The notes under the pieces were generated by a model, which saw only the letters and a program-made list of their open reading frames with translations, was not told the DNA's origin and did not search any database. A stretch of 64,000 nucleotides of DNA, from positions 1 through 64,000 of the forward strand of contig NZ_SHKO01000005.1 of the NCBI RefSeq assembly GCF_004217095.1. The letters run 5' to 3'. Origin of the DNA: Advenella incenata (lineage in GTDB: Bacteria > Pseudomonadota > Gammaproteobacteria > Burkholderiales > Burkholderiaceae_B). The translations under genes and the position numbers were made by a program. Shown here piece after piece: positions 1-64,000 of the stretch; the first letter of the stretch is position 1, and every line of letters begins with the position of its first letter.

Positions 1-987
1 CGCATGATTTGATTAAGAATCGCCTTTTTACGACATTTTTTATAATTTTTAAGCTCGCTCGCATCAGGTGAGTTTTTTGCAGCAAATATGCAACAACGGC
101 TTCACATCGGTACATGAGATGCAGGCGTTTTTGTTCGCTTTTTTCTAAAAATTAAGGCAAATGTATTCAGGCCAGCAGGCTATCCGACAATTTTGGCGGC
201 TGCGAGTGTGTGATTTATCCCAAAAACGACAATTTTCCGGCTAACGCCACGATTGAGTGCAAGCGCGTTATGCCCACACCTCTGGAAAATGACCCGTTTA
301 GCTATGATTTAGCCGGTGAGCAGATATACATTGTCCATATAACAATAAATATCACCGCCTTGTACATGAACATTCATTCACAAGATAGTGTCCACAAGCA
401 ACCAATAGCTAACCGGCTGCGACAACCCTGCGAATGTAATGTGTCGTCGTTGTGTGCTTATAGTCTGCTTCTTATAGTCTGCTTCTTATAGTCTGCTTCT
501 TATAGACGTCCATATTAGGGAGCTTATATAAAGGCCCTCAATATAGTGACATCGCGCCCCCTATATATAACAGCGGTTTCGGCCCTATTTATAGTAGTCC
601 CCTAATTGGTCCCTAATTGAAAGCCTATATGCACCGGGTATATAGAAGAGGTTGCCAACAAACTACTGGCCATAGAGCGTCTCCTACAGATCAAACCCAA
701 CCCCAGCATGTTCCCGCGAATGTTCTCCTGTATCGCTATATATAGGCATGCCCAGTCCCCTTTCCAACTACCTATATATATAAGAGAAGCCAGCCTGATG
801 TAATAGACAGCTCACACATAATGCACATGCCTGACTTAGGGATGTGCCCTGCATCTGGCCGCGAACCGGGCCATAGGCCTGCATCTTCCATCCCAGTCCC
901 GGCATCTCCATCAACGTGTCACAAGACGCCTTTCGGTAACCATCCCGGGTCACGTGCCTTGTTCCCCGGCAGGCTATAATCGCATTC
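1..987. other. AT-rich non-coding region with TATA-rich motifs
   Basis: No convincing gene is visible before the LysR gene at 988. The only plus-strand reading frame (about 210-491) has no ribosome site, no recognisable domain, and ends inside a tandem repeat. From about 520 to 790 the DNA is unusually rich in short CTATATATA-like stretches (near 527, 575, 589, 627, 648, 737 and 772), unlike the GC-rich coding DNA around it. This could be a regulatory or decayed region, or the edge of an acquired segment; the sequence does not decide. Confidence 0.5.
457..505. repeat. 14-bp tandem repeat, 3.5 copies
   Basis: Three identical consecutive copies of CTTATAGTCTGCTT (457-470, 471-484, 485-498) are followed by a half copy, CTTATAG (499-505). 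There are no spacers. The repeat lies in non-coding AT-rich DNA. Perfect short tandem copies of this kind can change number by replication slippage; no function is apparent. Confidence 0.9.
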
Positions 988-1914
988 ATGAATATTCGAT
1001 TTCTGGAAACTTTCGTTTTGCTGGCTGAAATGCGCAATTTCCGCATGACTGCGGAACGTTTGCATACCACGCAGGCGGCCATCTCCAGCCGTATAGCTTC
1101 TCTGGAACAGGAACTCGGCGTGCGCCTGTTCGACCGCAACGCCCGCGAGGTGTCTCTGACGCCCGACGGCAGCAAAGCCCTTGTTCATGCCGAACGCATG
1201 GTCAAACTGTTGCGCGACATGAAGGAAGACATGCTGGATAAGCATACTTATGCCGGCGTCATTCGCATCGGCGTAATCGAATCTATTGTGCACAGCTGGT
1301 TTCCCGAGTTCCTGGCTCGTCTGCATGAAAGCTATCCACGCCTGAGAATTGAAATTGCCAGCGACACCACGGTCCATTTGACCGAACAACTCAATAAAGG
1401 GGGCCTGGATCTGGTACTACAAGGCAACGCCATCCATGTTTCCCAGGTTGACGCCATCGCGCTGGGTCAGTTACCCATGCGCTGGGTAGCCAGCCCGAAG
1501 CTGGAAATCGGCAACGATGTACTCAGCCTGGCAGATCTGGCCGCCTTTCCCATCGTCAGCTTTGCGCGTGAATCGGAGCCCTACGCCGCCATCGAAAGAA
1601 TGTTTGCCACGGCGGGAGACATATCCCTGCATCTGAACGGCATTTCTTCAGTGGCCACCATGATCAGACTGGTACGAGACGGTTTCGGCGTCGCTGCCCT
1701 GCCGCCGGCAATTATCCAACAAGAGTTGAATGCGCAGACATTACAACTGCTGCGGGCCGACACGGTCTTGCCGCCGCTTGAGTTGCAAGCCGCATTCCGT
1801 CACAACCAGGACAACCCGCTGGCCGAAACCATCGGCCTGATTGCTCAGGATGTCGCCATCGCATTTGCTACCAATCGGGGCCAAAGTATCGCCTGCGCAC
1901 CGCAGCAAACCTGA
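988..1914 (+). CDS. LysR-family transcriptional regulator
   Basis: A 308-residue protein of normal LysR length. The N-terminal winged helix-turn-helix (about residues 1-60) reads FLETFVLLAEMRNF, then TTQAAISSRIASLEQELG, the classic LysR pattern. The remaining 240 residues match the periplasmic-binding-protein-like effector domain (for example IRIGVIES near residue 89). The ATG at 988 begins the canonical MNIRFLETF start. It precedes, in the same orientation, an MFS transporter, a DUF2848 protein and an amidase, so it probably controls that cassette. The effector cannot be told from the sequence. The LysR assignment is secure; the target is inferred. Confidence 0.9.
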   Translation: MNIRFLETFVLLAEMRNFRMTAERLHTTQAAISSRIASLEQELGVRLFDRNAREVSLTPDGSKALVHAERMVKLLRDMKEDMLDKHTYAGVIRIGVIESIVHSWFPEFLARLHESYPRLRIEIASDTTVHLTEQLNKGGLDLVLQGNAIHVSQVDAIALGQLPMRWVASPKLEIGNDVLSLADLAAFPIVSFARESEPYAAIERMFATAGDISLHLNGISSVATMIRLVRDGFGVAALPPAIIQQELNAQTLQLLRADTVLPPLELQAAFRHNQDNPLAETIGLIAQDVAIAFATNRGQSIACAPQQT

Positions 1915-2369
1915 AGGGCGCCATCGCACTCTCGCAGAACAGGCCAAGACATTACCCTTGATCGGCCCTCAGCCTGCGTTCTGACCCTAGTATTTACCCT
2001 AGGATCAGATTTTGCCCCTGACCCCGATCATCTATTGCTCGCGCTTAAAACCCAAGCGAATATGATCATAACCACCTGATATTTATAGCCCTTTTACGAC
2101 ACCCGCGACGCCATACCGGGCAGCAATAAGATTTTGCAATCACCACCCTGTATATTTTCTTGTTGGACAGTCAAAAACGCGCTACCTACACTGCCTCCAT
2201 ATAAGACCTGACACAACATCACGTTGCGCCACGTTGGCCGCAACAAGCAGTCTTATTTCCGGCCACGCCCATGTAGAGGGCATCACCCCCGGCCACATTC
2301 CACCCACCGCTGACCGGCTCCTGGCGCCGGCCGGCCCTATTCAACACGCAACTGTAGTTGGAAAACACG
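1915..2369. other. Intergenic region upstream of the MFS transporter
   Basis: About 455 bases without a gene. It contains two direct copies of ACCCTAG near 1984 and 1996 and presumably the promoter of the downstream MFS-DUF2848-amidase genes. I could not identify a convincing LysR box or promoter hexamers. Confidence 0.4.
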
Positions 2370-3680
2370 ATGAATAACTCAAGCACTGCGACCAGCCCTA
2401 ACCTGGGCACCAACGCGAACGAACTGAAGGCAACCTATGCAAAAATTGCCTGGCGATTGATCCCTTTTCTAGTCTTTCTATTCATACTGGCCTGGCTGGA
2501 CCGCGTTAACGTCGGTTTTGCCAAACTGCACATGCTGCAGGACCTGCAATTTAGCGAAGCCGTATATGGGCTTGGTGCCGGAATCTTTTTTATCGGCTAT
2601 TTTCTTTTCGAAGTTCCCAGCAATCTGCTGCTGGAAAAAATCGGCGCCCGCAAAACGCTGGCCCGCATCACCATATTATGGGGCGCCGCCTCCATCGGTA
2701 TGGCGTATGTCACCACCCCCACCCAGTTTTACATCATGCGCTTTCTGCTTGGCGTATTTGAAGCCGGGTTCTTCCCAGGCGTGGTGCTTTATCTCACCTA
2801 TTGGTTTCCGGCGGAATACCGGGCGCGTGTCAACGGGCTGTTCATGACATCGTTCGCGCTCGCTGGTGTGGTCGGCGGACCGTTGGCCGGCCTGATTCTG
2901 AATGGCATGCAAGGTGTAGGACACCTGGCCAACTGGCAATGGTTGTTCATTATTGAAGGTATTCCCTCTGTCATTGCCGGCATGTTCGTGTTGAAATACC
3001 TGCCAGAAAAACCAGTAAACGCCAAATGGCTCACACCACACGAGCAACAGGCAGTGACGCGGGCCCTGGAACTGGAAAACAGCCAGACAGGGAACAAGCA
3101 TTTGTCATTCAAAGACGCCTATCGCAATTCTGCAATATGGCTCTGTGCCGCGGTTTACTTTTGTATTGTCAGCGGCAACGCCACCATTGCATTCTGGAGT
3201 CCATCCATCATCAAAGCTATCGGCATCAACAATGACCTGATGATTGGTGTGCTCTCGGCCCTGCCCTTCATTGCCGGAACAATCGCCATGGTCTGGAATG
3301 GCGCTCACTCGGACAAAACCGGCGAACGTCGCATGCATTGCGCCGTGGCAACATTGATCGCATGCCTGGGGCTGGTTGCCACTGGCATGCTATTGCACAA
3401 TGCCCTGTTCGCGCTCATCGCCCTTACCATTGCCTCTGTCGGCATCCTGGCGGCCTTTCCTGTGTTCTGGTCCATTCCCGCAGCCTTTTTGGCCGGCACC
3501 GCCGCCGCTGGCGGTATTGCACTGATCAACTCCATAGGCAACCTTGCCGGATTTGTTGCGCCATACATGATTGGCTCATTGAAAACCAGCACCGGTTCAT
3601 TGTCTTCCGGGCTTTATTTTGTGGCCGCCCTGGAAATACTGGCCTCTATCCTGGTCATCCTTTTTGTCAAAAAGCGCTGA
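2370..3680 (+). CDS. MFS transporter, anion:cation symporter type
   Basis: A membrane carrier of 436 residues with about 12 hydrophobic segments. The first loop carries DRVNVGFAKL after the first helix, typical of the anion:cation symporter branch (tartrate, phthalate and sugar-acid carriers) of the major facilitator superfamily. EVPSNLLLEKIGARK follows in the second to third helix. The ATG at 2370 is preferred over an in-frame TTG at 2358 because a GGA-type ribosome site lies about seven bases upstream. The amidase and DUF2848 genes follow, so the carrier probably imports the substrate of that pathway. The class is clear; the substrate is unknown. Confidence 0.88.
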   Translation: MNNSSTATSPNLGTNANELKATYAKIAWRLIPFLVFLFILAWLDRVNVGFAKLHMLQDLQFSEAVYGLGAGIFFIGYFLFEVPSNLLLEKIGARKTLARITILWGAASIGMAYVTTPTQFYIMRFLLGVFEAGFFPGVVLYLTYWFPAEYRARVNGLFMTSFALAGVVGGPLAGLILNGMQGVGHLANWQWLFIIEGIPSVIAGMFVLKYLPEKPVNAKWLTPHEQQAVTRALELENSQTGNKHLSFKDAYRNSAIWLCAAVYFCIVSGNATIAFWSPSIIKAIGINNDLMIGVLSALPFIAGTIAMVWNGAHSDKTGERRMHCAVATLIACLGLVATGMLLHNALFALIALTIASVGILAAFPVFWSIPAAFLAGTAAAGGIALINSIGNLAGFVAPYMIGSLKTSTGSLSSGLYFVAALEILASILVILFVKKR

Positions 3681-3700
3681 TCCAGCGCCCCCATCATTTC

Positions 3701-3732
3701 ACAGGCATGTGTGACACATCACGCATGCCTGT
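3701..3732 (+). repeat. Perfect intercistronic hairpin, 9-bp arms
   Basis: ACAGGCATG (3701-3709) and CATGCCTGT (3724-3732) are perfect inverted repeats around a 14-base loop. It sits in the 82-base gap between the MFS stop and the DUF2848 start. No T-run follows on either side, so it is not a standard intrinsic terminator. It may be an mRNA-stabilising or processing stem, or an operator. Confidence 0.7.
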
Positions 3733-3762
3733 TCTCCCCATCTGTTTATCAAGAGTATTGCC

Positions 3763-4446
3763 ATGAAACTTGAATTCTCACTTGCCCAAGACCCTTCAAC
3801 AACCGTTGTTGCAAATATTGACTCCCTGATCGTTGCTGGCTGGGCCGGACGCGACATCAAAGCCATAGAACACCATATAGAAGAGCTGGCCGCTATTGGC
3901 GTGCCCCGCCCCAGCGCGGTCCCACTATATTACAGGGTAGCTAACAACCAATTGACCCAGGCAAGCCACATTCAGGCGCTGGGAACTGAGTCGTCCGGCG
4001 AAGTCGAAGTCTTCGTGTTCACCGTGGATGGCACCATGTATGTCAGCCTGGCTTCAGACCATACTGATCGTAAATTGGAAGCCTATGGCGTGGCCGAATC
4101 CAAACAGGCTTGCGTCAAACCGGTAGCAACCTCTGCCTGGCGCTTTGACGAGGTGGTTGAACATTGGGACCAATTGATCATCCGCTCCTGGATCGAGGAA
4201 GATGGCAAAAAAGTACTGTATCAGGAAGGTACCCTGGACAGCCTGCGTCTGCCACAGGAACTGATCAAAGGCTATACCGGCAACCAGAGCGTACTGCCCG
4301 AAGGACACGGCATGATTTGCGGCACAGTAGGCGCTATTGGCGGCATCCGTCCGTCCAACACATTTGTGATGGAGTTGCACGATCCGGTCAAGAACCGCAG
4401 CCTGCAACATACATATCATGTCGAAACGCTGCCTGTGGTGGCCTGA
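3763..4446 (+). CDS. DUF2848 family protein
   Basis: A 227-residue protein recognised as DUF2848 by its overall pattern: a central SDHTDRKLE block (residues about 98-106), an AWRFDEV stretch, and a C-terminal GMICGTVGAIGGI segment. The family is distantly related to the fumarylacetoacetate-hydrolase fold, but its reaction is not established. There is no signal peptide or membrane segment, so it is probably cytoplasmic. It lies between an MFS carrier and an amidase in one orientation, which suggests a role in catabolism of an amide or the acid made from it. Family confidence is good; function is unknown. Confidence 0.75.
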   Translation: MKLEFSLAQDPSTTVVANIDSLIVAGWAGRDIKAIEHHIEELAAIGVPRPSAVPLYYRVANNQLTQASHIQALGTESSGEVEVFVFTVDGTMYVSLASDHTDRKLEAYGVAESKQACVKPVATSAWRFDEVVEHWDQLIIRSWIEEDGKKVLYQEGTLDSLRLPQELIKGYTGNQSVLPEGHGMICGTVGAIGGIRPSNTFVMELHDPVKNRSLQHTYHVETLPVVA

Positions 4447-4503
4447 TCATCCTCACTAGCAAGTTGCTGTCCACTAATTTCACTTGTCATTAATGGTTGT
4501 TCA

Positions 4504-5859
4504 ATGAACTCTTCTGCATTTCCCAGTCTGACCTCGCTGTCGCACGCGCTCGATGAAGGCTCTATCTCTTCGGTCCAACTGACGCAACAGGCCCTGGCGC
4601 GCGCAACCAGCGGCGAAGGCCCCAAGGTCTATACCCAGGTTTTCGACCAGCAAGCGCTGGCCGCAGCACAAGCAGCCGATACCCTGCGCCAGGCGGGCAT
4701 GCGACGCTCTGCGATCGATGGTTTGCCCATATCGGTCAAGGATCTGTTTGATATCAAAGGCAAGCCTACACGCGCCGGCTCGGTCGTATTGAACGATGCG
4801 CCCGCCGCCTCGGATAATGCCAAGGTCGTACAGCGGTTGATCAACGCGGGCGCCATCATTATCGGCACTACCAATATGACCGAGTTTGCCTACTCCGGTC
4901 TGGGCGTGAACCCGCATTACGGCACGCCCCGCAACCCGTGGGAACGCACAATCGGCGATGGACGCATTCCGGGCGGCTCGTCTTCCGGCGCCGCGGTATC
5001 AGTCACAGACGGGATGGCAATAGCGGCCATTGGTTCGGATACCGGCGGCTCTGTGCGCATCCCTTCTGCCCTGTGCGGATTGACCGGTTTCAAACCGACA
5101 GCACGCCGGGTACCACAAGAAGGCGTGTTGCCGCTGTCCACGACGCTGGATTCCATCGGCCCGCTGGCCGCCAGCGTAGAGTGCTGCGCCATATTGGACG
5201 CCCTGATGACCGGTGAAAATTACACACCGATTGTGCCCAAGCCCGTCAAGGGCCTGCGTCTGCTGTTTCCCAGCAACGTCGTGCTTGACGGCGCTGACGC
5301 CCAAGTCGCAGCAAGCTATGCACAGGTGCTGTCGCAACTGTCGGCGGCCGGGGCCATTATTGTGGAACAGGCCGTCCCGCCATTTGACCAGTTGCCCGGC
5401 ATCAACGCCCAGGGCGGTTTCATTGCCGCCGAGGCCTGGGCATGGCATCGCCAGCTGATCGCGGACAAGGCTGACGCCTATGATCCGAGAGTGGTCTCGC
5501 GCATGTTGCGCGGCAAGCAAATTAGCGCCGCCGATTATATCGACCTGCTGCAGCGCCGCGCGCAGTGGATACAGCAATTACAAACGCAATTGGCGGACTA
5601 TGACGCCATGATCATGCCTACCGTGCCGGTGATCGCTCCCACGATTGCCGAGCTGCAAGATGAAGAGGTCTATCACAAAACCAATTTGCTGCTTCTGCGC
5701 AATCCTACCTTCATCAATTTCCTGGATGGTTGCGCAGTATCGTTACCTTGCCATGCCCCGGGAACTGCGCCGGTAGGCGTTAGCATAGCCGCAGCAGGTG
5801 GACAGGATCGCACGGTCCTGGCAATCGCCAAAGCAGTGGAAACCTTGCTACAAAGCTAG
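4504..5859 (+). CDS. Amidase (amidase signature family)
   Basis: A 451-residue amidase-signature hydrolase. The Ser-cisSer-Lys catalytic triad is visible: Lys in ISVKDLFD (about residue 79), the Gly/Ser stretch GGSSSGAAVS (about 158-167), and the nucleophile region GSDTGGSVRIPSALCGLTGFKPT (about 178-200). Such enzymes hydrolyse carbon-nitrogen amide bonds to a carboxylate and ammonia or an amine. It is not flanked by gatC or gatB, so it is unlikely to be the GatCAB subunit. The gene follows the DUF2848 gene by 57 bases. The family is certain; the substrate is not. Confidence 0.88.
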   Translation: MNSSAFPSLTSLSHALDEGSISSVQLTQQALARATSGEGPKVYTQVFDQQALAAAQAADTLRQAGMRRSAIDGLPISVKDLFDIKGKPTRAGSVVLNDAPAASDNAKVVQRLINAGAIIIGTTNMTEFAYSGLGVNPHYGTPRNPWERTIGDGRIPGGSSSGAAVSVTDGMAIAAIGSDTGGSVRIPSALCGLTGFKPTARRVPQEGVLPLSTTLDSIGPLAASVECCAILDALMTGENYTPIVPKPVKGLRLLFPSNVVLDGADAQVAASYAQVLSQLSAAGAIIVEQAVPPFDQLPGINAQGGFIAAEAWAWHRQLIADKADAYDPRVVSRMLRGKQISAADYIDLLQRRAQWIQQLQTQLADYDAMIMPTVPVIAPTIAELQDEEVYHKTNLLLLRNPTFINFLDGCAVSLPCHAPGTAPVGVSIAAAGGQDRTVLAIAKAVETLLQS

Positions 5860-5947
5860 GGTTGACAGGTCGGCAATAGCATCGCAAACTTTACGCATTG
5901 CCGACCTTCAAAAACAAGCAAGGTCATCCGTCACCGGAGCTGTGAAC

Positions 5948-6511
5948 ATGGACCACATTGCCCTTCCCGCGCGTACTGTTCGATGGAAAAGCTGGGACAA
6001 CACCGGCCTGGAGCATTTCTGTCTGCATATGAATGCCGACACGATCCAGGGCGAAGGCGTCGTGATCGGCGCAAGAGGCGGCACACCCTACGGCCTGCAT
6101 TACCGGGTCAAGACAGACACGCAATGGCACACCCGCGAAGTGTGGGTGCGCATGGCCAGCGGCGTTTTTTTGCATGTTTTTTCCGACGGCCAGGGACACT
6201 GGACCGATGACAAGGGCGATGCAATGCCCAATCTGGACGGCTGCATCGATGTAGATATTGCGGCCACCCCGTTTACCAATACCCTGCCGATACGGCGGCT
6301 TGCCATGAGCGTAGGTCACACCGCCGAACTGACAATGGCCTATGTACCCTTGCCATCTTTGCAGATGTGCCCCGACGGGCAACGTTACACGCGTATTGCT
6401 GACCGACGTTATCTGTACGAGAGCGATGACCGGGATTTTTCTGCCGAGCTGGAGGTGGACCCGGATGGGCTTGTAATGGATTATCCCGGGTTGTTCCAGC
6501 GGCTGGAATGA
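5948..6511 (+). CDS. Putative glycolipid-binding domain protein
   Basis: A 187-residue cytoplasmic protein resembling the family annotated as putative glycolipid-binding (PF06475, known from Pseudomonas). Supporting features are the WDNTGLEHF start, HYRVKTDTQWHTREV, and the ending DRDFSAELEVDPDGLVMDYPGLFQR. The true start is the ATG at 5948; upstream in-frame codons overlap the amidase gene. It lies 88 bases after the amidase and may be co-transcribed, but nothing ties it to amide breakdown. No catalytic motif is visible. Confidence 0.72.
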   Translation: MDHIALPARTVRWKSWDNTGLEHFCLHMNADTIQGEGVVIGARGGTPYGLHYRVKTDTQWHTREVWVRMASGVFLHVFSDGQGHWTDDKGDAMPNLDGCIDVDIAATPFTNTLPIRRLAMSVGHTAELTMAYVPLPSLQMCPDGQRYTRIADRRYLYESDDRDFSAELEVDPDGLVMDYPGLFQRLE

Positions 6512-6710
6512 ACCCGTTATGATCCCAGAATAAATCCATCGTGCTCTGAAAGGCTGTTGTGCAAAGCGACGGCCAGGCTGATAGCCATTGCGCTGCCCCA
6601 CATAAAACAAATCTTCAACAGGGCTGGTCAGCAGCCGCTCCCACCGCAGTTTTTCGGTTTCCCATAAATATGCAACATCCGGCGCACAATCATGACAGCC
6701 ACACCCTGCC

Positions 6711-7082
6711 TCATTGCGCCGGCGTTACCTGCAGTTGCTGCCGGATAACGGGGTGGATCCAGCACCGCAGCAAGACGGTGCCGGCGGCTTCGAGTACGAA
6801 TGACTTTTCTGTACCCGGCAGTTGCGTATCCAGGGAAACGATCCGGCCATCTCCGTAGGTCACGTAAATGCTGTGCGCAATATCGGCTGCGTTGACGATA
6901 CGTATGCGATCGCCCACGCTTGCCGTAAAATCGGGCTCGCTCAATTCATGGTGATTGAGCGTCAACACATGATCAGCCGTTGCGGCCATGACGGGTGAAT
7001 AAAAAGTCACCAACGGCACAGAGCACGCACCAACACCAAGCGCCATAAGCTGTATGAATGTACGCCGAGTCATATCCTGCAT
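6711..7082 (-). CDS. mauL: MauL-like/amicyanin-like cupredoxin lacking axial Met
   Basis: A 123-residue exported protein with a twin-arginine-type leader (TRRTF, residues 5-9). The rest aligns by eye with amicyanin: NAADIAHSIYV holds the first copper histidine (His70) and CWIHPVIR holds Cys107 and His110. At the place of amicyanin's axial ligand Met98 there is Ile113. It may still bind type-1 copper with three ligands, as in some multicopper oxidases, or may have lost electron transfer. It is the last gene of mauFBEDAG, starting three bases after mauG ends, which is the position of mauL in methylotrophs. The symbol rests on position and fold. Confidence 0.65.
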   Translation of the reverse strand: MQDMTRRTFIQLMALGVGACSVPLVTFYSPVMAATADHVLTLNHHELSEPDFTASVGDRIRIVNAADIAHSIYVTYGDGRIVSLDTQLPGTEKSFVLEAAGTVLLRCWIHPVIRQQLQVTPAQ

Positions 7083-7085
7083 GGG

Positions 7086-8198
7086 TCAATTCTCCAATTG
7101 GCCGGTTGCGGCCTGAGTCACGGGATTTCTGCCAAGCGCCCGCAAAAATGCCAAAAGGTCTGCGCGTTCCTGTCCGGTCAGCGTAAAGGGTTTCATTTCT
7201 GGGGAACGACTGGGCCTGGCAATGCCGCCCTCCTCATAATGGCTGATCACCGCCTCCAGCGAATCGATTGAACCATCATGCATATATGGCCCCTTGTCAT
7301 TCAGTTCACGCAACGTCGGGGTCTTGAAGGCATACTGCATGCCCACAACCTGGGGTGGCGTAAACTTGCCACGGCCACGATCGGCGCTGGCCAGCCCGAT
7401 GTCATGGAAGCCATCATCGGTCATACGCCAGCTGCTGTGGCATGCGCTGCAGCGGGCCTTGCCATTATAGATAGCAAAGCCACGCTGCTCTTGGGTGGTC
7501 AGCGCCTGCTCATCACCGGCTATCCAGCGATCCAGATCGGTGCGCGGCGATACCAGCGTGCGCTCGAAGGTAGCCAGCGCCTGCTTGATATGCACGACGG
7601 TGATTTGCCGGACGCCTCCATAGGCGCGCTGCACCGGTTGTTGGTAATCGTCCAGCGCATTGATACGCTCCAGCAGTAGCGCCACTGGCATGTTCATTTC
7701 ATGTTCAGCCGTAATGGGCATCACCGCTTGCTGCTCCAGCGTATCGGCACGGCCGTCCCACATGAGGGCAGACAGCCAGGCACTGTTGAGCAGGGTCGGC
7801 GTTTTACGGGCAAATTCCTGTTGCTCGGAACCGATCGGCTGCGCCAGGCCGTCACTCCAGCGTTTGCCTGGATCGTGACAGGTAGCGCAGGATCGGCCGG
7901 CACGCGAGAGCCGCGTGTCAAAAAACAGCTTGCGGCCCAGTTCTTCTTTGGCCTGCGAATGGGGATTGTCTGCCGGATAGGGCACCGATTGCGGTCGCTG
8001 ATACTTCTGCTTGAGCGACCGCATCGATCCGGCATCGGCTTGCGGGGCACCGTGAGCGCGACGCAGGTCGGGCCCCTGTACACAGGCAAGCAATGCCGCC
8101 ATCAGAATCAGACCCGGCCATGTGCGCCCGCATTGTTTCTTGCCTTTGATCACAATCGTGTACCTGTCACTGCAACGACTAACTTGCCTTGCCGACAA
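7086..8198 (-). CDS. mauG: MauG di-haem enzyme for TTQ maturation
   Basis: A periplasmic di-haem c protein of the bacterial cytochrome c peroxidase/MauG family. Two CxxCH motifs are visible: CATCHDPGKRWSDG (about residue 109) and CSACHSSW (about residue 243). MauG oxidises precursor MauA to complete the tryptophan tryptophylquinone cofactor. ISHYEEGG near the C-terminus lies roughly where MauG's tyrosine haem ligand is expected; I could not align it. The ATG at 8198 overlaps mauA by 20 bases. An in-frame GTG at 8153, preceded by an AGG, would begin a lysine-rich signal peptide and may be the real start. Confidence 0.9.
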   Translation of the reverse strand: MSARQVSRCSDRYTIVIKGKKQCGRTWPGLILMAALLACVQGPDLRRAHGAPQADAGSMRSLKQKYQRPQSVPYPADNPHSQAKEELGRKLFFDTRLSRAGRSCATCHDPGKRWSDGLAQPIGSEQQEFARKTPTLLNSAWLSALMWDGRADTLEQQAVMPITAEHEMNMPVALLLERINALDDYQQPVQRAYGGVRQITVVHIKQALATFERTLVSPRTDLDRWIAGDEQALTTQEQRGFAIYNGKARCSACHSSWRMTDDGFHDIGLASADRGRGKFTPPQVVGMQYAFKTPTLRELNDKGPYMHDGSIDSLEAVISHYEEGGIARPSRSPEMKPFTLTGQERADLLAFLRALGRNPVTQAATGQLEN

Positions 8199-8739
8199 TC
8201 GGCGAGATGGTGCAGTGATAGGTCATGGAGTCGTCTTCGGCGCCAAAGCACCACACCACGTCATTGCTGAACTCAGGTCGATAAATTGGCAGTTCACCTT
8301 GTGTATTGACACAGTTGCAGCGTCCGCAAGTCTGTTTGCCGCAACAATCCCGGTAAGCGATCAGATAGCTCTGGCCGTCGCCCGGGTTATGGCAGCTGGC
8401 CACCCAGGAACTGGGAGACAGTTTTGAGCCTGGCGGGCAATTGGTCAGAGAGCCACCGCAACAATCGCACAGGTTGCCGTCAATCGAGCAGTGACGCCAA
8501 TAATCGCATGCCTGGGTGTTGGTGTCTTGCGGCTTCCAGCCTTCACGACCCAGCGAGCCCGTTGTTTCGGCATGCGCGTTGTTCAGCCGCCCCCGCCGAT
8601 CAACCGGCAGCAGCGGCAGCAACGCCGCACCGGCCAGCTGTGCACCCAGACGGCCCAGAAAACTGCGTCGACCGATTTTGCTGGCAGCAACCCGGCTCAG
8701 CTTCTCCATTCCATTATCGAAATTGTTGGTTTTTTTCAT
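8179..8739 (-). CDS. mauA: Methylamine dehydrogenase small subunit
   Basis: The 186-residue precursor of the TTQ-bearing beta subunit. A long twin-arginine leader (GRRSFLGRLG, residues 23-32) sends it folded to the periplasm. CDYWRHCSIDGN and GAEDDSMTYHCTISP are near-identical to my memory of Paracoccus MauA. Trp112 and Trp163, 51 residues apart like Trp57 and Trp108 of the mature Paracoccus protein, would form tryptophan tryptophylquinone. Asp87, Asp131 and Thr177 fit the known active-site residues. The mature region has 14 cysteines (two more than I recall, Cys94 and Cys138). GAGGAGA precedes the ATG. These signatures exclude the aromatic amine enzyme with fair confidence. Confidence 0.97.
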   Translation of the reverse strand: MKKTNNFDNGMEKLSRVAASKIGRRSFLGRLGAQLAGAALLPLLPVDRRGRLNNAHAETTGSLGREGWKPQDTNTQACDYWRHCSIDGNLCDCCGGSLTNCPPGSKLSPSSWVASCHNPGDGQSYLIAYRDCCGKQTCGRCNCVNTQGELPIYRPEFSNDVVWCFGAEDDSMTYHCTISPIVGKAS

Positions 8740-8788
8740 GACAATCTCCTCGCTCTATAACAAGCGCTTGTCTGGTTAACGTTGGGAT

Positions 8789-9415
8789 TCAATGCAGCTG
8801 GGGCGCAATATCGGCCGGCTGAACCATTTTTTCACGCATATATTTCTGCAAGGAAGGGTGTCCCAGCCGCACGGTCTCAAACAGGCTTTCGACATGTTCG
8901 CGGGTGTTGCAAAGGCCCTTGGCCAGAATCATTCCCTGTTCGTCCAGTAAAACGCCATAAGGAATTTTCGCGACCTGAAACTTCATGCCGATCTCGGCCG
9001 ACACCACGTACCGCACCTCGCCCATATCGTGTTCGGCCAGGAACTTGCGGTGATCTGCCGCATTACCGTCGCTGACCAGGACAACATCGGCCCCCTCACG
9101 CTGCGCCACTGAACGGATAATTGGAAACAGCTTTGCGCAAATCGGGCAAGTCGGCCCGGTGAACATCAGCAGACTGGGGCGTCCTGGAGTGAGCGCCTGC
9201 CCGACAGCGAGCGGAACACCATAGAAGTCATCCACCTGAAATACCGGAGATTGTTCGCCAATATCCGGACCGTGATCCAGCATCATGGCCCCTAGCGGCG
9301 CTGAGCGTTCGTGCAACAAACCAATTTGACGAATCAGGCCCATGACCAAAACTGCCAGGCCGATAAATCCGAGCCAGAGCATTACGTTGGAAGCGATAAG
9401 CAAGGTTGTATTCAT
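8789..9415 (-). CDS. mauD: MauD disulfide oxidoreductase-like protein
   Basis: A 208-residue thioredoxin-fold protein with an N-terminal membrane anchor (about residues 5-30). The active-site CxxC is seen in GPTCPICAKLFPI. MauD is required for a stable small subunit, presumably by forming or isomerising its many disulfides in the periplasm. The gene sits between mauE and mauA with a GGAG ribosome site ahead of the ATG at 9415. Length and context are normal for the family. Confidence 0.93.
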   Translation of the reverse strand: MNTTLLIASNVMLWLGFIGLAVLVMGLIRQIGLLHERSAPLGAMMLDHGPDIGEQSPVFQVDDFYGVPLAVGQALTPGRPSLLMFTGPTCPICAKLFPIIRSVAQREGADVVLVSDGNAADHRKFLAEHDMGEVRYVVSAEIGMKFQVAKIPYGVLLDEQGMILAKGLCNTREHVESLFETVRLGHPSLQKYMREKMVQPADIAPQLH

Positions 9416-9432
9416 GATGTCTCCATTTCCTA

Positions 9433-9978
9433 TTAAGAATTATTAGAACTGGCAGGTGACAGAGATGAAAGCATATCTGCACCGGTATAAAGAATCGCTG
9501 TCATCGCCGCTGCGGCCAGCGCGAGCACTGTTTCGCCAAGCGTTGCGGTAACACCGATATTGGCCGCATGCGCTACGTACAGCGCCAATCCCGAAAGCAC
9601 CACAGGCCTGGCAAACTGATACAGGCCAATACCATTGCCACGTTCTGCGCCGCGCAGACAGCCACAATCGATATGGGTTCTGCCGCGCGCCAGATTAATG
9701 CCAATTGCAATAGCAAACGACAGCAGCAGCAATGCCACAAGCACCCCGGCATATGCCGTGACGGCGTTTATCAATAGCAGCGCCGCGAGCGACAACTCCA
9801 GATAAGGCAGCATGCGGGCGAACGGATAGGCCAGCACGTCGGGCAGGATGCGATAGTTCACCACGACACCATGAAACTCGTCCTTGTCCCGCAGCTTGGG
9901 CAGCGCCGCGGCAATCAGCACAAAAACCAGGAAGAATTTTGCCAGCATGAAAAGTAACGGATTGGAAATCAAGTTCAT
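9433..9978 (-). CDS. mauE: MauE membrane protein
   Basis: A 181-residue integral membrane protein with about four hydrophobic segments and an internal GCLRG stretch, fitting the MauE/DoxX-like family. MauE is needed together with MauD for small-subunit maturation. The start at 9978 (MNLISNPLL) is chosen because GAGGACA lies just upstream and only seven bases separate it from the mauB stop. An upstream in-frame start would run into mauB. Confidence 0.9.
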   Translation of the reverse strand: MNLISNPLLFMLAKFFLVFVLIAAALPKLRDKDEFHGVVVNYRILPDVLAYPFARMLPYLELSLAALLLINAVTAYAGVLVALLLLSFAIAIGINLARGRTHIDCGCLRGAERGNGIGLYQFARPVVLSGLALYVAHAANIGVTATLGETVLALAAAAMTAILYTGADMLSSLSPASSNNS

Positions 9979-9985
9979 CTTGTCC

Positions 9986-11215
9986 TCACAATTCCGGAAC
10001 CGTGAGCATGACTGGCGCTTTACCCAGCTCGTCCACCTTGCCGGTTTCTTTGCCCGTTGCCGGATCATAGATATACAACGCCCGGTCTATGGCCGAAACG
10101 GCATAAAGCACCGGTTTGTCGTCCTGACTGATCCCGATCGAATCCACCTCGTGACCAAGCTCGATTTTGCCGATCCGTTTTCCGGTTTTTGCTTCAAATG
10201 CAAAAACAAAGCGGCTTGGCAGTTTGTGCGTCCATTTCTCCCGCTGGTCGGCCAGTAGATAAATTGTGTCGCTGGGGCGATGATAGGTCACGGTCATCCA
10301 GCCACCGGGACGCCACTTTTGCTTGCGCTCATCCTCTGTAAACGCATTGAATACTTTGGCAAACGTTGCGCCGTCTGCGCTCAGATCCGCCTGATAGATG
10401 TTGCCCTCATAGCTGGGCCAGACCAATCGCCCGGCCTTTGCCGAATACGCAGGATTGTTAAGCAGATAATCGTCCTCCGGATGAAAGACCTTGGTGTTTT
10501 CCTGTTTGATCTGGCCCTTTCCGTCATACCCCACCTTTAACAGCGAGCCGTCGCGACAGTGCATGTAGAAGGTGTTTTGCTCTGCCGGGAATAAGTGATA
10601 GCAATCGGGCACGTCGACCATTTTGACGAACGATTTATTGGCCACATCGACAATCCCGACTGCAGGCGATGGGGAAAACTGCTGGAACAACAGGAATTTG
10701 TCGTCGTTGGACAGCGTGGCCATGCGCTCGAGCGTAGCGCTCAGAAACCGGCCTTCCGGAATATCAATCTCGGCAATCAGATCATGAGTCTGGGCATCCA
10801 CCAGATCGATGTAATCGTTGCGCTGGCCTCGTGCTATGCGTGCAAACAGCGTATTGGCCACAGCAAAAAACTTGCCGTCATGCGAGGCCATCACGTGCGG
10901 CAGCTTGCCGGCATCGGTCATGCCCAAAAGCTTGCTTTTCTCTCCATCGATTGAAAATATTTGCGAAGTCACATTGAAATGCCCGGGGTCGGTCACATAC
11001 ACCCGTTTGGCATTGCTGGGCGGCGCAGACAGAATTTTGGGTTCATCCTGCAAGGTCGAGGTAATCTCTTTGCCCAGTTGAGTCGGTATTTTGGGCTCTG
11101 CCGCACCCGCTGCGCCCGCCAGCGCCAGGGCTGTGCACGCCGTCATCAGCATCCATCCCGCACGCACGTGCAAGCCAACGCTGCTTGTCTTTACCACCAA
11201 TCCATCTGTCTTCAT
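9986..11215 (-). CDS. mauB: Methylamine dehydrogenase heavy subunit
   Basis: A 409-residue precursor of the seven-bladed beta-propeller heavy chain, which holds the small subunits in an alpha2beta2 complex in the periplasm. Recognisable stretches are RVYVTDPGHFNVTSQ, the repeated propeller blades with aspartate-rich turns, and the ending DELGKAPVMLTVPEL. A signal peptide (hydrophobic stretch about residues 20-39, ending AGAAGAAEP) is present. GGAGAGA precedes the ATG at 11215. It lies between mauF and mauE as in known mau operons. Confidence 0.95.
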   Translation of the reverse strand: MKTDGLVVKTSSVGLHVRAGWMLMTACTALALAGAAGAAEPKIPTQLGKEITSTLQDEPKILSAPPSNAKRVYVTDPGHFNVTSQIFSIDGEKSKLLGMTDAGKLPHVMASHDGKFFAVANTLFARIARGQRNDYIDLVDAQTHDLIAEIDIPEGRFLSATLERMATLSNDDKFLLFQQFSPSPAVGIVDVANKSFVKMVDVPDCYHLFPAEQNTFYMHCRDGSLLKVGYDGKGQIKQENTKVFHPEDDYLLNNPAYSAKAGRLVWPSYEGNIYQADLSADGATFAKVFNAFTEDERKQKWRPGGWMTVTYHRPSDTIYLLADQREKWTHKLPSRFVFAFEAKTGKRIGKIELGHEVDSIGISQDDKPVLYAVSAIDRALYIYDPATGKETGKVDELGKAPVMLTVPEL

Positions 11216-11268
11216 TTGTCTCTCCAGCTGTATCTGTTATATGCAGGTCGCACGCGCGCCTGCCCCCT

Positions 11269-12126
11269 TTACACCAAACACACGACCAGCGCCGCAGCCC
11301 CTGCCGTGATCAACAGAAAACCGTCTGCTGTTACTGCCCTTTCCTGGTATTTGGCCAAAAAGCCCTGCACACTGCGGTCACTGACCGGAAACAGGTTGAC
11401 CAGCATGGGTAAAAAGCGACCCGCATTGAATACGCACACTGTTGCAATAGCAAATGAAATATCACCGCTGAGCGCCGCCGCCAGCGTGACAATGTAGAGA
11501 ATCGGCGTCTGCACATAAGTAGAATAATTGGTGCCTAGTGCAAAGCCATATAACAGCCCGATGACCCAGGAGCGAAAGCGAAAGCGCGCATCGTGGGGCA
11601 CTTGCGCCCGACGCTGCGGATAGGGCATGCGCAGGAAATCCAATTGATGCGCACCGTAGCAGAACGCCAGCATGGCCAACACGACAGTCCCCGGAACTAG
11701 CAGGTTGCCGGCCGATAGCAGTATGCCCACACCGCCGAGCAATGAGCCCAGCAGGAGCGCCCCGGCAACATAGCCCAGGGCGTGCATCAAGATTGTTGGG
11801 ATCCAGGCCAGCACACTGCGCAGGCCATAGCTCGCCTGAGGACGCAGCAGGCTCAGGCTTGAGTAGCCGCAAGGAGACCAGGTGGAAAGCAGACCGCCAC
11901 AAAACGCCAGTGGCCATAAGATCAATGTCAGGGACTGCGCCCGCGAACCCGGCGCCTCAAGCAAGCCCCCGATCACGGCTCCGGCGCCCAGCGCCAGCGC
12001 AATCAGCAACAATCGGGCCTGCCACGACTGTGATTGCGCAAAGGAAATGCAATCGAGCACACGCTCCGTTGATTCTGCCGATCGCAAGCTGGTGGACGCG
12101 GTTGCATCATGGTTTGTGGTTATCAT
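11269..12126 (-). CDS. mauF: MauF membrane protein
   Basis: A 285-residue integral membrane protein with about six or seven hydrophobic segments, related to the CcdA/DsbD transmembrane family. Mutants of MauF in methylotrophs fail to make active dehydrogenase, so it is thought to supply reductant or assist export and maturation. I place the start at 12126 (MITTNHDATAS) because GGAGGGG lies seven bases upstream; the longer frame to 12192 has no ribosome site. It is the first gene of the mauFBEDAG-L unit. Confidence 0.9.
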   Translation of the reverse strand: MITTNHDATASTSLRSAESTERVLDCISFAQSQSWQARLLLIALALGAGAVIGGLLEAPGSRAQSLTLILWPLAFCGGLLSTWSPCGYSSLSLLRPQASYGLRSVLAWIPTILMHALGYVAGALLLGSLLGGVGILLSAGNLLVPGTVVLAMLAFCYGAHQLDFLRMPYPQRRAQVPHDARFRFRSWVIGLLYGFALGTNYSTYVQTPILYIVTLAAALSGDISFAIATVCVFNAGRFLPMLVNLFPVSDRSVQGFLAKYQERAVTADGFLLITAGAAALVVCLV

Positions 12127-12404
12127 CTGTAGCCCCTCCATCACATTTGTGTTATTTGCATATTGCTTGCGATGAAGGTTACCGTTACACACGACGGATC
12201 AATAGCACATATCGGCATCTTCCGATTACGGGTTTACCCTTGTCGATAAAAAACCCGCAGGCTGGCAAGATCAAAGTACAAAAAGGGTTGCCGATTTTTA
12301 CTACGGCTTCTGTGGAAAACGGCCTATTCTCAGGCTGAATAATACCGGTCAGTATCAGCGCCAAAGATGTTGAACGACCATAAAGGGGACTGGAGGAGTA
12401 CACA
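12127..12404. promoter_or_regulatory. Divergent mau control region
   Basis: The 278-base gap between mauF (minus) and the AraC-family regulator (plus) must hold both promoters. It contains an inverted repeat, CGGGTTT (12229-12235) with AAACCCG (12251-12257), and two TTGC-containing half-site-like blocks near 12155-12170. I could not assign -35/-10 hexamers. Binding of the adjacent regulator here is an inference from arrangement. Confidence 0.5.
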
Positions 12405-13412
12405 ATGGCTACACCGGATCAGCGAATCGCTGTCGGTCGACAGGCGCTTCCCGCAAGCTCCATGTCAGCGGTAAGGCTGCGCAATAGCGATGTCCTGCAA
12501 CAGGCACAAGCCCTGCCTTTTTGGTCACAGGACTATACCCAATTGTCTGCAGGCAGTTTTCATGGCGAAGTTGACAGCATTGCCACGCGCGGCATTCAGT
12601 TGTTTCGGGAATCCATGACCTGTTCGGTAGATGAACTGGCCAGTGCCCCGGCCAACACATATGTCATAGGCATAGCTGGCAAGGTAACCGGCGATTCTCA
12701 TTGGGGGTCGGTTGCACTGTCGGACAACTCGCTCATTACACTGGACAAGAACGCCGAGCTGGTTTTCCGTACTTCACATCACTCGGAAATCTCGGTGGCC
12801 GTGATTGATGCCGAACGTCTGGACGAATACGCCCAGCAGGTGCTGGGCATCGATCTGCCATGCGTCTTTGGAAAAATACGCCCGGTAGAGCAGCTAGCAG
12901 AGACCCAGGCAGAGTCCATGCGCAGAATGTTCAATGATTTCTTTTTACATCTGCCTCCCATGGCGCGGATTACACCGAACCATGCCGCCTGGAGTCATTT
13001 TGAAGACGATATCATGTCCGAATGCGTACGGGCGTTGGCTTCGGTCAAGCCCCTGTCACACCGCGCCACCGATATCCGGATTCATCGCTACCTGGTGAAC
13101 CGGGTCCGCGAACGCACCCTGGCTTCGCCGCTATGCCCGCCAAGCATTGGCGAGCTATGCCGCGAGCTCAACGTCAGTCGCCGGACCCTGAACCATGCCT
13201 TCATGCGGGTACTTGGCATTACGCCGGTGTCGTACATTCGCAATATCAGGCTTAACCGCGTGCGCGCCGATCTGCAGACGGGCAAGCAGTCTGGCAACTC
13301 CATTGCAGACATCGCCATTCATTGGGGATTCTGGCATATGAGTTTATTTTCGCGCTATTACAAGGCCCTGTTCGGCGAGTTGCCGTCCGAGACACGCAGC
13401 CGTCACGCGTGA
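12405..13412 (+). CDS. AraC-family regulator, probable mau activator
   Basis: A 335-residue regulator with a C-terminal AraC/XylS double helix-turn-helix (about residues 240-330: IGELCRELNVSRRTLNHAFMRV, then IADIAIHWGFWHMSLFSRYYKALFGELPSE). The N-terminal 200 residues resemble the sensor domain of amine-responsive regulators such as EutR and FeaR, by general look only. It is transcribed divergently from mauF and lies directly upstream of mauM and mauN. Paracoccus instead uses the LysR-type MauR. A GGAGGAG ribosome site precedes the ATG. That it controls mau genes is inferred. Confidence 0.85.
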   Translation: MATPDQRIAVGRQALPASSMSAVRLRNSDVLQQAQALPFWSQDYTQLSAGSFHGEVDSIATRGIQLFRESMTCSVDELASAPANTYVIGIAGKVTGDSHWGSVALSDNSLITLDKNAELVFRTSHHSEISVAVIDAERLDEYAQQVLGIDLPCVFGKIRPVEQLAETQAESMRRMFNDFFLHLPPMARITPNHAAWSHFEDDIMSECVRALASVKPLSHRATDIRIHRYLVNRVRERTLASPLCPPSIGELCRELNVSRRTLNHAFMRVLGITPVSYIRNIRLNRVRADLQTGKQSGNSIADIAIHWGFWHMSLFSRYYKALFGELPSETRSRHA

Positions 13413-13436
13413 CACCGGCCTTTTACGGAGGCTCCA

Positions 13437-14117
13437 ATGGCTCAGGAAAAGCCGTCAAATACCAGCGGAATTTCGGAAAAGCGACGTGATTTGCTGAAAA
13501 CGTCGGTGCGTGCAGCCGGGGCTTTGGGCGTGACCTGGCTCGCACTGGATACCGCTGCCGATTCAGTTTCCAGCGCCGAGCCACAGGCATTGCGACCACC
13601 GGGCGCATTGGACGAAGCTGCATTTTTATCTGCCTGTGTGCGGTGTGGCCTTTGTGTACGGGCCTGCCCTTACGATATTCTCTCGTTGGCTACACTGGAC
13701 GGACCGGCCCAGATCGGCACACCCTACTTTGTTGCACGAGACGACCCGTGCCGGATGTGTAAAGACATCCCCTGTGCAAAAGCCTGCCCGACCGGCGCCC
13801 TCGATAGCGAGATGGCCCGGATTGAAGATGCTGACATGGGCGTGGCAGTACTGGTGGGGCATGAAACCTGCCTGAATTACAAGGGACTTAACTGCAGCAT
13901 TTGCTATCGGGTCTGCCCCGTTCGCGGCGAAGCCATCACCCTGGAAACCCATCAGATAAACGGCCAACAGCGCATCATTCCGACTGTGCACTCCGATTCC
14001 TGCACCGGTTGTGGCACGTGCGAGAAGCATTGCGTAATCAAAGAAGCGGCCATCCGCGTACTGCCTCGTAAGCTGGGGCTGGGGCAGGAAGGAGCAAACC
14101 CATCAGGACGACTGTAA
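13437..14117 (+). CDS. mauM: MauM ferredoxin-type protein
   Basis: A 226-residue NapG/MauM-type polyferredoxin. Four cysteine groups predict four [4Fe-4S] clusters: CVRCGLCVRACP, CRMCKDIPCAKACP, CSICYRVCP (with an upstream Cys in ETCLNY), and CTGCGTCEKHC. A KRRDLL stretch followed by a hydrophobic segment (residues about 16-40) looks like a twin-arginine leader. It is a probable periplasmic electron-transfer partner of MauN. The gene follows the AraC-family regulator by 24 bases and precedes mauN by two bases. mauM and mauN are not essential for methylamine growth in some methylotrophs. Confidence 0.92.
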   Translation: MAQEKPSNTSGISEKRRDLLKTSVRAAGALGVTWLALDTAADSVSSAEPQALRPPGALDEAAFLSACVRCGLCVRACPYDILSLATLDGPAQIGTPYFVARDDPCRMCKDIPCAKACPTGALDSEMARIEDADMGVAVLVGHETCLNYKGLNCSICYRVCPVRGEAITLETHQINGQQRIIPTVHSDSCTGCGTCEKHCVIKEAAIRVLPRKLGLGQEGANPSGRL

Positions 14118-14119
14118 TA

Positions 14120-15007
14120 ATGACGACTGCTATGGCGGACCAAACCGTGAAAAAAAAGGAACGCACCGGCTGGCGATCCTGGCGCTGGCTGCTGGCCCGA
14201 CGTACGGCCCAGCTTGCCCTGTTGTTCTTTTTTTTGGCAGGACCCTGGCTGGGATGGCACGTTGCCCAGGGTAATTTCGCATCCAGCCAGTGGTTCGGCA
14301 TCATCGATCTGTCTGATCCCTATATCCTGCTGCAATCGTTGTTGGCGGGCCACGCCGTTTCTGCCGTCGCCATTGGCGGCGCGCTTCTGATCGTGTTGTT
14401 CTATTTTCTGGTTGGCGGCCGCAGCTATTGCAGCTGGTTATGTCCGGTCAATATCGTCACCGACGCCGCACTCTGGCTGCGTGACCGGCTCGGCATAAAA
14501 CGCGACCGCGCCTTCAACAGAAACACCCGCCTTGTCATCCTTGGCGCTACCCTGCTGGCCAGCGTGACCACCAGTGTCGTTGCCTGGGAGATCATCAATC
14601 CGGTCACTATCCTGCAACGCGGACTGATATTCGGCATGGGCCTGGGATGGGCGGTGATTGCCGGCGTGTTCCTGTTCGATCTATTCATTACGCGGCATGG
14701 CTGGTGCGGCTACCTGTGCCCGGTAGGCGCCTTTTATGGAACCCTGGGCCGATTCAGTCGGATCCGGGTGCGGGCGTCCCGTCGGGATGCTTGCGAGCAA
14801 TGCGGCGCCTGTCTGAGAAAATGTCCGGAACCGCATGTCATTGGTCCTGCACTGCGCGGCGAGGATAATGCATTCGTGATATCGGGCGATTGCATCAATT
14901 GTGGCGCCTGTATTGATCACTGCCCTAATGATGTATTCGAAATCAGTTTTCGCCCCCTGACATGGCAGACCGCCAATCGATCGCAAGCGGGTACGACCAA
15001 TAAATAG
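14120..15007 (+). CDS. mauN: MauN/NapH-type membrane iron-sulfur protein
   Basis: A 295-residue membrane protein of the NapH/MauN family. Four or five transmembrane segments contain the paired motifs GRSYCSWLCP and HGWCGYLCP. Two cytoplasmic [4Fe-4S] ferredoxin motifs follow, CEQCGACLRKCP and CINCGACIDHCP. Such proteins pass quinol electrons towards a periplasmic polyferredoxin, here MauM. It ends the plus-strand mau unit. The ATG at 14120 is two bases past the mauM stop; another ATG at 14132 is possible. Confidence 0.92.
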   Translation: MTTAMADQTVKKKERTGWRSWRWLLARRTAQLALLFFFLAGPWLGWHVAQGNFASSQWFGIIDLSDPYILLQSLLAGHAVSAVAIGGALLIVLFYFLVGGRSYCSWLCPVNIVTDAALWLRDRLGIKRDRAFNRNTRLVILGATLLASVTTSVVAWEIINPVTILQRGLIFGMGLGWAVIAGVFLFDLFITRHGWCGYLCPVGAFYGTLGRFSRIRVRASRRDACEQCGACLRKCPEPHVIGPALRGEDNAFVISGDCINCGACIDHCPNDVFEISFRPLTWQTANRSQAGTTNK

Positions 15008-15028
15008 ATAGCGCCCAGCGGCGCCAAT

Positions 15029-15070
15029 AAAAAAACAGCCGAATACCCGGCCCCGGCGCCCGGTATCCGG
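15029..15070 (-). terminator. Intrinsic terminator of the azurin gene
   Basis: On the minus strand, arms CCGGATACC and GGTATTCGG (one G-U pair) enclose a GC-rich loop and are followed by a run of seven T, 65 bases past the azurin stop. The T-run is on the minus side only, so this serves azurin; any effect on mauN transcripts would be weak. Confidence 0.8.
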
Positions 15071-15134
15071 CCGCAAGAACAATTTGCAACCGTGTCACTC
15101 CCTCTGTGTTCTGGCTATTTGCCTGCGTGCCGGC

Positions 15135-15584
15135 TTATGCCTCCAGTTTGAGTGTGCCGCGCATCATGCTCCAGTGTCCAGGATAGGAACATATAAACGT
15201 ATAGGATTCGCCTGGCTTGAGCTTGCTGGTTGCAATAGTCGTATCTGCCGCTTGTCCACCACCGATCAGGACTGTCTTGGCAATAATGCGGGCATCGTCG
15301 GGCTTGAGAAAATCGTGCTCACTTCCCGCTTGCTGGCCTTCCTTGATGATGGCGTCAATTTCACTGCTTTTGCCCAGCACCCAGTTGTGCCCCATGGCAG
15401 TTTTGGGCATGCGTCCGGTATGTTTGAGCGTGACCTTGAAGGTCTCGCAGGATTTTGGCACACTGATCGAGCGCATGCTGTAGCGCATGGTGTCGCTCGA
15501 TTCGACGGTGACTTCGCACGATTGTGCCCAACAAAGAAGCGGACTGGCCGACAGCAGCACGGCAAATACAAATTGGGATTTCAT
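15135..15584 (-). CDS. azu: Azurin
   Basis: A 149-residue precursor of the periplasmic blue copper protein azurin, with a signal peptide ending LLCWAQS and a mature start CEVTVES. The copper ligands are visible: the His of MGHNWVL (His46), then CSYPGHWSMM giving Cys112, His117 and Met121 in azurin numbering. The Cys3-Cys26 disulfide is kept (SCEV, KSCETF). It is a likely electron acceptor for methylamine dehydrogenase, since amicyanin is absent or altered here. It is a single-gene unit with an AGGAG ribosome site and its own terminator, convergent with mauN. Confidence 0.96.
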   Translation of the reverse strand: MKSQFVFAVLLSASPLLCWAQSCEVTVESSDTMRYSMRSISVPKSCETFKVTLKHTGRMPKTAMGHNWVLGKSSEIDAIIKEGQQAGSEHDFLKPDDARIIAKTVLIGGGQAADTTIATSKLKPGESYTFICSYPGHWSMMRGTLKLEA

Positions 15585-15930
15585 TCATGTCTCCTTAAGT
15601 AGAGTGAAGACATTTTCACACCCGGATGCGCTTCCCAATATCAAAAAACGGCAGCACATGCCCAAGACGCCACCCTTGCCGCAACAGGCCATGTCAGAAA
15701 CAGGACGGCCAGGCGCCGGCCCCGATGGGTACCTCCTTTAAGAACCCTGTTTAAGGACCCATGTTAAAGGACTGCGGTTTAGGTGCCCGATTCAAGTACC
15801 CGGTATAGGCGGCTGATTAAGGTGGCCTTTTGAAGCAGACCGTTGAAGCGGCCGATCGAGATAGCAATTCGAAGCAGCCGCGGCGCATTGCCTAACCCTT
15901 TGACTGACTGCGTCCCCCTTGCCATGGCAA
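15585..15930. other. Intergenic region between azurin and Lrp-type genes
   Basis: About 345 bases without a gene. It contains the azurin promoter (next to 15585) and a degenerate 13-bp tandem array (15737-15881) listed separately. No further hairpin or gene is seen. Confidence 0.6.
15737..15881. repeat. Degenerate 13-bp tandem array, about 11 units
   Basis: Eleven consecutive units can be laid out at 13-base spacing, starting 15737, 15750, 15763 (15 bases), 15778, 15791, 15804, 15817, 15830, 15843, 15856 and 15869. Examples are TTTAAGGACCCAT, TTTAGGTGCCCGA, TTCAAGTACCCGG, TTGAAGCAGACCG and TTGAAGCGGCCGA. The shared core is roughly TTNAAGNNGCCNG. The units differ from each other, so this is an old or selected array. 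The period is not a multiple of three, arguing against a peptide repeat. It lies just beyond the 3' end of the Lrp-type gene. Confidence 0.75.
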
Positions 15931-16407
15931 TTACACCAGGAGCGCGCCGCTTTCCTTGATTTTTCCCAAGGCAAAACTGGATCTCATATCGACCACAGAC
16001 GGGTGCTGCATAAGTACGTTCATGGCAAATGCAGAAAATGCGGCCAGGTCCTGCACCTGTACGCGCAGCAGGTAATCCATATCGCCCGACATGGAATGGC
16101 ACTCGACTACTTCGGGCCACAACTGGACATCACGGTTGAAATCCTGCATGGGAGCATGGCTGGAGCCACTGTGTTTGTTGAGCCGGATAGAGACAAATGC
16201 GATCAGGCCGCGCCCGATTCTGTCCGCGTCAACGCGCGCGGCGTATCCTTTGATATATCCCTCTTCTTCCAGCCTCTTTACGCGGCGCAGACAGGGGCTT
16301 GGGGAGAGCGCTATTTTATCGGCCAGGTCCTGGTTGCTTAGCCGGCCATTTTTCTGCAGAAGGTTAAGAATTTGCCGGTCTGTTTTATCTAGTGTATTTA
16401 GTGACAT
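15931..16407 (-). CDS. Lrp/AsnC-family transcriptional regulator
   Basis: A 158-residue Lrp/AsnC regulator. The N-terminal helix-turn-helix is clear (LDKTDRQILNLLQKNGRLSNQDLADKIALSPSPCLRRVKRLEEEG), followed by the RAM effector domain with VVECHSMSGDMDYLLRV. The start at 16407 (MSLNTL) has AGGAAAG upstream; longer in-frame extensions are not supported. It is divergent from hpd across 138 bases, so it probably regulates tyrosine or phenylalanine breakdown. The target is inferred from position. Confidence 0.93.
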   Translation of the reverse strand: MSLNTLDKTDRQILNLLQKNGRLSNQDLADKIALSPSPCLRRVKRLEEEGYIKGYAARVDADRIGRGLIAFVSIRLNKHSGSSHAPMQDFNRDVQLWPEVVECHSMSGDMDYLLRVQVQDLAAFSAFAMNVLMQHPSVVDMRSSFALGKIKESGALLV

Positions 16408-16545
16408 AATCTTTCCTAAATATAACGAAAAATAGAATAATAATGCAAGATAACTGAATTTTGCAGCATTTTTTGCAATCGTCTGCCTCGCCTTTTTGCT
16501 TAGAATAGACGTTTTCTTAGAACAAAAAACTTCAGGAGCAATGCT
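16408..16545. promoter_or_regulatory. Divergent lrp-like/hpd promoter region
   Basis: A very AT-rich 138-base gap. Two direct copies of TTTTGCA (16459-16465 and 16471-16477) spaced 12 bases apart are candidates for Lrp-type half sites. CAGGAG at 16533-16538 is the hpd ribosome site. A TAGAAT at 16501-16506 may be the hpd -10 box. Confidence 0.5.
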
Positions 16546-17661
16546 ATGTCTACAACAACGTTTACCCCTTGGGAAAACCCGATGGGCACAAATGGCTTTG
16601 AATTTGTTGAATATACAGCACCCGACCCCGTTGCACTCGGAAAAGTATTTGAAACTTTGGGTTTTAAAGCCATCGCCCGGCACCGCCACAAAGACGTGAC
16701 GCTGTACCGCCAGGGTGAAATCAATTTTCTGATCAATGCCGAAAAAGACTCTTTTGCCCAGCGCTTTGCCCGTCTGCATGGCCCCTCCATCTGTGCCATT
16801 GCATTCCGGGTTGATGACGCCACCAAGGCATACCAGCGCGCGCTCGAACTGGGTGCCTGGGGCTTTGACTCCGGCAGTGGCCCGATGGAACTGAACATCC
16901 CGGCCATCAAGGGTATTGGCGATTCACTGATCTATCTGGTAGACCGCTGGAAAGGCAAGAATGGCACAGGTGGTATCGGAGACATTAGTATTTATGACGT
17001 GGATTTTGTCGCTATCGACGCCTCGACTGCCGAAGAAGACATGAACTACAAGGGTGCGGGGCTGGAAATCATTGACCATCTGACCCACAACGTTCACAAG
17101 GGCCGCATGGCCGAGTGGGCCGAGTTCTATGAGCGCCTGTTCAACTTTCGCGAAGTGCGCTACTTTGACATCGAAGGCAAGGTTACCGGGGTCAAGTCCA
17201 AGGCCATGACATCGCCTTGTGGCAAGATCCGTATCCCGATCAACGAAGAAGGAACGGAAGAAAAAGGACAGATTCAAGAATATCTCGATATGTATCGCGG
17301 TGAAGGAATCCAGCATATCGCCCTGGGCACCAGCACCATTTATGACACCATCGAAAACCTGCGCACGCGCCAGCTGCGTTTTCTGGATACGCCAGATACC
17401 TATTACGAGCTGCTGGACACCCGGCTGCCCGATCACGGCGAAGATATCGATCGCCTGAAGAAAAATCGCATTCTGCTCGATGGCGGACCCAACAACGACC
17501 TGCTGCTGCAAATCTTCACTGAGAACCAGATCGGCCCGATTTTCTTTGAAATTATTCAACGCAAGGGCAACGAAGGGTTCGGTGAAGGCAACTTCAAGGC
17601 GCTGTTCGAATCCATAGAACTGGATCAGATGCGCCGCGGCGTCGTGCGCGCCGTTGAATAA
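16546..17661 (+). CDS. hpd: 4-Hydroxyphenylpyruvate dioxygenase
   Basis: A 371-residue enzyme that turns 4-hydroxyphenylpyruvate, O2 and Fe(II) into homogentisate in tyrosine catabolism. Two glyoxalase-fold halves are present. The iron ligands are visible as His178 (IIDHLTHNV), His257 (IQHIALGT) and Glu335 (FFEIIQRKG). The 79-residue gap between the two histidines is as in the Pseudomonas enzyme from memory. Length is normal for bacteria. The homogentisate dioxygenase genes are not in the window. The start is fixed by CAGGAG eight bases upstream. Confidence 0.96.
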   Translation: MSTTTFTPWENPMGTNGFEFVEYTAPDPVALGKVFETLGFKAIARHRHKDVTLYRQGEINFLINAEKDSFAQRFARLHGPSICAIAFRVDDATKAYQRALELGAWGFDSGSGPMELNIPAIKGIGDSLIYLVDRWKGKNGTGGIGDISIYDVDFVAIDASTAEEDMNYKGAGLEIIDHLTHNVHKGRMAEWAEFYERLFNFREVRYFDIEGKVTGVKSKAMTSPCGKIRIPINEEGTEEKGQIQEYLDMYRGEGIQHIALGTSTIYDTIENLRTRQLRFLDTPDTYYELLDTRLPDHGEDIDRLKKNRILLDGGPNNDLLLQIFTENQIGPIFFEIIQRKGNEGFGEGNFKALFESIELDQMRRGVVRAVE

Positions 17662-18000
17662 GATGTCGTTGGCTAAGTGCCGTTGTCTAATGCTCGGTAC
17701 TGCTGTGTAGTTTACTGCCGCCCCGTTGCCGTCCGCCTGGCCGTGGCCCATAGCCTGAACCTGGAACGAGCAGATTGCTTAAGCTTCTCTCGTATTCGGG
17801 CAAGTAGCCGGTAAGCTGCCTTAAAGCAAACGCGCATCCTATCCGCCTAAAACCACCCTACCGCTGTTTTCTGCCAACGTGCACAAGACAGCGGTTTTTA
17901 TTTGCTTAAAGATCACGCTATGGCAGATTACACCAGGATAGATCGCATCCCGGCCCGATCTCTTATCGGTCAAGACCTGCCATGATCAAATGCGCTGCCT
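17662..18000. other. Intergenic region after hpd
   Basis: About 339 bases without a gene, between convergent hpd and msrA. It contains an intrinsic terminator (listed) 200 bases after hpd. CGTTGnCTAAnTGC occurs twice in tandem near 17668-17693. Nothing else is seen. Confidence 0.5.
17861..17903 (+). terminator. Intrinsic terminator downstream of hpd
   Basis: CCGCTGT (17861-17867) and ACAGCGG (17888-17894) form a stem with a 20-base loop, followed by TTTTTATTT. It is oriented to end plus-strand transcripts from hpd, though it lies 200 bases beyond its stop. Confidence 0.7.
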
Positions 18001-18546
18001 CTAACTTTTGAGCTTGTCTGAATAACGTTTTTTGAATTTCTCCACTTTGGGTGAAATCACAAATGCGCAATAAGACTGGTTCGGATGCTGAATGAAATAA
18101 TCGTCGTGGTAGCTTTCTGCCGGCCAGAATGGCGCAGCCGGCAACAATTTGGTCACGATGGGATCGGTAAAATCAGCCTGCCGGGCAGCGATAACCTGTG
18201 TTGCTGTTTGTTTTTGTTCGTCAGACTGCCAGAAAATAGCAGAAGCGTACTGCGGGCCCACATCGTTACCCTGCTGGTCGGGCGTGGTTGGATCGTGTGT
18301 GTCAAAAAAAATGTCGAGCAGGTCCTGGTAAGCGATGACGGCAGGATCAAATTCAATCCGCACCACTTCTATGTGGCCGGTGTCCTTGCCGCAGACCTGT
18401 TCGTAACTTGGGTTCTCTACATGGCCGCCGCAATAGCCCGATTGCACTGAAAGCACACCCTGCAATTGCTGGAACACTGCCTCTGAACACCAGAAGCAGC
18501 CGCTGCCCAATACCGCTATGTCAGTTTTATTTGTCAAAATACTCAC
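18001..18546 (-). CDS. msrA: Peptide methionine sulfoxide reductase A
   Basis: A 181-residue repair enzyme that reduces the S-form of methionine sulfoxide in proteins. The catalytic motif GCFWCSE is present with Cys17 as nucleophile. EVVRIEFDPAVI, FFDTHDPTTPDQQGNDVGPQYAS and a downstream HDDYFIQHPNQSYC complete the MsrA pattern. There is no signal peptide, so it is cytoplasmic. It is a single gene with an AAGGTGAG ribosome site. Confidence 0.96.
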   Translation of the reverse strand: MSILTNKTDIAVLGSGCFWCSEAVFQQLQGVLSVQSGYCGGHVENPSYEQVCGKDTGHIEVVRIEFDPAVIAYQDLLDIFFDTHDPTTPDQQGNDVGPQYASAIFWQSDEQKQTATQVIAARQADFTDPIVTKLLPAAPFWPAESYHDDYFIQHPNQSYCAFVISPKVEKFKKRYSDKLKS

Positions 18547-18741
18547 CTTCTAAAGAGCCGTCCGTCAGGCCTGTGCCCTGTCGGTACGGTAGCGGTCAAC
18601 ACAGGACACATGTCCGGCGTTCACCCCGAGAAACGGTTAAACAGTCCGCAAGGACCTTTTCAACTGCCATATCCCGTCTGCATATCCGCTTCCTGGAACA
18701 ACCGGTGAATGCAACGATCATGCCTGGGCAGATATCAATCA

Positions 18742-19083
18742 CTATTTTGCCGGGCTGGCCAGCGACAGAATCCAGGTGGCCAGTGCGGTAGCCTCTTGTT
18801 CGGTTACCTGCGGCTGCGCCGGCATCGGCACGGCCCCCCAGCGACCGCGGCCGCCGTTGCGAATACTGTTTGCCAGATAGTTGATCATGGGTTGCCCACC
18901 TGCCGCATAGCGCTCAGCCACAGCAGCAAACGGCGGCCCGACCCGGGTTTTATCGATCTGGTGACAACCCATGCAGATATTATCCTTAGCCAACTGCGGT
19001 CCGTCAGTCAACGTTTGCGCCCTGGCATAGGTTATGTTGAATGCAATAATTGCCAAGCAGGCGACAATCTGTTTTCCTGACAC
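18742..19083 (-). CDS. Small periplasmic c-type cytochrome
   Basis: A 113-residue class I cytochrome c with a signal peptide (ending TYARAQT). The haem-binding CMGCH occurs at about residues 37-41 (ICMGCHQIDKTRVGPPF), and the distal Met lies in AVPMPAQPQVTEQEA. It resembles cytochrome c5/c551-type proteins that shuttle electrons in the periplasm. It stands alone between msrA and lgt, so its partners cannot be deduced; distance argues against a specific link to the mau locus. Confidence 0.9.
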   Translation of the reverse strand: MSGKQIVACLAIIAFNITYARAQTLTDGPQLAKDNICMGCHQIDKTRVGPPFAAVAERYAAGGQPMINYLANSIRNGGRGRWGAVPMPAQPQVTEQEATALATWILSLASPAK

Positions 19084-19196
19084 TACGGTAACCTTTTAAA
19101 TTTTAACAATTAACTTGCGTTTATTTTACCCGACCACGCACAAAGCGTTGGCCGCGCCTTTATACTTTCCATTTCATTGTCGCATTTTTGGTTCTT

Positions 19197-19991
19197 ATGA
19201 TCGCATATCCACAATTTAATCCGATTGCACTTGAAATCGGTCCGCTCAAAATCCATTGGTACGGCCTGATGTATGTGGCGGCGTTCGCCCTGCTCTGGAT
19301 TCTCGGCAAGTATCGGATCAAAAAAGGAATGGTACGACTTACTGTCTCCGAATTCGAAGATCTGATCTTCTACGGAGTCATGGGTGTGGTGCTGGGCGGA
19401 CGCCTGGGTTACGTTCTGTTTTACCAGCCTGCCTATTATTTTGCCAATCCGCTGCATATCTTTGCTGTCTGGGATGGAGGCATGTCGTTTCATGGCGGAC
19501 TGATTGGCGTGCTGGTTGTGCTGTATCTTTATGCGCGCAAAAAAGGCATGACATTTTTCGAAGTCGCAGATTTCATCGCCCCGCTTGTGCCGCTGGGTCT
19601 GGCCATGGGCCGCATCGGCAATTTCATTAACGGCGAACTGTGGGGACGACCTTCAGATCTGCCCTGGGCCATGATATTTCCCCAAGGCGGGCCGATTGCC
19701 CGTCACCCCTCCCAGCTTTATGAAATGCTGGCCGAAGGGGTGATTCTGTTTGCTGTCGTATGGATATTTTCGTCAAAGAAGCGCTGGGTAGGGCAAACCA
19801 GTGGCGTCTTCATGACCGGTTATGGCCTGGCCCGGTTCCTGGTGGAGTACACACGTGAACCGGACAGTTTCCTGGGCACCCTGAGTCTGGGGCTGTCCAT
19901 GGGTCAGTGGCTGTCACTGCCCATGATTGTAGCGGGTATCGCAATCTTTATTTGGGCAACAAAAAGATCTCTCCCTCCATCGACAGTGTGA
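19197..19991 (+). CDS. lgt: Prolipoprotein diacylglyceryl transferase
   Basis: A 264-residue inner-membrane enzyme that moves diacylglycerol from phosphatidylglycerol to the lipobox cysteine, the first step of lipoprotein maturation (needed for Pal in this window). The Lgt signature [20 protein letters not shown] is present, with seven or so membrane segments and MSFHGGLIG earlier. The ATG at 19197 is preferred to an in-frame TTG at 19188. The 3' end overlaps the convergent SIMPL gene by 44 bases. Confidence 0.95.
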
Positions 19992-20757
19992 CTGTTTCCT
20001 TGCCGGCCTCGATTGCGGGACCGGCCTTGGCGGCACTCATTGCCATCATGCGTGGCTGGTAGCTTTCGGGCTGCCCCACATCACCCAGGCGCAATGACTT
20101 GATACGATAGCCGCCAAATTCCAGTGCGGTAACTGCATCCTGGGCACGGGTTTTGAAGGCCTTCGTGGTCGCGGCAAGCAGGCGCTTTTCAATGGTCTCG
20201 CGTGCTTCGCGCGACAGGGAAAACCGAATGCCGTCCAATGCCATATCCTCGTCAACATCGGCCGCAAATTGGCTGGCCTTTTCCATGTTTTTGGAAGTAA
20301 TGAGCAATTCGCCGCGCGCGACCCAGATACCGCCGACATCGTCCGCTTTGCCATCATCTTTGGCATCGGCTGTCCGGGTGCCGGTCGCAGCAGGCTGAAC
20401 GGGTCGATTATTGTCACGTTCAAACCACACCTGATAGGAACCGGTGCGAACTTCAAGGTCCTTGTCTGACTTGGCTTTATCACGAACCTTATTCATGGCT
20501 TCATTGACATTGCGCGATAGATCGACCTGATTTTCACCCCGCAATTCACGAGTCAGCGTCAGGGTGACGGTGTCCTGAGCCACCGTCTCGGATGCAGAGG
20601 CGCTCAGCGCCAGCGTCGGCTCTGTTGACTGTAAGGTGGCCGGGTTCGTGGCCGGCTGGGCCCGCACCGCAGTCGCGGGAACGGCCACGGCGCCCAGTGT
20701 GAACATGGCGATCAAAGTGGCTTTGGATAAAAACGCATGGGTAAACGTACGCGGCAT
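19948..20757 (-). CDS. SIMPL domain (DUF541) exported protein
   Basis: A 269-residue exported protein with a signal peptide (residues about 10-34) and a SIMPL/DUF541 domain, the family of E. coli YggE linked to oxidative stress tolerance. Seen are [39 protein letters not shown] and a long second half with [12 protein letters not shown]. The biochemical role is not established. It ends inside the convergent lgt gene. GGAG lies just after a terminator's T-run upstream, so its promoter must lie in that short space, or it depends on read-through from the 6S region. Confidence 0.85.
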
Positions 20758-20767
20758 AGAAGACTCC

Positions 20768-20798
20768 GAAAAAAAAACGAGCCATGACAGCTCGTTTT
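20768..20798 (-). terminator. Intrinsic terminator after 6S RNA
   Basis: On the minus strand AACGAGC and GCTCGTT form a perfect stem around an eight-base loop, followed by a run of nine T. It lies about 22 bases beyond the predicted 6S RNA 3' end and ten bases before the SIMPL gene start. Confidence 0.85.
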
Positions 20799-20819
20799 GT
20801 AGGAATAATGGCCCCGCTT

Positions 20820-20977
20820 GTATCGTCTAGGCTGGCACCTCGAACCTTTCAGTTCAAAGTTGGTTACCTTCAACAGAGCGTCGGGTTCATCTGACTAGAG
20901 ACGATCACTCCAACTCTGTAATCCGGCGACCGTTGCCATAAGCATAGGTAAGAGATGTATAGCCAAGTCACGAATAC
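20820..20977 (-). ncRNA. ssrS: 6S RNA
   Basis: The minus-strand RNA starts about GTATTCGTGACTTGGCT and ends about AGCCTAGACGATAC. These ends pair (GTAT-CGT with ACGATAC, GGCT with AGCC) to give the closing stem of 6S RNA. Near the 3' side, TTTGAAC and GGTTCGAGG form the conserved terminal hairpin before CAGCCT, as in E. coli 6S. The position directly downstream of zapA is the usual one in proteobacteria. 6S RNA mimics an open promoter and binds sigma-70 RNA polymerase in stationary phase. The exact ends are estimated to within about ten bases. Confidence 0.85.
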
Positions 20978-21041
20978 AGCAGGGACAAACTGGTAGGTTT
21001 AACTGTACATAAAAATCACTATAAGTTAAACCCTAAATACT

Positions 21042-21356
21042 TTAAAGTTTTTTCAGATCGTTAAGGCCGGAATCCAGCAATGTATTGAGTTCTTCTATTT
21101 TACTCTTGAATTGCCCATATTGCATGCCGCCGAAGCCTTCGTCTGCAGATTTAACGGAAAGCAGATCCGAAGCCATCTGAATGCAGGCCATCACGGCGAT
21201 ACGTTCATTGCTTGCAGAGGTCATGCCGCCCGAACCCTTGATTTTCAACATGAGCTGATCGGCCAGCTTGACTGCAGAGAGCAATTTTTGCTTTTCTTCA
21301 GGATTACATGCCAGGGAAAAATCGCGCCCCAAAATAGAGACATCTATGCGTTCCAT
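21042..21356 (-). CDS. zapA: Cell division protein ZapA
   Basis: A 104-residue cytoplasmic protein that cross-links FtsZ filaments at the division ring. The typical start MERIDVSILGRDFSLACNPEEKQKLLSAVKLAD is present, followed by a globular part and a coiled-coil tail. Its ATG overlaps the stop of the upstream coiled-coil gene by one base (TAATG), so the two are translationally coupled. 6S RNA lies just downstream. Confidence 0.93.
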   Translation of the reverse strand: MERIDVSILGRDFSLACNPEEKQKLLSAVKLADQLMLKIKGSGGMTSASNERIAVMACIQMASDLLSVKSADEGFGGMQYGQFKSKIEELNTLLDSGLNDLKKL

Positions 21357-21769
21357 TAGTTTACTCCTTCTGACGCATTGCCCGGCAGATTGGCCAATAC
21401 GCGTTCCACTTTCTCACGCGCCGTTCTGGCACTTTCCTTCAGGGCATTGGCCTCGTTCTTGGCGGCGGCCAGTTGCTGCTTGACGCTTTGCAGTTCGGCT
21501 GTGGTGCCTTCAAGTGTCTGGCGCAACTGCACGTTCTCGGTCTGGGCCTGTTCCCGGATACCATTGACTTCGGTCTCGTGATTGGCCAGACGTTCGCTGA
21601 TAGACTTGAATTGGCCTTCCCGCTCTTGCAGCAGACTTTGCAGTTCTGCCCGTCCGCCTTCAGCCTGTTTAAGTCTGGTCGTCAGGGATTCCCGTTCGGA
21701 AGCAAGCTGTTTCGTAAGCTGAACCAGCTGCCCGATGCGGACAGCAACTTGATCTAAATCCTGAAGCAT
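21356..21769 (-). CDS. Coiled-coil protein upstream of zapA
   Basis: A 137-residue protein that is almost entirely a predicted coiled coil, with heptad-like Leu/Glu/Gln/Lys spacing from residue 5 to about 125 and no membrane segment. In many proteobacteria a short coiled-coil gene (TIGR02449 type, ZapB-like) precedes zapA, and this one fits by position and overlap. At 137 residues it is longer than those I recall (about 70-80). A role with ZapA at the division ring is inferred. Confidence 0.8.
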   Translation of the reverse strand: MLQDLDQVAVRIGQLVQLTKQLASERESLTTRLKQAEGGRAELQSLLQEREGQFKSISERLANHETEVNGIREQAQTENVQLRQTLEGTTAELQSVKQQLAAAKNEANALKESARTAREKVERVLANLPGNASEGVN

Positions 21770-21940
21770 AGTGGTATCACGTTCTCAAAATATGCGGGCA
21801 CGCTTACGATGCAGTGCACACGGATTTAATTAAATGAGATTGAATTTTACCTGTTCTGAGCCATATTTCCAAAAAATAGACACAAACAGGTACTATTTAC
21901 GTTCTATTACCATTCACTTCCAATTCGTTCAGGTGCACTC

Positions 21941-22852
21941 ATGGCTTCAATTACAGACAAACAGTACGATCCGGTCCCGGCAAAAAAAGTCGCTTTTATT
22001 GGTTTGGGGGTAATGGGCTTTCCTATGGCCGGGCATCTGGCTCGTGCCGGCCACGATGTTACCGTGTACAACCGTACCGCCAGCAAGAGTGCAGACTGGG
22101 TCAGCGAATTCGGCGGCAAAAGCGCCCCTACTCCGGCCAAGGCGGCAGAAGGTGCCGAGATTGTCTTTTGCTGCGTGGGCAATGACAACGACCTGCGCAG
22201 CGTTACCACCGATGCCGATGGTGCATTCCATGGCATGCAGCAGAACGCCGTTTTTGTCGATCACACCACCGCATCGGCCGATGTAGCTCGCGAACTGGCG
22301 GCTGCCGCCCGGCAAGGTCAATTCGGCTTTATTGATGCGCCTGTATCTGGCGGTCAGGCCGGGGCTGTCGGCGGCGTACTCACTGTCATGTGTGGTGGCG
22401 AACCGGAGGTCTTTGAGAAAATCAAACCCGTAGCCGGTCATTTTGCGCGCGCGGTGACCCTGTTGGGCGAACATGGCGCAGGCCAGTTGGCAAAGATGGT
22501 CAATCAGATTTGCATTGCGGGACTGGTGCAGGGGCTGTCCGAAGCCATTGCCTTCGGATTGCGTGCTAATTTGGATATGAATGCCGTGCTGGATGTCATC
22601 AGCAAGGGTGCCGCCCAGAGCTGGCAAATGGAAAACCGGGGCAAAACTATGGTGCAGGGCAAATTCGACTTTGGTTTCGCCGTAGACTGGATGCGCAAGG
22701 ATCTTGGACTGGTGCTGGACGAGGCCAAACGCAACGGCGCGCTGCTGCCGGTCACTGCCGTGGTGGACCAGTTCTATGCAGAAGTGCAGCAAAATGGCGG
22801 CCAGCGCTGGGATACTTCCAGCCTGATCACCCGGCTGACACCGAGTAAATAA
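21941..22852 (+). CDS. Beta-hydroxyacid dehydrogenase (HIBADH family)
   Basis: A 303-residue NAD(P)-dependent dehydrogenase of the 3-hydroxyisobutyrate/tartronate semialdehyde reductase family. The Rossmann motif FIGLGVMGFPMAGHL (about 18-32), the substrate motif DAPVSGGQAGA (about 130-140), and the catalytic lysine region GAGQLAKMVNQI (Lys about 185) are all seen. It acts in the cytoplasm. No neighbouring gene points to one substrate, so I do not choose between 2-hydroxy-3-oxopropionate reductase and 3-hydroxyisobutyrate dehydrogenase. Confidence 0.88.
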   Translation: MASITDKQYDPVPAKKVAFIGLGVMGFPMAGHLARAGHDVTVYNRTASKSADWVSEFGGKSAPTPAKAAEGAEIVFCCVGNDNDLRSVTTDADGAFHGMQQNAVFVDHTTASADVARELAAAARQGQFGFIDAPVSGGQAGAVGGVLTVMCGGEPEVFEKIKPVAGHFARAVTLLGEHGAGQLAKMVNQICIAGLVQGLSEAIAFGLRANLDMNAVLDVISKGAAQSWQMENRGKTMVQGKFDFGFAVDWMRKDLGLVLDEAKRNGALLPVTAVVDQFYAEVQQNGGQRWDTSSLITRLTPSK

Positions 22853-23127
22853 CACGCCATACCGCCACGCCCACCTGCCCCGACCGTCAACAATGCCCTG
22901 ACGCAGGGCCTGCGCAGCCGGCCTGTGCTGCTGTTCATTTGAACACCAGCACGACTGCGCCTTTAGGCGGGATAGGCTGCATCTTGAGCCGGGTTATCTT
23001 GTGGCGGGATAAATAACAACACCGGGCTGCGCCTGGCATCAGGCCGTTGCTGCGCGCTGCCCTACCATTGTCTTGATCTGTGTTGCATTGCCGTGCATGT
23101 ACCCGGCAAAATCCACGTGTAACGTAA

Positions 23128-23961
23128 CTAACGGGTTACCGGTAGCGCCTTGGCGCGATGCGCCTGCGTGTTGCCCTCGGATGTATGCACACGGCCATTG
23201 CGCGCGTGCCGTGGGGCCTGCTTTTGCGTCTGCCCCTGCGCTGCGCGCTGGCCGTGACCGGCTTCAAAATTGCGTTTGGCGCCAGGCTTGGCATTCTGGC
23301 GGCCCGCCATCACAGGCTTGCCCCCTTTGGGCGACTCGCCTGCGGCTGCGATGGCGGCAGACGTGTCAGCTCCCGCCGGATTGACGGCATACCCTTTTTT
23401 GTTGCTGGCGGCGTCTTTTACGTGCGCGCTTTTGCGCGGCACTGAGCCTGTGCCGTTACGCTGACGCAAAAAACGTGACTCTCCGTGTCGACGAAACAGG
23501 ATATCCGACAACTCTTTGAGCGCACGGTGATACACATCACGTTTGAATTCAATGACCACATCCAGCGGTACCCAGTAGGTATGCCAGCGCCAGGCGTCAA
23601 ATTCCGGATGATGCGTCGCCCTCAAGCTGACGTCGGTGTCCTTGCCCACCAGGCGCAACAGGAACCAGATCTGTTTCTGTCCCTTATAATGCCCGCGTGA
23701 GTCCCGTCTGACAAAGTTATCAGGTACGTTGTAGCGTAACCAGTCTCGTGTTCGACCTAATATTCGTACATGCTCGGGTTTAAGACCCACTTCCTCCTGA
23801 AGCTCTCGATACATGGCCTGAACAGGCGTTTCGCCATATTTGATACCACCTTGCGGAAACTGCCAGGAATGTTCTCGAATTCTTTTACCCCAAAAGACCT
23901 CATTCTTCTGGTTTACGAGGATAATACCAACATTAGGACGGTAGCCTTCGCGATCAAGCAT
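23128..23961 (-). CDS. rppH: RNA pyrophosphohydrolase with long basic tail
   Basis: A 277-residue Nudix hydrolase. Residues 1-160 match RppH, which removes pyrophosphate from mRNA 5' ends to trigger decay: [25 protein letters not shown], the Nudix box [23 protein letters not shown] (about 38-60), and [19 protein letters not shown]. Beyond about residue 165 comes a 110-residue low-complexity tail rich in Ala, Gly, Lys, Arg and Gln. RppH is normally 160-190 residues. The tail may be a disordered RNA- or RNase-binding arm. The gene is divergent from proS with 63 bases between them. Confidence 0.92.
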
Positions 23962-24024
23962 GCGGCCACTCCCATTTTTAAATACAATTGTCTTTGATTA
24001 TACGTATCAATTGAACCGGTAGCC

Positions 24025-25767
24025 ATGTTAGCCTCAAAATTTCATCTAAATACTTTAAAAGAAGCCCCTGCAGAAGCAGAAATCATCAGTCATCAACTCA
24101 TGACACGTGCCGGCATGATCCGCAAGCACGCCGGTGGTATCTACACTTATATGCCGCTGGCCCTCAAAACCCTGCGCAAGGTCGAGAATATTGTGCGCGA
24201 AGAAATGAACCGTGCGGGCGCGATTGAGCTGCTCATGCCGGTGGTTCAACCCGCAGAGCTCTGGATGGAGTCCGGCCGCTGGGTGCAATATGGCGCCGAA
24301 CTGCTGCGCATCAAGGATCGCCACCAGCGCGATTTCGTGCTTCAGCCCACCTCCGAGGAAGTGGTCACCGACATCGCCCGCAATGAAATTCACAGCTGGC
24401 GCCAACTGCCCGTGAATTTCTATCACATTCAGACCAAATTCCGCGACGAACGTCGCCCCCGCTTCGGACTGATGCGCGGACGCGAATTCACCATGAAAGA
24501 CGCCTATTCGTTTGACCGCGACGAAGCGTCTGCCCAGGCCAGCTACGACGCCATGTACGATGCCTACGTGAAAATCTTTTCGCGCCTTGGCCTGACGTTC
24601 CGCGCCGTGGCCGCCGACACCGGTTCTATTGGCGGTGATCGCAGTCATGAATTCCAGGTGATTGCCGACACCGGCGAAGACCTGATCGTCTACAATCCCG
24701 ACTCCCAGTACGCCGCGAATATCGAACTGGCCGACGCGCCCTGCCTGCTTGCTTCGCGCGCAGCCCCTGCCGAAGCGTTACGGGAAGTGGCCACACCGAA
24801 CGCCAGCAAGTGCGAAATCGTGGCAGAACAGTTAAATGTCAGCCTGGAAAAAACCGTCAAGGCAGTGGTCTTTATGACCACACCCAAAGAAGGGGCTGGC
24901 CAGTTGTGGTTACTGATGGTCCGCGGTGATCATGAGGTCAATGAAGTCAAGATCGGCAAACTGCCTGCATTCAAGGAAGGCTACCGCATGGCGACCGAAG
25001 AGGAGATCATGGAGCACTTCGGTTCCAAACCCGGATTTCTCGGCCCCGTCAAGCCCATCGGGCAGGTCCATCTGCTGGCCGACCGAACCGTTGCGAATAT
25101 GGCCGATTTCATCTGCGGCGCCAATCGCGAAGACTATCACTACGCCGGCGTCAACTGGGGACGCGATCTGCCCGAGCCCGAAGTGGCCGACCTGCGGAAT
25201 GTTGTCGCAGGCGATCCGGCCACCGACGGCCCCGGCAAACTGGCCATCCAGCGCGGCATTGAAGTTGGCCATGTGTTCTTTCTGGGCGACAAGTATTCGG
25301 AAAAGCTCAAGGCCACATACCTGAATGAACAAGGCAAGCCAGAGCCGCTGCAAATGGGCTGCTACGGCATCGGCATCAGCCGCATCATGGCTGCGGCCAT
25401 TGAACAGAACCACGATGCCAAAGGCATTATCTGGCCCCTGGCCATGGCGCCGTTCGAAGCTGTCATCTGCCCCATCGGCTTGAACAAAAGCGAGGCCGTG
25501 GCGCAACAGGCTCAGCAACTGTACGATACCTTGCGCCAGGAAGGAATAGACGTCATTCTGGATGATCGCGACGTGCGACCCGGCGTCATGTTTTCTGAAT
25601 GGGAACTGATAGGTGTTCCAATTCGTATCACGATTGGCGATCGTGGGCTCAAAGATGGTATCGTGGAATTACAATCGCGCAGTTGGTCAGAAGGGCAGAA
25701 GGTTCCTGTTGCAGAAATGTTAACAAGTATCAAATCCCTTTATAACGAGCTGAAAAACACGTTATGA
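24025..25767 (+). CDS. proS: Prolyl-tRNA synthetase
   Basis: A 580-residue class II aminoacyl-tRNA synthetase that charges tRNA-Pro. Class II motif 2 is seen in [28 protein letters not shown] (about 135-162), and motif 3 in [14 protein letters not shown] (about 445-458). The intervening stretch (about 230-400) is the bacterial editing insertion that clears Ala-tRNA-Pro. The C-terminal anticodon-binding domain begins near [11 protein letters not shown]. Length is typical of the bacterial type. The ATG at 24025 gives the usual [15 protein letters not shown] start. Confidence 0.97.
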
Positions 25768-25820
25768 TTTCGTGATTTTCTTGGGTTTTTACACTTTCCG
25801 GTTGTGTTGCAAGGTCTGAT

Positions 25821-26234
25821 TTGTTGGAAAATTCTTTTCATTTTCCCGTTCGCGTTTATTACGAAGATACCGACGCGGGTGGTGTGGTGTTTTATGCCAA
25901 TTACCTGAAGTTCTTCGAACGCGCCCGCACCGAGTGGCTTCGCCATCTCGGGGTCAGTCAGACCGCGCTGGCAGGCAACGACAGGTTGATATTCATCGTT
26001 GTCAATACGCAGTTGCGGTATCGGTCGCCGGCGCGTCTGGATGACCTGCTGGCCATCAACAGCCGGATTACCAAAATGGGCGCCGCGTCCGTCCATTTTG
26101 AACAAGTAGCAGAACGCGATGGCATCCGACTGGTGGAAAGCCAGATTCAGGTATGCTGTGTAAACGCGGACACATTTCGTCCGGCTCCCATTCCAATGCC
26201 TATCCGACAACTATTTCCTTTCGTGCAGGACTAG
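25821..26234 (+). CDS. ybgC: YbgC acyl-CoA thioesterase of the Tol-Pal locus
   Basis: A 137-residue hot-dog-fold thioesterase. VRVYYEDTDAGGVVFYANYLKFFERARTEWLR near the N-terminus contains the catalytic Asp of the 4-hydroxybenzoyl-CoA thioesterase family. It is the first gene of the Tol-Pal operon as in most proteobacteria and is thought to act on short-chain or phospholipid-linked acyl-CoA. There is no ATG at the expected start; TTG at 25821 or 25824 is used, with AAGG about eight bases upstream. The tolQ start follows by five bases. Confidence 0.93.
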   Translation: MLENSFHFPVRVYYEDTDAGGVVFYANYLKFFERARTEWLRHLGVSQTALAGNDRLIFIVVNTQLRYRSPARLDDLLAINSRITKMGAASVHFEQVAERDGIRLVESQIQVCCVNADTFRPAPIPMPIRQLFPFVQD

Positions 26235-26239
26235 ATTTT

Positions 26240-26923
26240 ATGCAACCTACTACCCCCGAAGAGATGTCGATTATCTCGCTGATCATCAACGCGAGCTTAC
26301 CCGTACAAATCATCATGCTGATTCTGGTGATCATCTCGGTCCTATCCTGGACCTATATCATCAGCAAGCGAATTGCCCTCAAACGCGCGCGCAATCAGAC
26401 ACGGGAATTTGAAGATGCATTCTGGAAAGGCGGAGACCTGACCACGCTGCACCAATCCATCGCCCAGAACAGTGAGCAGGAAGGCCCGCTGGCCCGTATT
26501 TTTGAATCTGGCATGGATGAGTTCCTTAAAGCACGCCGCAACGGCGTCAAGGAAGCCAATGCCCTGCTCGAAGGCCCTAACCGGGCGATGCGCGCGACTT
26601 ATCAGCGCGAACTGGATGCGATGGACTCCAATCTGAACTTTCTGGCCTCGGCCGGTTCAGTCAGCCCCTACATTGGCCTGCTGGGCACGGTCTGGGGGAT
26701 CATGCATTCATTTATCGGCCTGTCCGGCACTGCCCAGGCAACGCTGGCAGCGGTAGCGCCCGGCATTGCCGAAGCCCTGATTGCGACGGCCATCGGCCTG
26801 TTCGCCGCGATTCCTGCTGTCTTGGCCTACAACCATTTTTCGAATGACATTGACAAAATGGCCAGCCGTTTCGACAGCTTTATTGACGAATTTCTGAATA
26901 TTTTGCAACGCCAGGTTCGCTAA
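26240..26923 (+). CDS. tolQ: TolQ proton channel subunit
   Basis: A 227-residue inner-membrane protein of the ExbB/TolQ/MotA family with three transmembrane segments (about 20-42, 135-157, 170-195). The conserved second and third helix region reads ASAGSVSPYIGLLGTVWGIMHSFIGL and IATAIGLFAAIPAVLAYNHF. With TolR it uses the proton gradient to drive TolA. The ATG at 26240 gives the family's usual length (about 230); longer in-frame starts overlap ybgC. Confidence 0.96.
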   Translation: MQPTTPEEMSIISLIINASLPVQIIMLILVIISVLSWTYIISKRIALKRARNQTREFEDAFWKGGDLTTLHQSIAQNSEQEGPLARIFESGMDEFLKARRNGVKEANALLEGPNRAMRATYQRELDAMDSNLNFLASAGSVSPYIGLLGTVWGIMHSFIGLSGTAQATLAAVAPGIAEALIATAIGLFAAIPAVLAYNHFSNDIDKMASRFDSFIDEFLNILQRQVR

Positions 26924-27363
26924 TGGCCAGAATACAAAACCGCCGCGGTCGCGGGCGCCGCATGAAAAACGAGATGAACGTCGTGCCGTATATCGACGTG
27001 ATGCTTGTGTTGCTGGTCATTTTCATGGTGACCGCTCCCATGATCACGCCAGGCCTGATCAACCTGCCTTCGGTCGGCCAGGCATCCGCCGTGCCGGCCA
27101 CCCCGGTGGAAATTGAAATGTCCGAGAGCGGCGAAGTCAAAGTGCGCCAGCGCACCGCCGGCAAGAACTTTCAAACAATAGACAAAGCCAACATTGTGGA
27201 AGAAGTCAAAGCGCTGGTTGAGCCCGACAGCCCGGTCGTGATCGCTGCCGACGGCAAAGTGCCGTACGAAGAAGTCATGAAGGTTATGGACACGCTGCGC
27301 GGTAGCGGACTGACGCGCCTGGGCCTGCTGGTCAACCAGAAATCCACAGACGGCAAAAAGTAA
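26923..27363 (+). CDS. tolR: TolR
   Basis: A 146-residue ExbD/TolR protein. The single transmembrane segment carries the proton-coupling aspartate in NVVPYIDVMLVLLVIFMV (Asp about residue 26). The periplasmic remainder forms the dimeric peptidoglycan-binding domain. It overlaps the tolQ stop by one base (TAATG), so the two are coupled. Confidence 0.96.
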   Translation: MARIQNRRGRGRRMKNEMNVVPYIDVMLVLLVIFMVTAPMITPGLINLPSVGQASAVPATPVEIEMSESGEVKVRQRTAGKNFQTIDKANIVEEVKALVEPDSPVVIAADGKVPYEEVMKVMDTLRGSGLTRLGLLVNQKSTDGKK

Positions 27364-27398
27364 GCCGCCCACACTCATTGTCACCACATCTCAATTTA

Positions 27399-28604
27399 AT
27401 GAAGCACTTCGATAATCCTAACGAATTTTATGATGAAGGAGATAATCGCAAAGGCCTGATCGGCGCGATTATCCTTCATGCTTTGTTAGTGATCGCGCTG
27501 ATCGCCGGGCTGTTCCAGTCCACTGAAGCACCGACCGGCCCAGTGCAACTTGAGTTGTGGACAGAGGGCGAAAACCAGGTGCTGCAACCGCCGGCACAAA
27601 CACGCACGCCGGACCCTGCCGAAGAAGACACACAAAACGAAGAAGAGGAAGCAGCCTCGCCGCCGCCACCGCCCTCCCGGGCCGCCGCGGCAGCCGCTGC
27701 TGCTGCGGCGGCTGCTGAGCAGGCGCGCGCCCAGCAATCGCAACCGACAGACAGCGAACAAGAAGACCCGGATATCGCGCTGGAAAAGAAACGCAAGGAC
27801 GAGGCCCGGAAAAAGGCCAAAGAATTAACCGACGCCAAAGTTCGCGCCCAGGAAGAAGCCAAGGAAGCGGCCAAAGCCCAGGCAGAGGCCAAACGCAAGG
27901 CTGAACAGCAAGCCAAGGCTGAGGCCGAAGCGCAAGCGAAAGAACAAGCACAGGCCAAGGCAGATGCTCAAGCCAAGGCGGCCGCCCAGGCAAAAGCCCG
28001 TGCTGACGCAAAAGCGAAAGCCGATGCCAAGGCTCGTGCCGAAGCCGAAGCCCGTGAAGAAGCCGAGGCCAAAGAAAAAGCACAAGAAGAAGCGTCTGCC
28101 AAGGCGAAAGAAGCGGCAGAGGCAAAAGCCAAGTCTGCCGCCGAGGCCAAGGCCAAAGCAGCTGCCGAAGCCAAGGCAAAAGCTGCTGCAAAAGCGAAGG
28201 CGGACGCCCGCAAAGCGGCACAGGCCAAGGCAAAAGCCGAATCCAAGGGCGATGCCCTGCGCGCAGCCATGCGTGGCGACGTCAGCAGCACGGCCGGTAT
28301 TCGCGGCGGTCAGAGTGATCGCAATCAGGTCGGTGGCGGCGGCGGTAACTCCGGTTACGCCCGACGCGTGCAACAGTGCGTGGAGCCACGCCTGCGATTT
28401 TCCGGCAATCAGCGCCTGCAGGTGACCTATCGCGTCGACTTCGACAGCAGCTTCACCCCAACCGCCGCCAAGATCCTGGTGCGTTCGGGCAATCCGGCAT
28501 TCGACCGTGCGGTGCAGTCAGCCCTTATGGCCTGCAAACCGTTCCCCAAACCCCCTGGCGGCGATTCCTACGTGACCGGCCCGTATCGCTACAACCCGAA
28601 CTGA
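27399..28604 (+). CDS. tolA: TolA
   Basis: A 401-residue protein linking the inner membrane to Pal/TolB. It has an N-terminal anchor (about residues 18-38), then an Ala/Lys/Glu/Gln-rich helical domain (about 75-295) with a run of 13 alanines near residue 95, then a C-terminal TolA III domain (about 310-401; VQQCVEPRLRF, YRVDFDSS, ALMACKPFPKPPGGDSY) with two cysteines. The long low-complexity helix spans the periplasm. I choose the ATG at 27399; an in-frame TTG at 27378 adds seven residues. Neither start has a good ribosome site. Confidence 0.92.
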   Translation: MKHFDNPNEFYDEGDNRKGLIGAIILHALLVIALIAGLFQSTEAPTGPVQLELWTEGENQVLQPPAQTRTPDPAEEDTQNEEEEAASPPPPPSRAAAAAAAAAAAAEQARAQQSQPTDSEQEDPDIALEKKRKDEARKKAKELTDAKVRAQEEAKEAAKAQAEAKRKAEQQAKAEAEAQAKEQAQAKADAQAKAAAQAKARADAKAKADAKARAEAEAREEAEAKEKAQEEASAKAKEAAEAKAKSAAEAKAKAAAEAKAKAAAKAKADARKAAQAKAKAESKGDALRAAMRGDVSSTAGIRGGQSDRNQVGGGGGNSGYARRVQQCVEPRLRFSGNQRLQVTYRVDFDSSFTPTAAKILVRSGNPAFDRAVQSALMACKPFPKPPGGDSYVTGPYRYNPN

Positions 28605-28652
28605 TGTCCACCGGCACAGCGGGGCCGATCGAAAAATCGTGAAACAACATTT

Positions 28653-28684
28653 GCCTGCTCTGCCTCGTCAAAGCAGGCTTTATT
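28653..28684 (+). other. Intercistronic stem-loop between tolA and tolB
   Basis: GCCTGCT (28653-28659) pairs with AGCAGGC (28672-28678), loop of 12 bases, followed by TTTATT. The T-tract is weak. It may be a partial terminator that makes tolB-pal-cpoB expression partly independent of tolQRA. Confidence 0.5.
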
Positions 28685-28696
28685 GATACACTGTCG

Positions 28697-28712
28697 TTAT
28701 TACATTCTGTAA
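28697..28712 (+). promoter_or_regulatory. Palindromic motif in the tolB leader
   Basis: TTATTACATTCTGTAA lies 14 bases before the tolB start and runs into the AGGAG ribosome site. The core TTAC-N5-GTAA is palindromic. The same 16-mer with one change (T to C) occurs at 36575-36590, upstream of an amino-acid receptor gene. It is a candidate operator that would block tolB ribosome or promoter access; the regulator is unknown. Confidence 0.45.
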
Positions 28713-28725
28713 GGAGACCGCAGTC

Positions 28726-30006
28726 ATGACTGCCTCAATCAAAAAGGGAAATGCTGCCATTCCCGCCCGTGCTGTGCAGCGTTATATCGGCATCTTGATG
28801 ACCTGGGCGCTATTTGTTGCCGTCATATTCTATTCTGTTGCCCAGGCCCAGGTAAACGTAGAACTGCGCGGCTCAGGCTCTGCCACTAAGTTCCCTATCG
28901 TTGTGGCCAATTTTGAAGGCCCCAATGGTGCGGAAATTGCTAATATCATTCGTGCTGACCTGACTCGTTCCGGCCAGTTCGAAGTCAAAAGCGCCGGTGA
29001 TCTGACACTGGGCGCCAACGGTACACCCGATTGGGCGGCAATTTCCCAGGCTGGCGGCACAACCGTTGCCTACGGTACGGTCAGCGGCAGCAGCGTCGAT
29101 TATCGTCTGGCTGATGCTGCCCAGCAGGCTCAACTAGACGCCCAGAACATTTCAGAAGCGCAAATGCGCCGTCTTGCCCATAGGGTAGCCGACGCTATTT
29201 ACGAAAAAACAACAGGTGTTCGTGGTATTTTTGCAACGCGCATTGCCTACACCACCGGCCGTCAACTCGTAGTCGCTGACGCTGATGGAGAGGGTCGCAA
29301 GGTCGTTGCAAGTTCGTCTTCTTCACTCATTTCTCCGGCATGGTCTCCTGATGGCACGCGCCTGGCCTATGTGAGTTTTGAGGGGGGCAAACCGATAGTT
29401 TACGTGCAGAACCTGAGTACCGGCGGACGCACAGTAGCAGCCAACTTCAAGGGCAACAACAGCGCCCCTGCGTGGTCTCCGAATGGTAGTCAGCTTGCCG
29501 TGGCGCTAAGTCAGGGTGGTATTTCACAGATTTACCTGGTTAGCGCAGGTGGTGGCTCAAGCCAGCAACGCCTGACAAATTCAGCAGAAATTGACACCGA
29601 ACCGTTCTTTTTCCCTAACGGCAGTGGCATCGTTTTCACCAGTGACCGCGGGGGTAGTGCACAAGTGTATCGAGCCGGTTTGGGAGGGGGTGCAGCCAGC
29701 CGTCTGACCTTCAGTGGATCACAAAATGTTTCGCCAAAAATATCACCAGATGGGTCAAAACTGGTATATTCTAGCTTACGAGGTGGGTCATATGTTATTG
29801 CTATAAGTAGTCTTGGCTCTGGATCTGATCAGGTACTGACTTCTGGCGGCAATGATCTTTCTCCAAGTTTCGCACCTAACGGAATGCAAGTGCTCTACGC
29901 AGCAGGTGGCGGTCTAGGTATCGTCAATGCTGACGGTTCGTTCCAGGCCTCAATACCCTCGTCTGGCAATGTGACTGGTGCGGCTTGGGGGCCGTTTACA
30001 AAATAA
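28726..30006 (+). CDS. tolB: TolB
   Basis: A 426-residue periplasmic protein with a signal peptide (hydrophobic segment about 22-41 after a long basic start), a small N-terminal domain, and a six-bladed WD40-like beta-propeller. Propeller repeats are seen as ISPAWSPDGTRLAYVSFEGGKPIVYV, SAPAWSPNGSQLAV, ISPDGSKLVYSSLRGG and LSPSFAPNGMQVLYA. It binds Pal and TolA. AGGAG precedes the ATG. Codon use towards the 3' end (29750-30000) is noticeably less GC-rich than the start. Confidence 0.96.
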   Translation: MTASIKKGNAAIPARAVQRYIGILMTWALFVAVIFYSVAQAQVNVELRGSGSATKFPIVVANFEGPNGAEIANIIRADLTRSGQFEVKSAGDLTLGANGTPDWAAISQAGGTTVAYGTVSGSSVDYRLADAAQQAQLDAQNISEAQMRRLAHRVADAIYEKTTGVRGIFATRIAYTTGRQLVVADADGEGRKVVASSSSSLISPAWSPDGTRLAYVSFEGGKPIVYVQNLSTGGRTVAANFKGNNSAPAWSPNGSQLAVALSQGGISQIYLVSAGGGSSQQRLTNSAEIDTEPFFFPNGSGIVFTSDRGGSAQVYRAGLGGGAASRLTFSGSQNVSPKISPDGSKLVYSSLRGGSYVIAISSLGSGSDQVLTSGGNDLSPSFAPNGMQVLYAAGGGLGIVNADGSFQASIPSSGNVTGAAWGPFTK

Positions 30007-30038
30007 GTTTATTTTTGACTTTGATAAAGGAAATTACC

Positions 30039-30521
30039 ATGGGTTCTCGCATTGCAAAAACACTTGCCATTGCTAGTTTGGCTGCCACACTGGCAGCGTG
30101 TAGCTCTACTCCTGTAGACGGCACTGCTGGAGCTGGAACAGGCACTTCCAACGCCGTTATGGATCCATTCAACCCTAACAGCCCACTGGCACAGCAACGC
30201 TCTGTTTATTTTGCTTATGACAGCTATGCTGTTGAGCAGCAATACCAGCCCGTTGTTCAAATGCATGCTCAGTACCTGGCGGCTAACGCCAACCAGCGCG
30301 TTCGCATCGAAGGTAACACCGATGCACGCGGCAGCGCCGAGTATAACTTGGCACTGGGTCAGCGTCGTTCTGTTGCAGTTGCCAACCAGCTGACACAACA
30401 GGGTGTAAGCCCTAACCAAATCGAAGCAGTCAGCTTCGGTAAAGAGCGTCCAAAAGCAGAAGGTTCTACAGAAGAAGCCTTTGCTGAAAACCGTCGCGCA
30501 GACATTAACTATCAGCGTTAA
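30039..30521 (+). CDS. pal: Peptidoglycan-associated lipoprotein Pal
   Basis: A 160-residue outer-membrane lipoprotein with lipobox LAAC (signal to about residue 21). The OmpA-like peptidoglycan-binding domain is clear: RSVYFAYDSYAV, then RIEGNTDARGSAEYNLALGQRRSVAVANQL, and ending SFGKERPKAEGSTEEAFAENRRADINYQR. It is anchored by Lgt-dependent lipidation. The start at 30039 has AAAGGA upstream; the longer frame overlaps tolB. Confidence 0.97.
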   Translation: MGSRIAKTLAIASLAATLAACSSTPVDGTAGAGTGTSNAVMDPFNPNSPLAQQRSVYFAYDSYAVEQQYQPVVQMHAQYLAANANQRVRIEGNTDARGSAEYNLALGQRRSVAVANQLTQQGVSPNQIEAVSFGKERPKAEGSTEEAFAENRRADINYQR

Positions 30522-30548
30522 TCCTGCTTTGTAGGTTAAGCTCACTGC

Positions 30549-30574
30549 GCCGCAAACGGTTATGCCGTTGCGGC
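30549..30574 (+). other. Hairpin between pal and cpoB
   Basis: CGCCGCAAACGG and CCGTTGCGGCG pair almost perfectly around TTATG. The T-run after it is short (TTGCTGTTTT). It is likely a stabilising or attenuating stem that lets abundant pal mRNA outnumber cpoB mRNA. Confidence 0.6.
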
Positions 30575-30597
30575 GTTGCTGTTTTAACGGAGTCCAT

Positions 30598-31278
30598 ATG
30601 AAATTGAAGAAATCACATTCCCTGCTCATTGCCTCATCTGCCCTAGTACTCAGTCTGAGTGCCAATCAAGCATATGCGTTTGAAGACGAAGATGCTCGGC
30701 GTGCCATTCTTGACCTGCGCTCCCAGTTAAGACAAAGCCAGCAGAACAACGTCGATCTGACCAATAAAATCAACAACCTGCAACAGCAGATCACGCAACT
30801 GCGCGGTAGCATTGAAACAGCCAATCATCAGACTCGCATGGCCCAGCAATCCAGTCAGCAGGCGGCCAATCCCGATGTCCCACCGTCACCGCAAGTAGGT
30901 GACCCGAACGAGCAGCAAAGCTATGACAGCGCCCTTGATCTGTTCCGCCAAGGCAATTACGCGGAAGCCAGCACAGCGCTGAACCGCTTCGCCCAGCAAT
31001 ATCCGAACAGTCCGCTGACACCAAGCGCCCGCTTCTACGAAGGTAGCAGCCGCTATGCCAACAAGGACTTCAACGGTTCCATACAGGGATTGCAAGCCAT
31101 GGTAGCGGCCTATCCCCGTGACCAGAAAGCCGGGGATGCATTGCTTGTGATTGCTGGCAGTCAGGTAGAATTGAATAACATTGCAGGTGCGAAATCCACC
31201 CTGCAGCGCGTAGTAAACGAATACCCAAATACCCCTGCTGCCGATACAGCCCGGAACCGCCTGGAGCTGTTCCGCTAA
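30598..31278 (+). CDS. cpoB: Cell division coordinator CpoB (YbgF)
   Basis: A 226-residue periplasmic protein with a signal peptide (ending NQAYAFE), an N-terminal coiled coil (about 28-75, rich in Gln/Asn/Leu) and C-terminal TPR repeats (YDSALDLFRQGNYAEASTALNRFAQQYPNSPL and similar, about 105-226). It coordinates PBP1b and Tol activity during constriction. It is the last gene of the Tol operon, with a terminator directly behind. Confidence 0.95.
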   Translation: MKLKKSHSLLIASSALVLSLSANQAYAFEDEDARRAILDLRSQLRQSQQNNVDLTNKINNLQQQITQLRGSIETANHQTRMAQQSSQQAANPDVPPSPQVGDPNEQQSYDSALDLFRQGNYAEASTALNRFAQQYPNSPLTPSARFYEGSSRYANKDFNGSIQGLQAMVAAYPRDQKAGDALLVIAGSQVELNNIAGAKSTLQRVVNEYPNTPAADTARNRLELFR

Positions 31279-31307
31279 GTTGGGGCCCTGATTCCGTTTT
31301 TTACCGA

Positions 31308-31340
31308 AAGGCATCCGGAAGTCGCAGGATGCTTTTTTTA
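31308..31340 (+). terminator. Intrinsic terminator of the Tol-Pal operon
   Basis: GCATCC (31311-31316) and GGATGC (31327-31332) form the stem, followed by seven T (31333-31339). It lies about 30 bases past the cpoB stop and touches the start of the next gene. Confidence 0.8.
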
Positions 31341-31344
31341 TTTG

Positions 31345-32184
31345 ATGACGATGCAAAACGAATACCCGCAACATACGCTCACACTGGCCAATGCCACCAT
31401 TGCCTACCAGGACGCTGGGCAATCGCCCACCTGTCTGTTGCTGGTCCACGGCTCGCTGTGTGATTTTCGTTTCTGGCGCTGGCAACTGCCAGATCTGTCT
31501 GCGGCCGTGCGTGTCATTGCGCCCAGCCTGCCCGGTTATTCGCCAACATCACCCATGCTCGCGGACGCCGGCGCACATTTTTCCATTGACCAGCACACAA
31601 CGGATCTGTTTGCCCTGATGGACCATTTGGGCATTAATCACTTTGCCGTCCTGGGTCACTCTCGCGGCGGACGCATCGCAGCTGAAATGGCTTGCCGACG
31701 CCCTGATCGCGTAACTCATCTGCTGCTGGCTGACCCCGGGCTGGGTTCCGTACTACCTGAAGACAGCATGCCCGCGCTGCCCTATCGCGACCTGGCCCTG
31801 GCTGCCCATGAACGGGGTGACACGGATGCGGCGCTGGAAATCTTTATCGATGGGGTCAGCGGCGCCGGCACCTGGAAACGCATGGTGTCCTGGTTCAAGG
31901 CGATGACCCGGGATCAGGCCGCCACCCTGCCGCTGATCATCCGCGAACCGCTATACGAGCTGAACCCGTCACGGGTCAATGAATACGGGATTCCTGTGAC
32001 ACTGATGGGCGGCTCGGACAGCCCGCCTCCCTTCCCTGCCATTCTGGACGCATTGCAGCAACAGTTTAGCCATGCGACGCGCCATACGTTAACGCCGGCT
32101 TCGCATGGCCTGAACCTGGCCCTGCCTCATGCCTTTAACCAGATCATTCTTCAGGAACTCATTCCAAAAACGCCTGCCCAGTAA
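31345..32184 (+). CDS. Alpha/beta-fold hydrolase
   Basis: A 279-residue soluble hydrolase. The oxyanion region LLLVHGSLCDFRFW (about 32-45), nucleophile elbow VLGHSRGGRIAAEMA (Ser about 109) and a C-terminal His in TPASHGLNLALPH give the standard triad. The substrate cannot be told. It begins right at the Tol-Pal terminator (ATG at 31345 or 31351), without a clear ribosome site. The ClC gene follows by four bases, so the two are probably co-transcribed. Confidence 0.82.
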   Translation: MTMQNEYPQHTLTLANATIAYQDAGQSPTCLLLVHGSLCDFRFWRWQLPDLSAAVRVIAPSLPGYSPTSPMLADAGAHFSIDQHTTDLFALMDHLGINHFAVLGHSRGGRIAAEMACRRPDRVTHLLLADPGLGSVLPEDSMPALPYRDLALAAHERGDTDAALEIFIDGVSGAGTWKRMVSWFKAMTRDQAATLPLIIREPLYELNPSRVNEYGIPVTLMGGSDSPPPFPAILDALQQQFSHATRHTLTPASHGLNLALPHAFNQIILQELIPKTPAQ

Positions 32185-32188
32185 TCGC

Positions 32189-33577
32189 ATGCACTCTCCC
32201 GCACCCAGAATACGCCGTTCCGTCCAGCGAAAAACCAGACAGGCTTTGCGCCTGTCCAAAAAATCCTTACAGCTGCTCCTGATGCTTTGCGGAGCAGCGC
32301 TGGTCGCGCTGGTTTCCATTGGCTTTGCAATGATGGCCGATTACGCGCTGGAGAAAAATCGTGAATGGACCCACGCCTACCCCTATCTGATCTGGTTGGT
32401 CATGCCGCTGGCCTTTGTGTTGTTGCGATGGTGTGTCATGCGCTTTGCCCCTTATTCGGCCGGCAGCGGCATTCCGCAAGTTATCGCCAGCCTGTCACTG
32501 CATCGCGACTCGCCAGGCAAACTGCGGCTGGTTTCGCTGGCGCAGGCGATCTGGAAAATTCCGCTCACATTCCTGGGCCTGTTGGCAGGTGCTTCCATTG
32601 GCCGCGAAGGCCCTTCCGTACAAATTGGTGCGGCAGCGATGCTGGCCTGGGGGCAATGGTGCCAGAAAATCGGCCTGCCCCTTAAAGGATTCAATACACG
32701 GGAGTGGATTGCAGCGGGCGCCGCCGGCGGACTGGCCGCCGCATTCAATGCACCGCTTTCCGGCGTGATTTTTGCCATCGAAGAGATCGGCAAAGGGCTG
32801 GACCTGCGTTGGCAGCGGCTGATATTGCTGGGGGTATTGGCAGCGGGTTTTATTGTCGTTGCGCTCACTGGCGACAATCCGTATTTCGGCACCTTTCATT
32901 CGTCGCCGCTACACGAAAAAATGCTTCTCTGGGCATTGCTGTGCGCCTCTGTCTGCGGTGTCGCCGGCGGCATTTTTGCGCGCCTGCTAAGCAAGGGACT
33001 GGCCGGCTGCGTGCCGTCGGCCCTGCGACATCACGTGCACAATCACCCGTTATGGGTGGCCGCGCTGATGGGCCTGGTCGTGGCGTTTCTGGGCTATCTG
33101 ACAGCAGGCGGCGTGTTCGGCACCAGCTACGATGTCGCTAAAAATGCCCTGATGATGTTACCGCAGGATTCAGAGCATTTCAGCATTACCAAACTGCTGG
33201 CCACCGTAGCCTCATACTGGGCCGGCATTCCCGGCGGCATTTTTACACCGGCCCTGACAACCGGCGCCGGCATCGGCGTGGAGCTGGCCCATTCTGTGAA
33301 CATGCAGGAGGCCCAAAGTGTATTTGTCCTGATTTGCATGGCGGCTTTTCTTGCAGCGTCTACGCAATCGCCTGTCACCGCCTCTGTCATCGTCATGGAG
33401 ATGTCGGGCAGCCAGGCCATGCTTTTCTGGATGCTGCTGGCCAGCCTGGTTGCTACGGTCGTATCAAAGCAGATCTGCCCCCAAGCGTTTTATCATTATT
33501 CTGCCGGACGCTTCCGGCAATTGGCGCTCAGCGAAGATGCGCGGCAGGCCGCCGCGCCTGCCAAAACAGGTTACTGA
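32189..33577 (+). CDS. ClC-family chloride channel/antiporter
   Basis: A 462-residue membrane protein with the ClC selectivity motifs GSGIPQVIA (about 90), GREGPSVQIGA (about 133, carrying the gating glutamate) and GGIFTPALTTGAGIG (about 350). It moves chloride and possibly protons across the inner membrane. No cytoplasmic CBS domains follow, as in ClcA/ClcB types. The start at 32189 follows the hydrolase stop by four bases. The end overlaps the convergent copper chaperone gene by seven bases. Confidence 0.93.
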   Translation: MHSPAPRIRRSVQRKTRQALRLSKKSLQLLLMLCGAALVALVSIGFAMMADYALEKNREWTHAYPYLIWLVMPLAFVLLRWCVMRFAPYSAGSGIPQVIASLSLHRDSPGKLRLVSLAQAIWKIPLTFLGLLAGASIGREGPSVQIGAAAMLAWGQWCQKIGLPLKGFNTREWIAAGAAGGLAAAFNAPLSGVIFAIEEIGKGLDLRWQRLILLGVLAAGFIVVALTGDNPYFGTFHSSPLHEKMLLWALLCASVCGVAGGIFARLLSKGLAGCVPSALRHHVHNHPLWVAALMGLVVAFLGYLTAGGVFGTSYDVAKNALMMLPQDSEHFSITKLLATVASYWAGIPGGIFTPALTTGAGIGVELAHSVNMQEAQSVFVLICMAAFLAASTQSPVTASVIVMEMSGSQAMLFWMLLASLVATVVSKQICPQAFYHYSAGRFRQLALSEDARQAAAPAKTGY

Positions 33578-34125
33578 TCGCTGAACTTGCGGGCAGATGG
33601 CGACTTCAGCGTACACTGAACCGGTATTTTCTTGCCGGTGCCCAGCTCGAAATGGACCGTAATCTGTTGCCCTGCTTTCAGGTCCGCCTTGGGCTTTTCC
33701 AGCATGGCATGATAGGAACCGGGTTTGAACGGCAAGGATTGGCCGGGTTCGATCGTCACGTCTGGCACCATCTCCATGGCTGACATGCCATTTTTTTCGG
33801 TCGTCTCATGCAGCATGCTCATGCCGAAAGCATCGGTTTGTATACCTTTGAGCACCACCGGTTCCGACTTGTCCTCGTTGTTCAGCACAAAGAAGCCGCC
33901 GGACGGCGCAACCTTGGGCAGCAGGCGGATCCAGCAATCATCAACACGCAAATGATCAGAGCCCTTGACGCTGCTCGGCGCGCGCGCTGAGCTGGAGTGC
34001 ATCGCGTGGTTGGCATGAGCGCCGCCGTGGCTACCGCCCTGGTGATCGGCCAGGGCCGGTGTACCAAGCAAAGAGGCTGTCGTGGCGCCCAGTACGACAC
34101 CAGCCAGAACTAATTTTTTCATCAT
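33571..34125 (-). CDS. PCu(A)C-type periplasmic copper chaperone
   Basis: A 184-residue exported protein with a signal peptide ending PALADHQ, a His-rich stretch (HQGGSHGGAHANHAMH, about 28-43), and a DUF461/PCu(A)C domain. The copper motif H-M-x10-M-x21-H-x-M can be traced through MSMLHETTEKNGMSAM and GSYHAMLEKP. These chaperones load copper into cytochrome oxidase and other periplasmic sites, and could serve azurin. ATG at 34125 follows GGAA; a TTG at 34137 is less likely. The partner Sco is not nearby. Confidence 0.88.
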   Translation of the reverse strand: MMKKLVLAGVVLGATTASLLGTPALADHQGGSHGGAHANHAMHSSSARAPSSVKGSDHLRVDDCWIRLLPKVAPSGGFFVLNNEDKSEPVVLKGIQTDAFGMSMLHETTEKNGMSAMEMVPDVTIEPGQSLPFKPGSYHAMLEKPKADLKAGQQITVHFELGTGKKIPVQCTLKSPSARKFSDQ

Positions 34126-34262
34126 TTTTCCAAACAAATAAATAAAAAGGACATATTACGCCAGACAAAAAGACGGTGGCGCGGATCGGTCTCGGTCATT
34201 GCAACCTGAATGATTTAAATCAAACAAAGCCATACACATCAAGCCAATGCGGTCTGTCGCAA

Positions 34263-34952
34263 TCACTTCTGTCGCTCATCACTAATGATATCACTGTAGC
34301 GCTCGACATCCTGCTCATGCGCCTGGTCGATGTCACGCTCCTGCAATGCCTGCACGTACCATTGCTGCATACCCGGCAAGGCCAGCATGTGCGATACATA
34401 ATCGGCAGCAGCCCCCTGCATTGGCAAATCATAGGTCTGGATGCGGAACACGACCGGCGCATACATGGCATCGACGGCAGTAAACGCCGCCCCGCCCAGA
34501 AAGGGTCCGCCAAAACGCGACAAGCCTTGGTTAAACAGCGTATTAATTCGCTCAATGTCTGCCTGCAACTGGGGCGTCACGGTTTGCGGTCTGGCGCGCA
34601 CCGCGCAGTTCATGGTGCAGCGTTCGCGTAAATGGGCAAACCCGGAATGCATTTCGCAGGATGCCGCGCGCGCCCAGGCACGCGCGGCACGATCATCGGG
34701 CCAAACAGCGGCATGCTCCTCGGCCAGATACTCTGCAATGGCCAGGCTATCCCAGATAACCGTTTGCCCATCCTGCAGCACCGGTACTTTTGCGCTGGGA
34801 GAAAAGGCCAGAAACTGTTCTCGTTGCGCCTGCAGATCAGCCTGGAACGGATGCACCTCTTCATCAAAGGCGATACCAAGCTGGCGCAGCAAAATCCAAG
34901 GCCGCAACGACCATGAAGAATAGTTTTTATTGGCAATATGAAGGGTATACAT
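34263..34952 (-). CDS. Glutathione S-transferase
   Basis: A 229-residue protein with an N-terminal thioredoxin-like GST domain (residues 1-80: NYSSWSLRPWILLRQLGIAFDE, then FSPSAKVPVLQDGQTVIWDSLAIAEYL) and a C-terminal helical domain. SPSAKVPVL contains the cis-proline that binds glutathione. The start MYTLHIANKNYSSWS is typical of this GST subgroup. It is a single gene; the substrate is unknown. Confidence 0.92.
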   Translation of the reverse strand: MYTLHIANKNYSSWSLRPWILLRQLGIAFDEEVHPFQADLQAQREQFLAFSPSAKVPVLQDGQTVIWDSLAIAEYLAEEHAAVWPDDRAARAWARAASCEMHSGFAHLRERCTMNCAVRARPQTVTPQLQADIERINTLFNQGLSRFGGPFLGGAAFTAVDAMYAPVVFRIQTYDLPMQGAAADYVSHMLALPGMQQWYVQALQERDIDQAHEQDVERYSDIISDERQK

Positions 34953-35078
34953 GAAACTCAGACTCCCAGACTAAAAAAATGCCGACACGCAACCCACGGG
35001 CCGACACACGATACCTGCCTGCGACGCCAGCACATTTATCGCACTCGCGTCGCTTACAAATGATTTACACGCGCCGAA

Positions 35079-35657
35079 TCAGAGCGTAACGGTCGCGCCC
35101 AACGCCTTGATGAACTGAGCCATCCACGCCGGATGCGCAGGCCATGCGGGCGCAGTAACCAAATGGCCGTCGGTCACGGCACTGTCCACCGCGATATCCT
35201 GATAGTGCCCGCCGGCCAGTGTCACTTCGGCGGCACATGCCGGATACGCAGAACACTTTTTACCTCTGATCACATCGGCCGCAGCCAGGATCTGAGCCCC
35301 GTGACAAACGGCTGCTATCGGTTTTTTCGCAGCATCGAACTCGCGTACGATTTCCAGCACGCGCGGCGTATTACGCAAGTATTCCGGAGCCCGGCCGCCA
35401 GGGATCACTAACCCGACGTAATCGCCGGTATCCACCTGGGCAAAGTCATGGTTGATGGCAAAATTATGGCCACGCTTTTCCGAGTATGTCTGGTCGCCTT
35501 CGAAATCGTGGATGGCCGTTGCGATTTTGTCGCCAGCCTTTTTATCGGGGCAGACAGCATGCACTTCGTAACCGACACCCAGTAGAAACTGGAAAGGCAC
35601 CATGGTTTCGTAGTCTTCGGCATAATCACCCACTAGCATCAGAATCTTCCTGGACAT
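35079..35657 (-). CDS. DJ-1/PfpI family protein
   Basis: A 192-residue class I glutamine amidotransferase-like protein. The nucleophile cysteine sits in [16 protein letters not shown] (Cys about 109), with the upstream acidic residue in [13 protein letters not shown] and [13 protein letters not shown]. Members are proteases, chaperones or glyoxalases; the exact activity cannot be chosen. The start at 35657 (MSRKILML) has AGGAGT seven bases upstream. Confidence 0.88.
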
Positions 35658-35830
35658 TGCAGTACTCCTGGTTGTGTGAACGAGCATTCATCATAGCGTG
35701 TTCGATGTAAAAAATTATGATATTTTCGTGAACAAACGGTATAAATACCTATTCCATATTACTATTAGCTGACTCTTTTCAACGGCTTGTCTGCACTGCG
35801 CGGCGGCCTCATTTGCTTAGCACATTATTT

Positions 35831-36481
35831 ATGAATTTTTCCTCGCTGTTTGGCTGGCTTCACGATAATCAGGCCCTCATGGCCATGTTGCACGATCACT
35901 GGAGCTGGGGCATCTGTCTGGTTGCCCTCATTCTGTTCCTGGAAACCGGCCTGGTCGTTATGCCGTTTTTGCCCGGCGATTCCCTGCTCTTTGCGGTCGG
36001 CGCCTTCATGGGCATCAGCGGCATCCCTCCATTCTGGTATATGGTCATGCTGTTTGCCGCCGCCGTACTCGGTGACTATGTCAACTACACCATCGGTAGG
36101 TCACCCTTGGGACAGACATTGATCCGCAAGGGCTGGGTCAAGCAGAGTCATATTGATAAAACTCATGCCTATTTTGAAAAATATGGCGGCTCAACCATTA
36201 CTCTGGCGCGCTTTATCCCTATCGTGCGCACCATCGCCCCCTTCCTGGCCGGGCTCTCGGGCATGGATCGGCGCCATTTCGCGTTCTATAACGTATTAGG
36301 CGGGTTCCTGTGGATATTCCTGCTGGTGCTGGCAGGTTATTTCCTGGGCCGCATTACCTGGGTGCAACAGAACCTGTCGCTGTTTACCCTTGGCATCGTG
36401 ATTATTTCCGTATTGCCCATGGCGTGGCACATTTACAAGCTGTGGAAAGAAAGCCGTCAGGAAAAACAGGCCGGCAAATAA
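35831..36481 (+). CDS. DedA-family membrane protein
   Basis: A 216-residue inner-membrane protein of the DedA/SNARE-associated family, now known as polyprenyl-phosphate or phospholipid flippases. Family landmarks are ETGLVVMPFLPGDSLLFAVGA (about 38-58), GDYVNYTIGR and the arginine motif ARFIPIVRTIAPFLAGLSGMDRRHF. Four or five transmembrane segments are present. ATG at 35831 is chosen; an upstream TTG at 35813 is in frame, and neither has a strong ribosome site. Confidence 0.9.
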   Translation: MNFSSLFGWLHDNQALMAMLHDHWSWGICLVALILFLETGLVVMPFLPGDSLLFAVGAFMGISGIPPFWYMVMLFAAAVLGDYVNYTIGRSPLGQTLIRKGWVKQSHIDKTHAYFEKYGGSTITLARFIPIVRTIAPFLAGLSGMDRRHFAFYNVLGGFLWIFLLVLAGYFLGRITWVQQNLSLFTLGIVIISVLPMAWHIYKLWKESRQEKQAGK

Positions 36482-36574
36482 TCTTTGTGCGCCGATGCGG
36501 AAAGTGTCGTGGCGTGACGGCAGGCATCGTACTGCAACCTGGATAATCACGGGTTAAGGGCGGTGCCTTTTCTT

Positions 36575-36593
36575 TTATTACATTCCGTAATAA
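36575..36593 (+). promoter_or_regulatory. 7-bp inverted repeat, candidate operator
   Basis: TTATTAC and GTAATAA are perfect inverted repeats around ATTCC, 85 bases upstream of the amino-acid receptor start. Sixteen bases (36575-36590) match the tolB-leader motif at 28697-28712 with one difference. Confidence 0.55.
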
Positions 36594-36677
36594 GATTCAA
36601 AGAAATGGTTGGTTTCCGATGCATGAAAACCGGTCTATCTTCTTGCTTTGTGCTGTAACCCTAAACTGGAGTCTGCT

Positions 36678-37700
36678 ATGTCTGCCCTATTGAAAGCCTC
36701 ACTTGCTACGCTCGCGCTCGCAGCAACCGTCCCTGGCCTGACCCATGCGGCAACGCTGGATAACGTCAAACAACGCGGTGCCGTGGTGTGTGGCGCCACC
36801 ACCGGCTTCGCCGGTTTTTCTGCGCCTGATGCCAAAGGCCAGTGGCAGGGCCTGGACGTTGATCTGTGCAAAAGTATTGCCGCCGCCGTTTTTGGCGATG
36901 CCAGCAAATTCAAAATCGTACCGCTGAACTCCCAGCAGCGCTTTACCGCCCTGCAATCGGGCGAAGTGGACGTCCTTACCCGCAACACCACCGTCACGCA
37001 ACAGCGTGATACCGCACTGGGCCTGATTGCTGCCGGAGTCAATTTTTATGACGGACAGGGCTTTCTGGTGTCCAAGAAACTGGGTGTAAAAAGCGCCAAG
37101 GATCTCAATGGCGCAACCATTTGCCTGCAAACCGGCACATCAAATGAGAATACGCTGGCAGACTGGGCCCGCGCCAACAAAGTAGAATACAAACCGGTCG
37201 TGTTCGATCAGTTCAACGAGGTGGTCAATGCCTTTGCAACCAACCGTTGCGACGTCTTCTCTACCGATGCCTCGGGTCTGGCGTCCATCCGCATTTCCAA
37301 ACTGTCCTCCCCCGACGATTACGAAGTGCTGCCGGAAATCATTTCCAAGGAACCGCTGGGACCCTTTGTGCGCCAGGGCGACGATGCCTGGCTCAATATC
37401 GTCAAATGGGTCTTTCAGGCTACCGTCAATGCCGAGGAACTGGGTGTGACCACGGCCAATGTCGACGAACAGCTCAAAAGCACCAACCCCAATATCCAGC
37501 GCCTGCTGGGCGCCACGCCGGGCGCGGGCAAAAACCTGGGGCTGGACGAGAAATGGGCCTACAACATCATTAAACAGGTGGGCAACTACGGCGAGAGCTT
37601 TGAACGCAATGTCGGCCAGGGCAGCCCGCTGAAGATCAAGCGAGGCTTGAACGCCTTATGGACCGAAGGCGGCCTGCAGTACGGGTTGCCTATTCGCTGA
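36678..37700 (+). CDS. Amino-acid ABC transporter substrate-binding protein
   Basis: A 340-residue periplasmic receptor resembling AapJ/BztA, the general L-amino-acid-binding proteins. The signal peptide ends THAATLD. Typical stretches are LDNVKQRGAVVCGATTGFAGFSAPDAKGQWQGLDVDLCKSIAAAVFGD, TRNTTVTQQRDT and a long C-terminal part. CTGGAG precedes the ATG at 36678. No permease or ATPase genes follow, so this receptor is an orphan here and must use a transporter encoded elsewhere. Confidence 0.93.
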   Translation: MSALLKASLATLALAATVPGLTHAATLDNVKQRGAVVCGATTGFAGFSAPDAKGQWQGLDVDLCKSIAAAVFGDASKFKIVPLNSQQRFTALQSGEVDVLTRNTTVTQQRDTALGLIAAGVNFYDGQGFLVSKKLGVKSAKDLNGATICLQTGTSNENTLADWARANKVEYKPVVFDQFNEVVNAFATNRCDVFSTDASGLASIRISKLSSPDDYEVLPEIISKEPLGPFVRQGDDAWLNIVKWVFQATVNAEELGVTTANVDEQLKSTNPNIQRLLGATPGAGKNLGLDEKWAYNIIKQVGNYGESFERNVGQGSPLKIKRGLNALWTEGGLQYGLPIR

Positions 37701-37734
37701 TTGCGCTTTTTCCATTCGCCGATTTATCCAAAAG

Positions 37735-37755
37735 GGCCCGCCATAGACGCGGGCC
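37735..37755 (+). terminator. Probable terminator after the amino-acid receptor
   Basis: GGCCCGC (37735-37741) pairs with GCGGGCC (37749-37755) around a seven-base loop. The following tract is only TTGTC, so this is a weak or Rho-aided terminator. Confidence 0.45.
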
Positions 37756-37883
37756 TTGTCACAACCTGGGCCTGCGCGCAACGCACGGCACCCGCAGCAG
37801 GCCGGCAACACCTGGTGCAAACAGGACGACAGCACCAACCACCCCAGGATAATAACGCCACATCTCAGAAAAACACCCGATTA

Positions 37884-37902
37884 GATATTGAGAATCATTT
37901 AC
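37884..37902 (+). promoter_or_regulatory. Fur box upstream of fhuC
   Basis: GATATTGAGAATCATTTAC matches the 19-bp Fur consensus at about 15 of 19 positions, 35 bases before fhuC. Iron-loaded Fur would repress fhuCDB. Confidence 0.8.
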
Positions 37903-37937
37903 AATCACAGCTCTGATCTACTCTTGCCGGATACGCG

Positions 37938-38705
37938 ATGATCCAGATTGAAAACGCTGGTTTTCAAACCTCTTCCAAAACCCTGCTGCATCCGCTCACG
38001 ACCCAATTCGAACGGGGCAAATTCTACGGACTGATCGGCCACAATGGCTCGGGCAAGTCTACCCTGCTCAAGCTGCTGGCGCGCGAATACACACCGTCCC
38101 AAGGCGCTATCCTGCTGGACGATGCCCGTGTAGATACCCTGTCCAATCGCCAGTACGCGCGCAAACTGGCCTATTTGCCGCAATATACCCCGGTCATCCC
38201 CGATATGAGCGCCCGCGAGCTGGTCGAACTGGGACGCTATTCATGGAACAGTATCTGGCGCAACAGCAACCCCGAAAACGAATCGGCCGTCGCACGGGCC
38301 ATCGAACTGACCGATACCGAGGCCTTCATGCCGGCGTTGCTCGATTCCCTTTCGGGCGGCGAGCGCCAACGCGTATGGATTGCCATGCTGCTTGCCCAGA
38401 ACACGCCGTATATCCTGCTGGACGAACCACTGGCGGCACTGGACCTTAAGCATCAGCTTGAAGTGATGCAATTGCTGCAACGGCTGGCGAATCAGGAAAA
38501 CCAGTGCGTGATCGCGGTTATCCACGATATCAACCTGGCCACCCGTTACTGCGATCGACTGCTGGCTCTGCGTGCAGGCAAGCTTATCTACGCCGAGCCG
38601 GCCGCTGCCCTGCTCGATCAACAAAAGCTGCGGCATATCTACGATGTCGAGCTGCAACTGATTGGTCATCCCGTGCATCCCGGTGTGCAACTAGCCTTCA
38701 ACTGA
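37938..38705 (+). CDS. fhuC: Ferric hydroxamate ABC transporter ATPase
   Basis: A 255-residue ATPase of the iron-siderophore ABC family. Walker A GHNGSGKST (about 34-42), the signature SGGERQRVWIAM (about 138-149), Walker B YILLDEPLAALD (about 156-167) and the switch His in AVIHDINLATRY are present. It powers uptake of ferric hydroxamates through FhuB. It is the first gene of fhuC-fhuD-fhuB and sits behind a Fur box. Confidence 0.94.
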   Translation: MIQIENAGFQTSSKTLLHPLTTQFERGKFYGLIGHNGSGKSTLLKLLAREYTPSQGAILLDDARVDTLSNRQYARKLAYLPQYTPVIPDMSARELVELGRYSWNSIWRNSNPENESAVARAIELTDTEAFMPALLDSLSGGERQRVWIAMLLAQNTPYILLDEPLAALDLKHQLEVMQLLQRLANQENQCVIAVIHDINLATRYCDRLLALRAGKLIYAEPAAALLDQQKLRHIYDVELQLIGHPVHPGVQLAFN

Positions 38706-38719
38706 GCCGGAGCATGATC

Positions 38720-39709
38720 ATGCCCATTATGTTTCACCGTTGCATGCTCATCTGCGCCTGCCTGCTGGCAAATGCCGCGGCGGCGGCCCCGGCAGCAGGC
38801 CAGACTAACCCACCCAAGGAGGCAACGCAGCTTGAGTCTGCGCAGCCCAAAAGCCCAAAGGAGGCGCCGCAACGCGTTGCCGTGCTGGACTGGACCATTG
38901 CAGAAACAATGGCCGCCATGGGAATTTTTCCCGCGGCAATCGCGGAAAAAAGCAGCTATGAGGTCTGGAGTCATTCGCCGTCCATGCCGGCAAGCACACT
39001 GGATCTTGGCATGCGGGCGCAGCCCAATCCCGACAGAATGATTCGGCTGGCGCCCGAGCTGATTCTGGCCTCGCAAGACTATGCCTTTGTCAAAGGGCTG
39101 CTCGAGAGAATCGGTCCCACGACGCTGCTGGACGTCTACACACCGGGCCAGGATATCTATCAAAACCTGAGCGAGTTGGCAACCCGGATCGGCCAGATCA
39201 CCGGCCAGCCTGACAAGGCTGCCCGCTATATTGCGCAGGTAGATGGCCAACTTGATGCGATCGGCCACCAGCTTGTGCAACACCGTGGCCAGCCGGTGGC
39301 GATCATCCAGTTTATCGACGCACGCAATGTCCGGGTGTATGGCAAACCCAGCCTTTTTTCCACCGCGCTGGAAAAAATCGGCATCAGCAATGCCTGGACA
39401 GCGGCAGTGAACCAGTGGGGTTTTCAGAGTGCAGACCTGACCCACCTTGCCGCTTTGCCCGAGAACACCACGATCTTCGTCATCAAGCCCTATCCGGCTG
39501 ACCTGCCCGGGAAGCTGCAGGAAAATGTAATCTGGCAGGCATTGCCGGCAGTACGCAAAAACCGCGTCATTCTTGCCGAGCCCATCTGGACGCTGGGCGG
39601 TTTAAGTACCGTGCTGCGCTTTGCGCAGACAGTCCGGGACGGTCTGCTGGCACAGGACGCCAATGCCGGCTCGAACGCGGCTTTCCGTTTCCCCGGGTAT
39701 AACAAATGA
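38720..39709 (+). CDS. fhuD: Ferric hydroxamate-binding protein
   Basis: A 329-residue periplasmic receptor resembling E. coli FhuD: RVAVLDWTIAETMAAMGIFPAAIAE, a WSHSPSMPASTLDLGMR stretch matching FhuD's PDSVIDVGLRTEPN region, and FSTALEKIGISNAWTAAVNQWG. The signal peptide ends ANAAAAAP. The ATG at 38720 has GGAG eight bases upstream; ATG at 38714 is an alternative. The stop overlaps fhuB by four bases (ATGA). Confidence 0.9.
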   Translation: MPIMFHRCMLICACLLANAAAAAPAAGQTNPPKEATQLESAQPKSPKEAPQRVAVLDWTIAETMAAMGIFPAAIAEKSSYEVWSHSPSMPASTLDLGMRAQPNPDRMIRLAPELILASQDYAFVKGLLERIGPTTLLDVYTPGQDIYQNLSELATRIGQITGQPDKAARYIAQVDGQLDAIGHQLVQHRGQPVAIIQFIDARNVRVYGKPSLFSTALEKIGISNAWTAAVNQWGFQSADLTHLAALPENTTIFVIKPYPADLPGKLQENVIWQALPAVRKNRVILAEPIWTLGGLSTVLRFAQTVRDGLLAQDANAGSNAAFRFPGYNK

Positions 39710-41679
39710 GATATACACTTTCAGCAAGAACACTTGCACTTGTCAGTTGCGCAATCGCCATTGCCCTGATGGCTGCGGTCATCATGCTCAGTGCACCGGG
39801 TAGCGACGCATCGTCAGAGGCGCCAATGCAACAACTGGTGTTCTGGCATGGCATCCTGCCCAGAATGACCATGGCGCTGCTTTGCGGCATCTGCCTGGGT
39901 CTGGGAGGCTTTATTCTGCAGCAAGTCACGCAGAACACCCTGGCCGCCCCCGATACACTGGCCATCAGCAGCGGTGCGCAGTTCGCGCTGTTACTGGGCA
40001 TGATGTACTTTCCGCAGGCGCAATTATTCGACTCCACACTGCTGGCCATGGCCGGCAGCATGGTCAGCAGTCTGATCGTCCTGCTCTTTATCCGGCGCGC
40101 CGGCAGCGCAGGCAATACCCTGATTCTGATCGGGTTAATGCTCACGCTGCTGCTGACCACGCTAAGCAATATGTACCTGATCCTTAACCCGGACAGGCTC
40201 TATGGGCTCATCATCTGGGGCGCCGGCTCCCTCAGCCAGGACTCCTGGCGGCCGACGCTGCGCACCGGCTGGCAAACCCTGTTGTGCCTGCCACTGTCCT
40301 GGTTTCTACTGCCATCGCTGCGCGCCTTTTCCCTGCAGGGTACGCTCGCCAAAAGCGTTGGCGTCAATGTCCGTCTGGTGCGCGTCACCGGCTTTGTGCT
40401 CGTCTCGTTTCTGATTGCAATCGTGGTAAGCAGTGTCGGCGTCATTGCATTCGTTGGCCTGGCCGCGCCGGTAATCGCCCGGTCTCTGGGCGTGACCGAT
40501 ATACGCAAGCAATGGGGATATGCAATGCTGTTTGGCGCCTTGCTGCTGTCCATTACCGATTCGGCCCTGCAACTGGCAACCTATCGCTGGCCCAACAGCG
40601 TCATGACGGGGACAGTAACGGCACTGCTGGGCGTACCAGTGCTGCTGTTTCTGCTCATGAAACAGCGCAGCCATACGCGCCAGGAAGTGGCTCCGCTACA
40701 TGCGGGCGTGCGCCATCCTGCTGCGCTGCTGCGCAAGCGCATGCTCCTGTTGATTGCACTTGCCATTGGATGTTTTGTGTTCCTGCCACATATCACACAC
40801 GATGTCGCTGGCAACTGGACGCTGGTCACGCAAATTGATCCGACCATTGCACTGTTCACCGAAAGCCGCACGCAAACTGCGATCTTGTTTGGCATTGCGA
40901 TCGCCTGCGCCGGTACACTGATCCAGAACATGACCAACAACAGCATGGCCTCGCCCGAATTTCTGGGCGTCACCTCAGGAACCGGACTGGGACTGATCGG
41001 GCTGATGATGCTGGTGCCCGCCCCCTCGCCGGTTCTGTATCTGGTCTGCGGCATTGGCGGCGCTTTTGTCAGCCTGCTTTTTGTCATGCTGATCAATGCG
41101 CGCAACCAGTTTCAGCCAGACAAAATCCTGCTGACCGGCATGGCGCTCACGCAGCTATTCAGTTCACTGCTGACCCTGACCCTTGCCAGCGGCATGCAGC
41201 AAATTCAACAACTGTTGATATGGATATCGGGTGATACCTACATGAGCCTGCTGCAAGATGATCTGCCGATGCGCTTTGCCATTGTCGCATTGCTGGTCAT
41301 ATTGGCCTGCATGACACGACGCCCCTTGAGCCTGCTGCGCCTGGGCGACCCCATTGCCCGCGCCAGTGGCCAGCGCCCCATGCTCACCCGCACCCTGCTG
41401 TTTCTGCTGATCGCAGCGCTGACCACGCTGGCATCCATTACCATCGGCCCGACCAGCTTTGTGGGGCTGATTGCGCCGCATCTGGCCCGCGCCATGGGAT
41501 TTCACGGATTGCGCACGCAAATGCTGGCCTCCTCGACTATTGCCATCGTGATCATGCTGTGCGCCGACCTGCTCGGCAGACACATCATGTTCCCCTATGA
41601 AGTGCCCACCGGCTTGATCGCCACCTTCATCGGCGCCGTCTATTTTCTATGGCAATTTACCCGAAGACAGAAGGCGTAA
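39706..41679 (+). CDS. fhuB: Ferric hydroxamate permease, fused double unit
   Basis: A 657-residue permease made of two homologous FecCD-type halves (about 1-315 and 335-657), as in E. coli FhuB (660). Each half has its cytoplasmic coupling segment: GVIAFVGLAAPVIARSLGVTD in the first and GPTSFVGLIAPHLARAMGFHG in the second. About 18-20 membrane segments are expected. The start ATGA overlaps fhuD. No outer-membrane receptor gene (fhuA-like) is present, so the TonB-dependent receptor must be elsewhere. Confidence 0.94.
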   Translation: MRYTLSARTLALVSCAIAIALMAAVIMLSAPGSDASSEAPMQQLVFWHGILPRMTMALLCGICLGLGGFILQQVTQNTLAAPDTLAISSGAQFALLLGMMYFPQAQLFDSTLLAMAGSMVSSLIVLLFIRRAGSAGNTLILIGLMLTLLLTTLSNMYLILNPDRLYGLIIWGAGSLSQDSWRPTLRTGWQTLLCLPLSWFLLPSLRAFSLQGTLAKSVGVNVRLVRVTGFVLVSFLIAIVVSSVGVIAFVGLAAPVIARSLGVTDIRKQWGYAMLFGALLLSITDSALQLATYRWPNSVMTGTVTALLGVPVLLFLLMKQRSHTRQEVAPLHAGVRHPAALLRKRMLLLIALAIGCFVFLPHITHDVAGNWTLVTQIDPTIALFTESRTQTAILFGIAIACAGTLIQNMTNNSMASPEFLGVTSGTGLGLIGLMMLVPAPSPVLYLVCGIGGAFVSLLFVMLINARNQFQPDKILLTGMALTQLFSSLLTLTLASGMQQIQQLLIWISGDTYMSLLQDDLPMRFAIVALLVILACMTRRPLSLLRLGDPIARASGQRPMLTRTLLFLLIAALTTLASITIGPTSFVGLIAPHLARAMGFHGLRTQMLASSTIAIVIMLCADLLGRHIMFPYEVPTGLIATFIGAVYFLWQFTRRQKA

Positions 41680-41699
41680 TTCCGGTATCATTGCGTGCC

Positions 41700-43556
41700 A
41701 TGGACACATTGCCTCCTTTCGTTCTATTTGATGACGCCGTCACCCAGCAGGCCACGCTGCTGGAGACGTTTGTGCGCTCGGACACCATCGCTACCGCGCA
41801 ACTGGCAAACCTGGATGCCGTGCTGGCGCGCGGCTGGGCGCAGGCGCTGCATCCTGCACTCTTCATACCCTATGAGTTCGGCGTGGCCGGCGCTGGCAAG
41901 GCAGCGCAAGGCGCAGGCGCAGCCATGCACATCCACTGGTTTTCACAAGCCACAACGCTATCGGATGAGCAGATAGAGAACTGGCTGACCCGGCAGGCGC
42001 ACGCGCATGACCCCAGCCGGCAGCCTGCGGGGCTGTGCAATCTGCATTTGCAGCCGGCGTTTGACGGTTATCGGCAGCAGTTCGATCGGTTGCATCAGGC
42101 AATAGCGCGTGGCGATTTCTATCAAATCAATTACACGGCGCGACAATATTTCGAGACATATGGTTCGCCACTGGCGCTGTACCGCGCACTGCGTGCAAAG
42201 CAACCCGTGCCATACGGCGTGCTGGCCTGGCTGCCGCATCAGCGCATGGCCCCCTGGACAGTATGCCTGTCTCCGGAGCTGTTCATCCGCATTGATGACC
42301 ATGGCATGATCGGCGCCGAGCCCATGAAGGGAACCCTGGCCTGTCAGCCGGCAGATGACCCCGAGGCGTTGGCCAACCTGCTGCGCAATGACAGCAAGAA
42401 CCGGGCCGAGAACCTGATGATCGTAGACCTGTTGCGCAACGATTTATCTATTCTTGCGCAACCCAACGGCGTGCAGGTGCAGGAACTGTTCAAGGTGACA
42501 CGCTTTGGCCAGGTGCTGCAAATGACCACGCCTATTGAATGCCAGGTGCGGCCCGGCATCACCATGGCAGCGGTGATCGGCGCCTTGTTTCCCTGTGGTT
42601 CCATTACCGGCGCCCCGAAAAAAATGAGTATGCACTATATCGCAGACAGTGAAATTGCGCCGCGAGACCTGTACACCGGGAGCATCGGCTATCTGCAACC
42701 CTCAGGCAATACCATGGGCGCCAAAGGCTGTTTCAATGTTGCGATCCGCACCCTGACGCTGCAGCCGACGAGCGACCAGGCCATCGCCTGTACTGGAGTG
42801 ATGGGTGTCGGCGGCGGTATTGTCTACGACAGCACGGCACAATCGGAGTATGAGGAAATCCACTGGAAATCTCGTTTTCTGCATGCCCTCCCTGCCGAAT
42901 TCGCGCTATTTGAAACCATGCTGGTCGAGCAAGGCCATTGTGCATTGCTGGGCAGGCACATTGAGCGCCTGCTTGCCTCTGCCAAAAGCCTGGGCTTTGC
43001 CGCCGACCAGACTGCATTGACACGGCAGTTGCAGCAATTCATTGCCGCACAACCACCGCACGCCCGACTGCGCGTGCGCGCCGTACTGAACCAGGACGGC
43101 ACCTGCGAGATTGCTGCCTTCCCACTGGACACTCCTGTGCCCCTGGGCGAACCCAACCTGCCTTCGGTGAGCATCGCGCCACGCCCATTACCGCGATATG
43201 ACCCCTTGCGTCGCTTTAAAACCACATGGCGCCAACATTATGACGATGATTTGAAACAGGCAACGATTTCAGGCGATTTCGACGTTCTGTATTTCAATCC
43301 TGATGGCGATCTGCTCGAAGGCGCACGCACTTCGGTATTTATTCACTATCGTGGTGCATGGCTGACACCGGCCCTGACCCTGGATATTTTGCCCGGTGTC
43401 ATGCGCGCGCAGGTATTGGCCAGCCCTGCGCAGTATCTGCAAACCGAGCATATCACCGAGCAACGCATCAGCCTGGCCATGCTGCAAGCGGCCGATGCCA
43501 TCGTCCTGACCAATGCCCTGCGCGGGTGCATTCCGGTCCGTCTTAAAGCAGTCTGA
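41700..43556 (+). CDS. pabBC: PabB-PabC fusion for p-aminobenzoate synthesis
   Basis: A 618-residue fusion. Residues 1-385 form aminodeoxychorismate synthase component I: PMKGTLA (Lys210 at the site of PabB's PIKGT lysine), SKNRAENLMIVDLLRNDLS and PCGSITGAPKKMSMHYI. Residues about 400-618 form a PLP-dependent aminodeoxychorismate lyase (PabC, class IV aminotransferase fold) with Lys507 in RRFKTTWRQ and LLEGARTSVF. Together they turn chorismate into p-aminobenzoate for folate, given PabA glutaminase from elsewhere. The start at 41700 begins MDTLPPFVLFDDA, typical of PabB; longer frames overlap fhuB. No ribosome site is obvious. Confidence 0.9.
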   Translation: MDTLPPFVLFDDAVTQQATLLETFVRSDTIATAQLANLDAVLARGWAQALHPALFIPYEFGVAGAGKAAQGAGAAMHIHWFSQATTLSDEQIENWLTRQAHAHDPSRQPAGLCNLHLQPAFDGYRQQFDRLHQAIARGDFYQINYTARQYFETYGSPLALYRALRAKQPVPYGVLAWLPHQRMAPWTVCLSPELFIRIDDHGMIGAEPMKGTLACQPADDPEALANLLRNDSKNRAENLMIVDLLRNDLSILAQPNGVQVQELFKVTRFGQVLQMTTPIECQVRPGITMAAVIGALFPCGSITGAPKKMSMHYIADSEIAPRDLYTGSIGYLQPSGNTMGAKGCFNVAIRTLTLQPTSDQAIACTGVMGVGGGIVYDSTAQSEYEEIHWKSRFLHALPAEFALFETMLVEQGHCALLGRHIERLLASAKSLGFAADQTALTRQLQQFIAAQPPHARLRVRAVLNQDGTCEIAAFPLDTPVPLGEPNLPSVSIAPRPLPRYDPLRRFKTTWRQHYDDDLKQATISGDFDVLYFNPDGDLLEGARTSVFIHYRGAWLTPALTLDILPGVMRAQVLASPAQYLQTEHITEQRISLAMLQAADAIVLTNALRGCIPVRLKAV

Positions 43557-43777
43557 GATCGCTATAACAAGGCGCCTTCTGTGCTGCCTGCACGTGGCTG
43601 GCAACCCCGCTGCAGACATGTACTGCAATGGCTGGCGGGGCAGGAAAATACAACAATCGACAATTTACGTGATATCTTCATACAGACATTTTAGTATTTC
43701 ATGCAAGAACCGGCCCCTGTGCGACCCTCGCCAGGTGATTACCGGTAGATGCTACTTTACCGTGGGGATACCACATT

Positions 43778-44884
43778 ATGGCTCGCAGCATGAGCTCTAT
43801 TTTTCTGAAAACCGCCCGCAAAATTGCGCGCCAGCAGAGCAACGCGCTGATCAGGGCCACGCGGTCCAATATGAAACTGGCCGCTTCGGCCTTCAACCAC
43901 AACCCGCTGTTTCCCCCCTCGCCTGCCGCCGTGTTGCGCCCGGCAAAGAAACCCGTGCCACCGCCGTTTCGTCATGGTTCCTGGACAGAACGGCTATTTA
44001 AGGTGCCTGCAACCGTCTCTGTATTTTTTCAGCGACTGAGCTATTTTCTTTACGTGCCGCCATCCCATGACATGAAAGGCAGTGCCATGCTGGTCATGCT
44101 CCATGGCTGCAAACAGACCGCTACCGAATTCGCGCAGGGTACGCGAATGAACCAGCATGCAGCCAAATCGGGCATGGTCGTTGTGTATCCACAGCAATCA
44201 CGCCAGCGTCAGACCTTGCGGTGCTGGCGCTGGTATTTGCCCGAGCCGCAGCATGGCTATGCCGAGGCCGATGCAATTGCCGCGCTGGTGCGCAATTTGA
44301 TACAGCGCCACAAACTGGACAAGACACGGATCTACCTGGCAGGCATGTCGGCCGGCGCCGGCATGGGCAGCCTGCTTGCCTTGCGCCATCCTCAGCTGTT
44401 TGCCGCGGTGGCCCTGCATTCCGGGCCTGTCATGGGCAATGCAAGCAGCTTATCCAGCGGTTTGCAGACCATGCGGCGCGGCACATTGAACGATCCGCTA
44501 ACAGCGCTCAAGGCCGCCAGCGAAACCCTCACTGCCACCCACGACTTCCTTCCCGCATTGATTCTGCAAGGCCAGCTCGATCGGGTGGTATCGGCCAACA
44601 ATGGCGAGCAACTGGCACGTCAGTTTGCCTGGCTCAACGGCTTTGATGACGAGGCACAGCCTATAGAAAAGCCAGTGGGTGAACAGACCTCGCGCGAATA
44701 CACGCAGTTTGATTTCAAACGCGCCCGCAAGAGCATTGTTCGTTTCTGCCAGATCAGAAAAGTGGGACATGCATGGAGCGGTGGCGACAGCCGCCTGGAC
44801 TTCAACACCTCGGATGGTCCGAATGCTTCAAGCCTGATCATGCAATTTTTCCGGATGCATCAACGCGGCGACAAAGCATCCTAG
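43778..44884 (+). CDS. PHB-depolymerase-family esterase
   Basis: A 368-residue alpha/beta hydrolase of the esterase/PHB depolymerase family (LpqC type). The oxyanion motif MLHGCKQTATEFAQGTRMNQ (about 105-124), nucleophile elbow LAGMSAGAGMGS (Ser about 190), aspartate in GQLDRVV and histidine in VGHAWSGGD complete the triad. There is no ordinary signal peptide; the N-terminus is basic and Ala/Arg-rich. Possible substrates are polyhydroxybutyrate oligomers or other esters. The start follows GTGGGGAT-type sequence. Confidence 0.87.
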   Translation: MARSMSSIFLKTARKIARQQSNALIRATRSNMKLAASAFNHNPLFPPSPAAVLRPAKKPVPPPFRHGSWTERLFKVPATVSVFFQRLSYFLYVPPSHDMKGSAMLVMLHGCKQTATEFAQGTRMNQHAAKSGMVVVYPQQSRQRQTLRCWRWYLPEPQHGYAEADAIAALVRNLIQRHKLDKTRIYLAGMSAGAGMGSLLALRHPQLFAAVALHSGPVMGNASSLSSGLQTMRRGTLNDPLTALKAASETLTATHDFLPALILQGQLDRVVSANNGEQLARQFAWLNGFDDEAQPIEKPVGEQTSREYTQFDFKRARKSIVRFCQIRKVGHAWSGGDSRLDFNTSDGPNASSLIMQFFRMHQRGDKAS

Positions 44885-45078
44885 GGAACAAATCGGCGGA
44901 CCGGACCGACCACCGCGGCCTGGCCGATGTTGCCCTGAAGGTGGCTTTTAATATGCCCTTGAGTATGTGCGCCGCTGGATGAGGCGAGGTCACGAGCTGG
45001 CGCTCCGTACCTGTTTGCAAAAAGACAGCCCCTTGGGTTCAACCCACCTGCCCGGCGTGCCGGCAAACATCAGGAAGG

Positions 45079-46062
45079 CTACGTCAGGAACACATGAAAG
45101 CGAGCCTGCATGCTGTTGTTGGCAAGTGTGACCAGTTCCTCGTCGCTCAACCCGAGCGCTTCTGCAACCGCTACATAGTTATCCAGCAGATAGCCGCCAA
45201 AGTAAGCGGGATCATCTGAATTGATCGTCACACACAGCCCCTGATCCAACAGGCGCTTCAGATTATGCTCGCGCATATCGTTGACTACTTTGAGTTTCAG
45301 GTTCGACAAGGGGCAGACGGTAAGCGGTATTTTCCTGGCTGCCAGCGTTTGCAACAAGACCGGATCTTCTTCGCTGCGCACGCCGTGGTCAATGCGAATC
45401 ACGTTCAGCCGATCCAGTGCGTTGCTCACATAAGCAGCCGGCCCTTCTTCGCCTGCATGAGCAACCAGATAAAAGCCTAGTTGACGGCAACGCGCATACA
45501 CCCGTTCGAATTTTTCCGGCGGATTGCCCTGCTCGCCCGAATCCAGGCCGATTCCCAGCCACACATCGCTGTATTCTTCGCGCAACGGCAAAGCCTGCTC
45601 CAGCGTATCAAAGGCCGCTTGCTCGGACAGATGCCGCAGAAAACTCATGATAAGGCAAGAAGTGATGCCCCACGTTTGCTGGCCTTCGCGCAGCGCTCTC
45701 GCAATACCAGCAAACACGGTTGCTATTGGCACGCCACGCTCGGTATGAGTCTGCGGATCGAACATGATTTCTGTATGAACCACGCCCTCCTGCGCTATTC
45801 GCGCAAGATAAGCCATGGTCATGTCATAGAAATCGGCTTGCGTGATCAGCACGGCAGCACCGGCGTAGTACAGGTCCAGAAACGATTGCAGGTCGGTGAA
45901 CTGGTATGCGTCGCGCAGTGCCTGTATGGATGGATACGGCAAGGTTACTGCGTTGCGCTGCGCAAGCCGGAAAATCAATTCGGGCTCCAGTGTGCCTTCA
46001 ATATGCACATGTAATTCAGCCTTGGGCAGCTTGCGGATAAATTCTAAACGTTCGGCGTTCAT
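45079..46062 (-). CDS. Adenine deaminase (adenosine deaminase superfamily)
   Basis: A 327-residue metal-dependent deaminase. Zinc ligands lie in AELHVHIEGTLEPEL (about 15-29). HAGEEGPAAYV and RIDHGVRSEEDPVLL (about 205-245) and the aspartates in NSDDPAYFGGYL follow. This closely resembles the Pseudomonas-type adenine deaminase (Ade subfamily) as I remember it, rather than classical adenosine deaminase. It would convert adenine to hypoxanthine in purine salvage. ATG at 46062 is used; a TTG at 46092 is in frame. It is convergent with the esterase gene. Confidence 0.9.
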   Translation of the reverse strand: MNAERLEFIRKLPKAELHVHIEGTLEPELIFRLAQRNAVTLPYPSIQALRDAYQFTDLQSFLDLYYAGAAVLITQADFYDMTMAYLARIAQEGVVHTEIMFDPQTHTERGVPIATVFAGIARALREGQQTWGITSCLIMSFLRHLSEQAAFDTLEQALPLREEYSDVWLGIGLDSGEQGNPPEKFERVYARCRQLGFYLVAHAGEEGPAAYVSNALDRLNVIRIDHGVRSEEDPVLLQTLAARKIPLTVCPLSNLKLKVVNDMREHNLKRLLDQGLCVTINSDDPAYFGGYLLDNYVAVAEALGLSDEELVTLANNSMQARFHVFLT

Positions 46063-46156
46063 CAGGGAATGTCTATTGGGTTCGGATGGCAACAGCGCGC
46101 CAGATTGCGCTTGTGATAAGGCGTTATTGTAGCGCGAGCCAGCCGCGCCCGCTCTT

Positions 46157-46315
46157 TCAGGAGGTCATGCCCACGGCAGACATAATGCCGCGCAGCAGGT
46201 AAGCCGCCAGCAGCAATGCCACGGTTCCGGCCAGCCATAAACCGACGAACCATAGCCAGCGGCTGCGTTTGCCGGGCGTGCCGGTGCCAGTGCGTTTGAT
46301 TTCCCGCTGTGTCAT
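46157..46315 (-). CDS. Small DUF2474-type protein after cydAB
   Basis: A 52-residue protein: a basic N-terminus (QREIKRTGTG, then KRSRW) followed by one transmembrane helix (WFVGLWLAGTVALLLLAAYLL-like, about residues 21-42). GGAG lies about nine bases upstream. Short DUF2474 proteins are commonly encoded directly after cyanide-insensitive cydAB (cioAB) genes, and this one lies 93 bases past cydB. It may be a small accessory subunit of the oxidase, like CydX in E. coli; that role is inferred. Confidence 0.8.
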   Translation of the reverse strand: MTQREIKRTGTGTPGKRSRWLWFVGLWLAGTVALLLAAYLLRGIMSAVGMTS

Positions 46316-46408
46316 ATCGCCCGACTCCAAATGTAATATGCGTCTGTCGCTGCCAGTGTGACGAAAGACGCGGGCAGTCCACTACCTGTCTGCCCGCTGG
46401 TCACACCT

Positions 46409-47416
46409 CTAGTGATATCCCGCATCTGCCGTCACTTTGCCACGGAACACATAATAGGCCCAGGCCGTGTACATGAGAATGAATGGAATAATGAAGAGTG
46501 CGCCGACCAGCGCGAACCCCTGGCTTTCAGGCGGACCGGCAGCGTCCCAAATGGATATGTCAGGTGGAATGATATTGGGCCACACGCTGATACCCAGTCC
46601 GCTATACCCCAAAAACACCATGCACAGGGTAAAAATAAACGGTTCTGCATGCGGATTATGATTCAGGCTGCGTATCAAGCCCCAGCCGACCAGGACCACC
46701 AGAATGGGTACCGGTGCAAACCAGAACAGGTTGGGCAAGGTAAACCAGCGCTCGTAAATAAGCGTATTGCTCATCGGCGTCCAGATACTCAGAATACCGA
46801 TGATAACCAGCAACACCAGGGTCAGCGGCCTGGCCAGCTCAATCATCCGTTGTTGCAACGGCCCGTCTGTCTTGAGGACAAGCCACGTGCAGCCCAGCAA
46901 CGCATAGGCAATAATCAGGCCAATGCCGGTAAACACGGAAAACGGCGTGAGCCAGTCCAGCGCCCCGCCGACATAGGCGCGATTCACAACTGTGATGCCA
47001 TCGATATAGGCCCCCAGGGTCACGCCCTGGAAAAAAGTGGCTAGCACAGACCCACCGATGAAAGCAGCGTCCCACCAGCGGCGACGCGCATCGCTGGCCC
47101 GAAAGCGGAACTCAAACGCCACCCCGCGGAAAATCAGCGCAAGCAGCATCAGGATCAGCGGCATGGCAAACGCACTCAGAATCACGGCATAAGCCAGCGG
47201 GAAGGCGGCCATCAGGCCGGCTCCACCCAACACCAGCCAGGTCTCGTTACCATCCCAGACCGGGGCGACCGTGTTCATCATCACATCACGGTCTTCGCGG
47301 CGAGGCATAAGCGGAAACAGAATCCCGATGCCCAGATCAAAGCCGTCCATAATCACATACATCATGATTCCGAAAAGGATAATCACGGCCCACAAGAGCG
47401 AAATATCAATTCCCAT
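46409..47416 (-). CDS. cydB: Cytochrome bd-type quinol oxidase subunit II
   Basis: A 335-residue membrane protein of the CydB/CioB family with about eight transmembrane helices. IMDGFDLGIGILFPLMPRREDRDVMMNTVAPVWDGNETWLVLGGAG near the start is the family signature. With CydA it reduces oxygen with quinol electrons. Its start (47416) overlaps the 3' end of cydA by 11 bases. Confidence 0.95.
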   Translation of the reverse strand: MGIDISLLWAVIILFGIMMYVIMDGFDLGIGILFPLMPRREDRDVMMNTVAPVWDGNETWLVLGGAGLMAAFPLAYAVILSAFAMPLILMLLALIFRGVAFEFRFRASDARRRWWDAAFIGGSVLATFFQGVTLGAYIDGITVVNRAYVGGALDWLTPFSVFTGIGLIIAYALLGCTWLVLKTDGPLQQRMIELARPLTLVLLVIIGILSIWTPMSNTLIYERWFTLPNLFWFAPVPILVVLVGWGLIRSLNHNPHAEPFIFTLCMVFLGYSGLGISVWPNIIPPDISIWDAAGPPESQGFALVGALFIIPFILMYTAWAYYVFRGKVTADAGYH

Positions 47417-48851
47417 GACGGTCTCCCGGTGTTGGTGTACGTGACTCTTCATCGGCATCGGTCGCTGCCGACAACGGCCTTGCCGGTGTACGCCCCTCTC
47501 CCGGTCCTCCGCCTTCGATTTCCAGATGCGGGGTGGGTTGCGGTCCCTGAGCCATAATGTGCAGCATATAGACAATCCCCGCACCGAACAGCACGAAGTA
47601 CACCACGATAAACAAGATCAGCGTAATACCCAGTTCCAGCGGGCTATGCGGCGTGACAGCATCGGCCGTGCGCATGACGTTATAGACAACCCAGGGCTGG
47701 CGTCCTATTTCGGTCGTGTACCAGCCCGCCAGTATGGCGATCAGGCCGCTCAATCCCATACAGACCGAAAAACGATGCAGCATCGGGCTGTCGTACAGCC
47801 TGTCTTTCCAGCGCGCATACACTGCCCATACGCCAAGCAGCAGCATCAGCATGCCAAGCCCCACCATGATCCTGAATGTCCAGAACACGATCGTGGAGTT
47901 GGGCCGGTCTTCGGGCGCGAATTCCTTGAGTGCCGGAATTTTGCCATCCAGGCTGTGCGTCAGGATCAGACTGCCCAGACGCGGCACTTCAACTTTGAAG
48001 CGCGTCTCTTCCCGCTCCATATCGGGCCAGCCAAACAGCACCAATGGCACGCCCTCGCCATCCGGCCCGTTTTCCCAATGCCCTTCCATCGCCGCCAGTT
48101 TAGCCGGCTGGTGTTCAAGCGTATTCAGACCATGCAAATCGCCAACCAGAATTTGAATCGGTGCAACCACAAGCAGCATCCACATCGCCATGGAATACAT
48201 CTTCTTGACTGCGGGCTGCACATTCCGCCGCAGCATGTGCCAGGCAGCAACCGCCCCCACGATCAATGCAGTCGCAAGAAATGCCGCAATAACCATGTGG
48301 ATCAAGCGATAGGGGAAAGAGGGATTGAAAATGACGGCAAACCAGTCAACAGGCACCACACGGCTGTCGATGATCTCGTATCCCTGCGGAGTCTGCATCC
48401 AGCTGTTGGATGCCAGAATCCAGGTGGCGGAAATGAGCGTGCCGATTGCAACAAGAATGGTGGAGCACCAATGCAGCTTTGGCCCCACCCTGTGCCAGCC
48501 AAACATCATCACACCCAGAAAGCCCGCTTCAAGAAAGAAGGCAGTCAATACTTCGTAGGTAAGTAACGGTCCGGTCACGCCTCCGGCAAAATCGGAAAAG
48601 TAACTCCAGTTGGTACCGAACTGGTAAGCCATCACCAGGCCGGACACCACGCCCATGCCGAAGTTGATCGCGAACACGCGCAACCAGAAGTGGTACAGGT
48701 CGCGATAAACGGTATTGGCTGTTTTGAGCCATAGGCCTTCGAGCACCGCCATATAACTGGCCAGCCCGATCGTAATGGCAGGGAAAATAATATGAAAAGA
48801 GATCGTGAACCCGAACTGTATTCGGGCCAGAGTCAGAGTGTCCAGCTCCAT
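47406..48851 (-). CDS. cydA: Cytochrome bd-type quinol oxidase subunit I
   Basis: A 481-residue CydA/CioA protein. MELDTLTLARIQFGFTISFHIIFPAITIGLASYMA carries the His ligand region. Further landmarks are LDGKIPALKEFAPEDRPNSTIVFWTFRIMVGLG and the C-terminal membrane part. The quinol loop is short, which with the cydB sequence suggests the cyanide-insensitive CIO subtype rather than the long-loop E. coli form. ATG at 48851 has AGGAG upstream. This would give respiration under low oxygen or inhibitors. Confidence 0.94.
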   Translation of the reverse strand: MELDTLTLARIQFGFTISFHIIFPAITIGLASYMAVLEGLWLKTANTVYRDLYHFWLRVFAINFGMGVVSGLVMAYQFGTNWSYFSDFAGGVTGPLLTYEVLTAFFLEAGFLGVMMFGWHRVGPKLHWCSTILVAIGTLISATWILASNSWMQTPQGYEIIDSRVVPVDWFAVIFNPSFPYRLIHMVIAAFLATALIVGAVAAWHMLRRNVQPAVKKMYSMAMWMLLVVAPIQILVGDLHGLNTLEHQPAKLAAMEGHWENGPDGEGVPLVLFGWPDMEREETRFKVEVPRLGSLILTHSLDGKIPALKEFAPEDRPNSTIVFWTFRIMVGLGMLMLLLGVWAVYARWKDRLYDSPMLHRFSVCMGLSGLIAILAGWYTTEIGRQPWVVYNVMRTADAVTPHSPLELGITLILFIVVYFVLFGAGIVYMLHIMAQGPQPTPHLEIEGGGPGEGRTPARPLSAATDADEESRTPTPGDRHGN

Positions 48852-49066
48852 TTGCTGCTCCTGGAGGATTGAAACATACGCACACGGCATGGACCTCTGC
48901 TGTCATGGAACCTTTCGCCAGTAACCAGCGAGCCCACATTTGTACTGCATCATATTACAGTTGCGTTATTGTACTTTGCTTTGCAGCCGAACTGAACAAG
49001 CCCCGCAATATATAGGACAATATGCCATAGCGCAACGAGTCTGAAATACAACGTGCAGGCATCTGA

Positions 49067-50305
49067 CTATCGACAGGATCGAACCTGCCCCGCAATAGCC
49101 TGCGCCAGCACCGCATTGCCGGCAGGCCCGGGATGCAGATGGTCGCCCGAGTCGTAGCGCGCGTCCAGTTTTGTGGCCTCGTGCCGATCCTGCAGCAACT
49201 GGTCGGCATCGACTACCGCATCAAAAACACCGACATCACGTATCCATGCGTTAACGGCCAGGCGCAGTCGGTTCTTTTGGTCACTGTAGTAATTGTCCAG
49301 CGGCGTGCCGGCCAATGCACCGCGAAACGGGGCAAGCGTCACACCAATAACGCGCAACCCCTTGCTTTTGGCGAGCGCCGCCAACTTGCGATATCCCGCC
49401 TGCAATGAGCTTAAAGCAGGCATATGCTGGGTCGGCGCAAAAGCGGTCCCGGGCCAGCTGATGTCATTAATGCCAATAAAGAGCACCAGTGTGGTCACGC
49501 CCGGCGCATCAAAAACGTCGTGTGAAATACGCGCCATTGCATGCTCTCCCATTTTGTCGCCAAGCAGACGTGCGCCCGAAATGCCGGCATTGATCACGCC
49601 GATCCCGGCAGAACGCAACGTGTCGGCCATATAGTCGGTCACACGCGTGTTGGAGTCGATCGGCACACCGTTGCCATCCGTAATGGAGTCGCCCAGCACA
49701 GCCACGGCACAGGCCGGCGATGCATTTTCAGTGTCGATGCGGGTCAGAAAAACCCGGGCCTGCGTGTGGTGCAGGACCTGATCTGCAACCGAGAGCGGGC
49801 TTTGCGTCTGGTTCCCCTTGCGAAACACAGCCTGCTGGCGACCATCCCAGTGAAAAGTCTCCAATGCCGTTTTCGCTTTCACATAGTGGGCGATTTGCAG
49901 CTGCTGCAGATCCGCTACCGGCATATCCAGCGGATCAGATATAGCCTGCTGGCCCGGGGCAATGGTTACTGCGGCCCCGCCGCTGAAAGTGGCCGTTTTG
50001 GGGGCATCGGTCAATCCGGCGCTCCCGATCTTGCGCCTGACCGTGGTCTGCTCCACGACCAGCGGTGCCGTACCGTAGCGATTGGAGATCACCAGACGCA
50101 GGCGCTTGCCACCACGACTGATCATCACGTTGTGGGTAAATGTCGCATCCTGTATCGCTTGCGGGATGCCGGTGGGAAAAGCAAAATCCTTTGCCCAGAC
50201 CGGTTGCGGGCTCGCCTGCCAGCTTGCTACCCATTGCTGGGCCTGGGCGGTAAAGGCAATCATGCTCAAAAAGCCCGCCAGCAGTATATAGCGTGTTGAT
50301 TTCAA
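49067..50305 (-). CDS. SGNH/GDSL-type hydrolase, exported
   Basis: A 412-residue secreted esterase. A signal peptide (LLAGFLSMIAFTAQAQ) precedes a first domain (about 20-175), then a SGNH hydrolase domain: block I AVLGDSITDG (Ser about 200), block III LFIGINDISWPG and block V DHLHPGPAG with Asp and His. The true start is a TTG at 50305 with CAGGAG upstream, since no ATG fits a signal peptide. The upstream domain may bind carbohydrate. Such enzymes de-esterify polysaccharides or lipids. The gene is divergent from a LysR regulator. Confidence 0.85.
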   Translation of the reverse strand: MKSTRYILLAGFLSMIAFTAQAQQWVASWQASPQPVWAKDFAFPTGIPQAIQDATFTHNVMISRGGKRLRLVISNRYGTAPLVVEQTTVRRKIGSAGLTDAPKTATFSGGAAVTIAPGQQAISDPLDMPVADLQQLQIAHYVKAKTALETFHWDGRQQAVFRKGNQTQSPLSVADQVLHHTQARVFLTRIDTENASPACAVAVLGDSITDGNGVPIDSNTRVTDYMADTLRSAGIGVINAGISGARLLGDKMGEHAMARISHDVFDAPGVTTLVLFIGINDISWPGTAFAPTQHMPALSSLQAGYRKLAALAKSKGLRVIGVTLAPFRGALAGTPLDNYYSDQKNRLRLAVNAWIRDVGVFDAVVDADQLLQDRHEATKLDARYDSGDHLHPGPAGNAVLAQAIAGQVRSCR

Positions 50306-50460
50306 AGATATCTCCTGTGTATAAACGATGAGTGCAATGGGTAAGGTGCAATAGGTAACGTTGCTTTGACAACCGTGATTTCTTGCCTGCATGCAGTATG
50401 CGGCGGCGATGCTTTACAATCCAGACACCAGCAATCACAACATTTGTGAATCAAATTCAT

Positions 50461-51369
50461 ATGTCATCTGCACCCAAGGGCAACAAGCTTGTCGAAATGG
50501 AATTGTTTGTGGCCACCATCGAGTCGGGCAGTTTCTCGCTGGCCGCCCGCCACTTCTGCATGAGCCCTTCGGCGGTATCCAAGGCGGTTGCCAGGCTGGA
50601 GGCGCGTCTGCGGGTGACGCTGCTGAACCGTTCCACGCGCAAGCTATCGCTTACGCCTGCCGGCGAATCATTTTTTTACCGCAGCAAGTGCCTGCTCTCG
50701 GAGCTGGATGACATTGAAGCGGGCATGACGCAGGATGCCCTGCCCTCGGGTCCGCTGCGCATCAACACCAACGTGCCTTTCGGTGAAATAATCCTGTTGC
50801 CGCTGGTGCCTTTATTTCAAACGCAATTTCCAGACATCACGCTGAATATTGATCTGACAGACGACATAGTCGATATGTACGACGCGCGCGTGGACGTTGC
50901 CATTCGCGCCGGCCAGTTGAAGGACTCCGATCTTTACGCACGCAAACTGGGGCAATCGCCCCGGGTTATCGTTGCAGCTCCCGCCTATCTGCAACAGCAT
51001 GGCACGCCACAGCAACCCGAAGACTTGACCCGATATCACAAGCTCGATTTAAACCTGTCGCGTTCGTTTCGCGGATGGCGCATGGAAAAAGACGGCCAGG
51101 CGCTGCAGGTCAGCATAGATGCGCAAATCAAGGTCAACAACGGAATCTCACTTAAGCATCTGGCCATGCAAGGGGCGGGGTTGGCGCGGCTGACCCGGTT
51201 CATGGTAGACAAAGAGTTGCAAAGTGGTGCCCTGGTCCAGGTGCTGGATCAGTACAACAGCCAGGAGCTGGAGTCGTTCTACGCGGTCTTCATGGGTAAG
51301 CGCGACCTGATGCCACGCCGGGTCGCCGTTTTTCTGGACTTTCTGAGCGAACATACCGTTCTGCGCTAG
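50461..51369 (+). CDS. LysR-family transcriptional regulator
   Basis: A 302-residue LysR regulator. The helix-turn-helix is MELFVATIESGSFSLAARHFCMSPSAVSKAVARLEARLRVTLLNRSTRKLSLT (about 13-65). The effector domain follows (LRINTNVPFGEIILLPLVPLFQTQFPDI). This subgroup resembles repressors of drug and aromatic pathways. It lies between a divergent SGNH hydrolase (155-base gap) and a downstream MFS exporter, and could control either. ATG at 50461; an upstream in-frame start is unlikely. Confidence 0.9.
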   Translation: MSSAPKGNKLVEMELFVATIESGSFSLAARHFCMSPSAVSKAVARLEARLRVTLLNRSTRKLSLTPAGESFFYRSKCLLSELDDIEAGMTQDALPSGPLRINTNVPFGEIILLPLVPLFQTQFPDITLNIDLTDDIVDMYDARVDVAIRAGQLKDSDLYARKLGQSPRVIVAAPAYLQQHGTPQQPEDLTRYHKLDLNLSRSFRGWRMEKDGQALQVSIDAQIKVNNGISLKHLAMQGAGLARLTRFMVDKELQSGALVQVLDQYNSQELESFYAVFMGKRDLMPRRVAVFLDFLSEHTVLR

Positions 51370-51516
51370 AGGCAGCAACATCCCTGCCGCGCGCTGCCAT
51401 AGCCAAACCGGCAATTCGTGAATTCTGCGCACAAATCATTTGCCGCAGACAGGCTGTTTCCCCAGGTTCGGGCAGGCAATAATAAGCCTGCTTTCATCTA
51501 CCTATCGGAAATTATC

Positions 51517-52695
51517 ATGCCTATTGCTGTTTATGCATTAATGGCCGGCGCTTTTGGAATCGGCGTAACCGAGTTTGTGATCATGGGCTTGTTGCTTGAA
51601 GTAGGCAACGACCTGATGATCCCTGTCCAGACTGCCGGCACTTTGATATCAGGCTACGCGCTTGGTGTTGTAGTGGGTGCGCCCATCTTTACCATCGCCA
51701 CGGGACGACTGCCCCACAAAACCACATTGCTGGTTCTGATGGTCATTTTCATTCTGGGTAACGCGGCCTGTGCCCTTGCACCCAATTACTGGTTCCTGTT
51801 GTTCGCCCGGGTGCTCACTTCCTTTGCCCATGGCACGTTTTTCGGCGTCGGCTCGGTTGTCGCAACCCGACTGGTAGCCAAGGACAAACAGGCCTCGGCC
51901 ATCGCTGTCATGTTTACCGGGTTGACTGCCGCCAATATTCTGGGTGTGCCGTTCGGCACGTTTCTGGGTCAGATGTATGGATGGCGCGCCACGTTCTGGG
52001 CCGTCACACTCATTGGCATTCTGTCATTCTTTGTCATTCGTCATTTTGTTCCGGCCGGTACCCGGGCGCAGGGCTCCGATCACAACTGGCGCGCCAGCGT
52101 GCGCAGCCTGGCCAATGGCGGCGTGATTGCGGGCTTGATGACAACCGTGTTTGGATTTGCCGGTGTGTTTGCCGTGTTTACGTATATCGCCCCATTGCTC
52201 ACGCAAATCAGCGGCTTTGATAAAACAGCACTCTCGCCTATTCTCGTTGTGTTTGGCGTCGGGCTGGTCATAGGCAATCTGCTGGGCGGCAGATTTGCAG
52301 ACAAGTATCTCAAAACCACCGTGATCGTGAGCCTGCTTGCCCTGTCTACGGTGCTCCTGCTCATGCCCTGGGCCTTCCAGAATCAGATTGCTGCCGTGAT
52401 TGCAGTCGGGCTGTTTGGGGTAGCGGCTTTCAGCACCGTTGCACCATTGCAAATGTGGGTATTGGGAAAAATTACCAATGCCGACCAGAGTCTGGTCTCC
52501 AGCCTGAACATTGCCGCCTTCAACCTGGGCAATGCGCTGGGCGCATGGGCCGGCGGCATGGTCATTGCCCAGGACGGGGGCCTGCCATGGATTCCCTATG
52601 TGGCGGCATTGATGCCGATCGCCAGCCTGCTGATTGCAGTGGTCGCCATACGCAGGGAAAGAGCGCCGGCCATACCGGTTGCCTGCGCCAGCTGA
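51517..52695 (+). CDS. MFS exporter, AraJ/DHA1 type
   Basis: A 392-residue transporter with 12 predicted membrane segments. MPIAVYALMAGAFGIGVTEFVIMGLLLEVGNDL and GTLISGYALGVVVGAPI are typical of the DHA1 drug/sugar exporters such as AraJ and YdhP. The start at 51517 has GGAA upstream; a longer frame to 51418 has no signal and would add polar sequence. The substrate is unknown. Confidence 0.9.
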   Translation: MPIAVYALMAGAFGIGVTEFVIMGLLLEVGNDLMIPVQTAGTLISGYALGVVVGAPIFTIATGRLPHKTTLLVLMVIFILGNAACALAPNYWFLLFARVLTSFAHGTFFGVGSVVATRLVAKDKQASAIAVMFTGLTAANILGVPFGTFLGQMYGWRATFWAVTLIGILSFFVIRHFVPAGTRAQGSDHNWRASVRSLANGGVIAGLMTTVFGFAGVFAVFTYIAPLLTQISGFDKTALSPILVVFGVGLVIGNLLGGRFADKYLKTTVIVSLLALSTVLLLMPWAFQNQIAAVIAVGLFGVAAFSTVAPLQMWVLGKITNADQSLVSSLNIAAFNLGNALGAWAGGMVIAQDGGLPWIPYVAALMPIASLLIAVVAIRRERAPAIPVACAS

Positions 52696-52779
52696 ACAGT
52701 CTCGGCTACTGAGGGATGACCAATCGGCGACGACCGATCATCCTTACAGCCGCAGGCAAGCTGCATCCCGTTGCATTTT

Positions 52780-53733
52780 TCAAGTGTCGGACAACCCTGC
52801 AATGATGTGCTCCGTTGTCTCTCGCAGCCATCGATTCAATTGCGAATGCTCGTTCTTCTCGCTCCATACCATCACCATGTTCGCCTGCCTGAGGATCTCG
52901 GGCAGGCGAATTTGCGTCAGATCGTAATATTGCTGATACTTGCTGGCGATGCGCTTTGGCATGGTAGTCGCATAGTCTGTTTCCAGCAAAAAATGTGGGG
53001 CCAGCCCGAAATTTGATACATAGGCAGTAAAGGGCATCTCACAGTCAATATCGTTGAGCGCCCGGGTAAAGTTTGTCTGCCTGCCATACATATGGGAGAA
53101 CGCCAGCCATTTGACTTGCGCAAGATCGGCCAAGGTCAATTGGTCACGCAGGGCCAGTGGGTGGGCTGACGAGACCACACAAACCCGCTCATCCTCAAAT
53201 AGCGTTTTGTGTCGAAACCGGGCACCCGGCGTCTGGAACAATCCGATCGCCAGATCCATGCTGTCTGAATCCAGATCGTCTGGCACAAAATCGCCGTGTA
53301 CGGGCTGAAAGCGGACCGTGAGGCCCGGCGCTGCCTTCTGCAGGGCCAGGGTCAATGGGGCGGCCAGCAGTAACTCAATATGGGCAGCAGCGCCAACACT
53401 GATCACACCGGTAAGAGACGCCGGGCTAAACGGCTGCCCGCTGCCTGCGGCGATTTCCAGTGCGGTCAGGGCCTGATGTGATACACGATACAGATCGATT
53501 GCGCGCTCGGTCGGGACCAGCCGTTTTTTTACCACCACGAACAGCGGGTCATCCAGCAGCGCGCGCAAGCGGGCCAATTCGCGACTGACGGCGGGCTGGC
53601 TTTTGTGTAGTCTGAGCGCCGACTCGGTCACGCTCAGTGTCTGCATCAGCGAATCGAATGTGAGCAAAAGGCTCAAATTGAGGCGACGCAAAGCCGGGAA
53701 CGGATTTTTCAGATGTGATGGGTAATTATCCAT
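52780..53733 (-). CDS. LysR-family transcriptional regulator
   Basis: A 317-residue LysR regulator. The helix-turn-helix is LNLSLLLTFDSLMQTLSVTESALRLHKSQPAVSRELARLRALLDDPLFV (about 17-66). The C-terminal part is a NodD/PcaQ-like effector domain. It is divergent from the Bug receptor at 53930 across 196 bases and likely controls the Bug-hydrolase-aldolase genes. Start chosen at 53733 (MDNYPS); no clear ribosome site, and an ATG a few codons upstream is possible. Confidence 0.88.
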   Translation of the reverse strand: MDNYPSHLKNPFPALRRLNLSLLLTFDSLMQTLSVTESALRLHKSQPAVSRELARLRALLDDPLFVVVKKRLVPTERAIDLYRVSHQALTALEIAAGSGQPFSPASLTGVISVGAAAHIELLLAAPLTLALQKAAPGLTVRFQPVHGDFVPDDLDSDSMDLAIGLFQTPGARFRHKTLFEDERVCVVSSAHPLALRDQLTLADLAQVKWLAFSHMYGRQTNFTRALNDIDCEMPFTAYVSNFGLAPHFLLETDYATTMPKRIASKYQQYYDLTQIRLPEILRQANMVMVWSEKNEHSQLNRWLRETTEHIIAGLSDT

Positions 53734-53929
53734 ATCGTTTTTGATATGTAAATCATGATAATAAATCATTATATAAATAATACCGGGATTGTTAGAATGA
53801 TTCCGGCAATAAGCCCTGAACACTGCCCGATGCATCAGCCTGACTAGGCCGCTTGCGGCCCCGTTCGCCTCCGAGCCCCGCAACAGGGGCATCTGCTGTC
53901 CAATTTGAACGATCACAAAGGAACCAGAC

Positions 53930-54916
53930 ATGAGACCCATTACAGGCAAAAATGCCATCACAATTGCAACTGCACTTGTTGCCTCGGCGCTTGCCGTCAA
54001 TCAGGCCAGGGCTGAATCATTTCCTGAGCGCACCATTACCATCATCGTCCCCTTCCCTGCGGGAGGTACGCCCGACATTCTTGCCCGCATCATGGGCGAG
54101 AAAGCGTCAGCACAACTAAAACAGACCATTGTCGTGGAAAATAAGGCAGGCGCCGGCGGATCTATAGGTATACAGGCAGCGGCCCGATCAAAAAACGACG
54201 GATACACACTTGTGATGTGCGCCTATGGCTGTGCGGTTGCACCCTCTCTGTATAAACCGGCGCCTTATAATATCGAAACGCAATTTGCGCCCGTCGTTAT
54301 GGTCGGCACCGTTCCCAGCGTGCTGGTAACCAATCCGAAAAACATACCCGCAAAAACCGTGCAGGATTTCGTCAGCTATGCCAAGGCGCATCCCGGAAAA
54401 ATCAATGCAGCATCATCGGGCATTGGCGGCTCTGCCCATATTGGCATTGAGATGCTCAAGCGCGAGGCCGGTATCCAGATCGCGCACATCCCCTATAAGG
54501 GAGCCGGTCAGGTCGCCGGCGACCTGTTGGGCGGCCAGGTCGACATGTACTTCGACAACCTGCCTGCCTCACTGGCAAGCATCAAGGCGGGCCGCCTGAA
54601 TGCGCTTGCGGTGGCCAGCAAGGAACGCTCTGCTGCGATTCCCGACGTGCCTACCTTTGCCCAGGCGGGTTATCCAAATATGCTGATTACGCCCTGGTTT
54701 GGCCTGCTCGCGCCTGCCGGCACGCCACCGGAAAACATAAGCAAGTTGAATGCCGCCTTCAATGCCGCATTCAAAGATTCTGAAATCCAGAAGAAATTCA
54801 CCGACCTGGGTGTCGATATTGCCGGCGGAACTTCGCAGGCCCTTGCCGACTTCATCACATCTGAAACCAGCAAGATTGCCACGCTGATCAAAGAAAACAA
54901 TATCACGGCCAAATAG
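53930..54916 (+). CDS. Bug-family (TctC) periplasmic receptor
   Basis: A 328-residue tripartite tricarboxylate receptor. The signal peptide ends NQARAES. The family hallmarks are FPERTITIIVPFPAGGTPDILARIMGEKAS, VVENKAGAGGSIGIQAAARSKNDGYTLVM and FDNLPASLASIKAGRLNALAVASKERSAAIPDVPTFAQAG. TctA/TctB membrane genes are absent nearby, as is usual for Bug proteins. Bordetella and relatives carry tens of these. The ligand is unknown; the hydrolase and aldolase downstream suggest an organic acid or ester. Confidence 0.95.
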   Translation: MRPITGKNAITIATALVASALAVNQARAESFPERTITIIVPFPAGGTPDILARIMGEKASAQLKQTIVVENKAGAGGSIGIQAAARSKNDGYTLVMCAYGCAVAPSLYKPAPYNIETQFAPVVMVGTVPSVLVTNPKNIPAKTVQDFVSYAKAHPGKINAASSGIGGSAHIGIEMLKREAGIQIAHIPYKGAGQVAGDLLGGQVDMYFDNLPASLASIKAGRLNALAVASKERSAAIPDVPTFAQAGYPNMLITPWFGLLAPAGTPPENISKLNAAFNAAFKDSEIQKKFTDLGVDIAGGTSQALADFITSETSKIATLIKENNITAK

Positions 54917-54968
54917 GCCTGCCGCTATCCAAATGCAAGGTGCCCATGAGCATGACAAAGAGAGATAC

Positions 54969-55934
54969 ATGAGCCAAGAGTCGCAAAACACCGCAATCGG
55001 CCTCAGAGATATGGGTTCGTTTCATATAGGCGGGCGCGCTGTGCAACTGCACGATCAGCCGGAATATGAACGCGTCATGAGCGCTGGCGGCGAACCGGTC
55101 CGCATCAATCTGAATGGTACGTATGCGATTGAACAAATGTACGTGCAGTACTTTCTTGCTGAGAAGCCCAACGGCAAGGGCCCGCTAGTATTCTGGCATG
55201 GCGGCGGCATGACCGGTGCGGCGTGGGAAACCACGCCGGATGGGCGCCAGGGCTGGGTGAATTATTTCATTCGCCATGGTTGGGATGTTTATGTGTGCGA
55301 TGCCGTGGAGCGCGGCCGCTCGGGGTTTGCCCCCTGGCCGCAAATTTGGCCTGACAAGCCGGTCTGCCAGACAGTCAATGACGTCTACAGCAGGTTCCGT
55401 ATCGGAGATCGGGCCGACAGTTATGATCGCGATCCGACACGACGAACGGCTTACCCCAATACACGCTTTCCACTGCACGCCTTTGACCAGTTTGCAAAAC
55501 AGATGGTCCCGCGCTGGACCCATACCAACGAAGCCATCCTGTCTGCCTTTGAAGCACTGCTGCATCAGCTTGGGGCCGCCAGCATTGTGTGCCACTCCCA
55601 GGCCGGGCCGCTTGCCTTGCAACTTGCCGCCAGGCATCCGGACCTGGTCCGGACATTGGTGGCCATCGAGCCGGCCGGCATACCCGATATCACACGCGCA
55701 GACTACCGCACGCCCACGTTGATGGTGCTTGGCGACAACATGGATACCGACAGCAGATGGCAGCGGCTCAAGGAAAAAATCCTGACATTTTGCAGTGCCG
55801 TCCCCGGCACAACGGTGCTGTCCTTGCCCGAGATCGGGATCAGGGGCAATTCACATGTCATGATGATGGATTACAACAATCAGGACATCGCACAACTTGT
55901 CCACGGCTGGCTGGGCCGGCGGATCAGCAAATAA
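54969..55934 (+). CDS. Alpha/beta hydrolase next to Bug receptor
   Basis: A 321-residue hydrolase. The pattern VFWHGGGMTGAAWETTPDGRQGWVNYFIRHGWDVYVCDAVERGRSGFAPWP (about 76-125), nucleophile IVCHSQAGPLALQLA (Ser about 217) and a C-terminal His in GNSHVMMMDYNN define a fungal-lactonase-like family common beside Bug receptors. It is likely a lactone or ester hydrolase. The start at 54969 (MSQESQN) follows AAAGAGA. Confidence 0.85.
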   Translation: MSQESQNTAIGLRDMGSFHIGGRAVQLHDQPEYERVMSAGGEPVRINLNGTYAIEQMYVQYFLAEKPNGKGPLVFWHGGGMTGAAWETTPDGRQGWVNYFIRHGWDVYVCDAVERGRSGFAPWPQIWPDKPVCQTVNDVYSRFRIGDRADSYDRDPTRRTAYPNTRFPLHAFDQFAKQMVPRWTHTNEAILSAFEALLHQLGAASIVCHSQAGPLALQLAARHPDLVRTLVAIEPAGIPDITRADYRTPTLMVLGDNMDTDSRWQRLKEKILTFCSAVPGTTVLSLPEIGIRGNSHVMMMDYNNQDIAQLVHGWLGRRISK

Positions 55935-56044
55935 AACCGCCCGGTGGCGGGCGGCGTCTGCTCTTGCTGCGTCGTGTTCAGGCCGAACAAATATGCATGG
56001 CATTGTCTGTCGGCCTGCTGACGGGTGCCTTCGGCCGCAGGCGT

Positions 56045-56782
56045 TTAGAGCAAGCGGCGCAGCGATTCAAAGAACAGCGTAGACTGCAGCCGTTCCTGCT
56101 GTATCTGGCTGGCCGCCAGTGCTGCCTTGTGTTCCTCCACCTGCTTTAACGGCAAGCCCGATGAATGCGCCAGCACTTCCACGCGCGCAGCACGCTCCAG
56201 ATAGTACAAATCATCGTACGCATAAGCGACGCTTTCGCCACAGACTATCGGTCCATGATTTGTCAAAAACGCAACATCGGCGCCATTCATGGCATGTGCA
56301 ATGCGCTCGCCCTCTGCGTGATCCAGCGCCAGACCGTTATAGGTACGATCCACAGCGATACGGTTGTAGAACCGCATGGCATTTTGCGATAGCAGCGGAT
56401 CCAGCCCGCCATTCTCGGTCAATGTTAGTGCGGTCGCATAAGGCATATGCGTATGCAGCACGCATTTTTTGCGCGCAATCCGATGTACGGCAGCGTGAAT
56501 AAACAATGCAGTGGGTTCAATTTCATGTTTGCCCCACAATTTGTTGCCATCGGCATCAACCATGACTATATCCTCGGCCTGTATCTCGGACCACTGGAAG
56601 CCGCGCGGATTTAGCAGAAACCAGTCGGCACAGGCGGGCACCTCGGCGCTAAAGTGATTGCACACGCCCTCCGAAAGGTCATGAAAGGCAGCCGCCCGCA
56701 AGGCCAGCGCCAGGTCCTGGCGCAACCGGGTTGTCTCCTCCGAGTGATATACGGCTTCATATTGATTCTGGATGGTGTCCAT
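56045..56782 (-). CDS. Class II aldolase/adducin family protein
   Basis: A 245-residue protein of the class II aldolase (fuculose-phosphate aldolase-like) family. The zinc histidines are in CVLHTHMPYATAL (His-x-His, about 115-127) and a further His in VAFLTNHGPIVCGESV. The start at 56782 has GGGAG upstream. The gene is convergent with the hydrolase at 54969. It may split a hydroxy-acid made by that pathway, or be a decarboxylase or epimerase of the same fold. Confidence 0.87.
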   Translation of the reverse strand: MDTIQNQYEAVYHSEETTRLRQDLALALRAAAFHDLSEGVCNHFSAEVPACADWFLLNPRGFQWSEIQAEDIVMVDADGNKLWGKHEIEPTALFIHAAVHRIARKKCVLHTHMPYATALTLTENGGLDPLLSQNAMRFYNRIAVDRTYNGLALDHAEGERIAHAMNGADVAFLTNHGPIVCGESVAYAYDDLYYLERAARVEVLAHSSGLPLKQVEEHKAALAASQIQQERLQSTLFFESLRRLL

Positions 56783-56972
56783 CCCGCTCTCCCTGATGAT
56801 GTTATTTTGCCAAACGTCAAATACCCCGCCTGCGAATGAAATACAATCATTCACGCAGTATCGCCCACATTAACCAGGCGCGAGGACCGTATGCTTAGTC
56901 TAGTGCCAATTGGCTCATTTGTGTTAATTTCGATCTGCTCAGCGATTTGCCACATACTCACAGGGTCTCGCC

Positions 56973-57635
56973 ATGAAAATCACACTGCACTATATATATG
57001 ATCCCCTTTGCGGCTGGTGTTATGCCGCCGAGCCCCTGCTTGAACGCGTTCTTGCTTCTCCCCTGCGCGAGCAGATTGCATTTGAAATGCATGCAGGCGG
57101 GCTGTTCCAGCGCATGACGCTGCCACAAAGCAAACGGGCACAGATCGGCCAGGCCGACGCGCGTATCGGAAGCATGACCGGCCAGATTTTTGGCCAGCCC
57201 TATCTGAACGGATTGCTCGCCCGCGACGATACCGTTTATGACTCGCTGCCGCCCATCGCGGCCATCCTGGCGGCAGGCGCAATCTCTGCGGGCAGTGAAC
57301 CGGCCATGTTGCAGGCCATCCAACATGCACACTATCGTGAAGGCCGCGCCGTCGTCCAGGAAGATGTGCTGGCAGATCTGGCGCAGTCGCTGCAGATTGA
57401 CCGCGCGTTATTTATCAGGACTTATCACGACATACTGAATGACAATATCCAGGCGCATCTGGACAGCACGCTCACGCTGATGCATTATGCCGGCGCACAA
57501 GGCTTCCCGGCCTTTGTAATTCAAAAAGACGATGTCCTGGAAAAACTGCAGCACGAGCGCTACTATGGCGACGCGGCCGGGTTTACTGCACTGGTCGAAG
57601 ACAAAATCGGCCTTGATCAAGGTGAGCGCGCTTGA
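56973..57635 (+). CDS. DsbA-family (FrnE-like) thioredoxin-fold protein
   Basis: A 220-residue cytoplasmic protein of the DsbA/FrnE family. The N-terminal CxxC active site is LCGWCYAAEPLLERV (about residues 10-24), followed by a helical insertion and a C-terminal thioredoxin half with QGFPAFVIQKDD (cis-proline). There is no signal peptide. It stops two bases before the SMR gene start, so the two are probably one operon. The substrate is unknown. Confidence 0.88.
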   Translation: MKITLHYIYDPLCGWCYAAEPLLERVLASPLREQIAFEMHAGGLFQRMTLPQSKRAQIGQADARIGSMTGQIFGQPYLNGLLARDDTVYDSLPPIAAILAAGAISAGSEPAMLQAIQHAHYREGRAVVQEDVLADLAQSLQIDRALFIRTYHDILNDNIQAHLDSTLTLMHYAGAQGFPAFVIQKDDVLEKLQHERYYGDAAGFTALVEDKIGLDQGERA

Positions 57636-57637
57636 CC

Positions 57638-57973
57638 ATGATTTCTACCTATTTATATCTGGCCGGCGCGATCGTCATGGAAGTGATTGCCACCTCCTTT
57701 CTTAAATCGTCCGAGAGCTTCACACGGCTTGTTCCTTCAATCATCACCATTGTGGGATACGCCGCTGCGTTTTACTTTTTGTCGCTCAGCTTACGGACGA
57801 TGCCTACCGGCATTGCGTATGCAATATGGTCGGGGGTCGGTATCGTGCTCATCTCCCTGATCAGCTGGATCTGGTTCGGGCAATCTCTTGATGGCGCAGC
57901 ACTGCTGGGCATCGGCCTGATCATTGCCGGTGTCATTGTCATCAATGTATTTTCCGGCAGCGTCTCGCATTAA
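57638..57973 (+). CDS. Small multidrug resistance (EmrE/SugE) transporter
   Basis: A 111-residue SMR transporter with four transmembrane helices. The proton-coupling glutamate is in AGAIVMEVIATSFLKSSESFT (Glu about 14). TGIAYAIWSGVGIVLISLISWIWFGQSLDGAALLGIGLIIAGVIVIN is the canonical second half. This looks like the EmrE-type exporters of quaternary cations. ATG at 57638; a TTG six bases upstream overlaps the previous stop. Confidence 0.93.
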   Translation: MISTYLYLAGAIVMEVIATSFLKSSESFTRLVPSIITIVGYAAAFYFLSLSLRTMPTGIAYAIWSGVGIVLISLISWIWFGQSLDGAALLGIGLIIAGVIVINVFSGSVSH

Positions 57974-58114
57974 GGGTGTGAAGAGGGTTTTTCCTACAGT
58001 TATTGGAACTGAGCGGCACCGATGATCCATTCCGGCATCATTTGTGCCATCTGGTCAACCAACTGTCATTTTTGAGGATTATGCTGGTGCCTTTACCCGA
58101 CGACAGGAACCTTC

Positions 58115-58690
58115 ATGCCACTTACTCCCGAAGACATTCAATCGCTGTACGAGCAATATGGCGCCTCTTTGTACGACGGCGAGGCGGTCACGCAACTGGA
58201 ACATGCCCTGCAAGCGGCCTGTCTTGCCGAGGCTGAGAATGCCCCGGACTCGCTGGTTGCTGCGGCCCTGTTGCATGATCTGGGCCACATTCTGGAAGCA
58301 CGCAATCAGGAACGTGATAATGCGTTCCCGGGCGTAGACCATCGCCATCAATTGGCCGCCGTACCCTTTTTGCAGCCGGGATTTCCGGACGCGGTTATCG
58401 AACCGGTCAAGATGCACGTCGATGCCAAGCGCTGCCTGTGCGCCATTGATCCAGACTATTTCGGGACGCTATCACCCGCTTCAGTGCACAGCCTGGGTTT
58501 GCAGGGCGGCCCGTTCAGCCAGGTCCAGGTTGAACAATTCCAGCAACGCCCTCACGCCCAGGACGCGCTGCGTCTGCGCCGCTGGGACGATCTGGCCAAG
58601 GTGCCGCAACGCACAACGCCCGATCTTGCGCATTTCATGCGCTACGTGAAAAAGGTGTACCAGCCTGATGCTATCTCCCTCACGACGTAA
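58115..58690 (+). CDS. PhnZ-like HD-domain mixed-valent diiron oxygenase
   Basis: A 191-residue HD-domain protein resembling PhnZ, which oxidatively cleaves 1-hydroxy-2-aminoethylphosphonate. Residues Tyr20 and Glu23 (YDGE), His30 (QLEHALQ), His54-Asp55 (LLHDLGH) and His101 (KMHVDAKR) have the spacings I recall for PhnZ Tyr24, Glu27, His34, His58-Asp59 and His104. The PhnY hydroxylase normally paired with it is absent. The C-terminus overlaps the convergent flavin reductase gene by 11 bases. It could act on other phosphonates or have a new substrate. Confidence 0.8.
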   Translation: MPLTPEDIQSLYEQYGASLYDGEAVTQLEHALQAACLAEAENAPDSLVAAALLHDLGHILEARNQERDNAFPGVDHRHQLAAVPFLQPGFPDAVIEPVKMHVDAKRCLCAIDPDYFGTLSPASVHSLGLQGGPFSQVQVEQFQQRPHAQDALRLRRWDDLAKVPQRTTPDLAHFMRYVKKVYQPDAISLTT

Positions 58691-59294
58691 CGCCCACTGC
58701 GCTGGCCGTCCTGACCAGCGACAGCGCTAGTGCCTCTGCTGCCGTCCGCTGCTCTTCGCTTTGCAATTGACCAGCGTCATCAAATGCGTTGGCGGCAAAG
58801 GGGATGGTCATGACGGACGGCAATACCAACATGCCCAATCCTGACAACACCGTGCGCAAATGCAGCAGACCCAGCCTGGTTCCGGACGGGCCTGTGGTTG
58901 CGCCACCAATGGCTGCGACCTTGCCAATATAAGGCAATTTGCCAGGCTCGTCGCCGTCTGCGCGCGATACCCAGTCCAGCGTATTTTTCAGCAAAGCCGA
59001 GATGGAGGAATTTTCTTCCGGAGAGGCGAAGAACACGCCATGATGCGACTTGAACAGCGCTCGCAGTTGACGCGCAGATTCAGGCAAACCAAACTGCGCT
59101 TCGTCATCGCCATGATAGATGGCCATCGGGTAGTCAGCCAGACTGATCAATGTTGCAGCGCCCCCGGCCTGGTCTACCACCCGCGCCATATGACGGGCCA
59201 GACGGGTATTGTAGGACTGTCGTCGAGTGCTGCCCGGGAGCAGCAGAATGCGTGGCTTGTCGTTGAGCGGTTTGTCGCTCTCGATTGGCGTCAT
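58680..59294 (-). CDS. NADPH-dependent FMN reductase family protein
   Basis: A 204-residue flavodoxin-fold protein. PRILLLPGSTRRQSYNTRLARHMA near the N-terminus (about 14-37) is the FMN phosphate-binding loop of the NADPH:FMN/quinone/chromate reductase family. VFFASPEENSSISALLKNTLDWVSR is the second family block. It is likely a cytoplasmic quinone or azo reductase. ATG at 59294 (MTPIESDK) has AGGGAA upstream. Confidence 0.9.
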   Translation of the reverse strand: MTPIESDKPLNDKPRILLLPGSTRRQSYNTRLARHMARVVDQAGGAATLISLADYPMAIYHGDDEAQFGLPESARQLRALFKSHHGVFFASPEENSSISALLKNTLDWVSRADGDEPGKLPYIGKVAAIGGATTGPSGTRLGLLHLRTVLSGLGMLVLPSVMTIPFAANAFDDAGQLQSEEQRTAAEALALSLVRTASAVGVTS

Positions 59295-59361
59295 TGCATA
59301 TTCCCTGAATGTCACGATGACATTTATCATAACAAAACCAGCTGTCGGTCAGTTTGATTGG

Positions 59362-59976
59362 CTATGACGCTTGACCTTGTCCCAGGCAAAAAAGCGCCAC
59401 CGGCTTGTGTGCAGCAGGCAAGGTCAGTTGCCTGGCTAGCGCCTCATCATCTATACCCATCACCAGCACGCCGCCCAGATTTTCGGCCTGCGCTGCCAGA
59501 TAAAGATTCTGTGCCACGGCGCCAGTCTCTACATCGACATAGCGGGCACCGCGCAAGCCATCGGGCTGCTGGTCAGAAAAATGGCGCAATGCCAGGTCAT
59601 GGTCTGCACTAATGACGATTACAACAGGCGCGGTCTCGAGCCATTCATCATCGGCAAGGGAAACCGACAGCAAACTGCCCGAAACAGGCACATGGGCCAG
59701 CCGGTCAAGACGGTTGCGTTGCGGGTCAAACACATAGCTGCCCGCCTCTACTGCCCGTACCCTGCGCACCAGAACCGTCAAGCCTAGCGGATACAAGGCA
59801 TGAGCCGATGGCGCACCCCGCTTGCCGTCAACGCTGTTGATCCCCTGTGCGCAGGTCAGGATCCGCATGAGCGCGAGTTCGTCAATCGGCGCGTCGGTAA
59901 ACTGCCGGACAGAGCGGCGACGCGCAATCAATGAATACAATAGGTCGCGCTCCTGTTCTGTTGTCATCACCGCCAT
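59362..59976 (-). CDS. Nitroreductase family protein
   Basis: A 204-residue nitroreductase-fold protein of the SagB/thiopeptide-oxidase type. The FMN-binding start reads IARRRSVRQFTDAPIDELALMRILTCAQGIN (about 18-48), followed by APSAHALYPL and a C-terminal GVLVMGIDDEALARQLTLPAAHKPVALFCLGQG. The start at 59976 has CAGGAG upstream; longer frames are unsupported. No RiPP precursor gene is seen near it, so a metabolic reductase role is likelier than a peptide-modifying one. Confidence 0.86.
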   Translation of the reverse strand: MAVMTTEQERDLLYSLIARRRSVRQFTDAPIDELALMRILTCAQGINSVDGKRGAPSAHALYPLGLTVLVRRVRAVEAGSYVFDPQRNRLDRLAHVPVSGSLLSVSLADDEWLETAPVVIVISADHDLALRHFSDQQPDGLRGARYVDVETGAVAQNLYLAAQAENLGGVLVMGIDDEALARQLTLPAAHKPVALFCLGQGQAS

Positions 59977-60274
59977 GCAAATACTCCTGTCAAGTACCAA
60001 AGATGGATTCAGTGTAGCAATAAGCAGTCCGGCCCAGAAACGCTGACGCATCTGGAGCATGTATCGGTATGTAAAGCACGTTGATCAGTCACGGGCGCGC
60101 ACAATGGCCAGTGCCTGCATGGCCGCTTTCTGAGCGGATCAGCGGCACAACGCGGAGGCCGGGCATGTAGTCGTTGCGCTGATATTGACCTGCAAAGGGC
60201 CTTGCCAAAACTGGACAACGTGTGCGAGAAACAGGTCGCCTGCACGATTTCAGTCTGCTTTCAGCTTGATTCCT

Positions 60275-60296
60275 TATAATAGTTAGGTAGCTAACT
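60275..60296 (+). promoter_or_regulatory. -10 box with MarR-type operator
   Basis: A perfect TATAAT (60275-60280) is immediately followed by the inverted repeat AGTTAG-GTAG-CTAACT (60281-60296), about 40 bases before the marR start. A dimeric MarR protein bound here would cover the start point. The -35 hexamer is not clear. Confidence 0.75.
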
Positions 60297-60336
60297 AATT
60301 GAACATCATAACTCATTTCCTCAATTCCTATTTTCC

Positions 60337-60828
60337 ATGACTACCAAATCCAATCAGCCGTCAGACGCCACCCGCATGGCTATGAGCCAGGGCTTGCTGC
60401 ATATGGCACGCGCCTATCGCAGCGCGGCCGATCAATTGCTTGCCGAACTTGGCATGTCCCAGGCCACAGCGTGGCCGATTGTGACCATCCGACGGCTAGG
60501 GGAAGGCGTCAGGCAAAAGGATATCGCCGAAGAGCTTGGCATTGAAGCCCCCTCTCTGGTTCGCCTGCTCGATCAGCTTGAGGCCAGCGGCCTGGCCGTA
60601 CGCAAACTCGACCCAGAAGACGGACGCAGCAAAACGCTGTATCTGACCGATGCGGGCAGACGTATTGCAAATGAAATTGATGAGCGCCTGCTTGGCTTTC
60701 GGCGCATGGTCTTCAATGGTGTGTCAAAAGAAGATGCCGATGCCTTTTTGCGTGTGCTCGATACCATCAGGAATAGCACCTGTGCAACTGGCCGCTCTTC
60801 CGGTAAGCACTCAGGTAATCACAAATGA
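60337..60828 (+). CDS. MarR-family regulator of the efflux operon
   Basis: A 163-residue MarR regulator. The winged helix-turn-helix is KDIAEELGIEAPSLVRLLDQLEASGLAVRKLDPEDGRSKTLYLTDAGRRIANEID (about 57-112). It overlaps the FUSC transporter gene by four bases (ATGA), so it is part of that operon and probably represses it through the palindrome at 60281. Its ligand is likely an aromatic acid or phenolic compound. Confidence 0.92.
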   Translation: MTTKSNQPSDATRMAMSQGLLHMARAYRSAADQLLAELGMSQATAWPIVTIRRLGEGVRQKDIAEELGIEAPSLVRLLDQLEASGLAVRKLDPEDGRSKTLYLTDAGRRIANEIDERLLGFRRMVFNGVSKEDADAFLRVLDTIRNSTCATGRSSGKHSGNHK

Positions 60829-62858
60829 AACTGTTTACCCGCGACGAGACGCTGTTTTCATTCAAATGTTATATAAGCGCCATGTTGGCGCTTTATATTT
60901 CATACAGCATCGGCCTGCGCAACCCTTTCTGGGCGATGATGACCGCCTATGTCGTCACGACCCAGCCGTGGGCGGGCAGCATCCGCTCCAAGGCCCTGTA
61001 CAGACTGGCTGGCACGATACTGGGTTCGGCCGCTGCGATTGCCATTATTCCGAACCTGAATCAAAGCCCGCTGCTCACCACTCTGGCCATGTCATTGTGG
61101 GTAGGCGGCTGTCTGTATATTTCGCTGCTGGATCGCACGCCCCGCTCCTATGTGTTCATGCTGGCCGGATACACTGCCGCACTTATTGGATTCCCCGCGG
61201 TCGACGATCCGATAGGCCTCTTTGACAAAGGCATTTCCCGCGTTGAGGAGATCAGCCTGGGTATCATGTGTGCCGCACTGGTTCACACGCTTGTGCTACC
61301 GCGCAGTATTGCACCCGTGGTAATGAGCGGACTGGACCAGACCCTGGCAGATGCTCGCACCTGGATTGTATCTACGCTGGGTTGCGCCGCCCCCGAAGAA
61401 GACCGGCAAAATCGTCGCAAGCTGGCCAATGACATTACGCAACTGCGTCTGACCGCTTCGCATATCCCGTTCGACACCAGTAATATCCGCTGGTCTTCAC
61501 ATCTGTTGCGCGCGCTGCTGAACCGAATCATCAGCCTGACGCCGGTCATTTCCTCTGTGGAAGACAGGATCAATGCATTACAACTGGCCGGACGGCCATT
61601 ACCACCTGCAACGCACGAGGTAATGAAGCACATCAGCGACTGGATAGCCTCGGGCAAGCAGGCCAACGCCGAACAGCTCAAATCGATGCATAGCGCAATT
61701 GACACGATCACGCCTGCTATTGAACCCGATATGAAATGGCATACGCTGTTGTCTGCCAGCCTGGCTACACGCCTGCACGAACTGGTCAACACCTACGCCA
61801 AATGTCTTCAGATGCGAAATGATCTGGACACAGGCATTCAGAACGCCAGTGACGAGGCCAGCGCCAACCGTCGTAAACCCGACCTGCATATTGATCGCGG
61901 CATTGCGCTGCAATCGGCACTGGCTGCCGCAATCGCCATTGGCATTTGCTGTGTCTTCTGGATTATCACGGCATGGCCACAGGGTGGCACCGCAGCCATG
62001 ATGGCGGCCGTTTTCAGCAGCTTTTTCTCGACACTGGATAATCCGGCTGCGCCCATGCGTGTGTTCCTGCGCTATACGATTTACTCCATTCCCATTTCCG
62101 CTTTCTATCTGCTGGTTGCACTGCCATCCGTGCACACATTTGAAATGCTGGCAATGGTTATTTTTCCAGTGGTCTTCGTACTGTCGGCGCTGGCCATACG
62201 CCCTGCCTACGCGCTCAAGGCAATGGCTTTGCTATTTGGCGTACTGGGAACGTTCGCACTGATGGATGTCAACCAGGCAACCCTGGATATCTATTTGAAC
62301 AGCATCACCGGACAACTGGCTGGCACTGCCGTGGCCGCGCTGGTTGCGACCCTGTTTCGCACAATCAGTGCCGAACGCGCCGTCATTCGCATTCAAAACG
62401 CCAATCGGCAGGATCTGGCCACTCTGGCCTCAACACGACGGGTGCTGAGCACGCCACACCTGACTTCGCGCATGCTCGACCGCGTTGGCCTGCTGCAAAC
62501 CCGCCTGCCTGCCGAGAATCGTACAGCACAGCAGGAAACACCCGATCCACTGCTGGCCTTGCGGGTGGGCAATGATATTGCCGTACTACAAAGCGCGTTG
62601 CAATCTCTGCCGCGCGCCGGCCAATCGGTACGCCGGTTGCTCGATAACCTGGCTGCCTTTTTTCGCAAGCCAAGGCAAGCGCCGGATCACGAACTGCTGC
62701 AGCAACTGGACGATGCGCTGACAAATGTATTGCTGGCGCCGGCGATCGGCCCGTCACATCACCGCGCCGTTGTTGCCATGGTGGGGCTGCGTCGTGGCCT
62801 GTTCCCACAAACGGCGCCTTACCCAATCACTGCAAATATCCAGGAGGCCAGAACATGA
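60825..62858 (+). CDS. FUSC-family (AaeB-like) efflux transporter
   Basis: A 677-residue inner-membrane protein with two groups of transmembrane helices (about 20-170 and 355-505) joined by and followed by soluble helical regions, the FUSC/AaeB architecture. YISYSIGLRNPFWAMMTAYVVTTQPWAGSIRSKALYRLAGTILGSAAAI is the first-half signature. AaeB of E. coli exports p-hydroxybenzoate and other aromatic acids. It is followed by the DUF1656 and HlyD-type genes as in aae operons. Confidence 0.92.
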   Translation: MKLFTRDETLFSFKCYISAMLALYISYSIGLRNPFWAMMTAYVVTTQPWAGSIRSKALYRLAGTILGSAAAIAIIPNLNQSPLLTTLAMSLWVGGCLYISLLDRTPRSYVFMLAGYTAALIGFPAVDDPIGLFDKGISRVEEISLGIMCAALVHTLVLPRSIAPVVMSGLDQTLADARTWIVSTLGCAAPEEDRQNRRKLANDITQLRLTASHIPFDTSNIRWSSHLLRALLNRIISLTPVISSVEDRINALQLAGRPLPPATHEVMKHISDWIASGKQANAEQLKSMHSAIDTITPAIEPDMKWHTLLSASLATRLHELVNTYAKCLQMRNDLDTGIQNASDEASANRRKPDLHIDRGIALQSALAAAIAIGICCVFWIITAWPQGGTAAMMAAVFSSFFSTLDNPAAPMRVFLRYTIYSIPISAFYLLVALPSVHTFEMLAMVIFPVVFVLSALAIRPAYALKAMALLFGVLGTFALMDVNQATLDIYLNSITGQLAGTAVAALVATLFRTISAERAVIRIQNANRQDLATLASTRRVLSTPHLTSRMLDRVGLLQTRLPAENRTAQQETPDPLLALRVGNDIAVLQSALQSLPRAGQSVRRLLDNLAAFFRKPRQAPDHELLQQLDDALTNVLLAPAIGPSHHRAVVAMVGLRRGLFPQTAPYPITANIQEART

Positions 62859-63076
62859 TCGGAGAAATTGACGTACAGGGCCTTTATATACCGTGGCTGC
62901 TGGTACTGGCCCTTGTCACATTTGTGATCGCCAAGGCAGTAAGCACACTGCTCTCTCGCCTGGGGTTTTATCGCCTGGTGTGGCACCCCGCTCTGTTTGA
63001 CCTGGGGCTGTACGTAATGCTGCTTTTCGCAGTACAGCGTACTTTTCCTTCTCTTTTGAAATTGCTAATGGTTTGA
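62855..63076 (+). CDS. DUF1656 small membrane protein (AaeX-like)
   Basis: A 73-residue protein with two transmembrane helices (about 12-30 and 45-65), the family of E. coli AaeX. It begins with MIGEIDVQGLYIPWLLVLALVTFVIAKAV. The ATG overlaps the FUSC stop by four bases. Its role in aromatic-acid efflux is not established, but its position is conserved between the transporter and the membrane-fusion gene. Confidence 0.9.
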   Translation: MIGEIDVQGLYIPWLLVLALVTFVIAKAVSTLLSRLGFYRLVWHPALFDLGLYVMLLFAVQRTFPSLLKLLMV

Positions 63077-63079
63077 CAA

Positions 63080-63973
63080 ATGAAATTACCCACTTCCCGA
63101 CCGCTGGCCGCCATCGGCCGGTTCCTGCTTACCATGTTTGTTCTGGCACTGGCTGTTTGGGCCGGCTGGCTGCTCTGGCTACACTACGAGGTGGAACCGT
63201 GGACGCGCGACGGCCGGGTCAAGGCCAACGTTGTTCAGGTTGCTCCTGATGTCTCGGGCCTGGTCATGAATGTGGCCGTGCATGACAACCAGGACGTCAA
63301 GGCGGGAGACTTACTCTTCGAGATCGACCGTGCGCGCTATCGACTGGCTTACGATCAGGCTCAGGCAGTGGTCCAGGCCAATACTGCTGCCCAGGAACAG
63401 GCGCAGCGTGACGTAAAACGCAACCGTTCACTGGGAAAACTGGTGGCCGCCGAAATGGTTGAACAAAGCCGCATGCATCTGCATCAGGCACAGGCGGCGC
63501 TGGCACAAGCAAAAGTACAACTGGCCAGCGCTGAACTGAACCTGTCTCGCAGCCGCGTGTATGCCGTCACCGATGGCCGGATCACCAATCTGAGCTTGCG
63601 CGTCGGCGACTACGTCAACGTCGGCAAACCGGTACTGGCTCTTATTGACAGCGCATCGTTCTATGTAGAAGGCTATTTCGAGGAAGGCAAGCTAGGCAAC
63701 ATTCATATCAATGATCCGGCCACCATCACGTTGATGGGCAACAGCACCGTCATCAAGGGACATGTGCAAAGCATTGCATTGGGTATTGCCGATCGCGAAC
63801 GCAGCGTCGGCAGCGACCTGCTGCCCAACGTCAACCCCACCTTTAACTGGATCCGGCTGGCGCAGCGCGTACCCGTACGCGTTGCCATTGACGACAAGGA
63901 TGCAGACATGCTGCTGGTCGCAGGGCAGACGGCAACCGTAAATATCGAGCAAACAAGCCGGGATCATCCATGA
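63080..63973 (+). CDS. HlyD-family membrane fusion protein (AaeA-like)
   Basis: A 297-residue periplasmic adaptor with an N-terminal membrane anchor (about 12-34). The lipoyl-like domain is split by a coiled coil: VKANVVQVAPDVSGLVMNVAVHDNQDVKAGDLLFEIDRARYRLA, a helical hairpin (about 88-150), then GRITNLSLRVGDYVNVGKPVLALID. It links the FUSC transporter to an outer-membrane channel. It ends four bases into the next gene. Confidence 0.93.
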   Translation: MKLPTSRPLAAIGRFLLTMFVLALAVWAGWLLWLHYEVEPWTRDGRVKANVVQVAPDVSGLVMNVAVHDNQDVKAGDLLFEIDRARYRLAYDQAQAVVQANTAAQEQAQRDVKRNRSLGKLVAAEMVEQSRMHLHQAQAALAQAKVQLASAELNLSRSRVYAVTDGRITNLSLRVGDYVNVGKPVLALIDSASFYVEGYFEEGKLGNIHINDPATITLMGNSTVIKGHVQSIALGIADRERSVGSDLLPNVNPTFNWIRLAQRVPVRVAIDDKDADMLLVAGQTATVNIEQTSRDHP

Positions 63974-64000
63974 GCAATCTCGCGCAACGCCATCACAAGC
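63970..64000 (+). CDS. Start of next gene, truncated by the window
   Basis: ATG at 63970 overlaps the HlyD-type stop (ATGA) and opens a frame beginning MSNLAQRHHK. By operon order this is probably the outer-membrane efflux channel (TolC/NodT type), but ten residues cannot show it. Confidence 0.5.
   Translation, partial: MSNLAQRHHK

Follow-up and report, generated by a model that had tools for sequence, protein, structure and literature searches.

MauL, a predicted type-1 copper protein with a family-wide axial isoleucine, is encoded behind one lineage of MauG

The mau cluster of Advenella incenata, which encodes methylamine dehydrogenase (MADH), ends in mauL, a gene for a small cupredoxin-type protein that has isoleucine at the position of the axial methionine ligand; judging from the sequences compared here, this isoleucine is a hallmark of the whole MauL family and not a local quirk. 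The adjacency of mauL and mauG, the split of MauG into lineages with and without MauL, and the occurrence of axial-Met cupredoxins beside other MauG-like genes suggest that MauL is an electron-transfer partner of the dihaem enzyme MauG. We consider it fairly probable that MauL transfers electrons in the periplasm by means of a type-1 copper site and that it works with the adjacent MauG in the formation of the TTQ cofactor of MADH.

The window, i.e., the whole stretch of DNA that was analysed (64,000 nucleotides, positions 1 to 64,000 of contig NZ_SHKO01000005.1), carries mauL on the minus strand at 6711..7082, where the open reading frame was checked: it starts with ATG and encodes 123 amino acids with a putative export signal, the start being twin-arginine-like (13.9 bits, where NCBIfam requires 16.7). 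It is the last gene of mauFBEDAGL (mauF-mauB-mauE-mauD-mauA-mauG-mauL, all on the minus strand), and only three bases separate the mauG stop from the mauL start. The other members are mauG (7086..8198), mauA for the MADH small subunit that bears TTQ (8179..8739), mauD (8789..9415), the mauE ORF (9433..10068), whose listed start overlaps mauB and whose true start is probably further in, mauB for the large subunit (9986..11215), and mauF (11269..12192). The mauF product gave no match in Pfam or NCBIfam; the gene was found by an iterated profile, which also recovers the annotated MauF ORFs of L025 and L026. On the plus strand, mauF is followed by an AraC-type regulator gene (12405..13412), mauM for a ferredoxin-type protein (13437..14117) and mauN for a ferredoxin-type membrane protein (14120..15007), and then, back on the minus strand, by azurin (15135..15584). 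These positions confirm the mau operon context and the nearby azurin that the first-pass annotation had described. Since no amicyanin gene (mauC) was found in the mau cluster of the window, azurin is the likely electron acceptor of MADH here. The divergence of mauMN from mauFBEDAGL (12405-15007) recurs in both congeners; most other mau loci follow a single-strand order, and L049 too has mauMN on the opposite strand. Within the genus, three of ten genomes have MADH, and exactly these three also have MauL, in one case as a split copy: in genome G546 (L072, 5605-5966), mauL is spread over two overlapping frames while the remaining mau cluster is present. Either this gene broke recently or its sequence contains an error.

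Read from the codons, all on the minus strand, the candidate copper site of the window MauL consists of His70 (6873..6875) as first His ligand, Cys107 (6762..6764) as Cys ligand, Trp108 (6759..6761) adjoining it, His110 (6753..6755) as second His ligand and Ile113 (6744..6746) at the axial position, all five being invariant in MauL. An hhalign comparison (95.7%, E 9e-9) between profiles of 21 MauL and 12 amicyanin sequences lays the MauL loop C-W-I-H-P-V-I over the amicyanin loop C-T-P-H-P-F-M, Cys on Cys and His on His, and His70 over the first His ligand of amicyanin. Because the loop aligns without a gap, Ile113 takes the axial Met position, and this placement does not depend on amicyanin alone, because closer cupredoxins share a loop of the same length (CxIHPxM). 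The first-pass annotation had equated His70, Cys107 and His110 with the copper ligands of amicyanin and Ile113 with its axial Met, and both assignments stand: the alignment puts no Met at the axial position. Searched against solved structures, the same MauL profile matches amicyanins best (E 1e-4), and an AlphaFold2 model of the mature protein consists of beta strands only (pLDDT 94.3, pTM 0.83). Family profiles see little of this relationship: the window MauL has no Pfam match, PF00127 included, and reaches 12.7 bits with the NCBIfam amicyanin model TIGR02657 (cut-off 110.2), while PF00127 matches 9 of the 21 members of the MauL alignment with E values up to 0.1 (the lowest being 0.00047). 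All 22 aligned MauL rows conserve the equatorial His, Cys and His, which fall on the amicyanin ligands. The window MauL is thereby characterised by a His-Cys-His triad with an axial side chain that would not coordinate, i.e., by a predicted three-ligand type-1 site.

Of the 31 loci that a scan of GTDB genomes with an alignment of the MADH small subunit returned, 19 contain MauL; together with the window, two congeners and two plasmid records, these make up a set of 24 MauL genes (among them the copy of G546 split over two frames, and L025 and L047 as near-copies). All 24 encode the loop C-W-I-H-P-[VIS]-I and thus the axial Ile. That the substitution marks the entire family was not foreseen by the first-pass annotation. 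The 22 aligned rows all share Asn, the first His, Gln, Pro, Gly, Cys, Trp, Ile, His, Pro and Ile, and most alphaproteobacterial MauL retain a Met two residues beyond the axial Ile. A control with the MauL profile matched 43 of 398 genomes from the phylum and 32 of 289 from the class of G663; motifs were read where loci had been fetched (30 phylum loci, one being the window, and 26 class loci). Axial Met was found in 29/29 phylum loci other than the window and in 25 of the 26 class loci, with one unreadable motif, so that the pooled non-MauL cupredoxins have Met in 54 of 55 loci, one unreadable, and Ile in none. Likewise, none of the 54 readable non-MauL loops has Trp after Cys, and the amicyanins of mau loci read CTPHPFM in all 12 aligned sequences. 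In a cupredoxin tree (55 sequences, 93 columns only), MauL forms one clade of 22 rows (95/89). The window protein falls into this clade, lies behind mauG and carries the C-W-I-H-P-x-I loop, and its first identification as MauL is therefore sound. The more distant MauA-family clusters (13 loci: L055, L056, L058-L066, L069, L070), some of which may encode aromatic amine dehydrogenase, contain neither a MauG-like ORF (E 1e-5) nor a MauL-like ORF (E 0.01). A local mutation or a misalignment of the axial residue was also considered and is ruled out by the Ile of 24/24 MauL genes and the gapless profile alignment.

On plasmid pLVM1 of Methylobacterium sp. DM1 (L025, 9001-9345), mauL lies between mauG and napG, where no gene is listed; in Indioceanicola (L026), it is annotated as a hypothetical protein, the PLSDB table being incomplete. 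The genome of Methylorubrum aminovorans behind L047 holds a second, weaker cupredoxin match besides MauL (L210, 36.7 bits). In the literature searched, where old subscription papers are thinly covered, none of the matches listed treats MauL as a cupredoxin, and among the matches listed no natural carrier with an axial Ile is recognised. The gene name itself comes from the mau literature of the 1990s.

In 24/24 cases, mauL is the next gene after mauG and has the same orientation. All 19 scanned loci with MauL also have MauG; eight of the 31 loci have MauG without MauL, namely five of Paracoccus (one with a truncated mauG), L050, L053 and L054, and four have no MauG in the locus, among them L038, where the contig ends first. 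The MauGs also differ in sequence at positions 93, 199, 208 and 294 in P. denitrificans numbering: Ala199, Trp208, Tyr294 and Trp93 are present in 24/24 MauL-linked MauGs, including that of the window, Trp199 and Tyr294 without Trp208 in 4/4 readable Paracoccus MauGs, and Met294 in L053 and L054. Since Trp199 occurs in 0/20 outgroup MauG-like proteins, several of which have Ala199, it looks like a gain in Paracoccus and not like a loss on the MauL side; Tyr294 is found in several outgroup members as well. Neither Ala199 nor Trp208 can serve as a unique marker of MauL-linked MauG, and both were rejected as such: the outgroups share the former, and the latter recurs in five MauG-like proteins without a cupredoxin within 1.5 kb (L150, L153, L155-L157). 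In a MauG tree (50 rows, careful search), 23 MauL-linked MauGs and L050 form one supported set (100/99), the place of L050 being taken from the drawn tree. The MauG of L050 is of the MauL type (Ala199, Trp208, Tyr294), with Arg in place of the inter-haem Trp93, and no MauL was found in this locus or its genome. In this Geminicoccaceae MAG, mauG is followed, in the place of mauL, by an ORF resembling cytochrome b and a multihaem cytochrome (8477-11072). L053 and L054, with Met at the Tyr294 position of MauG, represent a third type of MADH cluster; between mauJ and mauG of L053 (10448-15895) lie ORFs resembling a c-type and a multihaem cytochrome. The window MauG, the only one scored against NCBIfam TIGR03791, reaches 400.1 bits and stays below the cut-off of 443.85, so MauL-linked MauGs may escape this model. 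Genes of a conserved operon can co-vary for reasons besides direct contact.

Paracoccus, in which no MauL was found, is revealing with respect to the history of both proteins. When MauB, MauA, MauD and MauE are joined in one tree (43 rows; quick search with SH-aLRT support only), all six rows of Paracoccus lie nested among the mauL-bearing alphaproteobacteria, whereas the four Paracoccus rows of the MauG tree fall outside the MauL-linked set. The clade predicted by the MADH tree, i.e., nine alphaproteobacterial MauL-type MauGs together with those of Paracoccus, is rejected (AU p 0.0004), and so is a clade of all MauL-type MauGs, L050 and Paracoccus, a group chosen after seeing the first tree (p 0.012). 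The evidence for a replacement of mauG in Paracoccus is strong, yet short of final, because the Paracoccus MauG branch is long and fast evolution could explain part of the separation. A search that matched both positive controls detected no MauL in the genomes to which the six Paracoccus loci belong, where two weak matches are amicyanins by position, nor in those of L050, L052, L053 and L054, where the one weak match is, by position, the CSIHPFM protein of L052. Several of all these genomes are draft or metagenome assemblies. Among plasmids, MauA (at least 66% identity) occurs in 15 records, 13 of them from Paracoccus, and MauL only in the two others. In Paracoccus MauG, hole hopping to the MADH precursor (pre-MADH) requires Trp199. 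Tentatively, and with somewhat less than even confidence, we propose that at least two non-orthologous systems of MADH maturation exist: the commoner one would combine MauG with MauL as an axial-Ile copper relay, and the MauG of Paracoccus would be the exception, derived from another dihaem lineage and acting alone via its own Trp199, which would make MauL dispensable.

Cupredoxins also accompany MauG-like proteins outside of mau clusters. In eight genomes (G663, G913, G086, G653, G033, G903, G1053 and G1131), the gene of an axial-Met cupredoxin with the loop CxIHPxM is the immediate same-strand neighbour of a MauG-like dihaem gene, and in three more (G458, G702 and G588) it lies within about 1.7 kb of one. 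No MauA was found in these 11 genomes with a query that gave matches elsewhere, the search itself including no positive. In a sample of 398 genomes, the MauG-like proteins closest to the window MauG (50% and 49% identity) are both paired with a cupredoxin. Such neighbours are not the rule: the 29 MauG-like loci read other than the window include five with a cupredoxin on the same strand, two with one on the opposite strand, one weak match with an unreadable loop, and 21 with none within about 1.5 kb. In L135 (5271-7400) and L110 (83-2166), from genomes without MauA, the next gene after the pair carries two CxxCH motifs, and the triplet is possibly a three-gene module for periplasmic electron transfer. 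The simplest history would be that a pair of a MauG-like protein and a cupredoxin was recruited into mau, and that the cupredoxin then exchanged Met for Ile and gained the Trp.

A mechanism can be proposed on this basis. MauL would descend from an axial-Met cupredoxin that was the partner of MauG-like dihaem enzymes before it entered the mau cluster; there, it would have acquired the axial Ile, which should raise its potential, and the Trp beside the Cys ligand. MauL would dock to MauG close to its second haem, on the side of Tyr294, and carry single electrons from pre-MADH or a TTQ intermediate to the high-valent haems, a route that would stand where Paracoccus MauG employs its own Trp199. 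We infer that MauL is probably a dedicated electron relay of MauG with a raised potential, because potentials of sites with hydrophobic axial residues offer precedents, and because a cupredoxin is known as donor to a dihaem peroxidase. Insertion mutants of mauL and mauG in M. extorquens AM1, described by Chistoserdov et al. in 1994, reportedly both hold normal amounts of non-functional MADH. Exchange of Met121 of azurin for Leu, Ile or Val raises the potential by 100-140 mV (PMC12071310), exchange of the axial Leu of a laccase for Met lowers it by 140 mV (PMC4220974), the gonococcal dihaem peroxidase is stated to receive its electrons from azurin (PMC10094543), and MauL is termed an accessory protein (PMC2474590). 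By analogy with these azurin and laccase variants, the raised potential anticipated by the first-pass annotation is indeed what a hydrophobic axial residue should cause (PMC12071310 and PMC4220974, both in excerpt). At a potential that we estimate at about 0.4-0.6 V, a cupredoxin could not oxidise tryptophan outright and would suit only the easier steps of TTQ formation.

The pairing of MauL with MauG would equally fit a protective reductant, which drains high-valent MauG that has no pre-MADH bound and spares MauG and MADH self-oxidation instead of acting as a productive carrier. The reported genetics, i.e., a mauL mutant that resembles the mauG mutant, demand more than protection, however, and the Met that most alphaproteobacterial MauL retain two residues past the axial Ile speaks against this role as well; we regard it as unlikely. 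A cupredoxin fold without copper, which helps MauG and pre-MADH to dock or assemble, would explain why the axial ligand is gone and why the window MauL stays under every Pfam and NCBIfam cut-off for cupredoxins, but it would leave the invariant His, Cys and His (22/22 aligned rows) unaccounted for, and type-1 sites of laccases normally have hydrophobic axial residues according to the excerpt of PMC4220974, which makes a copper-free MauL quite unlikely.

Two further roles would link MauL to other proteins than MauG. As a distant relative of amicyanin, and as the only cupredoxin of the mauL-bearing loci L036, L051 and L026, MauL might be an extra electron acceptor of finished MADH, in parallel to azurin or amicyanin. 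However, mauL lies behind mauG and not behind mauA, the absence of MauL tracks the change of MauG lineage rather than a change of MADH, and amicyanin and MauL occur together in ten loci, so we consider this role very unlikely. The delivery of copper to azurin had been suggested by the first-pass annotation, and a chaperone that loads azurin or amicyanin would suit both the copper-type site and the azurin near mauL in the window and nine other loci. This suggestion is not favoured, because MauL also occurs with amicyanin or with neither acceptor: amicyanin is present and azurin absent in the stretch read of ten mauL-bearing loci, and both are missing from L036, L051 and L026 (also from L027, whose locus is cut by the contig end). 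Moreover, amicyanin exists without MauL in 4/4 Paracoccus loci that reach mauN, and the positional partner of mauL is mauG in 24/24 cases, so that a chaperone role appears highly improbable. The pairing of the genes favours MauG as the partner.

TTQ formation is a model of the biosynthesis of protein-derived cofactors, and what textbooks teach about its mechanism comes from Paracoccus MauG. Should another MauG lineage with a copper partner serve most MADH clusters, the Paracoccus mechanism would not be general, and mauL would acquire a testable role. The MauL family also represents natural single-domain cupredoxins with Ile in place of the axial Met, and the axial-Met relatives beside related dihaem enzymes allow a comparison.

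Among known systems, the MauL of Methylorubrum and Methylobacterium is closest: it likewise lies behind mauG and has the loop C-W-I-H-P-[IV]-I, with 48% identity over the aligned domain between the MauL of the window and that of pLVM1 of Methylobacterium sp. DM1, while the window differs by its twin-arginine-like signal, azurin instead of amicyanin, and mauMN on the other strand. Amicyanin (MauC) shares the cupredoxin family, the His-Cys-His ligands and the loop length with MauL, but has CTPHPFM with an axial Met where MauL has CWIHPxI. The CxIHPxM cupredoxins resemble MauL in the CxIHPx part of the loop, the small domain and the gene beside a MauG-like gene, and differ by the axial Met, the lack of a Trp after Cys and genomes without a MauA match. 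Azurin and pseudoazurin are carriers with an axial Met; MauL, in contrast, looks dedicated and has Ile at this position. They are similar in that a cupredoxin feeds a dihaem enzyme of the same superfamily, as given for Neisseria LAz in the excerpt of PMC10094543 and, for pseudoazurin of Paracoccus pantotrophus as donor of a dihaem peroxidase, in the title of a reference in PMC10301912. Finally, the type-1 sites of laccases (axial Leu or Phe) share with the predicted site of MauL a three-ligand copper, a hydrophobic axial residue and a raised potential (PMC4220974, in excerpt), but they are part of a multicopper oxidase domain, whereas MauL would be a free single-domain carrier.
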